From Betaproteobacteria bacterium (GTDB lineage: Bacteria > Pseudomonadota > Gammaproteobacteria > Burkholderiales > Burkholderiaceae_D), in the NCBI GenBank assembly GCA_025356395.1, contig JANXTA010000014.1, forward strand, positions 1 to 64,000: a stretch of 64,000 nucleotides of DNA, in the 5' to 3' direction. Shown here in pieces: positions 1-64,000 of the stretch (position 1 is its first letter; each line of letters opens with the position of its first letter). Below the pieces are notes generated by a model, which saw only the letters and a list, made by a program, of their open reading frames with translations, was not told where the DNA came from and searched no databases. The position numbers and the translations under genes are program-made.

Positions 1-419
1 AGCGGGAGACTGGATCTTTTTGGACGGTTGCGACATGAAATTTCCTGGCTGTTTTGCTACGCGCCGACTGATGGACGACCCGCGCGTGCGAAGAGGCATT
101 GCACATGGGGCCACGTCACCGCGTTTCCACCCGGGCGGGCGGGCGAAAAAATGGAAAACCGAGGAGAAAGCCGAATAGAGGACAGCGGAGCAAACGACGA
201 ATCAATCACGAAGATCGCACCGTATTCGAGAACGATCGGTTTTCGCACACTTGCGGGCGGGCAGACCGGCGGGTGCGGATTGCTTCGAATCGGTACTGTC
301 GGTGCGACCCCAGGTCAACCATGAACGAATGTTGCGCCTCGGTCGGCGAACCGCGCATGTTAACAGGGCCCGGGGCCAATTTCCAGTCATTCCAGGATCA
401 CGCAGCAACCGGGGCGCAA
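1..419. other. Gene-free left edge
   Basis: I see no supportable gene, tRNA or clear terminator here. The short ORFs in the track are GC-rich chance frames. In related genomes rpoD follows dnaG on the same strand, so rpoD may begin just beyond base 1 and this could be its leader or promoter region. That is inference from family gene order. Confidence 0.4.
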
Positions 420-2324
420 TCACGGTTCGCGTAGCAGGCGCCCCTGTTCTTCGACGAGACGGCGATACGCCTCCATGTTGTCGGCGTCGCGCAAACCGGC
501 CTGGGCGATCCGTTCGAGTTCGGCACGAATCGCAAGGCTGCGCATCCGGCGAACCGTGTCGCGCAGCTCGTTCGCCGCGGCATCGCGCCGCTCTCCCCGG
601 CGAGTCGCCTCGGCCTCTTCCTTCGCATCGTCGGTCGAGGTGCGCAGCAACAACAGGTCGCGCTTGTATTCCTCGACCGCCAGGATGTCCTGCATCAGGG
701 CCTCGTAGATTTCGCGGTTGGGCGACTCGCGCAGCGCGTCCGACATCGCGAGGAAATCGACGTCCGGTCCCTGCGCCTTGGCCGCCTCGATCGTCTCGGT
801 GATGAGGTCGCGCGCATCGTCGGCGGCCTCTTCGAGCGTCGCGATGTCGGACGACGTCAGCCCGTGGGCATGTACCGGATACATGATCAACGCCGTCAGC
901 GCGCGCTGCGCCAATCCTTGCGGCGGCTTGCGATCGATGCGCCGCGGGGGCGCGCGCCGACTCACCGCCGACTGGGCGATCTGGAACGACTCGAGGATTT
1001 CGCCGACGGCCGCGCCGGTCGTTGTCGCGAGAGCGCGCACCAGCTGCATCCGCAACGCGCCGGCCGGCAGTGCCTTCACCAATGGGCGGGCATCGAACAA
1101 GGCCTTCGCCCGGCCTTCGGCCGTCCTCAGATCGTTGGTCCGCCCGACCTCGCGCAATACGTACTCGGACAGCGGGACGGCCGCCTTGACCGCCTCGAGG
1201 AAACCATCCCGACCATGCTCGCGCACGTAGCTGTCCGGGTCGTGTTCGGCGGGCAGGAACAGGAAAGACAGCGCCTTCTCGTCGGTCGCAAGCGGCAGCG
1301 ACGCCTCGAGCGCGCGCCATGCCGCCTTGCGTCCGGCCGAGTCGCCGTCGAAGCTGAAGGTCACCCGATCGGTCTGGCGCAACAGCTTCTGCACGTGGTT
1401 CGGCGTGCACGCCGTGCCGAGCGTGGCCACGGCATTGGCCACGCCGAGCTGCGCAAGCGCGACCACGTCCATGTAGCCCTCGACGACTAGCGCGAAGCCC
1501 TGCTCGCGGATCGCCTGGCGCGCCTCGAAGAGGCCGTACAGCTCCTGCCCTTTCTGGAACACCGCCGTCTCCGGCGAGTTCAGGTATTTGGGCTCGCCGT
1601 CGTCGATGATGCGGCCGCCGAAGCCGATGACGCGGCCGCGCAGGTTGCGGATCGGGAACATCACCCGATCGCGGAAGCGATCGTAGACCCGGGTGTTCGC
1701 ACCCGGCTCGGCGTCCTCGTTGCCCGTGGCGTCCTTCGCGATCACGAGTCCCGCGTCGACGAGCACCGCGCTGCGATAGTCCTCGAACGCCGCCTGCAGT
1801 CCGTTCCAGCCTTCGGGCGCATAGCCGAGGCCGAAACGCGCGGCGACCTCGCCGGTCAGCCCGCGATCCTTCAGGTAGCCGATCGCGCGTTGCGAGCCGC
1901 GCAGCGTGTTGCGAAAGAAGCCGGCCGCGATCTCGAGGGCCTCGATGATGGCCGTGGACCGCGATCTCGATTCGTCGAAAGCAACGCCGCTCGTACCGTC
2001 GCTATCGCCGCTGATTTCATGGGCCTGCGCGCGCGTGTCGGGCACCGTCATCCCAACCGACTGCGCCAGATCGCGCACGGCATCGGGGAACGTGAAACCG
2101 CTGTATTCGATCAGGAAGGTCAGCGCGGTGCCGTGCGCGCCGCAGCCGAAGCAGTGGTAGAACTGCTTGGTCGGGCTGACCGAGAACGAAGGCGACTTCT
2201 CGTTGTGGAAAGGGCACAGCCCCATGAAATTGGCGCCGCCCTTGCGCAGCTTGACGTGGCGACCGACGACCTCGACGACGTCGATGCGCTGCAGAAGGTC
2301 GTCGATGAACGCCTGCGGGATCAT
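420..2324 (-). CDS. dnaG: DNA primase
   Basis: DNA primase synthesises RNA primers for lagging-strand and origin replication and works with the DnaB helicase. The 634-residue length is normal. The N-terminal CHC2 zinc finger is complete (C37, H40, C58, C61). The TOPRIM core follows, with the acidic motifs VVEGYMDV and FDGDSAG. A divergent helical C-terminal part after about residue 430 fits the DnaB-binding region. The ATG start lies 28 bp after the yqeY stop and begins MIPQAFIDDLL, as in the family. Position in the rpsU-yqeY-dnaG cluster supports the call. Confidence 0.97.
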   Translation of the reverse strand: MIPQAFIDDLLQRIDVVEVVGRHVKLRKGGANFMGLCPFHNEKSPSFSVSPTKQFYHCFGCGAHGTALTFLIEYSGFTFPDAVRDLAQSVGMTVPDTRAQAHEISGDSDGTSGVAFDESRSRSTAIIEALEIAAGFFRNTLRGSQRAIGYLKDRGLTGEVAARFGLGYAPEGWNGLQAAFEDYRSAVLVDAGLVIAKDATGNEDAEPGANTRVYDRFRDRVMFPIRNLRGRVIGFGGRIIDDGEPKYLNSPETAVFQKGQELYGLFEARQAIREQGFALVVEGYMDVVALAQLGVANAVATLGTACTPNHVQKLLRQTDRVTFSFDGDSAGRKAAWRALEASLPLATDEKALSFLFLPAEHDPDSYVREHGRDGFLEAVKAAVPLSEYVLREVGRTNDLRTAEGRAKALFDARPLVKALPAGALRMQLVRALATTTGAAVGEILESFQIAQSAVSRRAPPRRIDRKPPQGLAQRALTALIMYPVHAHGLTSSDIATLEEAADDARDLITETIEAAKAQGPDVDFLAMSDALRESPNREIYEALMQDILAVEEYKRDLLLLRTSTDDAKEEAEATRRGERRDAAANELRDTVRRMRSLAIRAELERIAQAGLRDADNMEAYRRLVEEQGRLLREP

Positions 2325-2352
2325 CGGACCGGACTCGCCGAAAGGATGATCT

Positions 2353-2799
2353 TCAGGCGGTCAGCGCGGCCTTGACGAGCCCCGAGACGCGCGTCATGTC
2401 GACCCGTCCCGCCAGGCGTGGCTTGAGATCGGCCATCACCTTGCCCATGCCCTGCGGTCCATCCACGCCTAGGGCAGCGATGGTCTTCGCGATCTCGTCA
2501 ACGATCTCGGCGTCGGTCAGCGCCTTCGGCAGGTAGGCCGACAGGATCCCGATCTCCGCCTGCTCCTTCTCGACCAGGTCGGGACGCGCGGCCTTCTCGA
2601 ATGCGGCCACCGAGTCGCGCCGCTGCTTGACCAGCTTGTCGACGATCGCGAGCACGTCGGCGTCGGTCAGCACCACCCGCTCGTCGACTTCCTTCTGCTT
2701 CAAAGCAGCGGTCAGCATGCGGATCGTCAGCAGACGCGCACTGTCCTTCGCGCGCATCGCATTCTTCATGTCTTCGGTGATTTGCTGCTGAAGGGTCAT
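2353..2799 (-). CDS. yqeY: GatB/YqeY domain protein
   Basis: This 148-residue all-helical protein belongs to the YqeY family, related to the tail domain of the GatB amidotransferase subunit. Its exact role is unsettled; a tRNA-linked role is usually assumed from the GatB resemblance. The start MTLQQQITEDMKNAMRAKD and the C-terminal GMGKVMADLKPRLAGR block are family hallmarks. A GGGAG ribosome binding site sits just upstream of the ATG. It lies between rpsU and dnaG, its common place in betaproteobacteria, and follows a strong hairpin that may reduce its transcription relative to rpsU. Confidence 0.93.
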   Translation of the reverse strand: MTLQQQITEDMKNAMRAKDSARLLTIRMLTAALKQKEVDERVVLTDADVLAIVDKLVKQRRDSVAAFEKAARPDLVEKEQAEIGILSAYLPKALTDAEIVDEIAKTIAALGVDGPQGMGKVMADLKPRLAGRVDMTRVSGLVKAALTA

Positions 2800-2824
2800 T
2801 TTTGATCTCCCGCGAAATTCAAAT

Positions 2825-2860
2825 ACAAAAGCCCGCTGCGGCTTAAGCCGGAGCGGGCTC
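2825..2860 (-). terminator. Hairpin terminator/attenuator between rpsU and yqeY
   Basis: Read on the minus strand, AGCCCGCT pairs perfectly with AGCGGGCT. Between these arms lies a second perfect palindrome, CGGCTTAAGCCG, so nearly the whole element folds. A TTTT tract follows. It lies after the rpsU stop and before the yqeY start, so it probably terminates part of the rpsU transcripts. The E. coli rpsU-dnaG-rpoD operon is known to have an internal terminator in the equivalent place. Confidence 0.8.
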
Positions 2861-2900
2861 GAAAAATCTGCAGGCGCCCGGACCGTGAGGTCCGCGGCGC

Positions 2901-3113
2901 TCAGTACATCTTTTTTGGGAGCTGCTGGCTACGAAGGCGCTTGTAGTGACGCTTCACCGCGGCGGCGAGCTTGCGCTTGCGCTCTGCGGTGGGCTTTTCA
3001 TAGAACTCGCGGGCGCGAAGTTCGGTGAGCAGGCCGGTCTTTTCGATCGTGCGCTTGAATCGGCGCAACGCGACTTCGAAAGGCTCGTTTTCCTTGAGGC
3101 GTACTGTCGGCAT
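2901..3113 (-). CDS. rpsU: 30S ribosomal protein S21
   Basis: S21 is a small basic protein of the 30S subunit that helps translation initiation. The protein is 70 residues, the standard length, starts [20 protein letters not shown] and ends with a lysine/arginine-rich tail. The ORF track extends the frame upstream, but the ATG at 3113 gives the conserved N-terminus and lies just downstream of a good promoter. It is the first gene of the rpsU-yqeY-dnaG cluster. Confidence 0.98.
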
Positions 3114-3159
3114 TGAATGGAGAGGGCAAAAACCCGGTTGCACAAAAGCGAAGCCGGCA

Positions 3160-3188
3160 ATTGTATCGGACTTTTCCGAAAAATGTAA
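3160..3188 (-). promoter_or_regulatory. Sigma-70 promoter of rpsU
   Basis: On the minus strand there is TTACAT, a 17-base spacer and TACAAT, about 46 bases upstream of the rpsU ATG. Spacing and box identity are close to the sigma-70 consensus. The spacer contains an inverted repeat, TCGGA-CTTT-TCCGA read on the plus strand, which could be an operator or chance. Confidence 0.7.
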
Positions 3189-3205
3189 TGCAGTCGGCAC
3201 ACGCT

Positions 3206-4396
3206 TCACACCGCCTGCCCGGATGCGAAACCCGACGACCAGGCCCACTGGAAGTTGTAGCCCCCCAGCCAGCCGGTCACGTCGACAGCCTCGCCGATGA
3301 AGTGCAGTCCCGGCATGCGCTTCGCCTCGAACGTCTTCTGCGACAGCTCGGCCGTGTCGACCCCGCCTGCTGTGACCTCGGCCTTGCGGAAGCCTTCAGT
3401 CCCGTCGGGGACGAGATGCCAGTGCTCCAGACCCGCAGCCAGCGCCGTCAGCGCGCCGTTCGACCATTCGGCGATGCGCCGATCGTCGATGCCCGCCGTC
3501 TGCTGCCACTGGCTCGCCAAGCGCTTTGGCAAGTAGTTCGCCAGCACCTGCGAAAGGTTCTGCTTCGAAGTGTCCTTCCGCTCCAGCAGCTCGACGCGCA
3601 GATCGCTCGCGGGCACGAGATCGATGGCCAGCGGCGTGCCCGGCTTCCAGTAGCTGGAGATCTGCAGGACCGCAGGGCCCGACAGGCCGCGATGGGTGAA
3701 CAGCAGGTCTTCGCGAAAACGGGCGGCGGTGCCGGCGCAGGCGACGTCGACCTCGACCGCGACGCCGCTCAAGGCCGCGAACGGTGCCCAGACGTCGGAC
3801 GAGAAGGTGAGAGGTACCAGCGCGGGCCGCGGCTCCACGACGCGGAGGCCGAAGCGCTTCGCGGTGCGATACGCGTAGTCGGTCGCACCGATCTTCGGGA
3901 TCGACAGGCCGCCGGTAGCGATCACAACGCTCTTCGCAGCGATCGATCCGCCTTCGGTCACGATGCGAAAGCCTTGCGCCGGATCGGGTACGAGATCGAC
4001 GATCGTCACCGGCCGTCGCCATTGCACCCGCCCCGCGTCGCACTCGGCGACCAGCATCGCGATGATCTGCTCGCTCGACTCGTCGCAGAACAACTGGCCG
4101 CGATGCTTCTCGTGGAAACCGATGCGATAGCGCATCACGAGATCGACGAAGTCCTGCGCCGTGTAGCCCTCAAGCGCCGAGCGTGCGAACTGCGGATTGT
4201 TGGAGATGAAGTTCGCGGGGCCGACTTCCCGATTGGTGAAGTTGCAGCGCCCGCCACCGGAGATGCGGATCTTCTCGGCCAGGCGCGCCGCGTGATCGAG
4301 CAGGACCACCGACCTGCCCCGTTGCCCGGCCACGGCCGCGCACATCATCCCGGCAGCGCCGGCGCCGATCACGGCGACGTCGAAGCGCTCGCTCAC
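3206..4396 (-). CDS. NAD(P)/FAD-dependent oxidoreductase (HI0933/BaiN family)
   Basis: This 396-residue flavoprotein belongs to the HI0933/BaiN-like group, whose cellular substrate is generally unknown. The N-terminal FAD-binding motif [10 protein letters not shown] is followed by GGGRCNFTN and, near the C-terminus, the family signature TAGGVDT and [20 protein letters not shown]. The track ORF runs 118 codons further upstream, but that part is an arginine-rich shadow of the neighbour. I chose the GTG at 4396, whose GTGA overlaps the stop of the preceding gene by 4 bp. This implies translational coupling in a three-gene operon with the two genes to its right. Confidence 0.9.
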
Positions 4397-4797
4397 GGAT
4401 CGAGACGTTCGCGGCAGTAGGTCTCGAGGAAGCGTTGCATCGCGAAGGCATCCGGCTCCCAGGCCGCGGCGAGCAGACGATCGGGACGCACGTAGACGTA
4501 CGTCTCCGCCTCGCGTGCGAGGCCGTCGATACCGGTCACCGTGACGACCGCGCGTCGATAGTCGTCGCCCTCGAAGTGATCGAGCCGCTGCAGGTCCTCC
4601 GCGTCGACGTCGAGATGCAGCACACCGGCGACCCGGGATCCATCGAGCGGCACCATGCCCGGGTAGTCCTCGCCGTCGATGGCGAAGCGCGCGTGACGGT
4701 CGAGGTGACCTTCCATGGACCCGTAGCTTCCAGAGACGACGAGCGACCACACCGCATCGAACATCAAGGACCCGTACGTGAAGACGTGGCGACTCAT
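4393..4797 (-). CDS. Gamma-glutamylcyclotransferase-like (AIG2 family) protein
   Basis: A 134-residue protein of the gamma-glutamylcyclotransferase-like fold, which acts on gamma-glutamyl amines or peptides. The N-terminal YGSLMF motif is the family's substrate-binding turn. The central LDHFEGDDYRR block carries the usual catalytic-region glutamate. The start at 4797 gives MSRHVFTYGSLMF and overlaps the upstream stop as ATGA. The longer track ORF is a shadow upstream of this ATG. The exact substrate cannot be read from the sequence. Confidence 0.88.
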   Translation of the reverse strand: MSRHVFTYGSLMFDAVWSLVVSGSYGSMEGHLDRHARFAIDGEDYPGMVPLDGSRVAGVLHLDVDAEDLQRLDHFEGDDYRRAVVTVTGIDGLAREAETYVYVRPDRLLAAAWEPDAFAMQRFLETYCRERLDP

Positions 4798-5783
4798 CGA
4801 GGCGGTTGCGTGATGAGCCAGCAACGATGGATACGGCCGTCGCGGAAATCGTCGGGCACGGTCTTCGCGCTGATCTCCTCGAAGCGCGCCTTCTCCTGAA
4901 CCAGCAGATCGAGCTCGAAGCTGCGCAGGTTGGTCGAGAAGAAGAGCGTGCCGCCCGGGGCCAACAGTGCGAGGCATTGGCGGATCAGCCACGGGTGGTC
5001 GCGCTGCACGTCGAGGATGCCCTGCATCGCCTTCGAGTTCGAGAAGGTCGGCGGATCGAGCACGATCAGGTCGACGCCGTCGCGGTCACCGGCCTCGTAG
5101 GCCGAAACCGCGTCGCGTAGCCACGTAAAGACGTCGGCGCGGACGATGCGATGGCGCACGAGATCGATCGAGTTCAATCGCAGGTTGCGTTCGGCCCACT
5201 GCGAGTACGTGTTCGACAGGTCGACGCTCTCGGACGAGATCGCTCCGGCGCGCGCGGCATGGACCGTGAAGCTGCCGGTGTAAGAGAACAGGTTGAGGAA
5301 GCGCTTGCCGCGTGCCCGTTCACCCACCATGCCGCGCGTCACGCGATGGTCGAGGAACAGGCCCGTGTCGAGGTAGCCGTACAGGTTGACGATGAAGCGA
5401 TGCCCGCCCTCGTGCACGACGAGGTCGTCCTCGTCCAGGCCGGTCGCCTCGTGCTGCGCCGTCTTGTCGCCACCCACCCGCTGCCGCCCACGATGCTTGA
5501 CCGCGATGCGATCGACCGGCAGCTCAAAGATCTCGGCGGCCACCTCGATCAGATGATCGATCCATTCGCGATGCTCGTCCTCGGACTGCTGCCAGCCGGT
5601 GTCGACCTCCTGGAATTGCAGCCAGGTGCCGCCCTCGGCGTCGAAGCAGTCGATGATCACCGGGAACTCGGGCACGTCGCAGTCGTAGGCGCGATAGGCA
5701 TGTATGTTGGAGCGTCGCGCCCACTTGCGAAGGTGGCGCGCGTTCTTCGCGAGGCGGTTGTGGAAGTGCGAGAGGTCGGTCAC
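4794..5783 (-). CDS. Class I SAM-dependent methyltransferase (RlmK/RlmI-like)
   Basis: About 329 residues, resembling the C-terminal RlmK half of the 23S rRNA methyltransferase RlmL/RlmK and related RlmI enzymes. The SAM-binding motif NLFSYTGSFTVHAARAGA and the catalytic-loop motif DPPTFSNSK are clear. The N-terminal NRLAKNARHLRKWARR also fits this group. The GTG at 5783 gives this conserved start; the 24 codons upstream in the track ORF do not look conserved. It is the first gene of a three-gene operon joined by 4-bp overlaps. The rRNA target is inferred only from family resemblance. Confidence 0.87.
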   Translation of the reverse strand: MTDLSHFHNRLAKNARHLRKWARRSNIHAYRAYDCDVPEFPVIIDCFDAEGGTWLQFQEVDTGWQQSEDEHREWIDHLIEVAAEIFELPVDRIAVKHRGRQRVGGDKTAQHEATGLDEDDLVVHEGGHRFIVNLYGYLDTGLFLDHRVTRGMVGERARGKRFLNLFSYTGSFTVHAARAGAISSESVDLSNTYSQWAERNLRLNSIDLVRHRIVRADVFTWLRDAVSAYEAGDRDGVDLIVLDPPTFSNSKAMQGILDVQRDHPWLIRQCLALLAPGGTLFFSTNLRSFELDLLVQEKARFEEISAKTVPDDFRDGRIHRCWLITQPPR

Positions 5784-5890
5784 GGCCAGAATTGTACGAG
5801 GGCGACGCCGGACGCTTCGTCGCAAGACGAAGCATCGACCTTCCCTTTCGTTCAAGCTCCTGCCATTCGCGTTGACGAGGAAGCCTCTCG

Positions 5891-6595
5891 ATGAAGCCCG
5901 CTCCCGAACCTCGCTTTGCCCGCATCGCCGCGATGATCGGCGACCCCACGCGCGCCCGCATGCTGGCCGCGCTGCTCGACGGCGCGATGCTGACCGCGGG
6001 GGAGATCGCGCAGTCCGCCGACGTCACGCCGCAGACCGCCAGCGCGCACCTCGCGAAGCTGCTCGATGCGGAACTGATCACGCTGCGCGTGCAGGGACGC
6101 CATCGCTACTTCAGGCTCGCGGACGGCGATGTCGCCCACGCGCTCGAAGCTCTTTCGGTCGTCGCCGACAAGGACGTCGACCAGCAACCCGGCCGCCGCA
6201 TGTGGTCGCGCGATGCGATGCAACCGCTGCGTCACGCGCGCACCTGCTACGGCCATCTCGCGGGTCACCTCGGCGTGCGCCTGCACGACGCGCTGGTCGA
6301 ACGCGCAGTGCTGGTGCAACGGGACGAACTTTACGTGCTGGGCGAGGACGGCCAGCGCTGGCTCGCGAGCCTGGGCTTCGACGCGACGACGGTCAGCGCG
6401 TCGGCTCGCGGCATGGCCTATCCCTGCGTCGACTGGTCAGAACGCCGCGACCATTTCGCAGGGCCGCTGGCGGTCGCGCTGCTCGACCACTTCGTCGTCG
6501 ATCACTGGCTCACCCGCATCGGAGACTCCCGCGCACTCGCCGTCACACCGAAGGCACGCCGCTTCTTCGACGACCTGTCGATCGCACACGCGTAA
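5891..6595 (+). CDS. ArsR-type helix-turn-helix transcriptional regulator
   Basis: A 234-residue regulator. Residues about 10-85 form an ArsR-type winged helix (IGDPTRARMLAALLDG, ADVTPQTASAHLAKL, RHRYFRL). The remaining roughly 150 residues are a long C-terminal extension without a motif I recognise. It is twice the length of classic ArsR metal sensors and shows no obvious metal-binding cysteine pair in the HTH, so a metabolite ligand or redox role is possible. It is divergent from the methyltransferase operon and convergent with phaB, separated from phaB by a terminator. Confidence 0.85.
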   Translation: MKPAPEPRFARIAAMIGDPTRARMLAALLDGAMLTAGEIAQSADVTPQTASAHLAKLLDAELITLRVQGRHRYFRLADGDVAHALEALSVVADKDVDQQPGRRMWSRDAMQPLRHARTCYGHLAGHLGVRLHDALVERAVLVQRDELYVLGEDGQRWLASLGFDATTVSASARGMAYPCVDWSERRDHFAGPLAVALLDHFVVDHWLTRIGDSRALAVTPKARRFFDDLSIAHA

Positions 6596-6625
6596 AAAAA
6601 CCGCGGGACCGTGAGGCGCCGCGGT
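6594..6625 (-). terminator. Rho-independent terminator of the pha operon
   Basis: On the minus strand ACCGCGG pairs with CCGCGGT over a 12-base loop and is followed by a run of seven T residues. It lies directly after the phaB stop and ends at the stop codon of the convergent ArsR-type gene, so it should stop phaCAB transcription. Confidence 0.85.
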
Positions 6626-6645
6626 CGGGTGACGCGGGCTTCGCG

Positions 6646-7383
6646 TCAGCCCATGTGGAGGCCGCCGTTGAGCGAGAAGTCGGCACCGGTCGCGTAGCCG
6701 CCTTCGTCGCATGCCAGCCACGCGACGATCGAGCCGATCTCTTCCGGCAGTCCGAGCCGCTTGACTGGAATGCCGGAGACGATCTTGTCGAGCACGTCCT
6801 GGCGGATCGCGCGGACCATGTCGGTCCCGACGTAACCCGGCGAGACGGTGTTGACCGTCACGCCCTTGGACGCCACTTCCTGCGCGAGCGCCATCGTGAA
6901 GCCGTGGATGCCGGCCTTCGCGGTCGAGTAGTTGGTCTGCCCGAACTGACCCTTCTGGCCGTTGATCGAGCTGATGTTGATGATCCGCCCGAAGCCGCGA
7001 TCGACCATGTCCTCGATCACCTGCTTGGTGACGTTGAACAGCGAGTTGAGATTGGTTTCGATGACCGCATGCCAGTCCTCGTAGCTCATCTTTCGGAACA
7101 TGCCGTCGCGCGTGATGCCGGCGTTGTTGACCAGCACGTCGACCGGCCCGTGCTCGGCCTTGACCCTCTTGAAGGCCTCGACCGTGGAGTCCCAGTTGCC
7201 GACGTTGCCGACCGACGCGAAGAAGGTGTGGCCGAGCGCCTTCTGCTCGGCGATCCACTTCACGTGATCGCGACTCGGCCCGCAACCCGCCACCACGACA
7301 TAGCCTTCCTTGGCCAACCGCTGGCAGATCGAAGTCCCGATACCGCCCATCCCGCCCGTCACGTACGCGATCCGCTGTGTCAT
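6646..7383 (-). CDS. phaB: Acetoacetyl-CoA reductase (NADPH-dependent)
   Basis: Reduces acetoacetyl-CoA to (R)-3-hydroxybutyryl-CoA, the second step of polyhydroxybutyrate synthesis. This 245-residue short-chain dehydrogenase has the nucleotide motif TGGMGGIG, the NNAG motif, the catalytic serine in INISSINGQKGQ and the YSTAK Tyr/Lys pair. The YVTGGMGGIGTSICQRL start and FRKMSYEDWHAVI segment are typical of PhaB. It is the last gene of phaC-phaA-phaB and is followed by a terminator. Confidence 0.96.
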   Translation of the reverse strand: MTQRIAYVTGGMGGIGTSICQRLAKEGYVVVAGCGPSRDHVKWIAEQKALGHTFFASVGNVGNWDSTVEAFKRVKAEHGPVDVLVNNAGITRDGMFRKMSYEDWHAVIETNLNSLFNVTKQVIEDMVDRGFGRIINISSINGQKGQFGQTNYSTAKAGIHGFTMALAQEVASKGVTVNTVSPGYVGTDMVRAIRQDVLDKIVSGIPVKRLGLPEEIGSIVAWLACDEGGYATGADFSLNGGLHMG

Positions 7384-7433
7384 GTTGTCTCCCGCTTATG
7401 GTTGTTGATTTCTTACCGCCGTACCACCAAGGG

Positions 7434-8615
7434 CTATGCGCGCTCCACGCACATGGCCACGCCCATGCCGCCTCCGATACACAGCGACGCGATGCCCTTC
7501 TTCGCGTCGCGACGTTGCATTTCGTACAGCAGCGAGACCAGGATCCGGCAGCCCGACGCGCCGATCGGATGGCCGATCGCGATGGCCCCGCCGTTGACGT
7601 TGATCTTCGACGTGTCCCAGCCCATCTGCTGATTGACGGCGCAGGCCTGGGCGGCGAACGCCTCGTTGATCTCCATCAGGTCGAGCTGGTCGGCCGTCCA
7701 TCCCGCCTTCGCTAGCGCGCGCTTCGACGCACTGACCGGACCCATGCCCATCACGCGCGGCTCGAGACCGGTGGTGGCGAAGGACTTGATGGTCGCGAGC
7801 GGCGTGAGCCCGAGTTCCTTCGCCTTGGCAGCGCTCATCACGACCACGGCGGCAGCACCATCGTTGAGTCCCGATGCATTGGCCGCGGTCACGCTGCCGT
7901 CCTTCGCGAAGGCGGGCCGCAGGCCGCTCAGCGCGTCGATCTTGACGCCGTGGCGCACGAACTCGTCGGTGTCGAAGGCGATCGCGTCGCCCTTCTTCTG
8001 TGCGATCGACAAGGGCAGGATCTCGTCCTTGAACCTGCCGGCCTTCTGCGCCGCCTCGGCCTTGTTCTGCGATGCGACCGCGAACTCGTCCTGCATCTCG
8101 CGCGTGATCGCGTACTCCTTCGCGACGTTCTCGGCGGTGGTGCCCATGTGGTACTGGTTGTAGACGTCCCACAGCCCGTCGACGATCATCGAATCGACCA
8201 GCTTCCAGTCGCCCATGCGTTGACCGTCACGCGAGCCCGGCAGCACGTGCGGTGCCGCCGTCATGTTCTCCATGCCACCCGCGACCACGATCTCCGCATC
8301 GCCATTGGCGATGGCCTGAGCGGCCAGCATCACGGCCTTGAGTCCAGAGCCGCAGACGACGTTGATCGTCATGGCCGGCACCGAGACCGGGATGCCCGAC
8401 TTGATCAGCGCCTGGCGCGCCGGGTTCTGTCCGGATGCCGCGGTGAGCACCTGACCCATGATCACTTCGGACACCTGATCGGGGGACAGCTTCGCGCGCT
8501 CGAGCACACCCTTGATAACGTGGGCGCCGAGCTCCGGCGCAGGGATCTTGCCGAGCGAGCCGCCGAACTTGCCGACCGCGGTGCGGCCGGCAGCGACGAT
8601 GACAATCTCATCCAT
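7434..8615 (-). CDS. phaA: Acetyl-CoA acetyltransferase (beta-ketothiolase)
   Basis: Condenses two acetyl-CoA to acetoacetyl-CoA, the entry step of PHB synthesis. The 393-residue length is standard for biosynthetic thiolases. The acylated cysteine is C88 in NVVCGSGLKAV. The C-terminal catalytic blocks are present: AIGHPIGASG with its histidine and CIGGGMGVAMC with the second cysteine. It lies between phaC and phaB with short gaps of about 40-50 bp, so the three genes form one operon. Confidence 0.97.
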   Translation of the reverse strand: MDEIVIVAAGRTAVGKFGGSLGKIPAPELGAHVIKGVLERAKLSPDQVSEVIMGQVLTAASGQNPARQALIKSGIPVSVPAMTINVVCGSGLKAVMLAAQAIANGDAEIVVAGGMENMTAAPHVLPGSRDGQRMGDWKLVDSMIVDGLWDVYNQYHMGTTAENVAKEYAITREMQDEFAVASQNKAEAAQKAGRFKDEILPLSIAQKKGDAIAFDTDEFVRHGVKIDALSGLRPAFAKDGSVTAANASGLNDGAAAVVVMSAAKAKELGLTPLATIKSFATTGLEPRVMGMGPVSASKRALAKAGWTADQLDLMEINEAFAAQACAVNQQMGWDTSKINVNGGAIAIGHPIGASGCRILVSLLYEMQRRDAKKGIASLCIGGGMGVAMCVERA

Positions 8616-8656
8616 GGGTATTCCTCTTTATTGTTGTGATGAAGGAACGCGATGCT

Positions 8657-10408
8657 TCAGGTCGCGCGGACCGCGACGTAACGGCCGGGTGCCGGCTCGA
8701 TGGCCTTGTACTGCGCATTGCCGTAAGCGACCTTCGCCTTGATCTTCTTGCCTGCGAAGCCTGCGAGCCAGTCGTTCCATTCGGTCCACCAGCTTCCAGG
8801 CGTCTCGGTGGCTGCGGCCATCCACGCATCCGCGTCCACCGGGAAGCGACCGCGCGGCGGGTCAAAGGTCCAGTGGCTGCGCTTCTTCTTCGCGGGCGGA
8901 TTGACGACGCCGGCGATATGACCGGATGCGCCGAGCACGAAGCGCTTTGGTCCGGTGAGGATCTGCGTGGTGGCGTAGGCGGCAGGCCAGGGCACGATGT
9001 GATCCTCGCGCGAGCCGTAGATGAAGACCGGCGACTTGATCTTGCCGAGGTCGACCGGCACGCCGCTGACCTCGGTCGCACCGGGCTGCATCAGCCGGTT
9101 CTCGAGATACGTGTTTCGGAGGTACCAGACGAAGAACGGGCCCGGCAGATTGGTGCTGTCGGAGTTCCAGTAGAGCAGGTCGAAGGGCGGCGGCGCTTCG
9201 CCCTTCAGGTAGTTGCTGACGACGTAGTTCCACACCAAGTCGTTCGGCCGCAGGAACGAGAACGAGGTCGCCAGATCGCGGGCCGGCATCAGGCCGATCT
9301 TGCCGCCGTTGACACCGCCCAGCGAGGCCTCGCGCTGGGCGACTGACTGCTCGTCGACGAAGACGTCGAGGATACCGGTGTCGGAGAAATCCAGCAGCGT
9401 GGTCAGCAACGTCAGCGACGCGGCGGGCTGGGCATCGACACCCTTCTCGCGTGCGGCAACGACCGCGAGCGCCGTCGACAGCATCGTCCCGCCGACGCAG
9501 AAGCCGAGCATGTCGATCGTCTTCTGCTTCGAGACGTCACGCGCGACGTCGATCGCACGGATGATGCCTTCCTCGATGTAGTCGCTCCAGGTCAGGCCGG
9601 CCTGCTCGGCCATCGGATTGCGCCAGGAGATCAGGAACACCGTGTGGCCCTGCGTCACGGCGTGCCGAACCAGCGAGTTCTCGGGCTGCAGGTCGAGGAT
9701 GTAGAACTTGTTGATGCACGGCGGCACGATCAGCAGCGGCTTCTCGTAGACCGTGTCGGTCAGCGCCTTGTACTGGATCAGCTGGATGATCTCGTTCTCG
9801 AAGATCACCTGGCCTTCACTGGTGCCGACGTTGCGACCGATCTCGAAGGCCGACTCGTCGGTCATCGAGATGCGGCCCTTGAGCGCATCGGCAAGCAGCA
9901 TCGACAGACCCGATCGCAGGCTCTCACCCTTGGTCTCGACCAGCTTCGTCAACGCGTCCGGATTCATCGCGAGATAGTTCGACGGCGCCATCGCGTCGAC
10001 CCATTGCTGGACCGCGAAACGGATCTTGGCGCGCGTCTTCGCATCGGCTTCCAACGCATCGGCGAGGCCATGGATGAAGCGCGCGTTGAGGAGATAGAGA
10101 TCAGCGAAGAACGCGTGCGGCCCGGTCCACGCCTCGGCGGCGAAACGCTTGTCGGACAACCGTGTCTGGCGATCTTCCGTCGATGACGACCACAACTTCG
10201 AGAGGTCCCGCGTGTAGTCGTTCTGCAGTTCGAGGAGCTTGGCCGGATCGATCTTCAACTGCGCGGAATCGAGAGCAGGCATTGCCTTTGGAAGGCCCGG
10301 CAGGGTCATGCCGCCCCCGAAGGATTTCATCCACTGCATCGGATCGAACAGGCCGACGCCGTGCGGACTGAGGCCGGGAACGGGCCAGGCAAACGGCAGG
10401 CCTTCCAT
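8657..10408 (-). CDS. phaC: Class I polyhydroxyalkanoate synthase
   Basis: Polymerises (R)-3-hydroxyacyl-CoA into PHA granules. The protein is 583 residues, a normal class I size. The lipase-like box GFCVGG places the catalytic cysteine at about residue 304. The catalytic aspartate is in SREDHIVPW and the histidine in GASGHIAGVVNPP. The middle carries the family stretch PPCINKFYILDL. It is the first gene of phaC-phaA-phaB. No class III PhaE or class IV PhaR partner is present, in keeping with class I. Confidence 0.97.
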   Translation of the reverse strand: MEGLPFAWPVPGLSPHGVGLFDPMQWMKSFGGGMTLPGLPKAMPALDSAQLKIDPAKLLELQNDYTRDLSKLWSSSTEDRQTRLSDKRFAAEAWTGPHAFFADLYLLNARFIHGLADALEADAKTRAKIRFAVQQWVDAMAPSNYLAMNPDALTKLVETKGESLRSGLSMLLADALKGRISMTDESAFEIGRNVGTSEGQVIFENEIIQLIQYKALTDTVYEKPLLIVPPCINKFYILDLQPENSLVRHAVTQGHTVFLISWRNPMAEQAGLTWSDYIEEGIIRAIDVARDVSKQKTIDMLGFCVGGTMLSTALAVVAAREKGVDAQPAASLTLLTTLLDFSDTGILDVFVDEQSVAQREASLGGVNGGKIGLMPARDLATSFSFLRPNDLVWNYVVSNYLKGEAPPPFDLLYWNSDSTNLPGPFFVWYLRNTYLENRLMQPGATEVSGVPVDLGKIKSPVFIYGSREDHIVPWPAAYATTQILTGPKRFVLGASGHIAGVVNPPAKKKRSHWTFDPPRGRFPVDADAWMAAATETPGSWWTEWNDWLAGFAGKKIKAKVAYGNAQYKAIEPAPGRYVAVRAT

Positions 10409-10546
10409 GCGGGTCTCCTCGTGTTTTTATGATGTGTGTTGTGATGCGAATGAACGCCCAATTTTGCACGCCCGTCTTCGCGAGTGTCAAATCGGTCAAA
10501 CCCCCACACCCGCTGGCCGGATCGCCAACTTACTGAAGATCGCCGG

Positions 10547-10789
10547 ATGTACATCATCGCCATCGGCTGGATGTTCGTCGTCGTCTGCATGGCCGCTGTG
10601 GAGGCCACGACGAGCTCGTTCCTGGGCGGCATGGGCACCCTCCTGTTCTACGGCCTGCTGCCTCTCGGATTGTTCCTCTGGCTGTTCGGCACGCCGCAGC
10701 GACGGCGTAATCGCAACAAGACCTCACAGCCGACCTCGGGCGCCAGCTTCACGCGCCGGCAACGCGAGACCTCGCAAGACGATCAGTGA
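10547..10789 (+). CDS. Small conserved membrane protein
   Basis: An 80-residue protein with two predicted membrane segments, MYIIAIGWMFVVVCMA and a second around LLFYGLLPLGLFLWLFG. A short basic, polar cytoplasmic tail rich in Arg, Thr and Gln follows. I chose the ATG at 10547 because the hydrophobic segment then starts at once, as in similar small Burkholderiales proteins; the 21 upstream codons in the track look noncoding. Its last bases overlap the end of the convergent pgeF gene by 7 bp. Function unknown. Confidence 0.72.
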   Translation: MYIIAIGWMFVVVCMAAVEATTSSFLGGMGTLLFYGLLPLGLFLWLFGTPQRRRNRNKTSQPTSGASFTRRQRETSQDDQ

Positions 10790-11547
10790 GTGATCCAGAT
10801 CACCGCCGCCATGCGACCGGTGACACCGTCCCGGCGATACGAATAGAAGCGTCGGTCGTCGGTCGCCGTGCAGCAGGCGCTGGAGACGATCTCGCGCACA
10901 CCGCTGGCCGCCAGGCTTAGCCGCGCCAGCGCCGGCAGATCGGCGAGCCACTTGCCGGCGGCGTGCGGCACGAAACACACGCGGACGTCCGCACCGCCTT
11001 TTGCGATGAAGGCTTCGCGCACATCGTCACCGACCTCGAAGCGCGAGGGTCCGATCGCCGGACCGATCCACGCCAGGGTGTCTGCCGGCACGAGTCCGCT
11101 GGCGGTCAACGTCGCTTCGAGGACGCCCCCGACGAGTCCGCGCCATCCCGCATGGGCTGCCGCGACCCGCGTGCCCTGTCGATCGGTGAACAGGACCGGC
11201 ATGCAGTCGGCGACGAGGATCGCGCAGACGCGGCCTGGTTCCTCCGTGAACGAGGCATCGGCTTCGGGCTCGGTCGCCCAGCGCGTCGCTTCGACGACCC
11301 GCGTGCCATGCACCTGCTTGAGCCACGCCGGCTCCGACGGGAGGTGACGCGCGAGGATCACTCGATTGCGGACAACCACGTCGACGTCGTCGCCCGAGCC
11401 GAGGCCGAGGTTCATCCCGCCGCCCGACGACCCGCTCCACCGGTCGGTGCTGACGCCGCCGTCGCGCGTCGTCATCAGCGCGCGCACGCGGCTCGGCACG
11501 GACCAGGCGGGAACGATCCATTCGGCGTGCAGCGCTGCGTCAGTCAT
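10783..11547 (-). CDS. pgeF: Peptidoglycan editing factor/polyphenol oxidase family protein (YfiH/PgeF)
   Basis: A 254-residue member of the multi-copper polyphenol oxidase (DUF152, YfiH/PgeF/LACC1) family. In E. coli the homologue removes misincorporated residues from peptidoglycan precursors. The metal-site segments are visible: HGTRVV, ILVADCMPVLF and AAHAGWRGL. A tract near the C-terminus reads CTATDDRRFYSYRRDG, as expected for the family. The start at 11547 overlaps the rluD stop by 8 bp, which implies coupling to rluD, a common neighbour of this gene. Confidence 0.92.
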   Translation of the reverse strand: MTDAALHAEWIVPAWSVPSRVRALMTTRDGGVSTDRWSGSSGGGMNLGLGSGDDVDVVVRNRVILARHLPSEPAWLKQVHGTRVVEATRWATEPEADASFTEEPGRVCAILVADCMPVLFTDRQGTRVAAAHAGWRGLVGGVLEATLTASGLVPADTLAWIGPAIGPSRFEVGDDVREAFIAKGGADVRVCFVPHAAGKWLADLPALARLSLAASGVREIVSSACCTATDDRRFYSYRRDGVTGRMAAVIWITH

Positions 11548-12643
11548 CGGCCCGCTTGGCCGTGTCCAGAAGGTCATCGAGCTCGAAGCCGAGGGTCGCC
11601 GCGAGCGTCGCGAAGTCCTCCGGCGGTTCGGCCCGCCAGTCCATCGTCTCGCGCGACTCCGGGTGTACGAGACGCAGCTGCCAGGCATGCAATGCCTGAC
11701 GGTCGAAGGCAATGCTCGCGCGCGCGCCGCCGTAGGTCGCGTCGCCCACCAGCGGATGCCCGATGGACTGCAGGTGCACGCGGATCTGATGCGTGCGTCC
11801 GGTCTCGAGCCGACACAGCACCAGCGAAGCACTGCCGCTACGATCCAGATCGACCGACACGAGCGTCTCGAAGCGCGTTGCCGCAGGCTTGGTGCCCGGC
11901 CGCGGCTCGTACTCGTTCGGTAACGGCTTGAACGCGGCCATGCGGGTGCGGTCGCGCGGGTCGCGGCCGATCGCCCAGTCGACGCGGCCCCGCGCGGGCG
12001 GCGTGCCGTGCACGATCGCGAGATAGGTGCGGCCGACCGTGCGTGCCTGCAACTGACGAACGAGGTCGGTCTGCGCGACGATCGTCTTCGCCACGACCAT
12101 CAAGCCCGTCGTGTCCTTGTCGAGCCGATGAACGATGCCGGCCCGCGGGACCTGGGCGAGCGCCGGTGCGTGATGCAGCAGCCCGTTGAGCACGGTGCCG
12201 CTCCAGTTGCCGCTGGCTGGATGGACGACGAGGCCGGCGCGCTTGTCGAGCACCAGGATGGCCGCGTCCTCGTGGACGATGTCGAGCGCGATCTCCTCGG
12301 GCAGGAAGGCGCTCTCGTCGTCGCTGGCCTGGGGCGCGACCCGGACCGAGTCGCCCTTCCAGACCGGATCGCGCGTGGCGGCCACGCGGCCCTCGACCGC
12401 GACGTGGCCGTCACTGATCCAGCGCTGGATGCGGCTGCGCGAATACGCCGGCATCCGCGCAGCGAGCCACTTGTCGAGTCGTCCGCCATCAGCCTCGGCG
12501 CCTGCGACGAAGACCACCGCGTCGAGCTTCGCGGGGCCGTCGTCCGAGGCCGCGGCGCCCGGCATTTCGCCCTGCTGCGGCTCGAGGTCGTCGTCATCCC
12601 ATCGGCTATACTCGACGGCTTCGATTGAGGCGGGTTGCGGCAT
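11540..12643 (-). CDS. rluD: 23S rRNA pseudouridine synthase RluD
   Basis: Makes pseudouridine in helix 69 of 23S rRNA. The protein is 367 residues. A roughly 45-residue acidic N-terminal extension precedes the S4 RNA-binding domain (RLDKWLAARMPAYSRSRIQRWI). The catalytic aspartate lies in HRLDKDTTGLMVVAKT, and the C-terminal RTHQIRVHLQSIGHPLVGD is a family signature. The start is adjacent to the divergent bamD, an arrangement often seen in betaproteobacteria, and the gene overlaps pgeF. Confidence 0.95.
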   Translation of the reverse strand: MPQPASIEAVEYSRWDDDDLEPQQGEMPGAAASDDGPAKLDAVVFVAGAEADGGRLDKWLAARMPAYSRSRIQRWISDGHVAVEGRVAATRDPVWKGDSVRVAPQASDDESAFLPEEIALDIVHEDAAILVLDKRAGLVVHPASGNWSGTVLNGLLHHAPALAQVPRAGIVHRLDKDTTGLMVVAKTIVAQTDLVRQLQARTVGRTYLAIVHGTPPARGRVDWAIGRDPRDRTRMAAFKPLPNEYEPRPGTKPAATRFETLVSVDLDRSGSASLVLCRLETGRTHQIRVHLQSIGHPLVGDATYGGARASIAFDRQALHAWQLRLVHPESRETMDWRAEPPEDFATLAATLGFELDDLLDTAKRADD

Positions 12644-12674
12644 GAATAACGTTGCTTTTCAGGAAGATGCGTCG

Positions 12675-13520
12675 ATGCAGGAATCATCAAGCGAGATGTT
12701 GAACGCGATCGCTCCGAAGGGTCGCGCGTTCGGCTTGCGGCTTGCGGCTTCCACGTCGCTCGCGGTCGCGATGCTGCTCGGTGGTTGCGGCGTCTTCAGC
12801 GGCGACTCAAGCGACAAGACGGCCAACTGGAGCGCACAGAGATTGTATTCGGAGGCCGAGGACGAGATGTCCGCAGGCGGCTACACGCAGGCCATCAAGT
12901 ACTTCGAGCAACTGCAGTCGCGCTTTCCGTTCGGTCGCTTCGCGCAGCAGGCGCAGATGGAGATCGCATACGCGCAGTACAAGGACGGCGAGAAGGAACT
13001 GGCACTCGCCGCGTCCGACCGCTTCCTCAAGCAGTACCCCAACAGCCCCAACGCCGACTACGTCTGGTATCTCAAGGGGCTGGTCAACTTCAACGACAAC
13101 CTGGGATTGCTCGGATCGATCACGCAGCAGGACCTGACGGAGCGCGATCCGAAGGCGTTGCGCGATGCCTTCGACGGATTCCGTGAACTCGTCACGCGCT
13201 ACCCGGAGAGCAAGTACACGCCCGATGCCGTGGTGCGGCTCAAGTACCTCGTCAACGCCATGGCCGCGCACGAAGTGCATGTGGCGCGTTATTACCTGCG
13301 TCGCGGGGCCTATGTCGCTGCGGCCAACCGCGCCGAGATCGTTATCCAGCAGTACCAACAGGCGCCGGCCGTGCGCGATGCACTCGAGGTGATGGTCGCC
13401 GCCTACGACGGCCTGTCGATGAAGGATCTGCGCGACGATGCACGACGCGTGCTCGACACCAACTTCCCCAAGTCAGGGGATACGGTCAAGGAAAAGAGCC
13501 CGTGGTGGAAGGTCTGGTAA
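12675..13520 (+). CDS. bamD: Outer membrane protein assembly lipoprotein BamD
   Basis: BamD is the essential lipoprotein of the BAM complex that inserts beta-barrel proteins into the outer membrane. The signal peptide ends in the lipobox LLGGC, and tetratricopeptide repeats follow (ARRAY-like YSEAEDEMSAGGYTQAIKYF is the first). I chose ATG 12675, which has AGGAAG eight bases upstream; ATG 12642 is an alternative that adds 11 residues and would overlap rluD. A TATACT box at about 12607 lies inside rluD and may be its promoter. The 3' end overlaps the convergent helicase gene by 35 bp. Confidence 0.92.
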   Translation: MQESSSEMLNAIAPKGRAFGLRLAASTSLAVAMLLGGCGVFSGDSSDKTANWSAQRLYSEAEDEMSAGGYTQAIKYFEQLQSRFPFGRFAQQAQMEIAYAQYKDGEKELALAASDRFLKQYPNSPNADYVWYLKGLVNFNDNLGLLGSITQQDLTERDPKALRDAFDGFRELVTRYPESKYTPDAVVRLKYLVNAMAAHEVHVARYYLRRGAYVAAANRAEIVIQQYQQAPAVRDALEVMVAAYDGLSMKDLRDDARRVLDTNFPKSGDTVKEKSPWWKVW

Positions 13521-15510
13521 GCGCCGGACCTGCTTCAGTCACGACGGATTCGGAATCGTCGAAGAACGCCGTCGCGACGCTCTCGTCGCGGGTCCGCCTG
13601 AACGGTGGCAGGCTTTGCCAGATGCGGCGTCCGTAAGGTTTCGTCACCAGGCGCGGGTCGCAGATCATCAGCACGCCACGATCCGACTCGTCCCGGATCA
13701 AACGTCCGGCACCCTGCTTCAGGCTGATCACCGCGGTCGGCAGCTGATAGTCCATGAACGGATTGCCGCCCCGCTTGGCCAGCGCGTCGAGGCGCGCGGC
13801 CAGCACCGGATCGTCGGGCGGTGCGAACGGCAGCTTGTCGATCACCACCAGCGACAGCGCCCGGCCGCGGACGTCGATCCCTTCCCAAAAACTCTGACTG
13901 CCGACCAGCACCGCATTGCCGGTGCGACGGAAGCGTTCGAGCAACTCGCTGCGGCTCCCCTCGCCCTGCATCAGCAACGGGAAGTCGACGTCTTCCGTTT
14001 CGATGCGGGCGCGCAGCAGCTCTCCGGCGGCCCGCACCGCGCGCAGCGTCGTACAGAGCACGAAGGTCCGCCCGCCCGCCGCGCGGATCAACGGCCACGC
14101 CGCATGCACAACCGCGGTCGTGTAACCCGAGGACAGGGGATCGGGCAAGCCCTCGGGCAGATAGAGCAGCCCCTGCGTGCCGTAGTCGAACGGGCTCGGC
14201 CAGCTGCGGGCGTCACTCGACGACAGCCCGAGCTGCGCGGTGAAATGCTCGAAGTCGTTCTTCACGGCCAGCGTGGCCGACGTAAAGATCCAGGCCCGCG
14301 GCGTGCCTTCCCGTTCGCGATTGAAGACCTCGGCGACCGACAGCGGCGTGCGATGCAGCTGCAGGGTCTGCGTGAAAGCCTCGAGCCAGCGAACCGTCGG
14401 CGTCGAGGTCTCGGCCCGGTCGCCTTCCACCCAGCGACCGATGCGTTCGGACAATTGCAGCGCACGGCGCCAGCATTGTTCAAGCGATTCGGCGCGTTCG
14501 GCCTGGCGCTCGAGGATCGCCGCGAGTTCCTTGAGCACACCATGTACGTGACCGAGGGCCGCATGGAAGGGGGCGCTGGGCGGCAGCTGAGTGAAGTTGA
14601 GCCGCTGCACGTCGGCGCCGAGCGAGAGCCGCAGGTCGCGCGTCGCTTTCTCGAGCGGCGCGATGGCATTAACCCACGTCAACGCGTCGCGGGCGCGTGT
14701 GTGACCTTCGGCCAGCACGTCGCGCGCCAGTTCCATCAACTGCGCCGTCGACACGACCTCGCCGAAGAACAGCGTCGCGGTCTCGGGCAACTGATGCGCT
14801 TCGTCGAAAACCACCGTGTTCGCGGTGGGTAGGAGGTCGGTGATGCCTTCGTCGCGCAGCACCAGGTCCGCGAAGAAGAGATGGTGATTGACGACCACGA
14901 CATCGGCTTCCTGCGCCGCGCGGCGCGCCTTCATCACGAAGCACTCGCGGTAGTGCGCGCATTCGGCGCCGAGACAGTTGTCGCGCGTCGACGTGACCAG
15001 ATTCCAGATCGGCGCCTGCTCGGGGACCTCGGCGAGCTCGGCCCGATCGCCGCTGCCTGTCGATTGCGCGAAGCGGACGATCGATCGCAGATGCACCGCG
15101 TCCTGGCGCGACGTCAGGCGACCGTTCTCCTGTGTGCGCTTGAGGTGCTCGTGGCAGACGTAGTTGGACCGTCCCTTCAGCAGCGCGACGGTGACGGGCG
15201 CCTGCAACGCGGCACGGACCATCGGCACGTCCTTGCGGAACAGCTGGTCCTGCAGGGTCTTGGTGCCGGTCGACACGATCACCTTGCCGCCCCACAGCAA
15301 CGCGGGCACGAGATAGGCGAAGGTCTTGCCGGTCCCGGTCCCCGCCTCGGCGATCAGCGTGCCGCAGCGGTCGATCGCATCGGACACGGCCTCGGCCATC
15401 TCGATCTGGCCATCACGTGCGCGATACCCCTGCACGTGCGTCGCCAATGCACCGCTCGCCGAGAAGATCTCCGCAAGGGCCGCATGTCGGTCGTGTGCAG
15501 GGGAAGCCAA
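13486..15510 (-). CDS. ATP-dependent DNA helicase, DinG/YoaA family
   Basis: An XPD-like Fe-S helicase of about 674 residues. Walker A is EAGTGTGKTFAY and the Walker B DEAH box is VVFDEAHQLPE. The four cysteines of the Fe-S domain are in NYVCHEH, CLGAEC and HYREC. C-terminal helicase motifs include GSQSFWEGIDVRG and QGAGRLIRDESDRG. Without the N-terminal features of true DinG it is closer to YoaA. The track ORF continues upstream into the next gene in a serine/arginine-rich shadow. No ATG fits the conserved N-terminus, so I use the TTG at 15510, a tentative choice. Confidence 0.88.
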   Translation of the reverse strand: MASPAHDRHAALAEIFSASGALATHVQGYRARDGQIEMAEAVSDAIDRCGTLIAEAGTGTGKTFAYLVPALLWGGKVIVSTGTKTLQDQLFRKDVPMVRAALQAPVTVALLKGRSNYVCHEHLKRTQENGRLTSRQDAVHLRSIVRFAQSTGSGDRAELAEVPEQAPIWNLVTSTRDNCLGAECAHYRECFVMKARRAAQEADVVVVNHHLFFADLVLRDEGITDLLPTANTVVFDEAHQLPETATLFFGEVVSTAQLMELARDVLAEGHTRARDALTWVNAIAPLEKATRDLRLSLGADVQRLNFTQLPPSAPFHAALGHVHGVLKELAAILERQAERAESLEQCWRRALQLSERIGRWVEGDRAETSTPTVRWLEAFTQTLQLHRTPLSVAEVFNREREGTPRAWIFTSATLAVKNDFEHFTAQLGLSSSDARSWPSPFDYGTQGLLYLPEGLPDPLSSGYTTAVVHAAWPLIRAAGGRTFVLCTTLRAVRAAGELLRARIETEDVDFPLLMQGEGSRSELLERFRRTGNAVLVGSQSFWEGIDVRGRALSLVVIDKLPFAPPDDPVLAARLDALAKRGGNPFMDYQLPTAVISLKQGAGRLIRDESDRGVLMICDPRLVTKPYGRRIWQSLPPFRRTRDESVATAFFDDSESVVTEAGPALTRPSTTGSFP

Positions 15511-15592
15511 CGCGATGAAAGTAGAAGGGGTGGCGCGCGGCAGTGGCCACGCGCGCAAGCAGGCTGCGGAGGATGACCCGGTGGAACCGCGC

Positions 15593-15790
15593 TCAGGCCG
15601 GAATATCGGGCACGAGCTGGATCTGCAACTGCAGGATCTGGTCCTTGATCTGCAGCTTCTTTTTCTTGAAGCGCCGCAACTGAAGTTCGTCGTGTCCCGC
15701 AATCGCAACCAACCGTGCGATCACGTCGTCCAGGTCGCGATGCTCGACCTGGAGATCGATGATGCGGTAGTGAGTGACTTGGTCTTCCAT
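15593..15790 (-). CDS. YdcH-like DUF465 protein
   Basis: A 65-residue, strongly charged helical protein of the YdcH/DUF465 family, whose function is unknown. The FKKKKLQIKDQI segment is the family's recognisable lysine-rich end. ATG 15790 gives MEDQVTHYRIIDL; the longer track ORF runs 27 codons upstream across the divergent gap. It is likely the first gene of a unit with the DinG-like helicase, 82 bp downstream. Confidence 0.8.
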   Translation of the reverse strand: MEDQVTHYRIIDLQVEHRDLDDVIARLVAIAGHDELQLRRFKKKKLQIKDQILQLQIQLVPDIPA

Positions 15791-15855
15791 GGGTAAGGCG
15801 GCCTCGCGGTGCATGCCATAATGCGTCGGATATCCATTGTAAAGCCGCATCTGCG

Positions 15856-16710
15856 ATGCCTGAGCGTTCACAACTCGGAGTTACAGCCTCAGGCACCGCG
15901 ACACCCCCCTCGCTACGCATCACCGCCTGCACCGGCCAGCACATCGGCGACCGTGCCGAACAGCAGGACCGGGTCGGCATCTTCACATCGCGCCGACTGC
16001 CCGACTCCGCATTGTTCATCCTCGCCGACGGCATGGGCGGCAAAACTGGCGGCGCGATGGCGGCGCAACAGGTGATGAGCACGGCGAAGAATTTGTTCGC
16101 CGAATACTCGATCGGCGAGTCCATCCAGTCGCTGCTGACCGAGATCGTCAACGAGGCGCATCTCGTCATCCGGCTCTCGGCACTGTCGACGGAGAAGGAA
16201 CCGCACAGCACGCTGGCGGCTCTCGTCGTGCAACCGCACCGTGCGGATTGGGCTCATGTGGGCGACAGCCGAATCTACCGCTTCAACGGCGGCAACCTGG
16301 TCGGCCGCACCACCGACCATTCCTACGTCGAGCAACTCGTCAGCGAAGGCAAGCTCGATCGCAAGGGAGCCAACTCGCATCGGCTGTCCAACCTCCTGAC
16401 GCACGCTCTCGGCACCAACAAGCAGCCGTCCATCAACTTCGGCTGTGTCGAAACGCTGTCGTCGGGCGATACCTTCTTCCTCTGCAGCGACGGCCTGTGG
16501 CACTACTTCACGGACAACGAACTCGCGATGCTGCTCGAAACCTATCCCCCGCGCAAGGCTTCCGAGCGCCTGATCCACATCGCGCGCGAGCGAGCCGACG
16601 GCGGTGGCGACAACTGCACGCTCGCGATCGTCCGCATGGAACCGATCGAGTCGGTCGTGCCGGCTCGGGTCCCGCAGGTCGACTATCCGATCCGCCCGCC
16701 CCGCATCTGA
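15856..16710 (+). CDS. PP2C-family serine/threonine protein phosphatase
   Basis: A 284-residue metal-dependent phosphatase. Metal-binding motifs of the PPM fold are present in order: GDRAEQQDR, ADGMGG, VGDSRIYRF, SDGLWHYF and GGGDNCTLAIVR. It removes phosphate from Ser/Thr residues; no partner kinase gene is adjacent, so the substrate cannot be deduced. It has no membrane segment or signal peptide and should be cytoplasmic. The gene is divergent from the YdcH-like gene with a 65-bp gap. The ATG at 15856 is the track start; no better start is visible. Confidence 0.9.
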   Translation: MPERSQLGVTASGTATPPSLRITACTGQHIGDRAEQQDRVGIFTSRRLPDSALFILADGMGGKTGGAMAAQQVMSTAKNLFAEYSIGESIQSLLTEIVNEAHLVIRLSALSTEKEPHSTLAALVVQPHRADWAHVGDSRIYRFNGGNLVGRTTDHSYVEQLVSEGKLDRKGANSHRLSNLLTHALGTNKQPSINFGCVETLSSGDTFFLCSDGLWHYFTDNELAMLLETYPPRKASERLIHIARERADGGGDNCTLAIVRMEPIESVVPARVPQVDYPIRPPRI

Positions 16711-16722
16711 CCGCTCGCGCCG

Positions 16723-17475
16723 TCAGGGCCTGACCGTCGCCGCGGTCTTCGCGTCCTTCGCAGCCTTCTCTTCCCCACGCCGCTTGCGATCGGCATCCTT
16801 CGCCGCGATCCTGCGCGCGATCTCCTGCTGGTGCGTCCTGGCTTCCGTCACTTTCGTGGTGTAGCCAGCCGCGTTCTTCGCGCGCTGCGCGGCTTCGGTC
16901 GCGGGCACCGGCACCGGCGGCTTCTTGGCGGTGGGCTTGCGGTTCTTCGCCGATTCAGCGGCGGCCGCCGCGTCGCGTTTCGCTCGCGTTTGCTTCTCGT
17001 CGTAGCTCTGACGATTGCGTGACCGCTGCTCGGTATCCGCCTTCTGCCCGGCCACGCGCTCGGACTCGCGTCGCGCCCGGTCCGCATCGAGCTTGTCGGC
17101 GTGGTCCTTGCGCTTGAAACGATTCGCCTCGAGCTCGACCCCGTCGATCTCGCTCAGACGCTTGCGTTGCAGTTCACGCGCCTTGTCGAGACAGTCGTTG
17201 ACCATGAAGGTCGTCATGCAGCCGCGCGAGTCGGACTTGTATCCCTTCTCTACCTGGCCCTTCGCCCCGGCCGTCGCCGCGAGTGCAGCGTCCGCCCGCT
17301 CGACCGAATCGATAGTGGACGAAGGAAACTGCGCCCGCAGCGAGCCCAGTTCGGGAGCCGGCCGGGCGGCGATGCCTGCGGTGGAAGTCAGCGCCAGCAG
17401 CGGCGCGATCGCCCAGCCGAGCCGGAACAATCGATCAGATTTTTTTGAGGAGCGCATCGGCGGATTATCGAACAT
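16723..17475 (-). CDS. Hypothetical exported charged coiled-coil protein
   Basis: I do not recognise a family with certainty. The 250-residue protein starts with a signal-peptide-like segment (RLFRLGWAIAPLLALTSTAGIAA). A short region with a possible disulfide pair follows (RGCMTTFMVNDCLDKAR). The rest is a long, highly charged region rich in Lys, Arg, Ala and Glu, probably a helical coiled coil, with a KKPPVPVPA linker. The ATG at 17475 overlaps the zapE stop as TGATG, suggesting coupling; the ATG at 17457 is a plausible alternative. It is the last gene of the odh-zapE run. Confidence 0.7.
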   Translation of the reverse strand: MFDNPPMRSSKKSDRLFRLGWAIAPLLALTSTAGIAARPAPELGSLRAQFPSSTIDSVERADAALAATAGAKGQVEKGYKSDSRGCMTTFMVNDCLDKARELQRKRLSEIDGVELEANRFKRKDHADKLDADRARRESERVAGQKADTEQRSRNRQSYDEKQTRAKRDAAAAAESAKNRKPTAKKPPVPVPATEAAQRAKNAAGYTTKVTEARTHQQEIARRIAAKDADRKRRGEEKAAKDAKTAATVRP

Positions 17476-18569
17476 CAGAGATCGACCCGAGCCGCACGTC
17501 GCTCGGACCGCAGGTATCGGACCGACTGCATCTCGTGGAGGCGGCTGACGGTCCGCTGGAATTCATTGGCGAGCGTGCCCACGGTGTAGAGCTCTTCGGC
17601 GACGACCGCGGCCGAGATGATCAGCTTTACGCGCCGGTCGTAGCAGACGTCGACGAGCCACGTGAAGCGCCGCGCCTCCGACGACAGCGACGCACTCATC
17701 TGCGGCAACTCGGACAGGATCACCGTGTGGAAGCGGTTGGCGAGTTCGAGGTAGTCGTTCTGCGAGCGCGGACCGCCGCACAGCGTCGCGAAGTCGAACC
17801 ACACCACGCCGCCTGCGCGCCTCAACGCCTTGATGACGCGCGTCTCGATCGTCACTCGCGGGTCCTCGTCACCGACTTCCGCGATGGCTTCGAACGCGGC
17901 GCGCAGTGCACGATCGGTCTCCGCACCGAGCGGCGTCAGGTACATCCGCGTCTGCTCCAGGGTCCGCGTCCGATAGTCGGTCCCGCCGTCCACGTTGAGG
18001 ATGTCGAGCTTCTCTTCGAGCAACGTGATCGCCGGCAGGATGCGGTCGCGATGCAGGCCGTCGGGATAGAGCGTGTCGGGCCGGTAGTTCGACGTCATCA
18101 CGAACACGACGCCGAGATCGAACAGTGCCGACAGCAACCGGTGCAGGATCATCGCGTCGGCGATGTCGCTGACATGGAACTCGTCGAAGCACACGAGCCG
18201 GTACTTCTTGGCGATGCGCCGCGCGACCTCGTCGAGCGGATCGCTCATACCCTTCAGCAGGTCGAGCTCATGATGCACGCCGCGCATGAATTCGTGGAAG
18301 TGGATGCGCGTCTTGCGGCGCACGTCGACGACCGAATAGAAGCTGTCCATCAGGAAGCTCTTGCCGCGTCCCACTCCGCCCCAGAAGTACACGCCGCGCG
18401 GCGCGGGTGTCCGGCTGAGCGCCTTCATCAAGGCATTGGAGCGCTTCTTCTTGAAGGCGGCGAAGTCGTCGTAGAGGCGCTGCAGCCGCTCGACCGCGCG
18501 GCGCTGCGCCTCGTCGGGCTGGAAGCCGCGACGGGTCACCGCGTCTTCGTAGAACTCGCGGACGTTCAT
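17475..18569 (-). CDS. zapE: Cell division protein ZapE (AFG1-like ATPase)
   Basis: A P-loop ATPase that in E. coli acts on FtsZ during late division and under stress. Walker A is GGVGRGKSFLMDSF and Walker B is VCFDEFHVSDIADAM. The N-terminus MNVREFYEDAVTRRGF is typical. The track start is a GTG three codons upstream; the ATG at 18569 gives the conserved beginning. The 364-residue length is normal. It follows lpdA on the same strand, the usual Burkholderiales order odhA-odhB-lpdA-zapE. Confidence 0.94.
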   Translation of the reverse strand: MNVREFYEDAVTRRGFQPDEAQRRAVERLQRLYDDFAAFKKKRSNALMKALSRTPAPRGVYFWGGVGRGKSFLMDSFYSVVDVRRKTRIHFHEFMRGVHHELDLLKGMSDPLDEVARRIAKKYRLVCFDEFHVSDIADAMILHRLLSALFDLGVVFVMTSNYRPDTLYPDGLHRDRILPAITLLEEKLDILNVDGGTDYRTRTLEQTRMYLTPLGAETDRALRAAFEAIAEVGDEDPRVTIETRVIKALRRAGGVVWFDFATLCGGPRSQNDYLELANRFHTVILSELPQMSASLSSEARRFTWLVDVCYDRRVKLIISAAVVAEELYTVGTLANEFQRTVSRLHEMQSVRYLRSERRAARVDL

Positions 18570-18624
18570 CGATGGCACGCAGATGCACCGAAGCCGTGAG
18601 CCGCGGTCATGCAGGACCCGCGGA

Positions 18625-20058
18625 TCAGAAGTTGAGCGTGCGCTTGTCGACGGCGAGCGCGGCTTCCTTGGTCGCTTCGGACAGCGACGGATGCGCGTGG
18701 CAGATGCGCGCGATGTCTTCCGCCGATGCCTTGAACTCCATCGCGACGACCGCCTCGGCGATCAGCTCGGAGACGTTGGGACCCACCATGTGCACGCCGA
18801 GGATCTCGTCGGTCTTCGCGTCGGCGATCACCTTGACGAGGCCGGTCGTGTCGCCGAGCGCGCGCGCGCGGCCGTTGGCCATGAACGGGAAACTGCCGGC
18901 CTTGTATTCCCGGCCGCTCGCCTTCAGGGCCTGCTCGGTCTGTCCGACCCAGGCGATCTCGGGGTGCGTATAGATGACCCACGGCACCGTGTTGAAGTCG
19001 ACGTGCGGCTTCTGGCCGACGATGCGCTCGGCCACGGCCACGCCCTCTTCCTCCGCCTTGTGCGCGAGCATGGGTCCGCGCACGACGTCGCCAATCGCCC
19101 AGACATTTTCGAGGTTGGTCTTGCAGTCGCCGTCGACGACCACGAAGCCGCGTTCGTCGATCGAGAGGCCGACCGCCACCACGTTCAGTCCATCGGTATT
19201 GGGCACGCGACCGATCGAGACGATCAGTCGGTCGAATGTCCCCTTCTGCGCCTTGCCGTCGGCATCGTCGTATTCGACGGTCACCTCGTTCTTGCCGCTC
19301 GTGACCTTGGTGATCTTCACGCCCAGCGTGATCGACAGCCCCTGCTTGTCGAAGGCCTTGCGTGCTTCCTTGGCCACCTGTTCGTCGACCGCGCCGAGGA
19401 ACGCCGGCAGCGCCTCGAGCACCGTGACCTCGGATCCGAGGCGGCGCCACACGCTGCCCATCTCGAGGCCGATCACGCCGGCGCCGACCAGGCAGAGCTT
19501 CTTCGGCACGGCGCCGATGGCGAGCGCACCGGTATTGGACAGGATCAGATTCTCGTCGAAAGGGGCACCGGGCAACGCGCGCGGGTTGGAGCCGGTCGCC
19601 ACGATGATGTGCTTGCCGACGATCGATTCATCGGGAGCACCGGCGCGCGTGACCTTGACCTCGTAGCCGCCTTCGGCCTTGCCGACGAACGCAGCGAGCC
19701 CTAGGAAGGACGTGATCTTGTTCTTCTTGTACAGGTAGGTGATGCCGTCGTTGTTCTGCTGGACGACCTTGTCTTTCCGCTTCTGCATCTGGGCGAGGTC
19801 GAGCTTCAGTCCCTCGACACCGATGCCGTGCTCGGCGAAGCCGTGCCCAGCCATCTCGAAGTGTTCGGATGACTGCAGCAACGCCTTCGATGGGATGCAG
19901 CCGACGTTGGTGCAGGTGCCGCCGAGAGCGGATCCACCCTTCGCGTTCTGCCAGCTGTCGATGGCCGCGACCGACAGGCCGAGTTGGGCTGCGCGGATGG
20001 CGGCGATGTAGCCGCCGGGGCCGCCACCGATCACGACGACATCGAAATTCTTGCTCAT
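18625..20058 (-). CDS. lpdA: Dihydrolipoyl dehydrogenase (E3)
   Basis: Reoxidises the dihydrolipoyl arm of 2-oxoglutarate dehydrogenase and passes electrons to NAD. The 477-residue flavoprotein has the FAD motif [12 protein letters not shown] and the redox-active disulfide [13 protein letters not shown]. The NAD motif is [12 protein letters not shown], and the C-terminal histidine-glutamate pair is in HAHPSLSEA. Its position after odhA and odhB marks it as the E3 of that complex, though E3 can be shared with pyruvate dehydrogenase. Confidence 0.97.
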
Positions 20059-20167
20059 GGTTTCAGGTTTTCAGATGTGGACTGGCGATGCGCAGGGGCA
20101 TCGCATCAGGGTGATCCATGTGAGATCGGACCGGCGCGTTGCAAGCCTTCCGTCGCGCCGCGAGCGG

Positions 20168-20479
20168 CTAGCGCTCCGGCGGGACGAAGATCCACAGCAA
20201 CAGGTAGGGAATCAGGCCGAAGCCCGCGAACATCGTGCCCAGCACGAACAGCAGCCGGATGATCCAGCTCTCGATGCCGGTGAGCTTCGCGAGCCCGCCG
20301 CACACGCCGCCCACCCAGCGATCGGACAGCGAGCGCCGCAGGCTGTTGATCGCCGCGACATCGGCGTCAGGATGCGACTGCGCGAACAGCCGCGCCTTCG
20401 CCGCCTCGAACTCCGCGTCGCTGAGTCGACCGGAGTCGCGCTGTGCGGCCAGCCGGTCGATCTCGTCGGCGATGGACAT
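20168..20479 (-). CDS. Small PspC-domain membrane protein
   Basis: A 103-residue protein in two parts. Residues 1-45 are a short helical segment of the SHOCT/oligomerisation kind (RDSGRLSDAEFEAAKARLF). Residues about 48-103 form a PspC domain (RRSLSDRWVGGVCGGLAKLTG, then a membrane segment ending LLLWIFVPPER). PspC domains are linked to membrane stress and phage-shock responses. No other psp genes are nearby. It sits between odhB and lpdA, only 12 bp after the odhB end on the downstream side, so it is probably co-transcribed with metabolic genes to which it has no obvious link. Confidence 0.82.
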   Translation of the reverse strand: MSIADEIDRLAAQRDSGRLSDAEFEAAKARLFAQSHPDADVAAINSLRRSLSDRWVGGVCGGLAKLTGIESWIIRLLFVLGTMFAGFGLIPYLLLWIFVPPER

Positions 20480-20491
20480 GGCGTCGCTCGA

Positions 20492-21742
20492 TCAGAGGTC
20501 GAGCAGGATGCGCGCCGGATCTTCGAGCGCTTCCTTCATCGCGACCAGCGCCAGCACGGCTTCGCGGCCATCGATGATGCGATGGTCGTACGACAGCGCG
20601 AGATAGTTGACCGGACGGATCACGACCTGACCGTTCTCGACCCATGGACGGTCCTTGGTCGCGTGCACGCCCAGGATCGCCGACTGCGGCGGGTTGATGA
20701 TCGGCGTCGACAGCATCGAGCCGAAGGTGCCGCCGTTGGAGATGGAGAACGTGCCGCCCGTGAGGTCCTCGATCGCGAGCTTGCCGTCCTTGGCCTTGGT
20801 GGCGAACTCGGCGATGGCTTTCTCGATGTCGGCGAAGCTCATCTGGTCGACGTTGCGCAGGATCGGCACGACCAGGCCGCGCGGCGAGCTGACCGCGATG
20901 CCGATGTCGAAGTAGCCGTGATAGACGATGTCGGTGCCGTCGACCGACGCGTTGACGATCGGATACTTCTTCAGCGCGTACAGCGCGGCCTTCACGAAGA
21001 ACGACATGAAGCCGAGCTTCACGCCGTGTTCCTTCTCGAACTTGTCCTTGTAGCGGTTGCGCATCTCCATCACCGGCGCCATATTGACCTCGTTGAAGGT
21101 GGTGAGGATGGCGGCCTGCGACTGCGACTGCAGCAGCCGCTCGGCAACGCGCTGACGCAGGCGCGACATCGGCACGCGCTGATCGGTGCGACCGTCTAGC
21201 ATCGCGTCGGCGCTGAGATTGGCCGTCACGCTGGCCGACGTCGGGGTCGGCGAGCGGGTCGACGTCAGGTTGCTCGGCTGCGGCTTCGCGGCCGCCGAGG
21301 CGACGGCGCCCAGCGCGTCGCCCTTGGTAATGCGACCGTCCTTGCCCGTGCCCGCGACCTGGTCGCCCGACACGTTGTTCTCGGCCATGATCTTCGCAGC
21401 CGACGGCATTGCGATGGGAGCCACTGCGGCCGGCGCCGCGGCCTGGGGCATCGCGGCCGGCGCTGCCGCGGCAGGAGCCGGAGCGGTCGCGCCGATCTTG
21501 CCGTCCGTGTCGATCTCCGCGATCACCTGGTCCGACGTCACCGTGCTGCCGTCGGGCATCACGATCTTGCCCATCACACCGGCTGCGGACGCAGGCACTT
21601 CCATGACGACCTTGTCGGTCTCGATCTCGACCAGGATCTCATCGCGCGCCACGGCATCGCCCGTCTTCTTCTTCCATTGCAGGAGGGTCGCTTCCGAAAC
21701 CGACTCGGACAGCTGCGGGACTTTCACTTCGACGAGGGCCAT
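20492..21742 (-). CDS. odhB: Dihydrolipoyllysine succinyltransferase (E2 of 2-oxoglutarate dehydrogenase)
   Basis: E2 core of the 2-oxoglutarate dehydrogenase complex; transfers succinyl groups to CoA. The lipoyl domain has the modified lysine in [11 protein letters not shown]. An Ala/Pro-rich linker follows, then the E3-binding domain ([28 protein letters not shown], shortened here in description) and the catalytic domain with [13 protein letters not shown]. The start is the ATG at 21742; the 33 upstream codons in the track cross an intergenic repeat. The 416-residue length is normal. It follows odhA by about 130 bp. Confidence 0.96.
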
Positions 21743-21788
21743 GCGGTACTCCGTTGTTGTTTGATGAATCGACGCTGCCGGATTCGTC

Positions 21789-21808
21789 GTTCCCGCGCGT
21801 GCGGGAAC
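21789..21808. repeat. GTTCCCGC-type palindromic repeat
   Basis: GTTCCCGC, a 4-base loop and GCGGGAAC form a perfect 8-bp stem in the odhA-odhB gap. A related element lies at 41669-41692. Such short REP-like units are common in proteobacterial intergenic DNA and may stabilise transcript ends. Confidence 0.65.
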
Positions 21809-21871
21809 CCAGCGTCGTGAAAGTGAAGGGGCGAACGCCACGCGTCCCCGCTCTCGCGAGGACGCGAACCG

Positions 21872-24715
21872 TTATTTACTCAGCACCAGCCCACGCGCGC
21901 GACCGAAGGCCGACTGGATCAGCGCCTTCTGCTGCTCGTTGTGCTTTGCGTAGTAACCGACCGCCGGCGATGCGGATGCGGGACGACCCGCATACGCGAG
22001 CTTCTGGTTGTCGTCGAGGTTCTCGAGCAGGTTGTGCTGGATCTGGAACCACGCGCCCTGGTTCTGCGGCTCGTCCTGGCACCACACGATCTCGGTCGCG
22101 TGCGGATACTTCTTCAGCTCGTTCGAAAAGGCCTTGTGCGGGAACGGATAGAGCTGCTCGAGCCGCAGGATCACCGTGTCCTCGCGATCGCCGCGCGCCG
22201 TGCGCAGCTCGTAGTAGACCTTGCCCGAGCAGACGATCACGCGCTTGATCTTCTTGGGCTCGAGGTCAGCCGTCTCGGGGATCACGGTCTGGAAGCCGCC
22301 ATGCGATAGGTCGTGCAGGTCCGAGACCGCTTCCTTGTGACGCAGCAGCGACTTCGGCGTCAGGATCACCAGCGGCTTGCGGAACAACCGGATCATCTGA
22401 CGGCGCAGCAGGTGGAAGACCTGCGCGGGCGTGGTCGGCTGGACCACCTGCATGTTGTTGTCGGCGCAGAGCTGCAGGAAGCGCTCGGGACGCGCCGACG
22501 AGTGCTCCGGACCCTGCCCTTCATAGCCGTGCGGCAGCATCATCGTGAGTCCCGACACACGGCCCCACTTGACCTCGCCCGACGAGATGAACTGGTCGAT
22601 CACGACCTGTGCGCCGTTGACGAAGTCACCGAACTGCGCCTCCCAGATCACGAGCGTGTTCGGCTCGGCCGATGAATAGCCATATTCGAAAGCCAGCACG
22701 GCTTCCTCGGACAGCACCGAGTCAATCACGGTGAACGGCGCCTGGCCGTCGGAGACGTTCTGCAGCGGGACGTAAGTGCCGGCGTCGAAGCGCTCGCGAT
22801 TCTGGTCGTGCAGCACGGCGTGGCGGTGCGTGAACGTGCCGCGGCCCGAGTCCTGGCCTGTGATGCGGACCGCGAAGCCCGATGTCACCAGCGACGCGAA
22901 GGCGAGGTGCTCGCCCATGCCCCAGTCGAGCAGCTGCTCGCCCCTGGCCATCTTGGAACGGTCGGCGATTACCTTCTCGACCAGCGGATGCGGCTTGAAG
23001 TTCTGCGGCAGCGCCGTGATGCGCGCGCCGATGCGCTTGAGTTCCGTCATCGGCACGGCGGTATCGGCCGAGTCGGTCCACTTGCGGTTGAGGAACGGCA
23101 TCCAGTCGACGGCGTACTTGCTCTTGAAGTTCGAGAGCACCGGGTCGACGGTCAGCTTGCCGGCATCCATCGCGTTGCGGAAGTCGGCGACGTACTGCTC
23201 GGTCTCCGCCTCGGTCAGCACACCCTGCGCCACCAGCCGGTCCGCGTACAGCTTGCGGGTGCCGGGGTGCTGCGCGATCTTCCGGTACATCATCGGCTGC
23301 GTCAGCGCAGGCGTGTCCTGCTCGTTATGACCGAGCTTGCGGAAGCAGACGATGTCGATCACGACATCGCGCTTGAACTTGGTCCGGTAGTCGCACGCGA
23401 TCTGGGTCGCGAGGATGACGGCGTCGGGATCGTCGCCGTTCACGTGCAGGACCGGCGCCTCGATCATCTTGACCACGTCGGTGCAATACAGCGTCGAGCG
23501 CGAGTCGCGCGGGTCCGACGTCGTGAAGCCGATCTGATTGTTGATGACGATGTGGATCGTGCCGTGGGTGCCGTAGCCGCGCGTCTGCGCGAGGTTGAGC
23601 GTCTCCATCACGACGCCCTGACCGGCGAAGGCCGCATCGCCGTGGACCAGGATCGGCAGCACCTGGCTGCCGTCGAGGTCGCCGCGGCGCTCCATGCGCG
23701 CCTTGCACGAGCCCTCGACCACCGGGTTGACGATCTCGAGATGCGACGGGTTGAAGGCCAGCGACAAGTGCACCGGGCCGCCGGGCGTCGAGACATCACT
23801 CGAGAAGCCCTTGTGATACTTGACGTCGCCCGACGGCAGGTCATCGACGTGCTTGCCTTCGAACTCGGCGAACAGTTCCGACGGCATCTTGCCGAGGACG
23901 TTGACCAGCAGGTTCAGGCGGCCACGGTGGGCCATGCCGATGACGATCTCCTGCACGCCCTGGCTGCCGCAGCGCTGCACGACCTCGTCAATGGACACGA
24001 TGAAGCTCTCGCCGCCTTCAAGCGAAAAACGCTTCTGGCCCACGTAGCGGGTCGCGAGATAGCGCTCGAGTCCTTCAGCGGCAGTGAGCCGATCGAGGAT
24101 GTGTTTGCGCTCGGCAGCGCCGTAGTTCGGGTTGGCGCGGATCGACTCGAGCCGCTCCTGCATCCAGCGCTTCTCGTTCTGGTCGCTGACGTACATGAAC
24201 TCGACGCCGATCGAGCCGCAGTAGGTCTCGCGCAGCGCCTGCACGATCTCGCGCAGCGACGCTTCCTCGAAGCCGAAATAGGTATTGGGCGCCGGATAGA
24301 TCGTCGCCATGTCCGCTTCGGTGAAGTCGTAGAAAGCGGGTTCGAGTTCCGGGATGTGCGGCCGCTCCTGGCGCTTCAGCGGATCGAGATTGGCCCAGCG
24401 CGCGCCGAGGAAGCGGTACGCGGCGATCAGCTGCTGGACATAGACCTGCTTGGTCGCGAGGACGTCGTTGGCCGCGTTGGGCGGCGTGAGCCGGCGGTCG
24501 CGGGAGCGTTGCGCGAACGAGGTGACGATGGGCGCGTGCGAGACGTCAGTAGCGTTGCTGCCGTCGGGCGCGGGGACGTGCTGGAGCTGGTCGAAGTACT
24601 CGCGCCAGTGTTCGGCCACCGAGCCGGGGTTGTTCAGGTAGGACTCGTAGAGCTCTTCGACATATGGGGCGTTGCCGCCGAAGAGATAGGAATCGAGACG
24701 CGATTCTTGCATCAT
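21872..24715 (-). CDS. odhA: 2-oxoglutarate dehydrogenase E1 component
   Basis: Thiamine-diphosphate-dependent E1 that decarboxylates 2-oxoglutarate in the TCA cycle. The 947-residue length is typical. Characteristic segments are YLFGGNAPYVEELYESYLNN near the N-terminus, GMAHRGRLNLLVNVLGKMP, HGDAAFAGQGVVMET and QDSGRGTFTHRHAVLHDQ. The tandem ATG ATG start at 24715 follows an AGAAGG ribosome binding site. It is first in the odhA-odhB-pspC-lpdA-zapE run. A hairpin overlapping the leader may be a regulatory RNA. Confidence 0.97.
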   Translation of the reverse strand: MMQESRLDSYLFGGNAPYVEELYESYLNNPGSVAEHWREYFDQLQHVPAPDGSNATDVSHAPIVTSFAQRSRDRRLTPPNAANDVLATKQVYVQQLIAAYRFLGARWANLDPLKRQERPHIPELEPAFYDFTEADMATIYPAPNTYFGFEEASLREIVQALRETYCGSIGVEFMYVSDQNEKRWMQERLESIRANPNYGAAERKHILDRLTAAEGLERYLATRYVGQKRFSLEGGESFIVSIDEVVQRCGSQGVQEIVIGMAHRGRLNLLVNVLGKMPSELFAEFEGKHVDDLPSGDVKYHKGFSSDVSTPGGPVHLSLAFNPSHLEIVNPVVEGSCKARMERRGDLDGSQVLPILVHGDAAFAGQGVVMETLNLAQTRGYGTHGTIHIVINNQIGFTTSDPRDSRSTLYCTDVVKMIEAPVLHVNGDDPDAVILATQIACDYRTKFKRDVVIDIVCFRKLGHNEQDTPALTQPMMYRKIAQHPGTRKLYADRLVAQGVLTEAETEQYVADFRNAMDAGKLTVDPVLSNFKSKYAVDWMPFLNRKWTDSADTAVPMTELKRIGARITALPQNFKPHPLVEKVIADRSKMARGEQLLDWGMGEHLAFASLVTSGFAVRITGQDSGRGTFTHRHAVLHDQNRERFDAGTYVPLQNVSDGQAPFTVIDSVLSEEAVLAFEYGYSSAEPNTLVIWEAQFGDFVNGAQVVIDQFISSGEVKWGRVSGLTMMLPHGYEGQGPEHSSARPERFLQLCADNNMQVVQPTTPAQVFHLLRRQMIRLFRKPLVILTPKSLLRHKEAVSDLHDLSHGGFQTVIPETADLEPKKIKRVIVCSGKVYYELRTARGDREDTVILRLEQLYPFPHKAFSNELKKYPHATEIVWCQDEPQNQGAWFQIQHNLLENLDDNQKLAYAGRPASASPAVGYYAKHNEQQKALIQSAFGRARGLVLSK

Positions 24716-24718
24716 GAT

Positions 24719-24776
24719 GCTTCACCTTCTCTCGGGTATCCCGAGTGCCAGTGGGTGATCCCGGGGCGGGAGCAAC
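24719..24776 (-). ncRNA. Structured leader upstream of odhA, candidate sucA RNA motif
   Basis: On the minus strand, CTCGGG-ATA-CCCGAG forms a tight hairpin immediately before the AGAAGG ribosome binding site and ATG of odhA; an upstream GGGATCACCC can also fold. A conserved cis-regulatory RNA, the sucA motif, has been reported upstream of sucA in Burkholderiales, and the location fits. I cannot run a covariance model, so identity is inferred from gene context and the hairpin next to the Shine-Dalgarno. Confidence 0.42.
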
Positions 24777-24980
24777 CTCCGCTTCACGACCATGTCGGTC
24801 CGCGGATTGCAGCCGTGCGAGGCATGAACGATGCGGGCGCGACCTGGACAACCCTGCAAGGATAGCACCGGGGCCTCGCCTTATCCAGGACAGCGGGGCG
24901 GCCGTGAAGTCATGTGATGAGCAGCCCGCCAAGCATTTTCGCACCCCTTGCGTCAAGGCCATGGGAAGAAAAGGATCCCG

Positions 24981-25466
24981 ATGGACATGCCGTCCCACCA
25001 ACTCACGATGACTGTGCTGATGACGCCCGGCATGGCGAACTTCAGCGGCAACGTGCACGGCGGCAGCATCCTGAAACTGCTCGACCAGGTCGCGTATGCC
25101 TGCGCGAGCCGCTACTCGGCGCGCTATGTCGTGACCCTCAGTGTCGACCAGGTGATGTTCCGCCAGCCAATTCACGTCGGCGAGCTGGTCGACTTCCTGG
25201 CGAGCGTCAACCACACCGGCACGTCGTCGATGGAGGTCGGCATCAAGGTGGTGGCACAGAACATCCTGACCCAGGCGACGCGTCACGTGAACAGCTGCTT
25301 CTTCACGATGGTGGCCGTCGACGATGCGAGAAAGCCGGTCACAGTGCGGGCGCTGCACCCTTCGACGCCTGACGAGATGCGTCGATTCGAGGCGGCGCTG
25401 TTGCGCAAGAAGCTGCGCGCCGAACTTCACGAGCGCTTCGCCGTGGAGATGCGCGACAGCAAATGA
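24981..25466 (+). CDS. Acyl-CoA thioesterase (hotdog fold, BACH/YciA-like)
   Basis: A 161-residue hotdog-fold thioesterase that hydrolyses acyl-CoA to free acid and CoA. The active-site region reads GNVHGGSILKLLDQVAYACA, with the conserved Asn and Asp of the YciA/BACH group. The second block is HTGTSSMEVGIKV. The start at 24981 has AAGGA upstream; the track ORF begins 11 codons earlier without such a site. It stands alone, divergent from odhA and upstream of a toxin-antitoxin pair. Substrate chain length cannot be told. Confidence 0.88.
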   Translation: MDMPSHQLTMTVLMTPGMANFSGNVHGGSILKLLDQVAYACASRYSARYVVTLSVDQVMFRQPIHVGELVDFLASVNHTGTSSMEVGIKVVAQNILTQATRHVNSCFFTMVAVDDARKPVTVRALHPSTPDEMRRFEAALLRKKLRAELHERFAVEMRDSK

Positions 25467-25527
25467 GGGCGACGAAGAGCGTCGCCGAAACGACGCTTGC
25501 CAGGGTCGACACCATTCTGTGGATCGA

Positions 25528-25541
25528 TGTGTAAGGACACA
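25528..25541 (+). promoter_or_regulatory. Inverted repeat over the antitoxin ribosome binding site
   Basis: TGTGT-AAGG-ACACA is a perfect inverted repeat whose loop is part of the AAGGA ribosome binding site of the downstream antitoxin gene. It may be an operator bound by the antitoxin or an RNA hairpin that limits translation. Confidence 0.5.
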
Positions 25542-25546
25542 CACAT

Positions 25547-25747
25547 ATGGCCACCAATCTTTCGCTGGACCCGGATGTCGTCGAACGTGCGCTCGCGGTC
25601 AGCGGCGAGAAGACCAAGAAAGCGGCTGTGACGCAGGCCCTGGAGGAATTCGTGGCGCGCCGTCGGCAGAAAGGGTTTGCAAACCTGATGGGCAAGCTCG
25701 AGTGGGAGCCTTCGTTCGACTACATGGCAGAGCGCTCCCGCAAATGA
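25547..25747 (+). CDS. VapB-type antitoxin
   Basis: A 66-residue antitoxin of a type II toxin-antitoxin pair. The N-terminal MATNLSLDPDVVERAL and KKAAVTQALEEFVARRR stretches fit the small ribbon-helix-helix-like VapB group (DUF2191-like). The C-terminal EWEPSFDYMAERSRK is the expected toxin-wrapping tail. Its stop overlaps the start of the PIN-domain toxin as ATGA. Start ATG 25547 has AAGGA nine bases upstream. Antitoxins of this sort usually repress their own promoter. Confidence 0.85.
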   Translation: MATNLSLDPDVVERALAVSGEKTKKAAVTQALEEFVARRRQKGFANLMGKLEWEPSFDYMAERSRK

Positions 25748-26184
25748 CGCTGCTGGTCGATACGAGCGTCTGGTCATTGGCCTTCCGGCGTGATGCCGAG
25801 CAGCAATCCACCGAGGTGCTGAAGCTCCGTGAGTCGCTGGACGGCGGCGAAGCGATCGTCATCACGGGCATCGTCCTGCAGGAGCTGTTGCAGGGATTCA
25901 GCGGACCGAGGGCGCGCGACATCATCATCGATCGTTTCGCGTCCCTCCCACTGCTCGCTCCCGACCGGAACGATCATATCGGCGCAGCCGCACAGCGCAC
26001 TACCTGTCGATGGGCAGCCGTACAACTCGGCACCATCGATGCGCTGCTGGCGCAGCTTTGCATCCGCCATCGATTGACGCTGCTCACCACCGACCGCGAC
26101 TTTGTCAACGCCGCCGCGCATTGCGCATTGATCGTCTGGGCGCCATCCCCAACAGCGTATCCGCGGCGAACTCGACGAACTTGA
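25744..26184 (+). CDS. VapC-type PIN-domain ribonuclease toxin
   Basis: A 146-residue PIN-domain protein, expected to be a metal-dependent RNase that inhibits translation when free of antitoxin. Acidic active-site residues are visible: D6 in LLVDTSVW, the glutamate in VLQELLQG, the aspartate in TIDALLAQLC and the last in TTDRDF. The start is the ATG overlapping the antitoxin stop; the longer track ORF is out-of-frame read-through of the thioesterase and antitoxin. The C-terminal CALIVWAPSPTAYPRRTRRT tail is longer and more basic than usual. The RNA target is unknown. Confidence 0.88.
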   Translation: MTLLVDTSVWSLAFRRDAEQQSTEVLKLRESLDGGEAIVITGIVLQELLQGFSGPRARDIIIDRFASLPLLAPDRNDHIGAAAQRTTCRWAAVQLGTIDALLAQLCIRHRLTLLTTDRDFVNAAAHCALIVWAPSPTAYPRRTRRT

Positions 26185-26226
26185 AGCGCCCAGGTCCTCG
26201 GTCAGGCACCGGCCGCCAGGATGATT

Positions 26227-27501
26227 TCAGCCGAGGGTGTCGGCCCAGATGTTGCGCGCCCATCCCGCGGCGTAGGCCGCTTCGCCCGTCGATCGCGTCG
26301 CGGAGACGCCGCCCGAGCCGGGCACGATCCTGAAGGTCTTCTCCGCTTCGACGTAGGCGTGCACGCTGGCGATATGCATCGCCTCCGAGTCGCTGACGTA
26401 GCTGTAGCAGGTGTTCGTCAGCATCGGCTCGCGATCAACCTCGACGCCCGCGAACTCGGCGACGATCGCCGCGGCCGCGACCTTGCCGTGGCCGTTCGCC
26501 ATGTGCGCGGACTTCGGCATGGCCGGCGCGGCCAAAATCGAATCGCCGAGGACGTGCACGTCGCGTGCGACGGTCGACGCGAACGTCTGGTAGTCGATGG
26601 ACGCCCAGCGCGCGTTGGCGTCGACCAGGCCGCCGCGCACGAGAATGTCGCCGGCCCGCATCGGCGGTAACACGTTCAGCACGTCGGCGGTGACGTCCTC
26701 CGCAATCTCGAAGCGCAGCGTCATCGTCTTCGCGTCGACCGCCACGGCCTTGTGCAGCGGCCGGTATTCGACCATGCCGGGGTAGAGGTCGGCCCACGCT
26801 TTCCTGAACAGCGCCGGCTTCGACACGACGTCGGGATTGGCATCGAGTACCAGCACCTTCGAGCGCGGCTTGTTGGCCTTCAGCCAGGCCGCGACGACAC
26901 AGGCGCGTTCGTACGGTCCGGGCGGGCAGCGGTAAGGCGCCTCGGGAATCGCGATCGCGAACGTGCCGCCGTCACGCATCGCCAGTAGTTGCTTTCGCAA
27001 CGATTCGGTCTCGGTCCCTGCTTTCCAGGCCTGGAGGATGCGACCCTCGTCATGCGCCGCCGCGAGCCCTTCGATCGCATCGAAGACAAGGTCGGCACCC
27101 GGTGACACGACCAGCCGGTCGTAGCGGATCTGGTCGCCGCGCGCGAGTCTCACGGCTTTCCGCTCGACGTCGATCGCCGCCACGGTGTCGTGGACGATCG
27201 TGATGCCGTGGCGGGTCCGCAAGGCGTCGAACGACATCGTCAGGTCGCTCATGCGCCGCTGTCCGCCCACGACCAGGTTCGATACCGGGCACGACACGAA
27301 GTCGCGGCTCGGCTCGATCAGCACGACGTCCACCTGTCCGTCCGACAGCAGTCGCACGTACTTCGCCGCCGTCGCGCCCCCGAAGCCACCACCGACGACG
27401 ACCACACGAGCACGCGATGGACCCGACGCCGTCGCACAGCCGCCGATCGCCGACAGCCCCGCGCCACCGGCCATGACCTGCAGCAGGGTGCGTCTTTTCA
27501 T
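26227..27501 (-). CDS. fccB: Flavocytochrome c sulfide dehydrogenase, flavoprotein subunit
   Basis: FAD subunit of a periplasmic sulfide dehydrogenase (FccB/SoxF family) that oxidises sulfide and passes electrons to its cytochrome partner. The start MKRRTLLQVMAGGAG is a twin-arginine signal, followed by SAIGGC, which also resembles a lipobox. The FAD motif is VVVVGGGFGGATAAK. The redox-active cysteines are in FVSCPVSN (C71) and LTNTCYSYVS. The protein is 424 residues. The start overlaps the cytochrome gene by 4 bp. The 67 codons upstream in the track belong to a shadow frame. It is the last gene of the ior-sox operon. Confidence 0.92.
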   Translation of the reverse strand: MKRRTLLQVMAGGAGLSAIGGCATASGPSRARVVVVGGGFGGATAAKYVRLLSDGQVDVVLIEPSRDFVSCPVSNLVVGGQRRMSDLTMSFDALRTRHGITIVHDTVAAIDVERKAVRLARGDQIRYDRLVVSPGADLVFDAIEGLAAAHDEGRILQAWKAGTETESLRKQLLAMRDGGTFAIAIPEAPYRCPPGPYERACVVAAWLKANKPRSKVLVLDANPDVVSKPALFRKAWADLYPGMVEYRPLHKAVAVDAKTMTLRFEIAEDVTADVLNVLPPMRAGDILVRGGLVDANARWASIDYQTFASTVARDVHVLGDSILAAPAMPKSAHMANGHGKVAAAAIVAEFAGVEVDREPMLTNTCYSYVSDSEAMHIASVHAYVEAEKTFRIVPGSGGVSATRSTGEAAYAAGWARNIWADTLG

Positions 27502-27836
27502 GGCTGCCTCATGGAAACGAAGTAATCGGCGAGCACCTCGATCTGCCGGTCCGTGTAGCCGCGGGCGATCTGGTGCATCACGGTGGCGGCGCGACTGCCG
27601 TCGCGGAAGGCCCGCATCTGCGTGACCATCGCCTCCCTCGGATAGCCGGCCAGAGGGATCATCGCTGCTCCCGGCGCGGCCGCGCCGTCGGTACCATGGC
27701 ACGCGCCGCAGCTCGCCGCGAGCGAGCGCACCTGCAGCGCCGGAACGCTCGTCGTCTGTCCGGTCGCGGTCGTCATCCCGACCAGCGACACCACCGCGAG
27801 AAGGACTCGCGCACCCCGATACATTGCGAATTTCAT
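27498..27836 (-). CDS. Class I cytochrome c, sulfide dehydrogenase cytochrome subunit
   Basis: A 112-residue exported monoheme cytochrome c. The signal peptide is at the N-terminus (RVLLAVVSLVGMTTATG), the heme site is CGACH, and the distal methionine is probably in the MIPLAGYP or VMHQIARGY region. Small size and tight overlap with fccB indicate the electron-accepting subunit of flavocytochrome c (FccA/SoxE type), though it has one heme rather than two. It starts 10 bp after soxA. Confidence 0.88.
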   Translation of the reverse strand: MKFAMYRGARVLLAVVSLVGMTTATGQTTSVPALQVRSLAASCGACHGTDGAAAPGAAMIPLAGYPREAMVTQMRAFRDGSRAATVMHQIARGYTDRQIEVLADYFVSMRQP

Positions 27837-27846
27837 GATGCCTCTC

Positions 27847-28623
27847 TCACGGTCGTACGGTCGGGGTCTCGACCGGCAGTCCAGCCGCGCGTTGCTTGAG
27901 GTACAGCTCGAGCTCGACCAATTCCGGCGCCTCGTCCTCGAACGGCTCCGCCCGAACCCCGGTCATGCAGCCACGGACACGCCGCGCCAGCGAGCCGACA
28001 CTCTGCCACTCGAGCCGGTAAATCGGATAGCCGGTGGGGTGGGCTTGCGGGATGACGCTGCCGGCAAGGCGCCGGCCGGCATTGGCGTCGTGACATTGTG
28101 CGCAGGACAGGTCGAGTTGGCCCATGCGCTGCCGGAAGAGTGCCTCGCCTCGCGCACGGTGCAGCTGAAGGCGCGCGTCGGCCGGCGATGCAATCGACAG
28201 ACCACGGGACTGGCGGCCGACGAAGGCTTCGAGCGCGAGCAACGTGTCGTTCTCGCGATCGAGTCGTGGTGCGTTCTGGTGCCGTGTCCGGCACGCGTTG
28301 ATGCGGCCCGACAGGCTGATCGGTCGACCACTGGCCTCGTCGAACGCCGGATAGCGCGCGGCGACGCCGCGCATGCTCGTCGCCGCATCGCCGTGGCACG
28401 ACGCACACGAACGATCGTCCGCGCCGGCCTTCGTCGTCCACAACGACTCGCCGTCCTTGACCCACAAGGTGCCCGGATTCGACGCCTCGTCTTCCTGCAT
28501 GGCTTGCAGCGCAGCGCTCATGAACTCGAAACCCGAGCGTCGCTCGTCGCTAGCCTGCGCGACCGCCAGTCCCGCCACGATCGCCAGACCCGCGAAGACC
28601 TTCAGGATCACGCCGGGCGTCAT
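27847..28623 (-). CDS. soxA: Sulfur oxidation c-type cytochrome SoxA
   Basis: SoxA pairs with SoxX and joins thiosulfate to the SoxY cysteine in the periplasm. The 258-residue protein has a signal peptide and two heme sites: CASCH (C73) and CAQCH (C174), so it is the diheme form. The cysteine heme ligands expected for diheme SoxA are visible at C111 (INACRTRH) and C219 (RGCMTGVRAEP), the latter being the catalytic persulfidated cysteine position. The start overlaps soxZ by 4 bp. Confidence 0.94.
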   Translation of the reverse strand: MTPGVILKVFAGLAIVAGLAVAQASDERRSGFEFMSAALQAMQEDEASNPGTLWVKDGESLWTTKAGADDRSCASCHGDAATSMRGVAARYPAFDEASGRPISLSGRINACRTRHQNAPRLDRENDTLLALEAFVGRQSRGLSIASPADARLQLHRARGEALFRQRMGQLDLSCAQCHDANAGRRLAGSVIPQAHPTGYPIYRLEWQSVGSLARRVRGCMTGVRAEPFEDEAPELVELELYLKQRAAGLPVETPTVRP

Positions 28624-28940
28624 GTCACGACGATCGGCACGGTCTCGACCTGCATGAACCCGTTGTCCCCTTCCCAGGTGCAGATCAACGTCCCGCTCGC
28701 GGTCGCGACCGTGAAGAAACTGATCAGCGGATTCGCCGAGACCGCGGGAAACAGGTCGGCGGCGAAGATCTCCTCGCCGTCGTAGCGGCAGGTGAAACGA
28801 CGGATGATGTTGCGCGGCAGTGGCGCTCCCCCGTCGCCGCTCCGATACCCGGTCTCCATCGGATGCGCGATCAACGTGCGGATCTCGATGACGTCGCCGC
28901 GTGCGGCGGACTTGGGAACGGTGACGAGTGCGCGGGCCAT
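28620..28940 (-). CDS. soxZ: Thiosulfate oxidation carrier subunit SoxZ
   Basis: A 106-residue protein, the immunoglobulin-like partner of SoxY in the SoxYZ sulfur carrier. The segments VIEIRTLIAHPMETGYR, FTCRYDGEEIF and FTVATASGTLICTWEGDNG are typical of SoxZ. It has no signal peptide of its own, as expected, because SoxZ travels with SoxY. It lies 4 bp after soxY and overlaps soxA. Confidence 0.95.
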   Translation of the reverse strand: MARALVTVPKSAARGDVIEIRTLIAHPMETGYRSGDGGAPLPRNIIRRFTCRYDGEEIFAADLFPAVSANPLISFFTVATASGTLICTWEGDNGFMQVETVPIVVT

Positions 28941-28944
28941 GGGG

Positions 28945-29412
28945 TCAAATCTCGATGCAGGCGGCGATCGTGACGATCACGTCGGTGTCGTCCTGCCAGA
29001 ACGAGCCGTCGCTCATCTCCGCCACCGCGACCAGCCGTTGCGACGTCGCGAGCCGGATGCGCGTCGACACGCTGGCCTTGCCGGCGCGCGGGCCGAGCAT
29101 GAAGACCGCCACGTCGCGCTGCGGGTTCTTCTCGTTGAACAGCGCGATGCGCCGCACATGATCGGCCGCCGTCATCGGGCTCTGGACGTCGACCGTGATC
29201 GGCGCGGCGTTGCCATTCTCGATCAGCAGCGCGATGCCGAGCTTGACGCGGCCCTTCGCCAACGGCGCGCTACCGGTGAACTCGCGCAGCGCGGCTTTCA
29301 GGTCCGGCGCAGGCTCGCCCCGCGCGGGGCGCAGCGCGACGAGCGCACCGAAACCCACCGCTGTCCGCAACGCGCGACGACGCGCAGGGTCGGACGGATC
29401 GTCGTGCCTCAT
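28945..29412 (-). CDS. soxY: Thiosulfate oxidation carrier protein SoxY, unusual C-terminus
   Basis: SoxY carries sulfur intermediates on a C-terminal cysteine. The 155-residue protein has a Tat-like signal (RRRALRTAVGFGALVAL) and a SoxY body ending in VTIAACIEI. The cysteine is at residue 152. Canonical SoxY ends in GGCGG, a flexible arm that lets the cysteine swing between enzymes. Here the flanking glycines are replaced by Ala-Ala and Ile-Glu-Ile, although the VTI lead-in and the cysteine align. This may alter carrier mobility or substrate. It overlaps soxX by 4 bp and precedes soxZ by 4 bp. Confidence 0.88.
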   Translation of the reverse strand: MRHDDPSDPARRRALRTAVGFGALVALRPARGEPAPDLKAALREFTGSAPLAKGRVKLGIALLIENGNAAPITVDVQSPMTAADHVRRIALFNEKNPQRDVAVFMLGPRAGKASVSTRIRLATSQRLVAVAEMSDGSFWQDDTDVIVTIAACIEI

Positions 29413-29858
29413 CGGCGCAGCGTGACGAGGAAAGCGACCACGTCCTCGACCTGTTGCGCGTCGAGCACCGGCTGGTCGCGGAATGCCTTGCCGACGCGGC
29501 GGCCTTCGGCGGCGCGAAAGTAGGACGGCATGATCGTGTCAGGATTCAGGCGTCGCGAGTCGACGATGCGCAGGCGCAACTGGCCCTCGCTCCAGCGCAT
29601 ACCCGCACCGGCCAGAGGGGGGGCCAGCGTGCCCTGCGAACGCTCGTCAGGGAACGGGCCGGTGTGGCACATCAGGCACAGGCCGACCTGGCGGTCGCCG
29701 ACGATCGCACGACCGCGATCGGCGTCGCCTGGCGTCGAGGTCAGCGGCTGCGGCACGGCATCGCCGACCACGTCGATGCTGTCGGAAGCATGCGAGGAAG
29801 CTGTACTGGCCATCAAGAGAACAAGCATCGCTGCACGACATGCCGACGACAGCGACAT
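29409..29858 (-). CDS. soxX: Sulfur oxidation c-type cytochrome SoxX
   Basis: SoxX accepts electrons from SoxA during conjugation of thiosulfate to SoxY. The 149-residue protein has an N-terminal signal peptide and one heme site, CLMCH (C61-H65). The probable distal ligand is M110 in TIMPSYF. The blocks GPFPDERSQGTLAPPLAG and RIVDSRRLNPDTIMP match SoxX. It starts 7 bp after the molybdenum hydroxylase large-subunit stop and overlaps soxY. Confidence 0.93.
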   Translation of the reverse strand: MSLSSACRAAMLVLLMASTASSHASDSIDVVGDAVPQPLTSTPGDADRGRAIVGDRQVGLCLMCHTGPFPDERSQGTLAPPLAGAGMRWSEGQLRLRIVDSRRLNPDTIMPSYFRAAEGRRVGKAFRDQPVLDAQQVEDVVAFLVTLRR

Positions 29859-29865
29859 GTCTCGC

Positions 29866-32037
29866 TCAGGCCTTCTTCAGGCTGTGGTTCTTGACCGGGA
29901 GATCGCGGATGCGCTTGCCAGTCGCCGCGAAGATCGCGTTGAGCACGGCCGGTGCGGCGACCGCGATGGTGGGCTCGCCCACCCCACCCCAGAATCCACC
30001 CGACGAAACGATGACGGTCTCGACCTTCGGCATCTCGTGCAGGGCCATCACCCGGTAGGTGTTGAAGTTGCGTTGCTCGATGCGTCCGTCTTTGACGGTG
30101 CACTCGCCGTAGAGCGCCGCCGACAGGCCATAGACGAACGAGCCCTCGACCTGCGCCTCGATCTGCTGCGGGTTGACGGCGTAGCCAGGATCGGTCGCGG
30201 CGACGATGCGATGCACCTTGAGCACGCCGTCGTCGCTGACCGAAACCTCGGCCACCGCGGCGACGTAGCTGCCGAAGCCCATCGTCTGCGCGATCCCCCG
30301 ATGGACGCCGGCCGGCAAGGGCTTGCCCCAGCCCGCACGTTCGGCAGCCGCGTTCAGCACCGCGAGATGCTTGGGGTTCTGCGCCATCAGCTTCTGGCGG
30401 AAGGCCAGCGGATCCTGCTTGGTCGCGTGCGCCAGTTCGTCGATGAAACTTTCGAGATAGAGCGTGTTCTGGTTGAGGTTGACGCCGCGCCAGAAGCCCG
30501 GCGGCACGTGCGGATTGCGCATCGCATGGTCGATCAGCACGGCCGGGAACGTGTAGCCGATCGAGGCTTCGGGGCCAGGCGCGTTGAGCCCCTGGAACAC
30601 CACGGGATCCTTGCCGTTCACGACGTTCTGCGGCGCGACGTAAGCCAGGATCGACTGGCCCGAGATCCGCATTTGGAAGCCGGTGACGGCCCCCTTGTCG
30701 TCGAGGCCGGCGCTCATCCTGCACTGGGTCACTGGATGGTAGCGACCGTGCAGCATGTCCTCCTCGCGCGACCAGATCAGCTTGACCGGCGTGCCCGGCA
30801 TCTCCTTGGCGATCGCGACCGCCTGCTTGATCCAGTCGACCGCACCGCGACGACCGAAGCCGCCCCCCAGCAACTGCTTGTAGACGTCGCACTGGGACAG
30901 CGGCAGCCCCGCGGCCTCCGCGGTCGCCGCCAGCGCGGCCTCGCCGTTCTGGGTCGGCGTCCAGACCTCGCAGCGCTCGGGCGTCCAGCGCGCGACGGCA
31001 TTCATCGTCTCCATCGTCGCGTGGTTCTGGTGCGGATACGAATACACCGCCTCGACACGTCGGGGGGCCGCCGCGATGGCGGCGCGCGCGTCGCCGACCG
31101 AATAACCGACCGCGGCCTCGGGTGCATCCAGGCCCGCCTTCAGCACCTCGCCGAAGGCCGCGCTCGATGCGTTGGCATGCTCGCCGTAGTCCCACTCGAT
31201 CGTCAGGGCTTCGAGTCCCTTCTTCGCGTGCCACCAGGTGTCGGCGACCACCGCGACGGCCGAGTCGCCGACGCGCACCACGCGCTTAACGCCCGGTCGC
31301 GCGAGCGCCGCGGCATCGTCGACGCTGCGAACCGTGCCGCCGAACACCGGGCAATCGACGATGGCCGCGTTCAGCATGCCAGGCATCGTCAGATCGCTGC
31401 CGTAGATCTGCGCGCCGGTCGTCTTGTCGACCGTATCGAGCCGCGCCAAGCGCTTGCCGGCGATCTTCCAGTCCTTCGGGTCCTTCAACGGGATGTCGGT
31501 CGGCGGCTGCATCGTGGCCGCGACCGCCGCGACCTTGCCGAACGTCGTCGTGCGTCCGCTCGGCAGATGGGTGATCACGCTGGCTTCGGCCCGGCACTCG
31601 TTCGCCGGCACCTGCCAGCCGGCCGCAGCCGCCTGGGCCAGCATCATGCGGGCCGTGGCGCCGCCCTTGCGGACGTATTCCTGGGACTCGCGAATGCCGC
31701 GGCTGCCGCCGGTCGAGAAATTGCCCCAGACGCGTTTGCGCGCCAGGCTCTGTCCCGGCGTGGGGTACTCGGTGGTGACCCGGGTCCAGTCGCAGTCGAG
31801 CTCTTCGGCGACGAGTTGCGCGAGCCCGGTCAGCGAGCCCTGGCCCATCTCCGAGCGCGCGATGCGGATGACGACGGTGTCGTCGGGCTTCACGACGACC
31901 CACGCGTTGATCTCGGGCGCGCCGGCCTCCTGCGCCGAGGCCCTCAGCGGGAATCCGAGCACGAAGGCACCCGCGGCGACAGAGCCGATGAACTCGCGGC
32001 GAGTGACCTTGAAGCCGCCGGTCACGGCGCGGCTCAC
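29866..32037 (-). CDS. Molybdenum hydroxylase large subunit (isoquinoline 1-oxidoreductase beta type)
   Basis: A 723-residue xanthine dehydrogenase-family protein of the IorB type, which binds the molybdopterin cytosine dinucleotide cofactor. The Tat-like signal [14 protein letters not shown] predicts periplasmic export. Cofactor-region motifs include [40 protein letters not shown], where the Arg-flanked loop is typical, and the C-terminal [19 protein letters not shown] with the catalytic glutamate. The GTG at 32037 overlaps the small-subunit stop as GTGA. The substrate is unknown; aldehydes or N-heterocycles are family substrates. It sits directly upstream of soxX. Confidence 0.9.
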
Positions 32038-32531
32038 GTGATGCTCCGGGTCAGGTGCACCACGTCGACGCTCGCCGTCCTCGGTTCCCCGGCGGCGAGC
32101 TTGATGGCGGCGCGCACGCGGTTGTAGGTCCCGCACCGGCAGATGTTGGTCATGGCTTCATCGATCTGCTTGTCGGTCGGACGCGGCGCCTCGCGCAGCA
32201 ACGCGGCCGCTGCCATGATCATCCCGGACTGGCAGAAGCCGCATTGCGGCACGTCGAGCGCCACCCATGCCTTCTGCACCGGATGCGATCCGCCTGGGGC
32301 GAGACCTTCGATTGTGACGACCTTCGCGGACGAAGACACCGACGAGACCGGCCGAACGCAGCTGCGCGTGTTCTGTCCGTCGATGTGGACAGTGCACGCG
32401 CCACATTGCGCGATGCCGCATCCGTACTTCGTGCCGGTCAGGCCGAGCTGTTCGCGCAGCACCCAGAGCAAGGGCGTGTCGGGCTCGGCCTCGAACTCCC
32501 GCACCGTTCCGTTGACGTTCAGACTGGGCAT
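32034..32531 (-). CDS. (2Fe-2S)-binding small subunit of molybdenum hydroxylase (IorA type)
   Basis: A 165-residue protein with two [2Fe-2S] domains that move electrons from the molybdenum site. The N-terminal plant-ferredoxin-type cluster has C38, C43, C46 and C58 ([14 protein letters not shown]). The C-terminal four-helix cluster has CGFCQSG and CRCGTYN. It lacks a signal and probably travels with the Tat-targeted large subunit. It overlaps that gene by 4 bp. No FAD-binding medium subunit gene is present, which matches the two-subunit Ior type using a cytochrome acceptor. Confidence 0.93.
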
Positions 32532-32584
32532 GGAATTCCTTTCGTTGACGGGATCGACGCGCGTTGTTTCGGGGTGCTCAAGGT

Positions 32585-33187
32585 TCAGGTGGGACAGTAC
32601 GCTCCAGCGTCGACCCAGGCCTGCATCAACTCGCCCAACTGCTGCTGCGTCCCGGGAGCGGGCGTGCGGCTACCACCGGGATTCCAGCCCCAGCCGACCA
32701 GCGGGTCGTGCGCCATGTGGTCGACGATCTGCATCATCGTCCTGCCACCGTTGCGCTTCGGATCCTTGATCTGCTGGCAGATCTGTCGAAGCGATTTGCC
32801 TTCCCAGGCCATCTCGATGGGTGCGAGGTGCCAGTTCGGACTGCCGGGCACCGTGACGTTGGCCGACGCGACGTAGTTGCTGGCGCCGTGGCAGGTGGAG
32901 CAGGGCATCGCGACGGCGCCGTGTCCATCCTTGCCGCGCACCGCCAATGGCTGGTGGAGCTGCATGGCATCGCCTTGCAACGGCCGGTCGGTCCGCGGAT
33001 GGCAATTGACGCAACGCGGATGCTGGATGACCTTGCCGGCCTCCTGGAACAACGCAGCGGCGCGTACCTTTGAGACGGTCATCGACGCGAACGAATCGAC
33101 GGATCGCAGCGATGTGTAGGGCGCGGACTGTGCGACGACCTGACAGCAAGCCACAAGCGCCAGACAGCCCAACAGGATCCTCTTCAT
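32585..33187 (-). CDS. Diheme c-type cytochrome, probable electron acceptor of the molybdenum hydroxylase
   Basis: A 200-residue exported protein with signal peptide ([15 protein letters not shown]) and two heme-binding sites, CVNCH (C59) and CSTCH (C96). Similar proteins next to iorA/iorB genes are often named isoquinoline 1-oxidoreductase subunit. It lacks other recognisable domains. As the first gene of the ior-sox unit it probably carries electrons from the molybdoenzyme to the respiratory chain or to other cytochromes of the operon. The start lies 75 bp after the gltA stop. Confidence 0.82.
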
Positions 33188-33229
33188 GCGCGGTCCACTC
33201 CGGTTGTCGAACTTCGCTTGATGTCGCGA

Positions 33230-33251
33230 CTCCGCCTTCGTTCCGGCGGAG
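33230..33251 (-). terminator. Weak hairpin downstream of gltA
   Basis: CTCCGCC and GGCGGAG form a 7-bp stem over an 8-base loop, 12-33 bp past the gltA stop. No T-tract follows on the minus strand, so it is at best a pause or 3'-end protecting structure. It lies in the only gap between the TCA genes and the ior-sox operon. Confidence 0.35.
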
Positions 33252-33262
33252 GCTTAGAAGGA

Positions 33263-34573
33263 TCAGCGATCGGCGATCGGCTTCACGTCCCGTCGTGGCG
33301 CGCCGACATACAGCTGGCGCGGGCGACCGATCTTCTGTTCCGGGTCCGAAATCATCTCGTTCCACTGCGCGATCCAGCCGACCGTGCGCGCCATCGCGAA
33401 GATCGCCGTGAACAGCGTCGTCGGGATGCCGAGCGCGCTCTGCACGATGCCCGAATAGAAGTCGACGTTCGGATAGAGCTTGCGCGAGACGAAGTATTCG
33501 TCCTCGAGGGCGATCTTCTCGAGCGCCATCGCGAGCTTGAACAGCGGGTCGTCATGCAGGCCGAGTTCGTCGAGCACCTCGTGGCAGGTCTCGCGCATCA
33601 GCTTCGCGCGCGGGTCGTAGTTCTTGTAGACGCGGTGACCGAACCCCATCAGCTTGACGTTGGAATTCTTGTCCTTGACCTGGGCGATGAACTCGGGGAG
33701 CTTGGCCTCGCCGCCTTGCGCCTGCAGGTCCTTCAGCATGTTCAGCGCCGCTTCGTTGGCGCCGCCGTGCGCGGGCCCCCACAGACAGGCGATGCCCGCC
33801 GCGATGCACGCGAACGGATTGGCGCCCGACGAGCCGGCGAGGCGCACCGTCGAGGTCGACGCGTTCTGCTCGTGGTCGGCATGCAGGATCAGGATACGAT
33901 CGAACGCGCGCACCATCACGTCGTTCGGCACGTACTCCTCGGCGGGCACGGCGAACATCATGCGCAGGAAGTTGGCGCTGTACGAGAGGTCGTTGCGCGG
34001 ATACACGAACGGCTGGCCGATCACGTACTTGTAGGCCATCGCGACCAGCGTCGGCAGCTTGGCGATCAGGCGGATTGCCGATACGTCGCGATGCCGCGGG
34101 TCGTTGATGTCGAGCGAGTCGTGATAGAAGGCCGACAGCGCGCCGACCGTGCCCACCAGCACCGCCATCGGATGCGAGTCGCGCCGGAAGCCGCGATAGA
34201 AGAAGGTCATCTGCTCATGGACCATCGTGTGCTGCGTGACGAGGTGCACGAACTCCTTCTTCTGCGTTTCGGTCGGCAGTTCGCCGTGCAACAGCAGATA
34301 GCAGGTCTCGAGGTAGTCGCCACCGGTCGCGAGCTGCTCGATCGGATAGCCGCGATACAGCAGTTCGCCCTTGTCGCCGTCGATGTACGTGATGGTCGAT
34401 TGGCAGGCGGCCGTCGACATGAAGCCCGGGTCGTACGTGAACATGCCCGTTTGCCCGTAAAGCTTGCGGATGTCAATGACGTCCGGCCCGATCGTGCCCT
34501 TGAAGACCGGCAGGTCCATGTCCTGCGATCCGTTGGAGAGCGCGAGCTTTGCTTTGATGTCGGAGGAAACCAT
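33263..34573 (-). CDS. gltA: Type II citrate synthase
   Basis: Condenses acetyl-CoA and oxaloacetate to citrate. The 436-residue length and the zinc-type N-terminal domain ([27 protein letters not shown], only in part) mark the NADH-sensitive type II form. Catalytic residues lie in [20 protein letters not shown] and [18 protein letters not shown] 34573 gives the conserved start, with GGAGGAAAC upstream. It follows sdhE with a 178-bp gap and closes the sdhCDAB-sdhE-gltA run. Confidence 0.96.
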
Positions 34574-34751
34574 GCTTGAGTCCTTCAGTGAACTTCGTGG
34601 ATTGTCTGAATCGTCTGCGACGGCCTGACTGCTTGCGAAAGACCGCGGCATTCATCCCGGGTCGGCTGCTGCGGACGCGACGCGGAGTCGTATTTCGAGA
34701 CTGCTTGTTCCGAACCTCTCCCGAGGGCCGGCAATACCGGACTGACCCTCG

Positions 34752-35066
34752 CTAAGCCTCGCGCAGCAGGCTGATCAGCCGGTTCATCACGGGACCGGCG
34801 ATCTCGGACGTCACGTCCGTCCGCGCCAGGATCACGTCCATCAGCTCGTTGTCGGACAGTTCGAACAACTGCGTGAGGGCGCCCACATCGTCGTCGCTGA
34901 GCGTGTCCTCATGACGATCGAGGAAACGGGTGAGGACGATGTCGTTTTCCAGCAGCCCGCGGCGCGCGCGCCAGCGCAGACGGGCCCGCCGCTTCGGATC
35001 GGCCTGGTGCGGATCGCTGCGAGGCGGCCCGGACTCTGACAGCGGCGAAGTCGAAGCAGGTTCCAA
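34752..35066 (-). CDS. sdhE: Succinate dehydrogenase assembly factor 2 (SdhE)
   Basis: SdhE helps attach FAD covalently to SdhA. The body of this 104-residue protein has the RRGLLENDIVLTRFL signature, in which RGxxE contacts the flavoprotein, and ends in a helical domain. The N-terminus is Pro/Ser-rich and unusual; no ATG exists upstream of the signature, so TTG 35066 is used, 9 bp after the sdhB stop. It lies between sdhB and gltA, the standard betaproteobacterial place. Confidence 0.9.
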   Translation of the reverse strand: MEPASTSPLSESGPPRSDPHQADPKRRARLRWRARRGLLENDIVLTRFLDRHEDTLSDDDVGALTQLFELSDNELMDVILARTDVTSEIAGPVMNRLISLLREA

Positions 35067-35075
35067 GGAGCGCGA

Positions 35076-35864
35076 TCAAACGGCCCGACGGACCATCAAT
35101 TCCTTGATCTTGCCGATCGCCCGCGTCGGATTGAGACCCTTCGGACACACGTCGACACAGTTCATGATCGTGTGGCAGCGGAACAGGCGATACGGGTCCT
35201 GCAGGTCGTCGAGTCGCTCGCCGGTCGCCCGGTCGCGGCTGTCCGCGATGAAGCGATAGGCCTGCAGCAGGCCGGCCGGGCCGACGAACTTGTCCGGGTT
35301 CCACCAGAAGCTCGGACACGACGTGGAGCAGCACGCGCACAGGATGCACTCGTACAGGCCGTCAAGTTCCTCGCGCTCGGCGGGCGACTGGTAGCGCTCC
35401 TTCTCCGGCGGCATCTCGTCGTTGATGAGATAGGGCTTGATCGAGTGGTACTGCTTGAAGAACTGCGACATGTCGACGATCAGGTCGCGGATCACGGGCA
35501 GGCCGGGCAACGGCTTCAGCACGATCGGCTGCTTGAGGTCGCGCAGGTTGGTCGTGCAGGCCAGGCCGTTCTTGCCGTTGATGTTCATCGCGTCCGACCC
35601 GCAGACGCCTTCGCGGCACGAGCGACGGATCGACACCGAGTCGTCGACGTCCGCCTTGATGCGCAGGATCGCGTCGAGCAGCATCTTGTCGGTGTCGTAG
35701 AGCTCGACCTCGAGCTTCTGCATGTAAGGGGCCTTGCCGCTGTCGGGGTCATAGCGATAGATCTCGAACTTCATCACGCGGGTCGGATGCTCGTCCGTGC
35801 CGTGACCTCCGAACGAGATGGTCTTCTCAACGGCGTTGACTTCGGCGGGATTGTTTGCGGTCAT
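35076..35864 (-). CDS. sdhB: Succinate dehydrogenase iron-sulfur subunit
   Basis: Electron-transfer subunit of complex II. The 262-residue protein has the [2Fe-2S] cysteines in SCREGVCGSDAMNING and the [4Fe-4S]/[3Fe-4S] cysteines in CILCACCSTSCPS and CHTIMNCVDVCPKGLNP. The N-terminus is somewhat longer than in E. coli (MTANNPAEVNAVEKTISFG). It follows sdhA by 40 bp in the sdhCDAB operon. Confidence 0.97.
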   Translation of the reverse strand: MTANNPAEVNAVEKTISFGGHGTDEHPTRVMKFEIYRYDPDSGKAPYMQKLEVELYDTDKMLLDAILRIKADVDDSVSIRRSCREGVCGSDAMNINGKNGLACTTNLRDLKQPIVLKPLPGLPVIRDLIVDMSQFFKQYHSIKPYLINDEMPPEKERYQSPAEREELDGLYECILCACCSTSCPSFWWNPDKFVGPAGLLQAYRFIADSRDRATGERLDDLQDPYRLFRCHTIMNCVDVCPKGLNPTRAIGKIKELMVRRAV

Positions 35865-35904
35865 GCTGTTCCTCGGTATCAGTGAGCGATGCCTGGGTGG
35901 TCGA

Positions 35905-37719
35905 TCAGAACGTGCGCTTCTTCGGCTGGAAGGTCTCGACGGTCAGCGGCTTGAGATTGACCGGCTTGTAGTCGAGCCTCGAGCCTTCGGTGTAGTACAG
36001 CGAGTGGCGCATCCACTCGGCGTCGTTACGATCGGGGAAGTCCTCGCGGGCGTGCGCGCCACGCGACTCCCTGCGTGCCTCGGCCGCGACGATCGTTGCT
36101 TTTGCAACTTCCACCAGGTTGTCGAGTTCCAGCGCCTCGATGCGCGCCGTGTTGAAGACTTTCGACTTGTCCTGGATCGCGACACTCTTCGCGCGTTCTG
36201 TCAGCGCCATGATCTTCGTCACGCCCTCGGCCAGCAGGCCTTGCGTGCGGAACACGCCGCAGTGCGCCTGCATGTCCGAGCGGATGTCGTTGGCGACGTC
36301 CTGCGTCTTCTCGCCGCTGGTGCGGGCCTCGAGCGCCGCGAGACGCGACGACGTCTTCTCGGCCGCGTCGGCCGGCAGCGACTTCCAGGCCTTGTCCTTC
36401 AGGTTTGACTTCACGATGTGGTTGCCGGCGGCGCGACCGAACACCAGCAGGTCGAGTAGCGAGTTGGTGCCGAGACGATTGGCACCGTGCACCGACACGC
36501 AGGCACATTCGCCTATTGCATAAAGTCCGTTCACGATCTCGTTCGGATTACCGTTCTTCGGCACGACGACCTGGCCGTAATAGTTCGTCGGGATACCGCC
36601 CATCTGGTAGTGGATCGTCGGGACGACCGGGATCGGTTCCTTGATCGGGTCGACGTTGGCAAACTTCATCGCGATCTCGCGGATCGACGGCAGCCGCTTG
36701 TTGATGGTGTCGGCGCCGAGGTGGTCGAGCTTCAGCAGCACGTATTCCTTCTTGGGTCCGCAGCCGCGACCTTCCTTGATCTCCTGGTCCATCGAGCGCG
36801 ACACGAAGTCGCGCGGCGCCAGGTCCTTCAGCGTCGGTGCGTAGCGTTCCATGAAGCGCTCGCCGTTGCTGTTGAGCAGGATACCGCCCTCGCCGCGCAC
36901 GCCTTCGGTGATCAAAACGCCCGCGCCGGCCACGCCGGTCGGATGGAACTGCCAGAACTCCATGTCCTCAAGGGGAATGCCGGCGCGCGCCGCCATGCCC
37001 ATGCCGTCGCCGGTGTTGATGAACGCGTTGGTCGACGCGGCCCAGATGCGGCCCGCGCCGCCGGTGGCGAGCAGCGTGGTCTTGGCCTCGAGGATCATCG
37101 CCTCGCCGGTCTCCATCTCGAGCGCCACCACCCCAACGACGTCGCCCTCCTCGTCGCGGATCAGGTCGAGCGCCATCCACTCGACGAAGAACTGCGTGCG
37201 CGCGCGGACATTCCGTTGATAGAGCGTATGAAGCATCGCGTGACCGGTGCGGTCGGCCGCGGCGCAGGCGCGCGCAACCGGCTTCTCGCCGAAGTTGGCC
37301 GAGTGGCCGCCGAATGGACGCTGGTAGATCGTGCCGTCGGGGTTGCGGTCGAACGGCATGCCGAAGTGCTCGAGTTCGTAGACGACGTTGGGCGCCTCGC
37401 GACACATGAACTCGATGGCGTCCTGGTCGCCCAGGTAGTCTGAGCCCTTGACGGTGTCGAACATGTGCCAGTACCAGTTGTCCTCGCTCATGTTGCCGAG
37501 CGACGCGCCGATGCCGCCCTGCGCCGCGACCGTGTGCGAGCGGGTCGGGAAGACCTTCGACAGCACGGCGACCGAGAGGCCGGCCTCGGCCAGTTGCAGC
37601 GACGCGCGCATGCCGGAGCCACCGGCACCGACGATCACCGCGTCGAACCGCCGACGCGGCAGCTTGCTGTGGATGTTGAAGACGGGTGCCGCGTTGGAAG
37701 CATTCGTGGAGCCGGCCAT
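35905..37719 (-). CDS. sdhA: Succinate dehydrogenase flavoprotein subunit
   Basis: Oxidises succinate to fumarate using covalent FAD. The 604-residue protein has the FAD motif VIVGAGGSGMRASLQL and the SHTVAAQGGIGASL segment carrying the FAD-linking histidine. The active-site region includes HPTGVAGAG, RGEGGILLN and ERYAPTLKDLAPRD. ATG 37719 gives the conserved start. The track ORF runs on through the end of sdhD in a shadow frame. Confidence 0.97.
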   Translation of the reverse strand: MAGSTNASNAAPVFNIHSKLPRRRFDAVIVGAGGSGMRASLQLAEAGLSVAVLSKVFPTRSHTVAAQGGIGASLGNMSEDNWYWHMFDTVKGSDYLGDQDAIEFMCREAPNVVYELEHFGMPFDRNPDGTIYQRPFGGHSANFGEKPVARACAAADRTGHAMLHTLYQRNVRARTQFFVEWMALDLIRDEEGDVVGVVALEMETGEAMILEAKTTLLATGGAGRIWAASTNAFINTGDGMGMAARAGIPLEDMEFWQFHPTGVAGAGVLITEGVRGEGGILLNSNGERFMERYAPTLKDLAPRDFVSRSMDQEIKEGRGCGPKKEYVLLKLDHLGADTINKRLPSIREIAMKFANVDPIKEPIPVVPTIHYQMGGIPTNYYGQVVVPKNGNPNEIVNGLYAIGECACVSVHGANRLGTNSLLDLLVFGRAAGNHIVKSNLKDKAWKSLPADAAEKTSSRLAALEARTSGEKTQDVANDIRSDMQAHCGVFRTQGLLAEGVTKIMALTERAKSVAIQDKSKVFNTARIEALELDNLVEVAKATIVAAEARRESRGAHAREDFPDRNDAEWMRHSLYYTEGSRLDYKPVNLKPLTVETFQPKKRTF

Positions 37720-37721
37720 GC

Positions 37722-38090
37722 TCAAACCCTCCAGAGGATGATGACGCCGTACGCCACGCAGGCGAACAGCCAGATGATCGTGCCGACCTGCAGCAGCAGG
37801 CGGATGGCGGTGGGCTTGACGTAGTCCATCCAGATGTCGCGCATGCCCACCCAGGCGTGATACGCAAAAGCGGCGAAGACCACGAGGGTCGCGATCTTCA
37901 TCCACGGGTGGGCGAACAGTCCGGCCCATCCTTCGTACGAGAAGTTGCGACCGCCGAAGAACGCAGCCAGCAGGATGACGGTGTAGACAGCCATGACGAT
38001 GGCGGTGAAGCGCTGCGCCATCCAGTCGCCCATGCCGTAATGCGCGCCGACGACGAGGCGTTTGGGTCCGATGCGATTCGTGCCGGCCAT
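37722..38090 (-). CDS. sdhD: Succinate dehydrogenase membrane anchor subunit SdhD
   Basis: One of two membrane subunits that bind heme b and quinone. The 122-residue protein has three hydrophobic segments and the motif YHAWVGMRDIWMDYVK, where the His is the likely heme ligand region and the Asp-Tyr pair contacts quinone. The start overlaps the sdhC stop as TGATG. It ends 2 bp before sdhA. Confidence 0.93.
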   Translation of the reverse strand: MAGTNRIGPKRLVVGAHYGMGDWMAQRFTAIVMAVYTVILLAAFFGGRNFSYEGWAGLFAHPWMKIATLVVFAAFAYHAWVGMRDIWMDYVKPTAIRLLLQVGTIIWLFACVAYGVIILWRV

Positions 38091-38500
38091 CAGAAGGCTC
38101 CGAAGATCTTGAGGGCGAACGCGAGCCACAGTACGAGGCTGACCGCGAACACCGCGAGCGCCGACTGGCGGCTGCTGTCCTTCTCGAGCCCGATGTGAAC
38201 GTCCATGAAGAGATGGCGGATGCCGGCGCAGAAGTGATGCAGGTAGGCCCACAGCAGCACGAGGATCACGAGCTTCGCGAACCAGTTGGAAGTCACGCTC
38301 TTGAACGAGCCGAAGCTGATCTCGGACGTCAGGCTCTTGTCGAGCAGGAAAAGCACAAACGGAAGCAACAGGAACATCGTCGCCCCGCTGACCCGATGGA
38401 GGATCGAGAGAATGCCGGCGACGGGGAGTCGATACGCGACGATCTGACTGATGTTGATGTTGCGGTGGATCGGCCGTGTGGGCCGCGTCAGATCGGACAT
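38090..38500 (-). CDS. sdhC: Succinate dehydrogenase cytochrome b556 subunit
   Basis: Membrane subunit of complex II that with SdhD holds heme b. The 136-residue protein begins with MSDLTRPTRPIHRNINISQI; the SILHRVSGATMF segment contains the quinone-site Ser/Arg, and HHFCAGIRHLFMDVH contains the heme-ligand histidine. It has three membrane helices. ATG 38500 is preceded by GAGGCG. It is the first gene of the sdh operon; the 180-bp gap upstream is AT-rich and probably holds the promoter. Confidence 0.95.
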   Translation of the reverse strand: MSDLTRPTRPIHRNINISQIVAYRLPVAGILSILHRVSGATMFLLLPFVLFLLDKSLTSEISFGSFKSVTSNWFAKLVILVLLWAYLHHFCAGIRHLFMDVHIGLEKDSSRQSALAVFAVSLVLWLAFALKIFGAF

Positions 38501-38680
38501 GCTTCGCCTCGAATTCCTGTGAGTTTCTTTACCGTGAACGCCAAATGGCATCTCGGTGGACGACAGATTTTTTCAACCATCTATTTTCAACGATTTTCCG
38601 CGCAGCAACAAACGCATGGACATGCGGCGATGAACACCCTCGAAATCGAGCCCCGACCAAGACCCCATAGAGTAACGCGA
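38501..38680 (-). promoter_or_regulatory. Leader/promoter region of the sdh operon
   Basis: This gap is clearly richer in A and T than its surroundings and holds TTGAAAATAGATGG and TTGAAAAAATC stretches on the minus strand, suited to a promoter. I do not see one confident -35/-10 pair. The palindrome TTTCTATAGAAA at 38694-38705 lies just inside the end of the neighbouring GntR gene. Confidence 0.4.
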
Positions 38681-39499
38681 TCATCCCAAAGTGTTTCTAT
38701 AGAAATGGCTATGGGTCGAATAGAGCCCCCGACGTAATTCCACCGGCCGGTCCGCATAGGTCATCGAGACCCGCTCGACCGACAGCAAAGGCGCATGGAG
38801 CGCAACCGCGAGGATGCGGGCCGCGTCGGGGGTGGCTGCAACGGCCCGGATCCGCTCCTCGGCGCGGGTCATCGGCGTGGCAAATTCGGATTCGAAGAGG
38901 CCGTACAGCGGGCCCTGGTAGGCCGAGACGCGCTCGGCGGTCAGTCCCTTGAACACCGTACCGTCGAGCCAGATGTCGTCGAGCACCGTGGGCACGCCGT
39001 CGAAGGACAGCACGCGCCGGATCGCCACAAGGCTGTCGCCGGCCTTCAGTCGCAGGAAACGCGCGATCTCGGCAGAGGCCCGGATACGCCGGCATTCGAG
39101 GATGCGGCTCTCGGACGTCTCGTCGCGCGCATCGTCGGGTGCAAGTCGCAGGAAACGGAACTGCGCACGCGCTTCCTGATGCGTGGCGACGTAGGTGCCC
39201 TTGCCCTGGCGACGGATCAGCAGGTTCTCCGCGGCCATCGCGTCGATCGCCTTGCGTACCGTGCCCTGGCTGACGCCGAAACGCTTCGCCAGATCGCCCT
39301 CGCTGGGAATCGCCTCGCCGGGTTTCCATTCCCCACCCTGCAGGCCGCGCGTGATCAGCGTCTTGATCTGCAGATACAGCGGGCTGAAGGTGGCGGCGTC
39401 GGCGCTGGTCGCGCCGCGAATCGTCGTCGCGCGCCGTCCGTAGCCGCTCGCGACACGCTCCACCTGCGATGAAAGTCCTTCGTTCAACTTCGCCATCAT
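38681..39499 (-). CDS. GntR-family regulator with UTRA domain (HutC type)
   Basis: A 272-residue regulator. An N-terminal extension of about 40 residues precedes the GntR winged helix (LYLQIKTLITRGLQGGEWKPGE, RFGVSQGTVRKAIDAM, IRRQGKGTYVA). A UTRA effector domain ends in PVELRRGLYSTHSHFYR. The start is one of two tandem ATGs at 39499. It lies between sdhCDAB and the divergent mdh, and genes of this kind in Burkholderiales are predicted to control TCA genes. The effector is not known from the sequence; a dicarboxylate is a natural guess. Confidence 0.9.
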   Translation of the reverse strand: MMAKLNEGLSSQVERVASGYGRRATTIRGATSADAATFSPLYLQIKTLITRGLQGGEWKPGEAIPSEGDLAKRFGVSQGTVRKAIDAMAAENLLIRRQGKGTYVATHQEARAQFRFLRLAPDDARDETSESRILECRRIRASAEIARFLRLKAGDSLVAIRRVLSFDGVPTVLDDIWLDGTVFKGLTAERVSAYQGPLYGLFESEFATPMTRAEERIRAVAATPDAARILAVALHAPLLSVERVSMTYADRPVELRRGLYSTHSHFYRNTLG

Positions 39500-39537
39500 G
39501 ATCCGTCGTCCCAGGTCATCGTGCACTGCATTTCGTA

Positions 39538-39549
39538 TCTTATATAAGA
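39538..39549. promoter_or_regulatory. Candidate GntR operator between the regulator and mdh
   Basis: TCTTATATAAGA is a perfect 12-bp palindrome in the gap between the divergent GntR gene and mdh, 39 bp from the regulator start. Near-symmetric TTTCG and CGAAA lie around it. An AT-only core in a roughly 65% GC genome is notable and fits an autoregulatory operator. Confidence 0.6.
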
Positions 39550-39781
39550 GAGCGAAATGCCGCGGATTCGTGACCGCGATCGAGTGCCGGCGCATTTTCG
39601 CGCTGATCGATTCGGCGTAAACTCGGCTTCCGAGAGCGTCCCCAGACCGGATCCGTACCGCCGCCGAAGCCCGCGCGGCCGTCCCGTCCCGCACACGAAG
39701 CGCTCCACGGATCGGCGTCGCACGCATCACCTCTTCCGCACGACGCTTTTCCCACTCATCCCATTTCACGGAGATCGTTCC

Positions 39782-40771
39782 ATGACCCAAGCCGCCAAGC
39801 GCGTCGCCGTCACCGGTGCCGCGGGCCAGATCGGCTACGCCCTGCTGTTCCGCATAGCGAACGGCGACCTGCTCGGACCCGACCAGCCGGTGATCCTGCA
39901 ACTACTCGAGATCCCCGACGAGAAGGCACAGAAGGCGCTGGCCGGCGTGATCATGGAACTCGAGGACTGCGCGTTCCCCCTGCTGCAGGGCGTGATCCCG
40001 ACCGGTAATCCGATGGTCGCGTTCAAGGACGCCGACGTCGCGCTGCTGGTGGGTGCGCGTCCCCGCGGACCGGGCATGGAACGCAAGGACCTGCTATCGG
40101 CCAACGCGCAGATCTTCACGGCGCAGGGCAAGGCGCTCAACGCGGTCGCGAGCCGCGACGTCAAGGTGCTGGTGGTCGGCAACCCGGCCAACACCAACGC
40201 GTACATCGCGATGAAGTCGGCGCCGGACCTGCCGAAGGAGAATTTTACGGCGATGCTGCGCCTTGACCACAACCGCGCGCTGTCCCAGCTCGCCACCAAG
40301 ACCGGCACCGCGGTCGGCAACATCGAGAAGCTGGTCGTGTGGGGCAACCACTCGCCGACGATGTACCCCGACTACCGTTTCGCGACGGTCGGCGGCAAGG
40401 GCATGAAGGACCTTGTCAACGACGACGCCTGGAACAAGGACACGTTCATCCCCAAGGTCGGCAAGCGCGGCGCCGCGATCATCGAGGCGCGCGGCCTGTC
40501 TTCGGCGGCGTCGGCGGCCAACGCGGCCATCGATCACGTCCATGACTGGTTGCTCGGCAGCGACGGCAAGTGGGTCACGATGGGCATCGCCTCCGACGGC
40601 AGCTACGACATCCCGAAGGACGTCATCTACGGCTTCCCGGTCGTGACCAAGGACGGCAAATACGAGATCGTCAAGGGCCTGGAGATCGACGCGTTCAGCC
40701 GCGAGAAGATGGACTTCACCCTCAAGGAACTCACCGAAGAGCAGGACGGCGTTAAGCATCTGCTGACTTGA
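39782..40771 (+). CDS. mdh: Malate dehydrogenase
   Basis: NAD-dependent malate/oxaloacetate interconversion in the TCA cycle. The 329-residue protein has the NAD motif [15 protein letters not shown], substrate Arg residues in [16 protein letters not shown], and the catalytic histidine in [13 protein letters not shown]. The absence of membrane segments and the length fit the cytosolic-type MDH of betaproteobacteria. ATG 39782 has an AGATCG region upstream; the longer track ORF reads through the promoter. It is divergent from the GntR regulator and precedes prpB by 13 bp. Confidence 0.96.
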
Positions 40772-40784
40772 GGAGCGAAGCACC

Positions 40785-41663
40785 ATGACGAGCGCCGGAT
40801 CGAAGTTCCGTCAGGCCGTCGTCGACGAGAAGCCTCTGTCGGTGATCGGCGCCATCAACGCGTACACCGCGCGGATGGCCGAGGCCACAGGCTTCAAGGC
40901 GTTGTACCTGTCGGGTGGCGGCGTGGCCGCCAACTCGCTCGGCATGCCCGACCTCGGCATCAGCACGATGGAAGACGTGCTGATCGACGCGCGCCGCATC
41001 ATCGACGCGTCGTCGCTGCCGCTGTTGGTCGACATCGATGTCGGCTGGGGTGGTGCCTTCAACATCGCGCGCACCGTCCGCATGTTCGAGAAGGCCGGCG
41101 TCGCCGCGGTCCACATGGAAGACCAGGTCGGTACCAAACGCTGCGGCCATCGCCCGGGCAAGGAAGTCGTCTCGAAGGACGAGATGGTCGACCGTATCAA
41201 GGCCGCGGTCGATGCGCGCCAGGACGGGGGCTTCGTGATCATGGCGCGCACCGACGCGCTGGCGATCGAAGGTATCGATGCGGCGATCGAGCGTGCGGTG
41301 GCGTACGTGGAAGCCGGCGCCGACATGATCTTCCCCGAGGCGATGACCGATCTGGCGATGTACGACCGGTTCAAGAAGGCCGTGATGGTCCCGATCCTGG
41401 CCAACATCACCGAGTTCGGCTTCACGCCGCTGTTCACGACGCATGAACTGGCGACGGTCGACGTCGACATCGTGCTGTTCTGCTGCTCGGCCTATCGCGC
41501 GATGAACGCGGCGGCTCTGAAGGTCTACGAAGCGATCCGCACCGAGGGCACGCAGAAGAGCGTGGTCGATACGATGCAGACCCGCAACGACCTTTACAAG
41601 TATCTCGGTTACCACGTGTACGAAGAGAAGCTCGACGCGCTGTTCGCGACGAAAAAGAACTAG
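40785..41663 (+). CDS. prpB: Methylisocitrate lyase
   Basis: Splits 2-methylisocitrate into pyruvate and succinate in propionate breakdown. The 292-residue protein of the isocitrate lyase/PEP mutase superfamily has the PrpB signature [10 protein letters not shown], the metal-site DIDVGWGG and MARTDA, and the loop [11 protein letters not shown]. The 13-bp gap after mdh suggests an mdh-prpB-prpC operon. Confidence 0.95.
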
Positions 41664-41668
41664 TGCAG

Positions 41669-41692
41669 TCGTTCCCGCGCACCCGGGAACGA
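41669..41692. repeat. TCGTTCCCG palindromic repeat
   Basis: TCGTTCCCG and CGGGAACGA form a perfect 9-bp stem over a 6-base loop in the 50-bp prpB-prpC gap. It matches the element in the odhA-odhB gap in core sequence, so the two are members of one repeat family. Confidence 0.68.
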
Positions 41693-41713
41693 CGAAATCC
41701 CTGGAGAACCTGT

Positions 41714-42868
41714 ATGGCCGAACCGACAGCACCCGCCTTCAAACCCAAAAAGTCCGTCGCCCTCTCCGGCGTGACCGCCGGTAACACTGCGCTGTGTACG
41801 GTCGGCAAGACCGGCAACGACCTGCACTATCGCGGCTACGACATCCTGGATATCGCCGACACCAGCGAGTTCGAGGAGATCGCCCACCTGCTAGTGCACG
41901 GCAAGCTGCCGAACAAGAGCGAACTCGCCGCGTACAAGAACAAGCTGAAGGCGCTGCGCGGGTTGCCCGCGGCGGTGATGGATGCGCTCGAATGCCTGCC
42001 GGCATCGTCGCACCCGATGGACGTGATGCGGACTGGCGCGTCGGTGCTCGGCTGCGTGCTGCCCGAAAAGGACGACCACAACCACCCGGGCGCGCGCGAC
42101 ATCGCTGACCGCCTGATGGCGTCGTTCGGATCGATGCTGCTGTACTGGTACCACTACGCGTTCAACGGCCGGCAGATCGAGGTCGAGACCGACGACGAAT
42201 CCATCGGAGGGCACTTCCTCCACCTGCTGCACGGCGAATCTCCGCCCGAGTCGTGGGTCAAGGCGATGCACGTGTCTCTGATCCTGTATGCCGAGCACGA
42301 GTTCAACGCGTCCACCTTCGCGGCGCGTGTGGTCGCCGGCACGGGCTCCGACATCTACTCGGCCATCGTCGGCGGCATTGGGGCCTTGCGCGGCCCCAAG
42401 CACGGCGGCGCCAACGAAGTGGCCTTCGAGATCCAGAAGCGCTACGAGATGCCCGATGCGGCCGAAGTCGACATCCGCAGGCGCATCGAGAACAAGGAGG
42501 TCGTGATCGGTTTCGGGCACCCGGTGTACACCGTCTCCGACCCGCGCAACAAGGTCATCAAGGAAGTCGCGAAGAAGCTGTCGAAGGAAGCGGACGACAC
42601 CCGCATGTTCGACATCGCGGAACGCCTCGAGACCGTAATGTGGGATGCGAAGAAGATGTTCCCCAACCTCGACTGGTTCTCGGCCGTCAGCTATCACATG
42701 ATGGGCGTGCCGACCTCGATGTTCACGCCGCTCTTCGTGATCTCGCGGACGTCGGGCTGGTCGGCTCACGTGATCGAACAGCGCATCGACGGCAAGATCA
42801 TCCGTCCGACCGCCAACTACGTCGGCCCCGAGGACCTCAAGTTCGTGCCGATCGCGAAGCGCAAGTGA
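41714..42868 (+). CDS. prpC: 2-methylcitrate synthase
   Basis: Condenses propionyl-CoA and oxaloacetate to 2-methylcitrate. The 384-residue length, shorter than GltA by about 50 residues, and the lack of the N-terminal zinc-type domain mark the PrpC/type I-like group. Catalytic segments are [25 protein letters not shown] and [15 protein letters not shown]. The [15 protein letters not shown] start is typical of PrpC. ATG 41714 is inside the track ORF. It follows prpB. Confidence 0.95.
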
Positions 42869-42899
42869 AGCACCGCGGGTCACCGGACACGAGGCCCTT

Positions 42900-43053
42900 G
42901 CAGGCTGTTGAAAAGCGTAGCGAGGACGGTCGTGTGCAAGGCGCACGGAGCGGAGGAACCGGAACGTACCTGCGTACGTGAGGATTCCGGGCACCGCCGC
43001 ATCGATAACATTCGGGCGCAGACGGCCGCCGCAGTAGCTTTTCAACAGCCTGC
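42900..43053. repeat. MITE-like element with 17-bp perfect terminal inverted repeats
   Basis: GCAGGCTGTTGAAAAGC at the left end is the exact reverse complement of GCTTTTCAACAGCCTGC at the right end; the element is 154 bp with no gene inside. Elements beginning caggctgttgaaaa and ending ttttcaacagcctg occur in many proteobacterial genomes. It most likely moves in trans with a transposase not present here. It fills the gap after prpC. Confidence 0.78.
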
Positions 43054-43221
43054 TAGGGTTTTCTCCCCATCGCATGGCAGTACAAGCGCCTGTTGCGTGC
43101 TTGCCGCAACAACGGAACGGATCGTGGCGCCGCAGGCCGTCTTGGCTTAATAATCGCCTGCTGTGCTGCGGCTGGCTCTCGGCCTTCGAGACGTCCCGCT
43201 TGGCGCCGATGCCGACGGACG

Positions 43222-43899
43222 ATGCAGGACACCGAGGTTTACATCAAGACCGATGCCGGTCGCGACGAGATCCGTTCGCGAACCTTGGGCTTACCAATGT
43301 CGGTCCGCGCCATCCTCCTGATGGTCGACGGCCAACGGCCGGTCGCGGCGATGCGGTCGTTGATCGCGGGCTCGAAGGCGCCCTCCGACGTCCTCGACGG
43401 CCTGGTCGCAAAGGGCCTGATCGAGCCGCGCAACGGCGCGGTCTCGGCACCCGCTGCCGCACCGAAGGCCGCCGCGCTGCCGATCGAGCGACCCACCGTT
43501 GCCGCGCCGGTCTTCGTGCCGTCCGTGGCAGAGCCGGCGCCGCAGGTCATCGCGTCGACCGTCTCCTACGACGGCCCGCTCGATCTCGTCCTGCCGACGA
43601 TCTACGGACCCGAAGTCGCAGAGATCGCCGAATCCGTGCCTCCAGCGCCGGCAGTGGCTGCCGATCCAGGGCCACCGCCGCTCAATCGCTACGAACACCT
43701 CTACATGATGATGAACGAGATCGTTCGCGACTTCCTCGCGCCGCATCGTCGTTATTTCCTGCAACTCAAGATCGAGCGCTGTGCCACGCCCGAAGAGTTG
43801 CTCGAGCTCCTGCACGACCTGCAGATGGCCCTGGCCAAGGCCCGCGGCGAAGCCTTCGCTTCCGACGTGATCTCGCGCCTGCGCAGCGCCGCTTCCTGA
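43222..43899 (+). CDS. Hypothetical two-domain protein with Ala/Pro linker
   Basis: A 225-residue protein I do not recognise by name. Residues 1-72 form a compact domain ([42 protein letters not shown]) that resembles a winged-helix or response-linked fold seen in uncharacterised betaproteobacterial proteins. Residues about 73-150 are an Ala/Pro/Val-rich linker. The last 75 residues are helical ([23 protein letters not shown]). ATG 43222 removes a 43-codon upstream extension that crosses the MITE flank. It lies between prpC and prpD. Confidence 0.72.
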
Positions 43900-44027
43900 C
43901 ATCTTTCGCACGTCACGCGGCTGCTGGTCGCATGTCGACCGGCGTATCCTCTTGCCCGCAGCAACGACAGTCGTCGCGCAACGCGTCGACTCCCGTCCAT
44001 TCGGCCAAAAACACGCCCCCATCCTTC

Positions 44028-45479
44028 ATGTCCGCACACATCTCCAACGTCCGCCCACAGCACGACAAAGTGCTGGTCGACATCGTCGACTACGTCGTCA
44101 AGTACCGCATCACCGGCCGCCTCGCCTACGACACGGCGCGCAACTGCCTGATCGACACGCTGGGCTGTGGACTGGAGGCGCTCGAATATCCCGCGTGCAC
44201 CAAGCTGATGGGACCGATCGTTCCCGGCACGGTGGTGCCAAACGGCGCGAAGGTGCCCGGCACGCAGTTCCAGCTCGATCCGATCCAGGCCGCGTTCAAC
44301 ATCGGCGCGATGATCCGCTGGCTCGACTTCAACGACACCTGGCTGGCCGCCGAATGGGGTCATCCGTCGGACAACCTCGGCGGCATCCTCGCGACCGCCG
44401 ACTGGCTGTCGCGCAACGCCGTCGCCGCGGGCAAGAAGCCGCTGGTGATGAAGGACGTGCTTACCGCGATGATCAAGGCGCACGAGATCCAGGGCTGCAT
44501 CGCTCTCGAAAACTCGTTCAACAAGGTCGGCCTCGATCACGTCGTGCTGGTCAAGGTCGCCTCGACCGCCGTGGTCGCCGAGATGATGGGCCTGACACGC
44601 GACGAGATCCTCAACGCGGTCTCGCTGGCGTGGGTCGACGGCCAGTCGCTGCGCACCTATCGCCATTCCCCCAACACCGGCAGCCGCAAGAGCTGGGCCG
44701 CCGGTGATGCGACCAGCCGCGCCGTGCGTCTCGCGCTGATCGCGAAAACCGGCGAGATGGGCTATCCGTCGGTGCTGACCGCGAAGACCTGGGGTTTCTA
44801 CGACGTGCTGTTCAAGGGCAAGCCCTTCGAGTTCCAGCGCAAGTACGGCAGCTACGTGATGGAGAACGTGCTGTTCAAGATCAGTTTCCCGGCCGAGTTC
44901 CACTCGCAGACCGCGGTCGAAGCGGCCATGACCCTGCACCAGCAGCTCGCCAAAGCCGGCAAGAGCGTCGACGACATCGAGAAGATCACGATCCGCACGC
45001 ACGAGGCCTGCATCCGCATCATCGACAAGAAGGGTCCGCTCGCGAACCCGGCCGATCGCGACCACTGCATCCAGTACATGGTTGCCGTGCCGCTGATCTA
45101 CGGTCGCCTGACCGCCGGTGATTACGAGGACTCCATCGCACAGGATCCGCGCATCGACAAGCTGCGCGACAAGATCGTCTGCGTCGAGGATCCCCAGTAC
45201 ACGAAGGACTATCACGACCCCGACAAGCGTTCGATCGCGAATGCGCTGACGATCCAGTTCAAGGGCGGCAAGAAGATGGCCGAGGTCGAGGTGGAATACC
45301 CGATCGGCCACAAGAGCCGGCGCAAGGACGGCATCCCGCTGCTCGAGGCGAAATTTCGCACGAATCTCGCGCGCAAGTTTCCGGCGAAGCAGCAGAAGGC
45401 CATCCTCGATGTGTCGCTCGACCAGAAGGCGCTGGAGGCGATGCCGGTCAACGAGTATGTGGATCTTTACGTGATCTGA
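44028..45479 (+). CDS. prpD: 2-methylcitrate dehydratase, MmgE/PrpD family
   Basis: Dehydrates 2-methylcitrate in the methylcitrate cycle, without an Fe-S cluster. The 483-residue length matches PrpD. Typical segments are [60 protein letters not shown] and [19 protein letters not shown] 44028 gives the family start [13 protein letters not shown]; the track ORF runs 318 codons further upstream in a shadow. It is followed by a toxin-antitoxin pair and then acnA. Confidence 0.94.
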
Positions 45480-45496
45480 GCAGGGCAGAAACGGTC

Positions 45497-45533
45497 AATA
45501 TGCCGCGATCGGTATGTATAATCGTGGCATATT
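45497..45533 (+). promoter_or_regulatory. Promoter with operator-like inverted repeat of the AbrB-type antitoxin gene
   Basis: AATATGCCGCGAT and ATCGTGGCATATT match at 12 of 13 positions across an 11-base spacer. A perfect TATAAT box (45517-45522) lies in the spacer and first bases of the right arm. An antitoxin dimer bound here would cover the -10 region, the classic layout of toxin-antitoxin autoregulation. GGAGG follows at 45538-45542 before the ATG. Confidence 0.8.
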
Positions 45534-45548
45534 TCCTGGAGGTGCGTC

Positions 45549-45794
45549 ATGGAAGCGACAGTTGCAGAACGCGGTCAGATCACGCTGCCGAAAGCCGTGC
45601 GCGACGCGCTCGGCCTGACCAAGGGAACGACGCTGCACGTCGAGCTCGACGGTGGTCGCATCATCCTGCGCAAGAATGTGAAGGACGCCATTTCGCGTGT
45701 CCGCGGTCGCTTCCCGATGCCTGAAGGCGTCACGACCGACGACATCATGCGCGAGTTGCGCGGACGGGCTCCCGGCGACCCGGTCGACGTCTGA
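45549..45794 (+). CDS. AbrB/MazE-type antitoxin
   Basis: An 81-residue antitoxin with the AbrB/SpoVT swapped-hairpin DNA-binding fold (VAERGQITLPKAVRDALGL, LHVELDGGRIILRK). The C-terminal region VTTDDIMRELRGRAPGDPVDV is the toxin-binding tail. It precedes a PIN-domain toxin by 10 bp. The inverted repeat over its -10 box suggests self-repression. Confidence 0.88.
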   Translation: MEATVAERGQITLPKAVRDALGLTKGTTLHVELDGGRIILRKNVKDAISRVRGRFPMPEGVTTDDIMRELRGRAPGDPVDV

Positions 45795-45804
45795 TCCGTC
45801 CCTC

Positions 45805-46227
45805 ATGATCGCGATCGACAGCTCGGTCCTCATCGACCTGCTCGGCAACGATGTCCGGGCGGACGCGGCGGAGGTCAGTCTGCGCAACGCCCTCAACATC
45901 GGCCCGGTTGCGGTCAGCGACATCGCGATCAGCGAGGTCACGGCCGGCCTCGGACACGGCTCCGAGATGGCCGACGCCATCGAAGAACTCGGCATCCACT
46001 TCTCGCCGCTCGAACTGCGTTCGGCGATCCGTGCCGGCGAGATGCAACGCAAGTACAACGAGCGCCTGCGGCGCGAAGGACACGCCACCGGCTCGCGTCG
46101 CACCGTCGCCGACTTCCTCGTGGGAGCGCACGCCATGCTCCAGTGCGACGGTCTCATCACGCGCGACGCGGGCTTCTTCCGCGACTACTTCAAGGGACTG
46201 AAGGTCATCGTTCCCCAGTCCCACTGA
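45805..46227 (+). CDS. VapC-type PIN-domain toxin
   Basis: A 140-residue PIN-domain RNase toxin. Acidic residues are D5 (MIAIDSSVLIDLLG), the glutamate in IAISEVTAG, the aspartate in TVADFLVGAHA and those in ITRDAGFFRDYF. The start is ATG 45805; the track ORF overlaps the antitoxin in another frame. It ends 33 bp before acnA. This toxin differs in sequence from the one at 25.7 kb and has a different antitoxin class. Confidence 0.88.
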   Translation: MIAIDSSVLIDLLGNDVRADAAEVSLRNALNIGPVAVSDIAISEVTAGLGHGSEMADAIEELGIHFSPLELRSAIRAGEMQRKYNERLRREGHATGSRRTVADFLVGAHAMLQCDGLITRDAGFFRDYFKGLKVIVPQSH

Positions 46228-46260
46228 TTCCTGCCAGCCCATCACCACAGAAGGCCAGCC

Positions 46261-48965
<2,705 letters not shown>

Positions 48966-48974
48966 CGGTCCGCT

Positions 48975-48993
48975 CATCCTCCTTCAAGGGGGA
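48975..48993. repeat. Short CATCCTCC palindrome after acnA
   Basis: CATCCTCC-TTCAAGG-GGAGGATG type inverted repeat shortly after the acnA stop. It shares the CTTCAAGGGGGAG core with the repeat doublets at 53.6 and 57.4 kb, so it may be a single member of that family or a hairpin terminator lacking a T-tract. Confidence 0.45.
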
Positions 48994-49112
48994 GGATGAG
49001 ATCAGGGCGGCGGCGAGCCGTCTCCCAAAGGATTGATCTCTCGGTTTGCTATCCTTGCAACCCCCCTGGCTGTCGCCCCACCCGCGATCCATCGATCGCA
49101 TCTCGCAAGCCC

Positions 49113-50327
49113 ATGGCCTCCAAACGTCCCCGCAACAAGTCCTCCCTGCCCCGACTCTCTCGGGACGGTGAGCGACTCGCCTCCCTGGCGCAGAGCCTGT
49201 CCGTATCGGGCAGCCGCGTCGAGGAAAGTTACTGGGAGAAGCTGGTCGGCGCCAACGTCGAGTCATTGCTCGAGTTTCATGCCGACACGACCATCGATGC
49301 CGCGCTCGACCATCTCGATGCCACGGCCCCCGCGGGGTTCGATGCACTGATCGAGATCGTCGAGACGCAGGCCGAAGCAGCAACGCTCACCGCCGACGGC
49401 GAGACCTGGCAGGTGTTGCTGGTCGCCGCGCCGATCCTGGCCTGGTCGCGCTATTCGGTGCCGTCCGGTCCGATGAAGACCGATATCGCCGCGACCCTCG
49501 AGACCCAGCTGCGCGCGCATTGCGCGGCATCCGACGCACGCATCGCGCTCGCGCCTTACCTCTATTCGATCGACCAACTTCCGCGCAGCTTCTCCGACGT
49601 GCATGCGCTGGCCCGATCGCTCGGACAGCGCGCGCTCGGCCACGAAGAGAAGAAGGCGTCGAACAAGCGCCTGCCCGAGACCGCTCCGCTGCTCGCCGAT
49701 ACGCGTTATCTGCTCGCCGCCTTCGTCGCGAAGCCCGGTGCGCCGCTGTTCCGCTGGCAGGAACAACCCGACGCGCGCGGGGCCGAGCGTCGCGACTTCA
49801 GCCGTGAGCAGTCGCTCGAACGCTGGCGCGACCAGGGACTGCCGACGTTGACCACGCTGATGCCCGGCTGCGTCCTCGACCTGCTGATCCCCGACGGCTA
49901 TCACGTGTCGTCGCGCGAGTCGGATCGGGCGATCCGCCCTTACGCGATCCGTGCGGCCATCGCGTTCCTCGAGAGCGCTCTCGACGTCAAGGCGCCGCAA
50001 CTGCGCGCCGTCATCGCGGCCTTCGGCAACGACCTGCCCGAGGAATACCGCGTCGGCTTCACGCTGGCCCGCAATCCGGATGTCGTGCACGGCGTCGTGT
50101 GGCCGCTGTTCGGTCGCGAGGAAGGACCGGAAGTCGACGGTCCGGAAGAGCAGCTCGTCGCCCTGCTGCGCGAGAACGGACTGACCGACATCGTGACGCT
50201 CGAGCAGTCCTTCCCGCTCGAGTTCTGCGACGACTGCGGCGCGCCGCTGTTCGCCGATCCGGTCGGCGACCTCGTGCACACCGAACTGCCCGAAGAGACG
50301 GAAGCGCCCCGCGCCCATCTGCATTGA
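49113..50327 (+). CDS. DUF2863 family protein
   Basis: A 404-residue protein of the DUF2863 family, found mainly in Burkholderiales; function unknown. The N-terminal LARSGSRVEESYWE-like region here reads LSVSGSRVEESYWEKLV. A C-terminal pair of cysteines, FCDDCGAPLFADPVGDLVH, looks like a small metal site. No signal peptide or membrane segment is visible. ATG 49113 leaves out a 39-codon upstream stretch that crosses the acnA 3' repeat. It is followed by an MFS transporter 62 bp away. Confidence 0.85.
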   Translation: MASKRPRNKSSLPRLSRDGERLASLAQSLSVSGSRVEESYWEKLVGANVESLLEFHADTTIDAALDHLDATAPAGFDALIEIVETQAEAATLTADGETWQVLLVAAPILAWSRYSVPSGPMKTDIAATLETQLRAHCAASDARIALAPYLYSIDQLPRSFSDVHALARSLGQRALGHEEKKASNKRLPETAPLLADTRYLLAAFVAKPGAPLFRWQEQPDARGAERRDFSREQSLERWRDQGLPTLTTLMPGCVLDLLIPDGYHVSSRESDRAIRPYAIRAAIAFLESALDVKAPQLRAVIAAFGNDLPEEYRVGFTLARNPDVVHGVVWPLFGREEGPEVDGPEEQLVALLRENGLTDIVTLEQSFPLEFCDDCGAPLFADPVGDLVHTELPEETEAPRAHLH

Positions 50328-50389
50328 GCGACGCGAGCGGTACGCCGCCTACGCAGTCGGCGCCCGTTCAGGCAGCATCGTCGGAAGCC

Positions 50390-51919
50390 ATGTCCACCGT
50401 ACCCGTCGTCTCTACCTCCGATCCCACAAAGCCGAAGTGGGTCGATCCCTCCGACCGTTTCACGCACACCGAGCGTCGCAACATCATCGCCGGGCTGATG
50501 CTGTCGATCCTGCTCGGCGGCCTCGACCAGACCATCGTCGCGGTCGCACTGCCGCGCATGGCGCAGGACTTCAACGGCTTCTCGCTGATCGCGTGGGTCG
50601 TGTCGGGCTACCTGATCGCGTCCACCGTCGTCACACCGATCTACGGCAAGCTCGGCGACCTGTTCGGGCGGCGCCACTTGCTGTCGATCGCCATCGTCGT
50701 GTTCCTGATCGCATCGGTGTTCTGCGCGCTGGCGCAGTCGATGCCGCAGCTGATCGTCGCGCGCGTGCTGCAGGGTCTCGGCGGCGGCGGCCTGATCTCG
50801 ATCTCGCAGACCATCATCGCCGACATCGTGCCGCTGCGCGAGCGCGGCCGCTACCAGGGCTACATCAGCGGCGTGTACGCGGTCGCGAGTGTCGCGGGTC
50901 CGGTGGTCGGCGGCCTGTTGACGCACTACCTCACCTGGCACTGGATCTTCTGGATCAACCTGCCGCTCGGCGCCGCCGCTTTCCTGGTCTCGCGTCGTGC
51001 CCTGAAGGCCCTGCCGGTCGCGGGCATCCGGCGACGCATCGACTATCTCGGCGCGCTGCTGCTCGTCATCGGGCTCACGGCGCTGCTGATCCCCATCACG
51101 CGCATCGGCCAGGGCATCGCGTGGAACGACGCGACCAACCTCGAGCTGTTCGCGGCCGCGTTCGTGATCCTCGGCCTCTGCCTGTTCCACGAGACGCGCA
51201 CGCCGGAACCGATCATCCCGATCAACCTGTTGCGCATCCCGGTGGTGGCCGCGAGCTGCGGCATCCTGTTCCTGTGCTTCTTCCAGCTCGTGTCGCTGTC
51301 GTCGCTGTCGCCGCTGCGCTTCCAGCTGGTGGCCGGCGTGACCGCCGACAACGCCGCGCTGCGGCTGCTGCCGCTGACTTTCATGATCCCGCTGGGCGCG
51401 TTCATCAGCGGCCGCCTGATGCTGCGGACCGGACGGACCAAGCCGCAGCAGGTGATCGGTACTGTATTCGTGCCGTTCGGCCTTCTCGGGCTCGCGTTCG
51501 TTTCGCCGGTGCATGCGATCGCGACGGGAGCCCTGATGACCCTGGTCGGGCTGTCGATCGGCATCGTGATGCCGTCGTCGCTGGTCGCGGTGCAGAACGC
51601 GGTGCCGCGCAACCAGCTCGGCGTGGCCACGGCCGGCACGGCGTTCTCGCGCTCGCTCGGCGGCGCGATCGGCGTCGCGCTGCTTTCCGCGATCCTGCTC
51701 GCTGCCATGCACGGCAACGGCAGCGAGCTGCATCCGTCGATCGGCGAAGGCGCCGTCTCGCCACCGGGCGAGACTGCAGTGGTGTCCAGCAAAACGGCTG
51801 ACGACGTCAACGACGCATTCCAGCGCCTGTTCCTCATCGCCGCAGCGGTCTCGTCGCTGGCGTTCCTTCTGGCCCTGACCATTCCCGACAATCGTCTCGA
51901 CGGACCTGCCAAGCCGTGA
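50390..51919 (+). CDS. MFS transporter, DHA2 (EmrB/QacA) drug efflux type
   Basis: A 509-residue proton-driven exporter with about 14 membrane helices. Motif A is GKLGDLFGRR; LGGLDQTIVAVALP in the first helix and WHWIFWINLPLG between helices are hallmarks of the EmrB/QacA group. It probably expels drugs or toxic metabolites; no periplasmic adaptor gene (EmrA type) is adjacent, so it may act alone. ATG 50390 lies after GGAAG; the track ORF extends upstream through DUF2863. Confidence 0.93.
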   Translation: MSTVPVVSTSDPTKPKWVDPSDRFTHTERRNIIAGLMLSILLGGLDQTIVAVALPRMAQDFNGFSLIAWVVSGYLIASTVVTPIYGKLGDLFGRRHLLSIAIVVFLIASVFCALAQSMPQLIVARVLQGLGGGGLISISQTIIADIVPLRERGRYQGYISGVYAVASVAGPVVGGLLTHYLTWHWIFWINLPLGAAAFLVSRRALKALPVAGIRRRIDYLGALLLVIGLTALLIPITRIGQGIAWNDATNLELFAAAFVILGLCLFHETRTPEPIIPINLLRIPVVAASCGILFLCFFQLVSLSSLSPLRFQLVAGVTADNAALRLLPLTFMIPLGAFISGRLMLRTGRTKPQQVIGTVFVPFGLLGLAFVSPVHAIATGALMTLVGLSIGIVMPSSLVAVQNAVPRNQLGVATAGTAFSRSLGGAIGVALLSAILLAAMHGNGSELHPSIGEGAVSPPGETAVVSSKTADDVNDAFQRLFLIAAAVSSLAFLLALTIPDNRLDGPAKP

Positions 51920-51963
51920 GGCCTGCGGCGCTCGTTGTGGTTCGACCCGACCGGAGAGTCCCG

Positions 51964-53568
51964 ATGCATCACCTCCCACTGCCCCGACGCCTCTCGATCC
52001 GACGCGCCGTCCTCCACGCATCGCTGGCCCTTCTGACGCTGATCGCAACGGTCGCGTCCGCGAGAGCCGAGTCGCTCTCCATCGGACTATCGTCGGACGT
52101 CACGTCGATCGATCCGCAATGGAACAACTCCGGACCGAACGTCTCGCTGTCGACCCATCTCTTCGAGCCGCTGACGCTGACCGATCGCAACGGTCGCCTG
52201 ATCCCCGGTCTCGCCGTGAGCTGGCGCGCGGTCGACCCGCTGACCTGGGAGTTCAAGCTGCGGCCGGGCGTGAAGTTCCATGACGGTAGCGACCTCACGG
52301 CCGACGACGTGGTGTTCTCGATCGAGCGACCCAAGACCCTGCAGGGCAGCCCCGCCTCCTTCGCGAGCTTCGTGCGTCCGATCGTCGAGGTCGTCGCGGT
52401 GGACAAGGCCACCGTCCGCATCAAGACGGCAGCGCCGCAGGTGCTCGTGCCCTACGACCTCAACTCGATCTTCATCGTCTCGAAGAAGGCAGCGATGGCC
52501 GCCGGCAGCAGCGCGGACTTCGACTCGGGCAAATCGGCGATCGGCACCGGCCCGTTCAAGCTGGTGTCGTTCAAGCGCGGCGATCGCATCGAACTCGCGC
52601 GCAATGACGCGTACTGGGGCGCGAAGCCGACCTGGGACAAGGTCACCTTCCGCATGGTGTCCAACGACGCGGCGCGCATCGCCTCGCTGCTGTCCGGCGA
52701 CGTCGACGCGATCGAGAACGTACCGACCGCCGACGTTGCGAAGATCGCATCCGACGCGCGTTTCAAGGTCGATCGCCAGACCTCGTGGCGCACGATCTTC
52801 TGGCACATGGACCAGTACCGAGACGTCACGCCCTACGCCACAGACAAGAGCGGCAAGCCGCTCTTGAAGAATCCCTTCAAGGACGCGCGCGTGCGCCTCG
52901 CGATCTCGAAGGCCATCAATCGCGAGGCCATCGTCTCGCGCGTGATGGAGGGCCTCGCGGTCCCTGCTTCCAACATCGTGTCGCCCGGCATCTTCGGACA
53001 CAACCCGGCGATCAAGGTCGAGGCCTACGACCCGGCGGGCGCCAAGCGGTTGCTGGCCGACGCCGGCTACCCCGACGGCTTCAACCTCACGCTGCACGCG
53101 CCGAACAATCGCTACATCAACGACGCGCGGATCGCGGAGACCGTCGCTGCATTGCTGTCGCGGGTCGGCATCACGACGAAGGTCGAGACCCAGCCGTGGG
53201 CCAGCTACCTGCCGCACGCGCGGGCCGGCGAATACACGATGGCGCTGGTCGGCTGGGGGTCATCGCTCGGCGACAGCACGATCAAGAACCATCTCGCGAC
53301 GGTCGACGAGAAGAAGGGCTACGGCTCGTGGAATTTCGGACGATCGAGTAACCCCGAGGTCGACCGCCTGCTCGATCACGACTTCACACTGTTCGACGAC
53401 AAGGCGCGCGAAGAGTCGGCCAAGGCCATCGCCGCGCTCGCGCTGAAGGACAACGCGGTGATCCCGATGCACCACGAGATCGTCAGCTGGGCGATGAAGA
53501 AGGGGCTGTCGTACCCCGGGCGGGTGGATCAGTTCACGTTCGCGTTTCAGTTCGAACGTACGAAATAG
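51964..53568 (+). CDS. ABC transporter substrate-binding protein, peptide/nickel (SBP_bac_5) family
   Basis: A 534-residue periplasmic binding protein of the dipeptide/oligopeptide class. The signal peptide ends in ASARA-ES. Family blocks are GLSSDVTSIDPQW, FKLRPGVKFHDGSDLTADDVVFSIER, RLAISKAINREAIV and NNRYINDARIAE. No permease or ATPase genes are nearby, so it must work with a transporter encoded elsewhere or is an orphan. ATG 51964 has GGAGAG upstream; a GTG at 51916 overlapping the MFS stop is an alternative. Confidence 0.92.
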   Translation: MHHLPLPRRLSIRRAVLHASLALLTLIATVASARAESLSIGLSSDVTSIDPQWNNSGPNVSLSTHLFEPLTLTDRNGRLIPGLAVSWRAVDPLTWEFKLRPGVKFHDGSDLTADDVVFSIERPKTLQGSPASFASFVRPIVEVVAVDKATVRIKTAAPQVLVPYDLNSIFIVSKKAAMAAGSSADFDSGKSAIGTGPFKLVSFKRGDRIELARNDAYWGAKPTWDKVTFRMVSNDAARIASLLSGDVDAIENVPTADVAKIASDARFKVDRQTSWRTIFWHMDQYRDVTPYATDKSGKPLLKNPFKDARVRLAISKAINREAIVSRVMEGLAVPASNIVSPGIFGHNPAIKVEAYDPAGAKRLLADAGYPDGFNLTLHAPNNRYINDARIAETVAALLSRVGITTKVETQPWASYLPHARAGEYTMALVGWGSSLGDSTIKNHLATVDEKKGYGSWNFGRSSNPEVDRLLDHDFTLFDDKAREESAKAIAALALKDNAVIPMHHEIVSWAMKKGLSYPGRVDQFTFAFQFERTK

Positions 53569-53598
53569 TGGTGACGTAGCCGCCGCTCCGATCTCATA

Positions 53599-53693
53599 TT
53601 CCCCTTCAAGGGGAGGGCCGGGGAGGGGGTGGGTGTCCATGCAACTGTGCCGAACTCATCTCCCTTCCAACCTCTCCCTTGAAGGGGAAGGAG
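53599..53693. repeat. Inverted pair of CCCCTTCAAGGGG repeats
   Basis: Two long GC-rich units face each other: the first has CCCCTTCAAGGGGAGGG, the second CTCTCCCTTGAAGGGGAAGG. They lie in the gap between the convergent binding-protein and M14 genes and could fold as a large hairpin. A second copy of the same arrangement is at 57.4 kb. Confidence 0.75.
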
Positions 53694-53696
53694 CAA

Positions 53697-54833
53697 TCAA
53701 CCCCGCAGATTCATCAGCATCGGCAACAGGATCGCCTCCCCCAGCTTCTTGCTCCGTGCCCCATTCCAGCCCACGCGCGCATCCGGCGCATCGGCGTTGT
53801 CCTTGAACGGCATCTCGAGCGTCAGCGACAGGCATCCGAAGCGATGCCCGACCCACTTCGACGCGAGCTTCAACGCATCGCTGGAGTACTTGCCGGCCGA
53901 GTAGCCGAAACGATCCTGGAAGTCCGGACTCGCGTCCTTGAAGTCCGACACGAACCCGCTCTGCTCCGTGCGCTGGCGTTCGGTGAAGTCCGGCAGCATC
54001 TCGCTGCCCGCGACGAAGTTGTAGGGGAGCGCCTCGTCGCCGTGGGCGTCGATGAAGAGGTCGACACCGGTTTGCTCCATCCGCTGCCGCACCAGGAAGA
54101 CCTCGGGGCTGTATTCCATCGACGGGGCCAGCCATTCGCGGTTGAGATTCGCGCCGGTCGCGGTCGTCCGCAGGTTGCCGCGCACGCTGCCGTCGGGATT
54201 CATGTTGGGTACGATATGAAAGTCCGCGAGCGCCAGCGCCGCGCGCGCGACCGGATCGCTGGCGTCGATCAGGCGCTCGACCAGTCCCTCGACGAACCAC
54301 TCGGCCATGGTCTCGCCAGGATGCTGGCGCGCGATCACCCAGACCTTCCGCTTCGTTCCCGCGCCGCCATGCGCGACATCGATGCAGTCGAAGTCGCGAC
54401 CGTCGCTGGTCGATCCCAGACCGGTGATGCGCACGCGTGGCGACGCCGCGGCACGGCCGAGGAACGACAGATGGCGATCCCATCCGTAGGGTTCGAAATA
54501 GGCGAACCACACGCTGTCGCGTTCGGGCACGAAGTCGACCGACATGACGCCGTCGCGATAGGTCGTTGGAACGCGGAACCAGTCGTCGCGATCGTAGGAA
54601 GCGACGACCGAATAGCCTTCCCATCCACCCGGATAGGTGCACGCGCCCGCGTTGAGGAAGCGCAGCGCGCAGGCGCGTCCGCGGACCCCCTGGACGCGGA
54701 AGTGGAACCACTGCGTGAAGTCCTGATGACTGTCGCGGCGGATGCGGAGATCGAGGCGTGCGACATCCTGCTTATCGGAGATCGAGGCGACTTCGATCGC
54801 TCCCGAATCGAAGCTGCTGCTGATGCGAATCAT
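53697..54833 (-). CDS. M14-family zinc carboxypeptidase (cytosolic carboxypeptidase-like)
   Basis: A 378-residue zinc carboxypeptidase. An N-terminal beta-rich domain of about 130 residues (WFHFRVQGVRGRACALRF) precedes the catalytic domain. Zinc ligands are in ARQHPGETMAEW (His and Glu) and FIDAHGDEALP (His). Substrate-binding segments are NMNPDGSVRGN and NLNREW. The N-terminal domain and lack of signal peptide match the cytosolic carboxypeptidase group, which in eukaryotes trims glutamate tails; the bacterial role is unclear. ATG 54833 drops a 55-codon upstream extension. Confidence 0.9.
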   Translation of the reverse strand: MIRISSSFDSGAIEVASISDKQDVARLDLRIRRDSHQDFTQWFHFRVQGVRGRACALRFLNAGACTYPGGWEGYSVVASYDRDDWFRVPTTYRDGVMSVDFVPERDSVWFAYFEPYGWDRHLSFLGRAAASPRVRITGLGSTSDGRDFDCIDVAHGGAGTKRKVWVIARQHPGETMAEWFVEGLVERLIDASDPVARAALALADFHIVPNMNPDGSVRGNLRTTATGANLNREWLAPSMEYSPEVFLVRQRMEQTGVDLFIDAHGDEALPYNFVAGSEMLPDFTERQRTEQSGFVSDFKDASPDFQDRFGYSAGKYSSDALKLASKWVGHRFGCLSLTLEMPFKDNADAPDARVGWNGARSKKLGEAILLPMLMNLRG

Positions 54834-55008
54834 GAAAGGTGACCAAGGCTGGTCCGCGTACGAAGGACGATCACGATAGCGAGGGATCTCGCCTGCCGCA
54901 AATCGTCGTTCGCCTGCATGCAACGAACCGGACCTCCATGAGGCCATCGATATACTCGATTGGTTATCGTGCAAGACCGACCGATCGCCGGTCGACACCG
55001 AGATTCAT

Positions 55009-56214
55009 ATGGCTCATCAATTTGCGACCCCACTCGCTTCGACCCCTCCGCAACGCCCGATTGAAAGTCGCTTGCCACAGATCGGTACGACCATCTTCAG
55101 CGTGATGTCTGCACTCGCCACGCGACATGGTGCGGTGAATCTTGGCCAGGGCTTTCCCGATTTCGATTGCGATCCGGCATTGATCGATGCGGTCACCCGA
55201 GCCATGCGCGCGGGCCACAATCAATATCCGCCGATGACCGGATGGGCGCCGCTGCGACAGGCGATCGCCACGAAGATCGAAAATCTTTATGGCTATCGTT
55301 ACGACGCCGATTCGGAAATCACCGTCACGGCCGGTGCGACGCAGGCCATATTGACTGCGACCCTGGCGCTGGTGCATCCGGGCGACGAAGTCATCGTCAT
55401 CGAACCGGCCTACGACAGTTACGCACCAGCCATTCAACTGGCCGGCGGCAAAGCGGTATTCGTGCGCATGGAACGAACGAACAATACCGACACCGGATTC
55501 ATCATCCCGTGGGACTCGGTCCGGGCCGCCGTCACGCCGCGTACCCGAATGCTGGTCATCAATTCGCCGAACAATCCCACCGGCATGGCGATGGTGGAGA
55601 ACGACCTGAAAGAACTTGAGGATCTGATCGTCGGGAACAATCTCTATCTCCTGTCAGACGAAGTCTACGAACACATGCTCTTCGATAGACGGCGCCATGA
55701 AAGCGCATCCCGCTATCCCGTACTCGCCGAACGCAGCATCGTGATCTCGAGTTTCGGCAAGACTTTCCATGTCACGGGCTGGAAGGTCGGTCATGTCGCG
55801 GCACCCGCTGCATTGACTGCTGAATTCCGCAAGGTGCATCAGTTCAACGTATTTACCGTCAACACGCCGATGCAGGCCGCACTGGCGGACTACCTGACCG
55901 ATCCGTCTCCGTATCTCACGCTCGCGGATTTCTATCAACGCAAGCGCGACTTCTTTCGCAAGGGGATGGCCGATACACGCTTCGACCTGCTGCCGTGCGA
56001 CGGAACCTACTTCCAGCTAGCCGGGTTCAATGCCGTTCGGGAGGATCTTTCGGATACGGCGTTCTGCGAATGGCTGACGCGTGAGAAGGGCGTCGCTGCG
56101 ATTCCGCTATCGGCGTTCTACGACGGTCCGTGCGATGCGAAGCTGATCCGGTTCTGCTTTGCGAAGAAAGAAACCACGCTGACGAATGCGCTCGACCGCC
56201 TGACGACGCTATAA
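55009..56214 (+). CDS. PLP-dependent aminotransferase (methionine aminotransferase/YbdL-like)
   Basis: A 401-residue class I/II aminotransferase. The PLP-binding lysine is in SSFGKTFHVTGWKVG. Other hallmarks are LGQGFPDFDCDPALIDA, AGATQAILTATLAL, SPNNPTGMAM and the final arginine in KLIRFCFAKKE. Resemblance is highest to YbdL-type methionine aminotransferases and kynurenine aminotransferases; the substrate is inferred from that. Base use is visibly richer in A/T than in most of the window. ATG 55009 follows a TATACT box at 54951. Confidence 0.92.
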   Translation: MAHQFATPLASTPPQRPIESRLPQIGTTIFSVMSALATRHGAVNLGQGFPDFDCDPALIDAVTRAMRAGHNQYPPMTGWAPLRQAIATKIENLYGYRYDADSEITVTAGATQAILTATLALVHPGDEVIVIEPAYDSYAPAIQLAGGKAVFVRMERTNNTDTGFIIPWDSVRAAVTPRTRMLVINSPNNPTGMAMVENDLKELEDLIVGNNLYLLSDEVYEHMLFDRRRHESASRYPVLAERSIVISSFGKTFHVTGWKVGHVAAPAALTAEFRKVHQFNVFTVNTPMQAALADYLTDPSPYLTLADFYQRKRDFFRKGMADTRFDLLPCDGTYFQLAGFNAVREDLSDTAFCEWLTREKGVAAIPLSAFYDGPCDAKLIRFCFAKKETTLTNALDRLTTL

Positions 56215-56324
56215 GAATATGTCACACCGTATTCTTCGTGAAATTCTCGAAAGCGAAGCGCATTCGTCTCTCTCGTTACGGCGCGTATACTCCGGCGCAC
56301 GGTAAAATCAATGAGAGAAGAAAC

Positions 56325-56612
56325 ATGGCTTCGTATAAAGACCTGCAGTCCCAGATTGAAAAGCTCCAGAAACAGGCTGAACAAGCGCGCGAGAAGGAAA
56401 TCGCAACAGTCGTTGCGCAGATCAGAACGATGATGACGGATTACGGCATCCAGGCTTCCGATCTGGGAATCAGCTCGAAGCGCAAGCGCAAGACCGGTAC
56501 ACCCGCAGCGCCCAAGTTCGCCAATCCGCAGACCGGTGAAACGTGGACGGGTCGTGGACGCGCGCCGAAGTGGATCGAGGGCAAAGATCGCACCAAGTTC
56601 GCGATCAAGTAA
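56325..56612 (+). CDS. H-NS family nucleoid protein
   Basis: A 95-residue H-NS histone family protein. Residues 1-45 form the oligomerising coiled coil (LQSQIEKLQKQAEQAREKE). The C-terminal DNA-binding domain has the AT-hook-like core TGETWTGRGRAPKW. Such proteins silence AT-rich and horizontally acquired DNA in betaproteobacteria. ATG 56325 has AGAGAAG upstream, and TATACT at 56286 is a likely -10 box; the longer track ORF is not conserved. It ends at a strong bidirectional terminator. Confidence 0.92.
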   Translation: MASYKDLQSQIEKLQKQAEQAREKEIATVVAQIRTMMTDYGIQASDLGISSKRKRKTGTPAAPKFANPQTGETWTGRGRAPKWIEGKDRTKFAIK

Positions 56613-56647
56613 TCGATTCGATCGAGTTCCGAAGTCCGGAACTTATT

Positions 56648-56683
56648 GAAAAGGGCCGATTCCTCGTGGAGTCGGCCCTTTTC
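56648..56683. terminator. Bidirectional rho-independent terminator
   Basis: GAAAAGGGCCGA and TCGGCCCTTTTC form a perfect 12-bp stem over a 12-base loop, with T-rich tracts on both strands. It sits between the convergent H-NS and scoB genes and should stop both. Confidence 0.92.
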
Positions 56684-56711
56684 TATTGGCGCAGAAAAAT
56701 GTTTTAACGCG

Positions 56712-57365
56712 TCAGTGCAATCGAGAGAAATCGACCGGAACACCGGTCTTGCTCGACACGTCCGCTTCGCTGACGCCGTCGGCCATTTCGAGGATCGACA
56801 AACCGTTCGTACCGACCTCGAATACGCCGAGGTCGGTGATGATGAGGTTCACCACGCCCACGCCGGTCAGCGGCAACGTGCATTCGGGCAGGATCTTGAG
56901 GTCCTCGCCGCCGTCCTTCCTGCGCGCCGTGTGCTCCATCAGCACGATCACGCGCTTCACGCCGGCGACCAGATCCATCGCGCCGCCCATGCCCTTGACC
57001 ATCTTGCCGGGGATCATCCAATTGGCCAGGTCGCCGCCGCGACTGACCTGCATCGCGCCGAGGATGGCCAGGTTGATCTTGCCGCCACGGATCATGCCGA
57101 ACGAGTCGGCCGACGAGAAGATCGACGAACCCGGGATGGTGGTCACGGTTTGCTTGCCGGCGTTGATCAGGTCCGGATCGACCTGATCCTCGGTCGGAAA
57201 CGGGCCGATGCCGAGCAGGCCGTTCTCGGACTGCAGCCAGACCTCGATGCCGGGGGGAACGTGGTTGGCGACCAGCGTCGGCAGGCCGATGCCGAGATTG
57301 ACGTAGAAGCCGTCCTGCAATTCCCTGGCCGCGCGCGCGGCCATCTGATTCCGGTTCCAAGGCAT
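56712..57365 (-). CDS. scoB: 3-oxoacid CoA-transferase subunit B
   Basis: Transfers CoA from succinyl-CoA to acetoacetate with ScoA. The 217-residue beta subunit has the catalytic glutamate in [13 protein letters not shown]. Other family blocks are [14 protein letters not shown] and [15 protein letters not shown] 57365 gives the conserved [15 protein letters not shown]; the track ORF continues upstream through the repeat. It is separated from scoA by a 143-bp gap holding a repeat doublet. Confidence 0.95.
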
Positions 57366-57392
57366 GAGCCAACTCCTGTGTTTATTCTGACG

Positions 57393-57507
57393 TCCCCTCC
57401 CCTTCAAGGGGAGGGCCGGGGTGGGGAAGGGTTCAAACAACCACGATGCCTATCAAACATCGCACCAACCCATCCCCCTCCCAACCTCCCCCTTGAAGGG
57501 GAGGAGC
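57393..57507. repeat. Inverted pair of CCCCTTCAAGGGG repeats within scoA-scoB
   Basis: The first unit has CCCTCCCCTTCAAGGGGAGG followed by GCCGGGGTGGGG; the second, in opposite orientation, has CCTCCCCCTTGAAGGGGAGG. A spacer of about 37 bp separates them. The arrangement is nearly the same as at 53.6 kb, so both are copies of one composite repeat. It splits two genes that are normally adjacent. Confidence 0.78.
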
Positions 57508-57508
57508 C

Positions 57509-58210
57509 CTACGCGACCTTCGTCACGGTCCTCTGCTCGATGCGCTTCTCCGGCGTCGCGTTGACCACGATGCGATGCACGAAGATGCCCGGCGTGTGGA
57601 TGGCGTCCGGATCGAGTTCACCGATCTCGACCAGCTCCTCGACCTCGACGACGGTGATTTTCCCAGCCGCGGCCACGTTCGGATTGAAGTTGCGCGCCGT
57701 GCGGCGGTAGATCAGGTTGCCCGACTTGTCGGCCTTCCACGCCTTGACCAGCGAGATGTCGGCGACCAGCGCCTTCTCCATCACGTAGTGCTCGCCATCG
57801 AACTCGCGCGTCTCCTTGCCTTCGGCCACTAGTGTCCCGTAGCCGGTCTTCGTGAAGAACGCGGGGATGCCCGCACCGCCGGCCCGCAGCTTCTCAGCGA
57901 GCGTGCCTTGCGGCGTGAATTCGAGTTCCAGTTCGCCGGCCAGGTACTGGCGCTCGAACTCCTTGTTCTCGCCGACGTACGACGCGACCATCTTCGTGAT
58001 CTGGCGCGTCGCGAGCAACATGCCGAGGCCGAAGCCGTCGACGCCCGCGTTGTTCGAGATCGCGGTGAGGTTCTTCACACCCGAATCCCGCAACGCCTCG
58101 ATCAGCGCCTCGGGGATGCCGCAGAGCCCGAAGCCACCGACGGCGTAGGTCTGACCGTCCTTCGCGATGTCGGCCAGTGCTGCCTGGGCCGACGGATAGA
58201 CCTTGTTCAT
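57509..58210 (-). CDS. scoA: 3-oxoacid CoA-transferase subunit A
   Basis: Alpha subunit of succinyl-CoA:acetoacetate CoA-transferase. The 233-residue protein has the CoA-binding [16 protein letters not shown] and [12 protein letters not shown] blocks typical of the family. Together with scoB it would turn acetoacetate into acetoacetyl-CoA, linking to the PHA thiolase/reductase pathway elsewhere in the window. It is 58 bp from the thioesterase gene upstream. Confidence 0.95.
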
Positions 58211-58268
58211 GCAGTCCTCTTCAGGGTTGTCGTTCGATGCCGAGCCGCTTGCCCCGCCCGCTCGCGTG

Positions 58269-58673
58269 TCAGGAGGCGGGCTCGCCCAGCACCTTCAGCA
58301 AACGTTCGGGCCACGGCGCCGACCTGCCGCTCGGATAGTCCATCCACACCAGTACGTTCTTGCCCCTCGCGTACATCGGTGGTTCGGCCACGTCGCCTTC
58401 GATCGTCATGTCGAGATCCATGCTCGAGCGGCCGATGCGCGTGACCGTTTGCGTCACCAGCGCGTTGCACGGGTAGGTCATCGGCTTGAGGAAGTCGCAG
58501 GATGCGTGCGCGAGAATCGGACCCTCGCCATCGCCTCGCGTCATGATGTCGTTGTCGTTGAACCAGCAGATCCGTGCCTCTTCCATCAGCCGGAAATAGA
58601 GCGTGTTGTTGAGGTGGTTCATCGCGTCGAGATCACCCCAGCGCAAGACAACGACCTTTCGGTAAACGCGCAT
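58269..58673 (-). CDS. Acyl-CoA thioesterase, 4-hydroxybenzoyl-CoA thioesterase-like
   Basis: A 134-residue hotdog-fold protein of the YbgC/4HBT group. The N-terminal [19 protein letters not shown] contains the catalytic aspartate and the usual HxNN pattern. It hydrolyses short acyl-CoA; the substrate is unknown. It starts 15 bp after the SDR gene, in an operon with scoA and scoB. Confidence 0.9.
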
Positions 58674-58688
58674 GTCCGGAGCCGCCGC

Positions 58689-59480
58689 TCAGAACGCGGA
58701 CTGCCCGTCGTCGGCCGTGATGATCGAGCCGTTGATGAAGCGCGACTCGTCGGCGGACAGGATCAGGAGCATGCCGTCGAGGTCCGATGGATCGCCGACG
58801 CGACGACGCGGCAGCATGCCGACCAGCTTCTGGCCGGCGTCGCTGTCGAACTGTGCCTCGTTGATCTCGGTGCGGATGTAGCCCGGGCAGATCGCGTTGA
58901 CGTTGATGCCGTAGCGGCCCCACTCCACCGCCATCGAGCGGGTCATGTGGATCACGGCTGCCTTGCTCATGCAATAGATGCCGATCTGCGGCAGCACGCG
59001 CAAGCCGCCCACCGAAGCGATGTTGATGATGCGAGCCGACTGTTCGGGCTCGCCGTTCTTCTCGTTGGCCTTGGCGCGCGCAATCATCCGCTTGGCCACC
59101 TCCTGCGCAACGAAGAAAGCGCCTTCGGTGTTGGTGCGCATCACGAAGTCGTAGTCCTCGGGCGTCACGTCGATCAGTCGCTGCGTGTTCGCGACGCCGG
59201 AGTTGTTGACCAGGATGTCGATCGGACCGGCTTCGGATTCGGCATGCGCGACCGCGGACTGGATGCTCGCCAGGTCGGTCACGTCGAGCATCACGGCATG
59301 CGCCTCGCCGCCTTCCGCCTCGATCTCGGCGCGCAATTCCTTCAGGCGCTCCATGCGCCGCGCGGCGAGAACGACCGTGGCACCGGCTTTCGACAGCACG
59401 CGCGCGAAGCGATTACCGAGGCCGCTCGATGCACCGGTGACGAGCGCGATCTTGCCTTCGAGATTGACTTCGATACCCAT
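58689..59480 (-). CDS. Short-chain dehydrogenase/reductase
   Basis: A 263-residue classical SDR. The NAD(P) motif is TGASSGLGNRFA, the NNSG motif follows, and the catalytic Ser and Tyr/Lys pair are in INIASVGGLRVL and YCMSKAAV. The C-terminal DGSIITADDGQSAF-like end here is NGSIITADDGQSAF. It may act on 3-hydroxyacyl-CoA, judging from the acyl-CoA gene neighbours, but that is inference. It is divergent from the ETF-quinone oxidoreductase gene. Confidence 0.9.
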   Translation of the reverse strand: MGIEVNLEGKIALVTGASSGLGNRFARVLSKAGATVVLAARRMERLKELRAEIEAEGGEAHAVMLDVTDLASIQSAVAHAESEAGPIDILVNNSGVANTQRLIDVTPEDYDFVMRTNTEGAFFVAQEVAKRMIARAKANEKNGEPEQSARIINIASVGGLRVLPQIGIYCMSKAAVIHMTRSMAVEWGRYGINVNAICPGYIRTEINEAQFDSDAGQKLVGMLPRRRVGDPSDLDGMLLILSADESRFINGSIITADDGQSAF

Positions 59481-59651
59481 GCGATCCTGTCCCTGTTCGT
59501 CGCGTGAAGAACTCGAACCGGGGTCATCGATGACCCCGCGATCGGTGCTTCATCCATTTGCGGCCCTGGGGATTCTCACCGAGAATCACGCCTGCCTTGC
59601 TGGTCGATTGCCATGAGAGCCAACAGCAAACCAAGTCTATCAGGAACACTT

Positions 59652-61334
59652 ATGGATCAAAGCCGGGAACAACGTCTCGTCGAACAGTACGGACCACGCG
59701 AGGCAATGGAGTACGACGTCGTCGTCGTGGGCGCGGGGCCGGCGGGACTTTCCGCAGCCATCCGCCTGAAGCAACTCGCCGCCGAGAAGGGACAGGAGAT
59801 CAACGTCTGCGTGCTCGAAAAGGGCTCGGAGGTCGGAGCGCACATCCTGTCGGGCGCCGTGATGGACCCGCGCGCGATCAACGAGCTGATCCCCGACTGG
59901 AAGGAGAAGGGCGCACCGCTCAACGTGCCGGTGACCGAAGACCGCTTCCTCTTTCTCTCGGAGACCGGCGCCGGGCGCACGCCGAACTGGATGCTGCCGG
60001 CCATCTTCCAGAACCACGGCAACTACGTCATCAGCCTGGCCAACGTCGTGCGCTGGCTCGGCCAGCAGGCCGAAGCGCTGGGCGTCGAGATCTTCGCGGG
60101 CTTCCCCGCCGCACAGGTCATCTACAGCGACACGGGCGCGGTGCGCGGCGTCGTGACCGGCGACATGGGCATCGGCAAGGACGGCGAGCCCACCAGCGAA
60201 TTCCAGCTCGGCATGGAGCTGCATGCCAAGTACGTGCTGTTCGCCGAAGGCTCGCGCGGCAGCCTCGGCAAGCTGCTGATCGAAAAGTTCGGGCTCGCCA
60301 AGGACAGCGACCCACAGAGCTATGCGATCGGCATCAAGGAGCTGTGGGAGATCGACCCGGCGAAGCACAAGCCCGGTCTGGTCATGCATACCGCCGGGTG
60401 GCCGCTCAACACCAAGACCTACGGCGGTTCGTTCCTCTATCACCTCGACAACAACCAGGTGATGGTCGGCTTCGTCGTCGGCCTGGCCTACGTCAATCCC
60501 TATCTCTCGCCGTTCGAGGAGTTCCAGCGCTACAAAACGCACCCGGCGATCCGCGAGTTCCTCGAAGGCGGCAAGCGCGTGTCCTACGGCGCCCGTGCGA
60601 TCACTGCCGGTGGTCCGGTGTCGCTGCCGAAGCTGGTGTTCCCGGGCGGCGCGCTGATCGGCTGCGACGCCGGCTTCCTCAATGCGGCGCGCATCAAGGG
60701 TAGCCACTCGGCGATCAAGAGCGGCATGCTCGCGGCCGAGGCTGCGTACAACGCGGTGACATCGGGCCGCCAGCAGGACGAGTTGAGTGCCTACCCGTCG
60801 GCCTACAAGGAGTCGTGGCTGCACGAAGAGCTGCACAAGACGCGGAACTTCAAGCAGTGGATGTCGAAGGGCCTGTACGTCGGTACCGCGATGGTCGGCT
60901 TCGAGCAGAAGGTGCTCGGCGGCAACGTGCCGTGGACGCTGCATCACCATCACGCGGATCACGAGTGCCTGCGACCGGCATCCGAGTTCACGCCGATCGT
61001 GTATCCGAAGCCCGACGGCAAGCTGACCTTCGACCGGCTGTCGTCGGTGTTCATCTCGAACACCAACCATGCCGAGAACCAGCCCGCGCACCTGACGCTG
61101 CGCGACCCGTCGGTGCCGGTGAACATCAACCTCGCGAAGTACGCGGGACCCGAGAGCCGCTACTGCCCCGCGGCGGTCTACGAATACGTCGCGGCCGAAG
61201 GCGGTGGCGAGCGGCTGCAGATCAACGCGCAGAACTGCGTGCACTGCAAGACCTGCGACATCAAGGACCCGACGCAGAACATCGTGTGGGTGACCCCCGA
61301 GGGTGGGGGCGGGCCTAACTACCCTGGTATGTAG
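59652..61334 (+). CDS. Electron-transfer flavoprotein-ubiquinone oxidoreductase
   Basis: Moves electrons from reduced ETF, loaded by acyl-CoA dehydrogenases, to ubiquinone. The 560-residue protein has the FAD motif VVVGAGPAGLSAAIRLK, the GSRGSLGKLL and GGALIGCDAGFLNAARIKG segments, and the C-terminal [4Fe-4S] site in YCPAAVYEY plus CVHCKTCDIKDPTQN. ATG 59652 has AGGA seven bases upstream and gives a normal start; the track start at 59613 adds 13 residues. It stands opposite the SDR-thioesterase-sco operon and shares its fat/ketone theme. Confidence 0.95.
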   Translation: MDQSREQRLVEQYGPREAMEYDVVVVGAGPAGLSAAIRLKQLAAEKGQEINVCVLEKGSEVGAHILSGAVMDPRAINELIPDWKEKGAPLNVPVTEDRFLFLSETGAGRTPNWMLPAIFQNHGNYVISLANVVRWLGQQAEALGVEIFAGFPAAQVIYSDTGAVRGVVTGDMGIGKDGEPTSEFQLGMELHAKYVLFAEGSRGSLGKLLIEKFGLAKDSDPQSYAIGIKELWEIDPAKHKPGLVMHTAGWPLNTKTYGGSFLYHLDNNQVMVGFVVGLAYVNPYLSPFEEFQRYKTHPAIREFLEGGKRVSYGARAITAGGPVSLPKLVFPGGALIGCDAGFLNAARIKGSHSAIKSGMLAAEAAYNAVTSGRQQDELSAYPSAYKESWLHEELHKTRNFKQWMSKGLYVGTAMVGFEQKVLGGNVPWTLHHHHADHECLRPASEFTPIVYPKPDGKLTFDRLSSVFISNTNHAENQPAHLTLRDPSVPVNINLAKYAGPESRYCPAAVYEYVAAEGGGERLQINAQNCVHCKTCDIKDPTQNIVWVTPEGGGGPNYPGM

Positions 61335-61396
61335 CGGCCCCTCGGTGCAGCTCCTTCTCCAAGTGGGAGGGAGTCAGCTCCTGTTCGAACGCATCA

Positions 61397-61978
61397 ATGA
61401 TTCCCCTCTGGCTCAAGCTCGCCGTCACCTTCTATGTGACGATCCTCGTGATCGTCTACGCGAAGCAATGGGGCTGGGCCAACTTCCTCTGGTTCTCCGA
61501 CATTGCACTGATCGGAGCGGTCCCCGCGCTGTGGCTCGAGAGCGCATTCATCGCCAGCACGATGGGCCTGGCCGTGCTGCTGGCCGACGGGCTGTGGAAC
61601 GTCAGCTATTTCGCGCAGCTCCTGACCGGCAAGCGCGTGATCGGCTTGTCCGACTACATGTTCGACCGGACGAAGCCGCGCTGGCTGCGTGCCCTATCGC
61701 TCTTCCATGTCTGGCTGCCCGCGCTACTCGCCTGGATGATCTGGCGCCTCGGCTATGCACCCGACGCATTGATCGCCATGACGCTGCTGTGCTGGCTCGT
61801 GCTGCTGATCTGTTTCTTCCTCACCGACCCCGACGAGAACATCAACTGGGCCTTCGGCTTCGCCGGGCGCCGTCAAAGTAAAAGGCCAGCATGGCAACAC
61901 CTGTTGTTGACCATGCTGGCCTTTCCCCTGCTCGCTTACCTGCCGATCCACCTCGTGCTCGATCGGCTCCTGCGCTAA
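61397..61978 (+). CDS. Integral membrane protein of unknown function
   Basis: A 193-residue protein that is mostly hydrophobic, with five or six probable membrane helices (LKLAVTFYVTILVIVYA first, LLLTMLAFPLLAYLPIHLVL last). Charged loops such as MFDRTKPRWLRALS and TDPDENINWAFG lie between. I do not recognise the family with certainty; similar proteins are annotated only as membrane proteins. The coding region near its 3' end contains a perfect 14-bp inverted repeat. It starts 62 bp after the ETF-QO gene. Confidence 0.8.
   Translation: MIPLWLKLAVTFYVTILVIVYAKQWGWANFLWFSDIALIGAVPALWLESAFIASTMGLAVLLADGLWNVSYFAQLLTGKRVIGLSDYMFDRTKPRWLRALSLFHVWLPALLAWMIWRLGYAPDALIAMTLLCWLVLLICFFLTDPDENINWAFGFAGRRQSKRPAWQHLLLTMLAFPLLAYLPIHLVLDRLLR
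61881..61924. repeat. Perfect 14-bp inverted repeat inside a coding region
   Basis: AAAGGCCAGCATGG pairs exactly with CCATGCTGGCCTTT over a 16-base loop, CAACACCTGTTGTTGA, which can fold further. The structure looks like an intrinsic terminator but lies within codons near 162-176 of the membrane protein gene. Confidence 0.8.
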
Positions 61979-62062
61979 GGCATCATCGTCGTCGTCGCCG
62001 TCTGGATGGCCACGCGGATCCGTGTCAACGCCGAAGTAAATCTGACCCACCTACCGCCGAAC

Positions 62063-63660
62063 GGGGGATGCGGCATAAATCTTGGACTGGTTAAGCAGCG
62101 AGCCCGAGGCTCCTTCGGTGCTCGATGGGGCTGCGGAAGCCTAGTGAGATCTTGATCCGCTTCTCGTTGTACCAACGGATGTAGGAGTCCAGTGCCTCGA
62201 CGAACTGCTCGATGGTCGTGGACAGCCAGGTCTGCGGATAGAACAGCTCGGTCTTTAGACGGCCGAAGAAGCCTTCACACGCCGCGTTGTCCGGCGAGTA
62301 CCCCTTGCGCGACATCGAGCGCACCAGCTTCGCGTCGGTGATCCGAGACAGCCATCCAGGCCATCGATAGTGGGCGCCGCGATCGGAGTGGACCACGGGC
62401 CGGTCGTTGCTGGCCGCGACCGTCTCGATGGCAGCCTCCAACATCGTGTTGACGGGCTCAGCGTCCGGGCGCGTGCCGATCGACCAGCTGCGACCATGCC
62501 ATCGAAGCAGTCGATCATGGGCGACAGGTAGACCTTGCCCGCCGGGATCTGGAACTCGGTGATGTCGGTGAGCCACTTCTCGTTCGGCGCTGACGCGCTG
62601 AAGTCGCGGTTGAGGAGGTTGACTGGCGCCGGACTGATCTCACCCAGGTACGAGCCGTATCGTCGGCGTTTCGGCGTGACGGCGACCAAGCACTCCTGCT
62701 TCATCAGGCGCCGCACCACTTTCTCCGAAATGCACACGCACCGCCTGCTCAGCGAAGCCTGCATCCGGCGGTAGCCATAACAACGATGGTTGCGCTCGAA
62801 GATGTCGGTCATGGTTCGACGCGCCTCGACGTACTTGTCCGCGACATCGCGCCGGGCCCGATGGTAGAAGTATGAGCTGCGTGCCAAGCCCACTTCGTCC
62901 AGCAACTCCGTCAGCGTGTAGGTCTGCCTCAGGGCATCAACCAGCTGCGTCTTCTCCCGATTGGTCAGGAGCTGCCGGTCGATGCCCACGTCTTTTTTTA
63001 TGATTTCATTCGCCTTCTTCGGCAGGTCTTGCTCGAGCTGCAGGCGCCGGATGTCTCGACGAAGCGGTTCGAGCTGTTGTTCCAGCTCGGTTCGTTCAGG
63101 GCTTGGCGGGGAGTCTTGCTGGCGCTTCATGGATGCGAGTGCCTCGTGGCCGAGTAGCTGAGTCTTCCAGTTGTACAACGTCGGCCTGCACACGCCCAGC
63201 TGTTGAGCAACCGCCTGCGCACTTCCTTGTCGGGTGCACAACGCGATCACCGCGGCCTGTTTCAGCGAAGGCGTTAGCCTCTGGGACCTGCCAACAACGC
63301 GCGTGCGTGTCTGCGGATGCAGCTCTTGAACCCACGCGGGAAGCGACCCACGTCCGGGATAGCCCAGTGTCTTGATCGTTGCCGAGACGCAGCGGCCGTG
63401 CTCCAGATAGTGTTCGACGGCCAATTCCTTCTGCGCCTGCGAATACTTCGGCGGGCGCATATAGCCAGTGTGCAAGTCAAGCCGCTGTTCGTACTCTTGA
63501 TGCCAGCTCTTGAGCGAGTTCTTGGTCGGGTAACCCAGCTGACAAATGGTCGCCGCGATTCGTTTACCCAGCTTGATGTAGAGCCGCACTGCTCGAACTC
63601 GATCTTTGTATGAATACATGAACTACCTCCAGGTAGTCCAAGTTTTTGTCCGCACCCCCC
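62063..63660 (-). mobile_element. IS3-type insertion sequence, about 1.6 kb
   Basis: The element holds one IS3-type transposase reading frame on the minus strand. Its probable 26-bp ends are GGGGGATGCGG...CTTGGACT on the left (62063-62088) and the reverse complement GGGGGGTGCGG...CTTGGACT on the right (63635-63660), matching at 21 of 26 positions. I see no clear target-site duplication. The right end sits inside a broken EpsA-like gene, and the left flank is not the rest of that gene, so a deletion or rearrangement followed insertion. Confidence 0.75.
62091..63619 (-). pseudogene. IS3-family transposase with a -1 frameshift
   Basis: A retroviral-integrase-type DDE transposase of the IS150-like group. 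The N-terminal 170 residues hold three helix-turn-helix repeats. The catalytic Asp residues are in WLTDITEFQ and VVHSDRGAHY, and the Glu is in ACEGFFGRLKTE. The frame changes after MIDCFDGMV at about 62,490: the first frame continues AGRSARARTL, while the other continues SWSIGTRPDAEP, the expected sequence. One T seems lost. An A7G tract encoding IIKKD, where IS3 elements normally shift between orfA and orfB, lies at 62994-63000. The element is probably inactive. Confidence 0.82.
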
Positions 63661-63853
63661 TCGCGGACGATGACCTTGCGGATATTGATCTGCTGGGGCG
63701 GATCTCCGCGAGACCGCAGATCATCATGCCGTGCGGCAGCAGCGACTGCAGTTCGCCGGCCGACCACCGTTCGAAATCGCCTGCCGTCTCGACGTCGAGC
63801 AGCGACCCGATCAGGACGAGCAGGGTCGTCTGCTCGCGCTTATTCAATTGCAA
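63661..63853 (-). pseudogene. 5' remnant of an EpsA-like LuxR-family regulator
   Basis: Only the first part of a gene survives. The frame reads about 50 residues (GDFERWSAGELQSLLPHGMMICGLAEI), which resemble the N-terminal sensor domain of LuxR-family regulators of the EpsA type linked to PEP-CTERM/exopolysaccharide genes. It then shifts frame by one base in a C run; the other frame reads PPQQINIRKVIVRE up to the IS end. Start is TTG 63853, with a stop just before it. The HTH domain is missing. The family call is tentative. Confidence 0.5.
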
Positions 63854-64000
63854 TCACCAACCCGATGATTCGGGCGGCCCCGCCTCCAGCGGTCTCGATC
63901 CCATCCGTTGTCTTCCTTCGACCCATCGACGCATCGCGGGTCTTGTCGTGACAAGTTACGGTAGCGCACTTCCGACAGATTCAGCACTAGCAGGACTCAG
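63854..64000. other. Right-edge noncoding sequence
   Basis: No ORF, tRNA or clear regulatory motif is supported here. It lies upstream of the broken regulator and probably holds its former promoter. Confidence 0.3.

Follow-up and report, generated by a model that had tools for sequence, protein, structure and literature searches.

An operon joining an IorAB-type molybdoenzyme to a variant SoxYZ carrier recurs in Alpha-, Beta- and Gammaproteobacteria

Genes for an IorAB-type molybdenum hydroxylase are linked to sox genes far beyond chance, and the type of the SoxY carrier arm follows IorB. In the window, the whole 64,000-nucleotide stretch of betaproteobacterial DNA analysed here, SoxY is by its sequence an AACIE-arm variant and not the usual thiosulfate carrier. 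This altered SoxY, tied to a molybdoenzyme instead of SoxB in many soil and water bacteria, apparently marks a widespread, undescribed extracytoplasmic oxidation route for a sulfur-containing compound. The open-access literature that we searched yielded no description of an ior-sox system, and no function or molybdoenzyme link for TIGR04487, the NCBIfam family of the variant SoxY.

Nine genes run as one operon on the minus strand from 33187 to 26227, all of them present and in the order and orientation that an earlier note on this DNA had claimed. The first encodes a diheme c-type cytochrome (32585..33187; two CxxCH motifs) of a type that neighbours ordinary iorAB genes, and is separated by 53 bp from iorA (32034..32531), whose small-subunit product has two [2Fe-2S] domains (Pfam Fer2_2, 8e-29; Fer2, 1.3e-9). 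The iorB gene (29866..32037, with a GTG start at 32037) encodes a molybdenum subunit of the xanthine oxidase family with a Tat signal (RREF) and Pfam MoCoBD_1/2 matches. It is followed by soxX, for a monoheme cytochrome (29409..29858; TIGR04485, 77.6 bits, cut-off 61), the soxY variant (28945..29412; TIGR04487, 200.5 bits, above the curated cut-off of 172), whose product has a Tat signal, a conserved AACIE arm and a terminal Cys152, soxZ (28620..28940; TIGR04490, 76 bits at a cut-off of 76; Pfam SoxZ, 1.4e-24) and soxA, for a diheme protein with a conserved active-site Cys219 (27847..28623; TIGR04484, 218 bits, cut-off 110). The last two genes encode a monoheme cytochrome c (27498..27836; one CxxCH, weak Cytochrome_CBB3 match) and its partner FccB (26227..27501; 1fcd_A, E 3.9e-96; FCSD_central, 1.9e-43), a flavocytochrome c sulfide dehydrogenase flavoprotein for which we place the start at 27501, setting aside the mechanical ORF start at 27702. 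The tight spacing reported from iorA to fccB was measured as claimed, with 4-bp overlaps at iorA/iorB (GTGA), soxX/soxY, soxZ/soxA and cytochrome/fccB and gaps of 7 bp (iorB/soxX), 4 bp (soxY/soxZ) and 10 bp (soxA/cytochrome). The modules had also been described as fused, which holds for the operon but not for the genes. A promoter and terminator scan was uninformative (0 promoters; 4 terminator-like sites versus 3.9 expected).

Among 140 SoxY-family loci from Alpha-, Beta- and Gammaproteobacteria, iorB adjoins sox genes in 121, a rate that is conditional on SoxY, through which the loci were collected. By sample, iorAB is linked to sox in 37 of 40 loci from the host's order, in 79 of 80 named GTDB loci and in 5 of 20 phylum-sample loci, the other 15 being canonical GGCGG SoxYs. 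The junction is thus not unique to this assembly, the outcome that the earlier note had named as refuting it, and its conservation across loci rules out a chance junction or assembly artefact. In 117 loci the linked genes share one strand and iorB leads them, the median gap from iorB to the next gene being about 11 bp, and the iorA-iorB-soxX-Y-Z-A-cytochrome-fccB order of the window is repeated in 13 loci (Noviherbaspirillum, Duganella, Massilia and Pseudoduganella). A search for IorB in 60 genomes, which is an unbiased check on these rates, found IorB and SoxY together in 12, either one alone in none and neither in 48 (12/0/0/48, p = 7e-13), and in an IorB-based search full-length IorBs of the linked clade were accompanied by SoxYZ in 12 of 13 cases. 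Co-occurrence persists where the two modules sit apart in one genome; four AACIE-type SoxY loci without an adjoining iorB have an IorB of the same clade elsewhere (54-72% identity). The IorB of locus L162 lies away from sox genes and therefore may function without an adjoining carrier. Linkage across classes, and co-occurrence that extends to split genomes, bear out the proposal that molybdoenzyme and sulfur carrier belong together. The flanks differ from locus to locus. TctC, TauE and ABC genes occur in them only here and there, and no conserved substrate transporter or catabolic neighbour was found.

The sulfur carrier reported in the operon is there, but it is not a standard SoxY. Its arm ends in AACIEI, not GGCGG, and it scores 92.1 bits against the true-SoxY profile TIGR04488, below the cut-off of 125. 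None of 120 IorB-linked SoxYs has a GGCGG end, compared with 15 of 19 SoxYs without IorB nearby. Bit score alone was rejected as a marker of the AACIE type, canonical alphaproteobacterial SoxYs scoring 110-145 bits. The window SoxY and SoxZ are separate proteins and are not members of the quinoprotein-associated fused-SoxYZ family TIGR04557 (50.0 and 34.7 bits, cut-off 140).

SoxB is absent from the source genome (98% complete; best match 57.9 bits, cut-off 550) and from 13 of 39 genomes having an AACIE-type SoxY. The AACIE arm, the TIGR04488 score and the absence of SoxB rule out membership of the canonical thiosulfate Sox system. In B. diazoefficiens, thiosulfate oxidation depends on soxY1 of the standard locus alone (PMC5748708). 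A SoxC-type protein (586.6 bits) with an adjoining c-type cytochrome is encoded on another contig (C34), unlinked to the operon. SoxXA with its cysteine-ligated haem is present, SoxA and SoxX exceeding their cut-offs, and Cys219 and both haem motifs of SoxA are invariant in alignments. Loci lacking SoxXA had suggested a core of IorAB and SoxYZ only; this was dropped, SoxA being encoded elsewhere in all 15 such genomes tested, five of which lack SoxB.

The molybdoenzyme is of the two-subunit IorAB type, with molybdenum and [2Fe-2S] subunits and no gene in the operon for the FAD subunit of the xanthine oxidase family; the name isoquinoline 1-oxidoreductase probably reflects homology only. The nearest solved structure to IorB is 8gy3_C (E 2.6e-77, TM 0.82), to which the catalytic Glu (E688) and a GGGFG motif (391-395) align as conserved residues; structure models yielded fold and confidence only. 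The linked IorBs group as a single clade of 105 (support 1.0), whose private residues lie near the active site. These include F682-W683 in the window protein, the Trp lying five residues before the catalytic Glu where most other IorBs have Pro, and they suggest a different substrate. A probable electron acceptor of IorAB is the diheme cytochrome, relatives of which adjoin ordinary iorAB genes without sox; those of Ensifer and Loktanella lie downstream of iorAB and bear the annotation 'Isoquinoline 1-oxidoreductase subunit'. Among 120 ior-sox loci the cytochrome had no significant homologue, so that it belongs to this operon as a local extra and not to the conserved gene set.

Whether a specialised SoxYZ carrier feeds the molybdenum hydroxylase in a periplasmic pathway that replaces the SoxB step is, in our judgement, evenly balanced. 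SoxXA would oxidatively join a thiol-containing, probably organic, compound to Cys152 of SoxY, and IorAB would then oxidise a carbon of the bound compound by aldehyde-type or hydroxylation chemistry, taking the place of SoxB and passing electrons through its [2Fe-2S] centres to c-type cytochromes. Sulfur remaining on SoxY, or freed as sulfide, may pass to FccB and its cytochrome where these are present. Among the readings tested, action of IorAB on a SoxYZ-bound sulfur compound would fit the sequences best; the full proposal, with an organic thiol loaded by SoxXA, oxidised while bound, and a widespread distribution, is tentative, and we hold it at somewhat short of even. Counting against direct action of IorB on SoxYZ, the usual substrates of molybdenum hydroxylases are small and free, conserved operons may reflect co-regulation, and no fusion protein was seen.

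An unlikely but substantial alternative is a sequence of steps without contact, in which the substrate of IorAB is an organosulfur compound in free form, and the sulfide or other inorganic sulfur that its oxidation yields is collected and oxidised by SoxXA, SoxYZ and FccB. The nearest characterised IorAB relatives do use free aldehydes, Sinorhizobium pSymA carries soxYZ-cytochrome-fccB without ior, and FccB with its cytochrome occurs in 34 of 80 loci, the monoheme cytochrome accompanying fccB in most loci that have it. Flavocytochrome c, which the earlier note named with SoxB among the known partners of Sox systems, is thus optional here, and SoxB is absent from this genome. However, the constant partner of IorB is SoxYZ and not FccB, the arm change tracks IorB, and a sulfur sink should be replaceable, yet clade IorBs keep SoxYZ in nearly every case.

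Aldehyde relatives also favour a role for Cys152 in trapping an aldehyde as a thiohemiacetal for IorAB to convert to a thioester or acid, with sulfur no part of the substrate. Other divergent SoxYZ carriers lie beside PQQ alcohol, methanol and formate dehydrogenases (PMC11237559), and roughly one in three loci of the order sample have iorAB-soxYZ only. We consider this improbable: sulfur-linking SoxXA is in most operons, SoxA is retained by all 15 tested genomes without a local copy, and FccB would be left without a role.

Xanthine oxidase-family enzymes require a Mo=S ligand, all the components here are periplasmic, and XdhC-type factors are encoded in the genome but none in the operon. SoxYZ, carrying persulfide received from SoxXA and FccB, might restore the molybdenum's terminal sulfido ligand in exported IorB. 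This is more doubtful still, since many exported IorB relatives manage without SoxYZ nearby (20 of 20 unlinked loci in the genome sample) and the linked clade's own active-site residues suggest a substrate difference. Least probable is that unrelated enzymes sharing one habitat are simply co-regulated. The genes are tightly coupled and are kept together from class to class, the modules co-occur even when split within a genome, and the arm changes in step with IorB, all of which speaks against it.

If SoxYZ does present a bound substrate to IorAB, the operon would add a new branch to organosulfur oxidation, and a common sulfur or organosulfur oxidation route would have been overlooked in soil bacteria and plant associates (Bradyrhizobium, Methylobacterium, Massilia and Polaromonas). 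IorAB would also, to our knowledge, be the first molybdenum hydroxylase shown to act on a protein-tethered substrate. The carrier offers a direct route to that substrate, as the compound that SoxY bears in cells lacking IorB. The presence of soxX, soxA and soxZ risks annotation of such strains as thiosulfate oxidisers, although their carrier is of the altered type and they may lack SoxB.

The operon shares SoxX, SoxZ, SoxA with its haem and cysteine ligands, and a cysteine-bearing SoxY with the canonical Sox system (SoxXA, SoxYZ, SoxB and SoxCD). It differs in having a molybdenum hydroxylase in the place of SoxB, which both operon and genome lack, in its unlinked SoxC-type protein, and in a SoxY that has lost the GGCGG arm of SoxB-partnered carriers; the kept cysteine-ligated SoxXA haem centre forms S-S bonds in Sox and TsdA. 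Annotated Neorhizobium and Methylobacterium copies of TIGR04487, the SoxY-related AACIE arm protein, likewise lie in an ior-sox operon, and the family name refers to the arm only. With flavocytochrome c sulfide dehydrogenase and SoxF the window has in common an FccB with both redox cysteines (RCPPGPYERA and NTCYS, aligned to 1fcd), the FAD fold and a c-type cytochrome, although that cytochrome gene is short and monoheme and the module is optional. Known periplasmic enzymes resembling IorAB are dehydrogenases of aldehydes and sugars (PMC6365646), and those for deoxyribose and vanillin and the Gluconobacter aldehyde dehydrogenase 8gy3 share Mo/[2Fe-2S] subunits, Tat export, a c-type cytochrome acceptor and the catalytic Glu with the window enzyme, whereas the linked IorBs form a separate clade with Trp683 and a near-constant SoxYZ partner. 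A parallel in arrangement is offered by SoxYZ-S2 and SoxYZ-S4 (compare TIGR04557), in which a SoxY relative is paired with a periplasmic dehydrogenase and not SoxB (PMC11237559). Those carriers are fused, unlike the separate soxY and soxZ of the window, and because that study dropped sequences without GGC, the AACIE family fell outside it.

The nine genes of the ior-sox operon lie on the minus strand (33187-26227) in the order diheme cytochrome, iorA, iorB, soxX, soxY, soxZ, soxA, monoheme cytochrome and fccB. Direct measurement of the gaps and assignment of the families bear out the arrangement claimed in the earlier note, in which a molybdenum hydroxylase module is joined to Sox and sulfide dehydrogenase modules. 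The first gap, between the diheme cytochrome gene and iorA, is 53 bp, and the later ones, from iorA through fccB, are -4, 7, -4, 4, -4, 10 and -4 bp. TCA-cycle genes (sucA, gltA, sdh, mdh) surround the operon, which is flanked by gltA (33263-34651) and a PIN-domain gene; because only 75 bp separate gltA from the first gene of the operon, which has the same orientation, there may be transcriptional read-through from gltA. The PIN-domain gene is toxin-like and has a possible small partner gene just upstream (25324-26184); it lies between a thioesterase gene and the operon. An IS3-type transposase-like ORF (62255-63619) is located near the window end. The diheme cytochrome, probably acquired locally, is related to one that accompanies ordinary iorAB genes in Ensifer and Loktanella.

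A SoxY-family gene is indeed present, although the earlier note overlooked its type: it scores 200.5 bits against the NCBIfam model TIGR04487 (cut-off 172), named 'SoxY-related AACIE arm protein', and falls below the cut-off of the true thiosulfate-carrier model (92.1 bits vs 125). Its tail reads VTIAACIEI, whereas that of the crystallised SoxY reads VTIGGC; the arm cysteine is retained in all 41 aligned SoxYs. SoxA retains both haem motifs and Cys219, the cysteine-ligand position in SoxA of known structure, and FccB both redox cysteines. SoxB was not found in this genome, which is 98% complete (best 57.9 bits; cut-off 550), and SoxB is likewise absent from 13 of 39 genomes with an AACIE-type SoxY, so that, as judged from gene content, it is not needed. 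SoxXA does seem to be needed, since SoxA was found elsewhere in all 15 tested genomes whose ior-sox locus lacks SoxXA, five of them without SoxB. In four of five extra loci read (L254, L255, L257 and L258), SoxA lies within a second sox set, whose SoxY keeps the GGC arm where the tail is readable (L254, L255 and L258); L254 (6648-8301) and L255 (6364-8436) come from genomes that combine the ior locus with such a set and no SoxB.

Elsewhere in the window's own genome, one further SoxY-family gene encodes a fused SoxYZ of 289 aa (contig C80, L074 7418-8287) resembling a quinoprotein-associated carrier; it sits between two metallo-beta-lactamase-like genes, near a cytochrome b561-like gene. In this SoxB-less genome a SoxC-type sulfite/sulfane dehydrogenase gene with a c-type cytochrome gene (contig C34, L191 5906-7862) lies downstream of a periplasmic-binding-protein gene.

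Among 200 Burkholderiales genomes, iorB is in the locus in 37 of 40 loci with an AACIE-type SoxY, and in a scan with one genome per species it adjoins sox genes in 79 of the best 80 loci. These include Polaromonas, Massilia, Duganella, Noviherbaspirillum, Chelatococcus, Microvirga, Azorhizobium, Bradyrhizobium, Neorhizobium, Roseomonas and Steroidobacter, as well as a possibly misbinned Rokubacteria MAG; the sole unlinked locus of the 80 is from Methylobacterium sp. WSM2598. The exact order from iorA to fccB recurs in 13 loci, and many alphaproteobacteria place the cytochrome and fccB between iorB and soxX. All of these loci were gathered via SoxY, and a reverse search with IorB therefore matters. 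In 60 genomes it gave 13 full-length matches at ≥49% identity, 12 of which adjoin SoxYZ; 12 genomes have both IorB and SoxYZ, none has one alone and 48 have neither (p = 7e-13, only indicative because species are not independent). None of 20 unlinked IorB matches that we read has sox genes nearby, and all but one are below 48% identity. The exception, at 59% (L162 3226-6355), is an IorAB of the sox-linked clade directly beside two YeeE-like membrane genes, resembling known sulfur importers in sequence. Two partial matches (~62% identity) are decayed copies; in one decayed locus (L239 5300-6102) an iorB fragment is joined to the end of soxA, the intervening sox genes being lost. SoxY matches also recur on many Sinorhizobium meliloti plasmids; on pSymA a small carrier module of another kind has the order soxY-soxZ-cytochrome-fccB and lacks both soxXA and ior (L159 9031-11472).

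Arm type tracks IorB. A GGCGG end, the canonical thiosulfate-carrier arm, occurs in none of the 120 complete SoxYs whose locus contains IorB and in 15 of the 19 whose locus does not. The remaining four have the same IorB clade elsewhere in the genome (54–72% identity), as in Methylobacterium sp. WSM2598, where iorA-iorB-cytochrome-fccB forms a separate locus (L249). Because the link persists when the loci are separate, this association is the strongest evidence for a joint function of carrier and enzyme.

IorB carries a Tat signal and a GGGFG motif, and its catalytic Glu is present as E688. Its nearest solved structure, both by sequence (E 2.6e-77) and by predicted fold (TM 0.82; model pLDDT 85.8), is the Gluconobacter membrane-bound aldehyde dehydrogenase; other IorAB-like enzymes oxidise deoxyribose or vanillin, and are probably periplasmic and use a cytochrome as electron acceptor (PMC6365646). 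A tree of 129 IorBs places those linked to SoxYZ in a single clade of 105 members (support 1.0), with L069 and second copies falling outside despite linkage. Trp683, five residues before E688, is present in 105/105 of the clade, and 20 of the 24 other IorBs have Pro; several arginines (58, 61, 100, 102 and 507) are also private to the clade. These residues fit a distinct substrate common to the clade, possibly an anionic one.

Given the parts, their predicted location, the linkage, the changed arm and the loss of SoxB, we propose that SoxXA would join a thiol compound to SoxY via a disulfide, IorAB would oxidise the bound compound, and FccB would deal with sulfide or persulfide. A rival is that SoxYZ would serve as an aldehyde carrier. 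A sequential pathway acting on free substrate is weakened, because SoxYZ is the constant partner and FccB, present in 34 of the 80 loci, is not. Repair of the Mo=S ligand of IorB is weakened by the many exported IorBs without SoxYZ.

The open-access literature searched holds no report of an IorAB-Sox link; subscription papers fall mostly outside it, so novelty is not proven. In Bradyrhizobium diazoefficiens soxY1 alone is essential for thiosulfate oxidation (PMC5748708), and Bradyrhizobium sp. ARR65 has an ior-sox locus (L148). The closest reports are of SAR324 genomes, in which flavocytochrome c adjoins soxYZ (PMC4782131), and a study, excluding GGC-less sequences, that proposed that fused SoxYZ carriers found near dehydrogenases for alcohol and formate serve in processes other than thiosulfate oxidation (PMC11237559).
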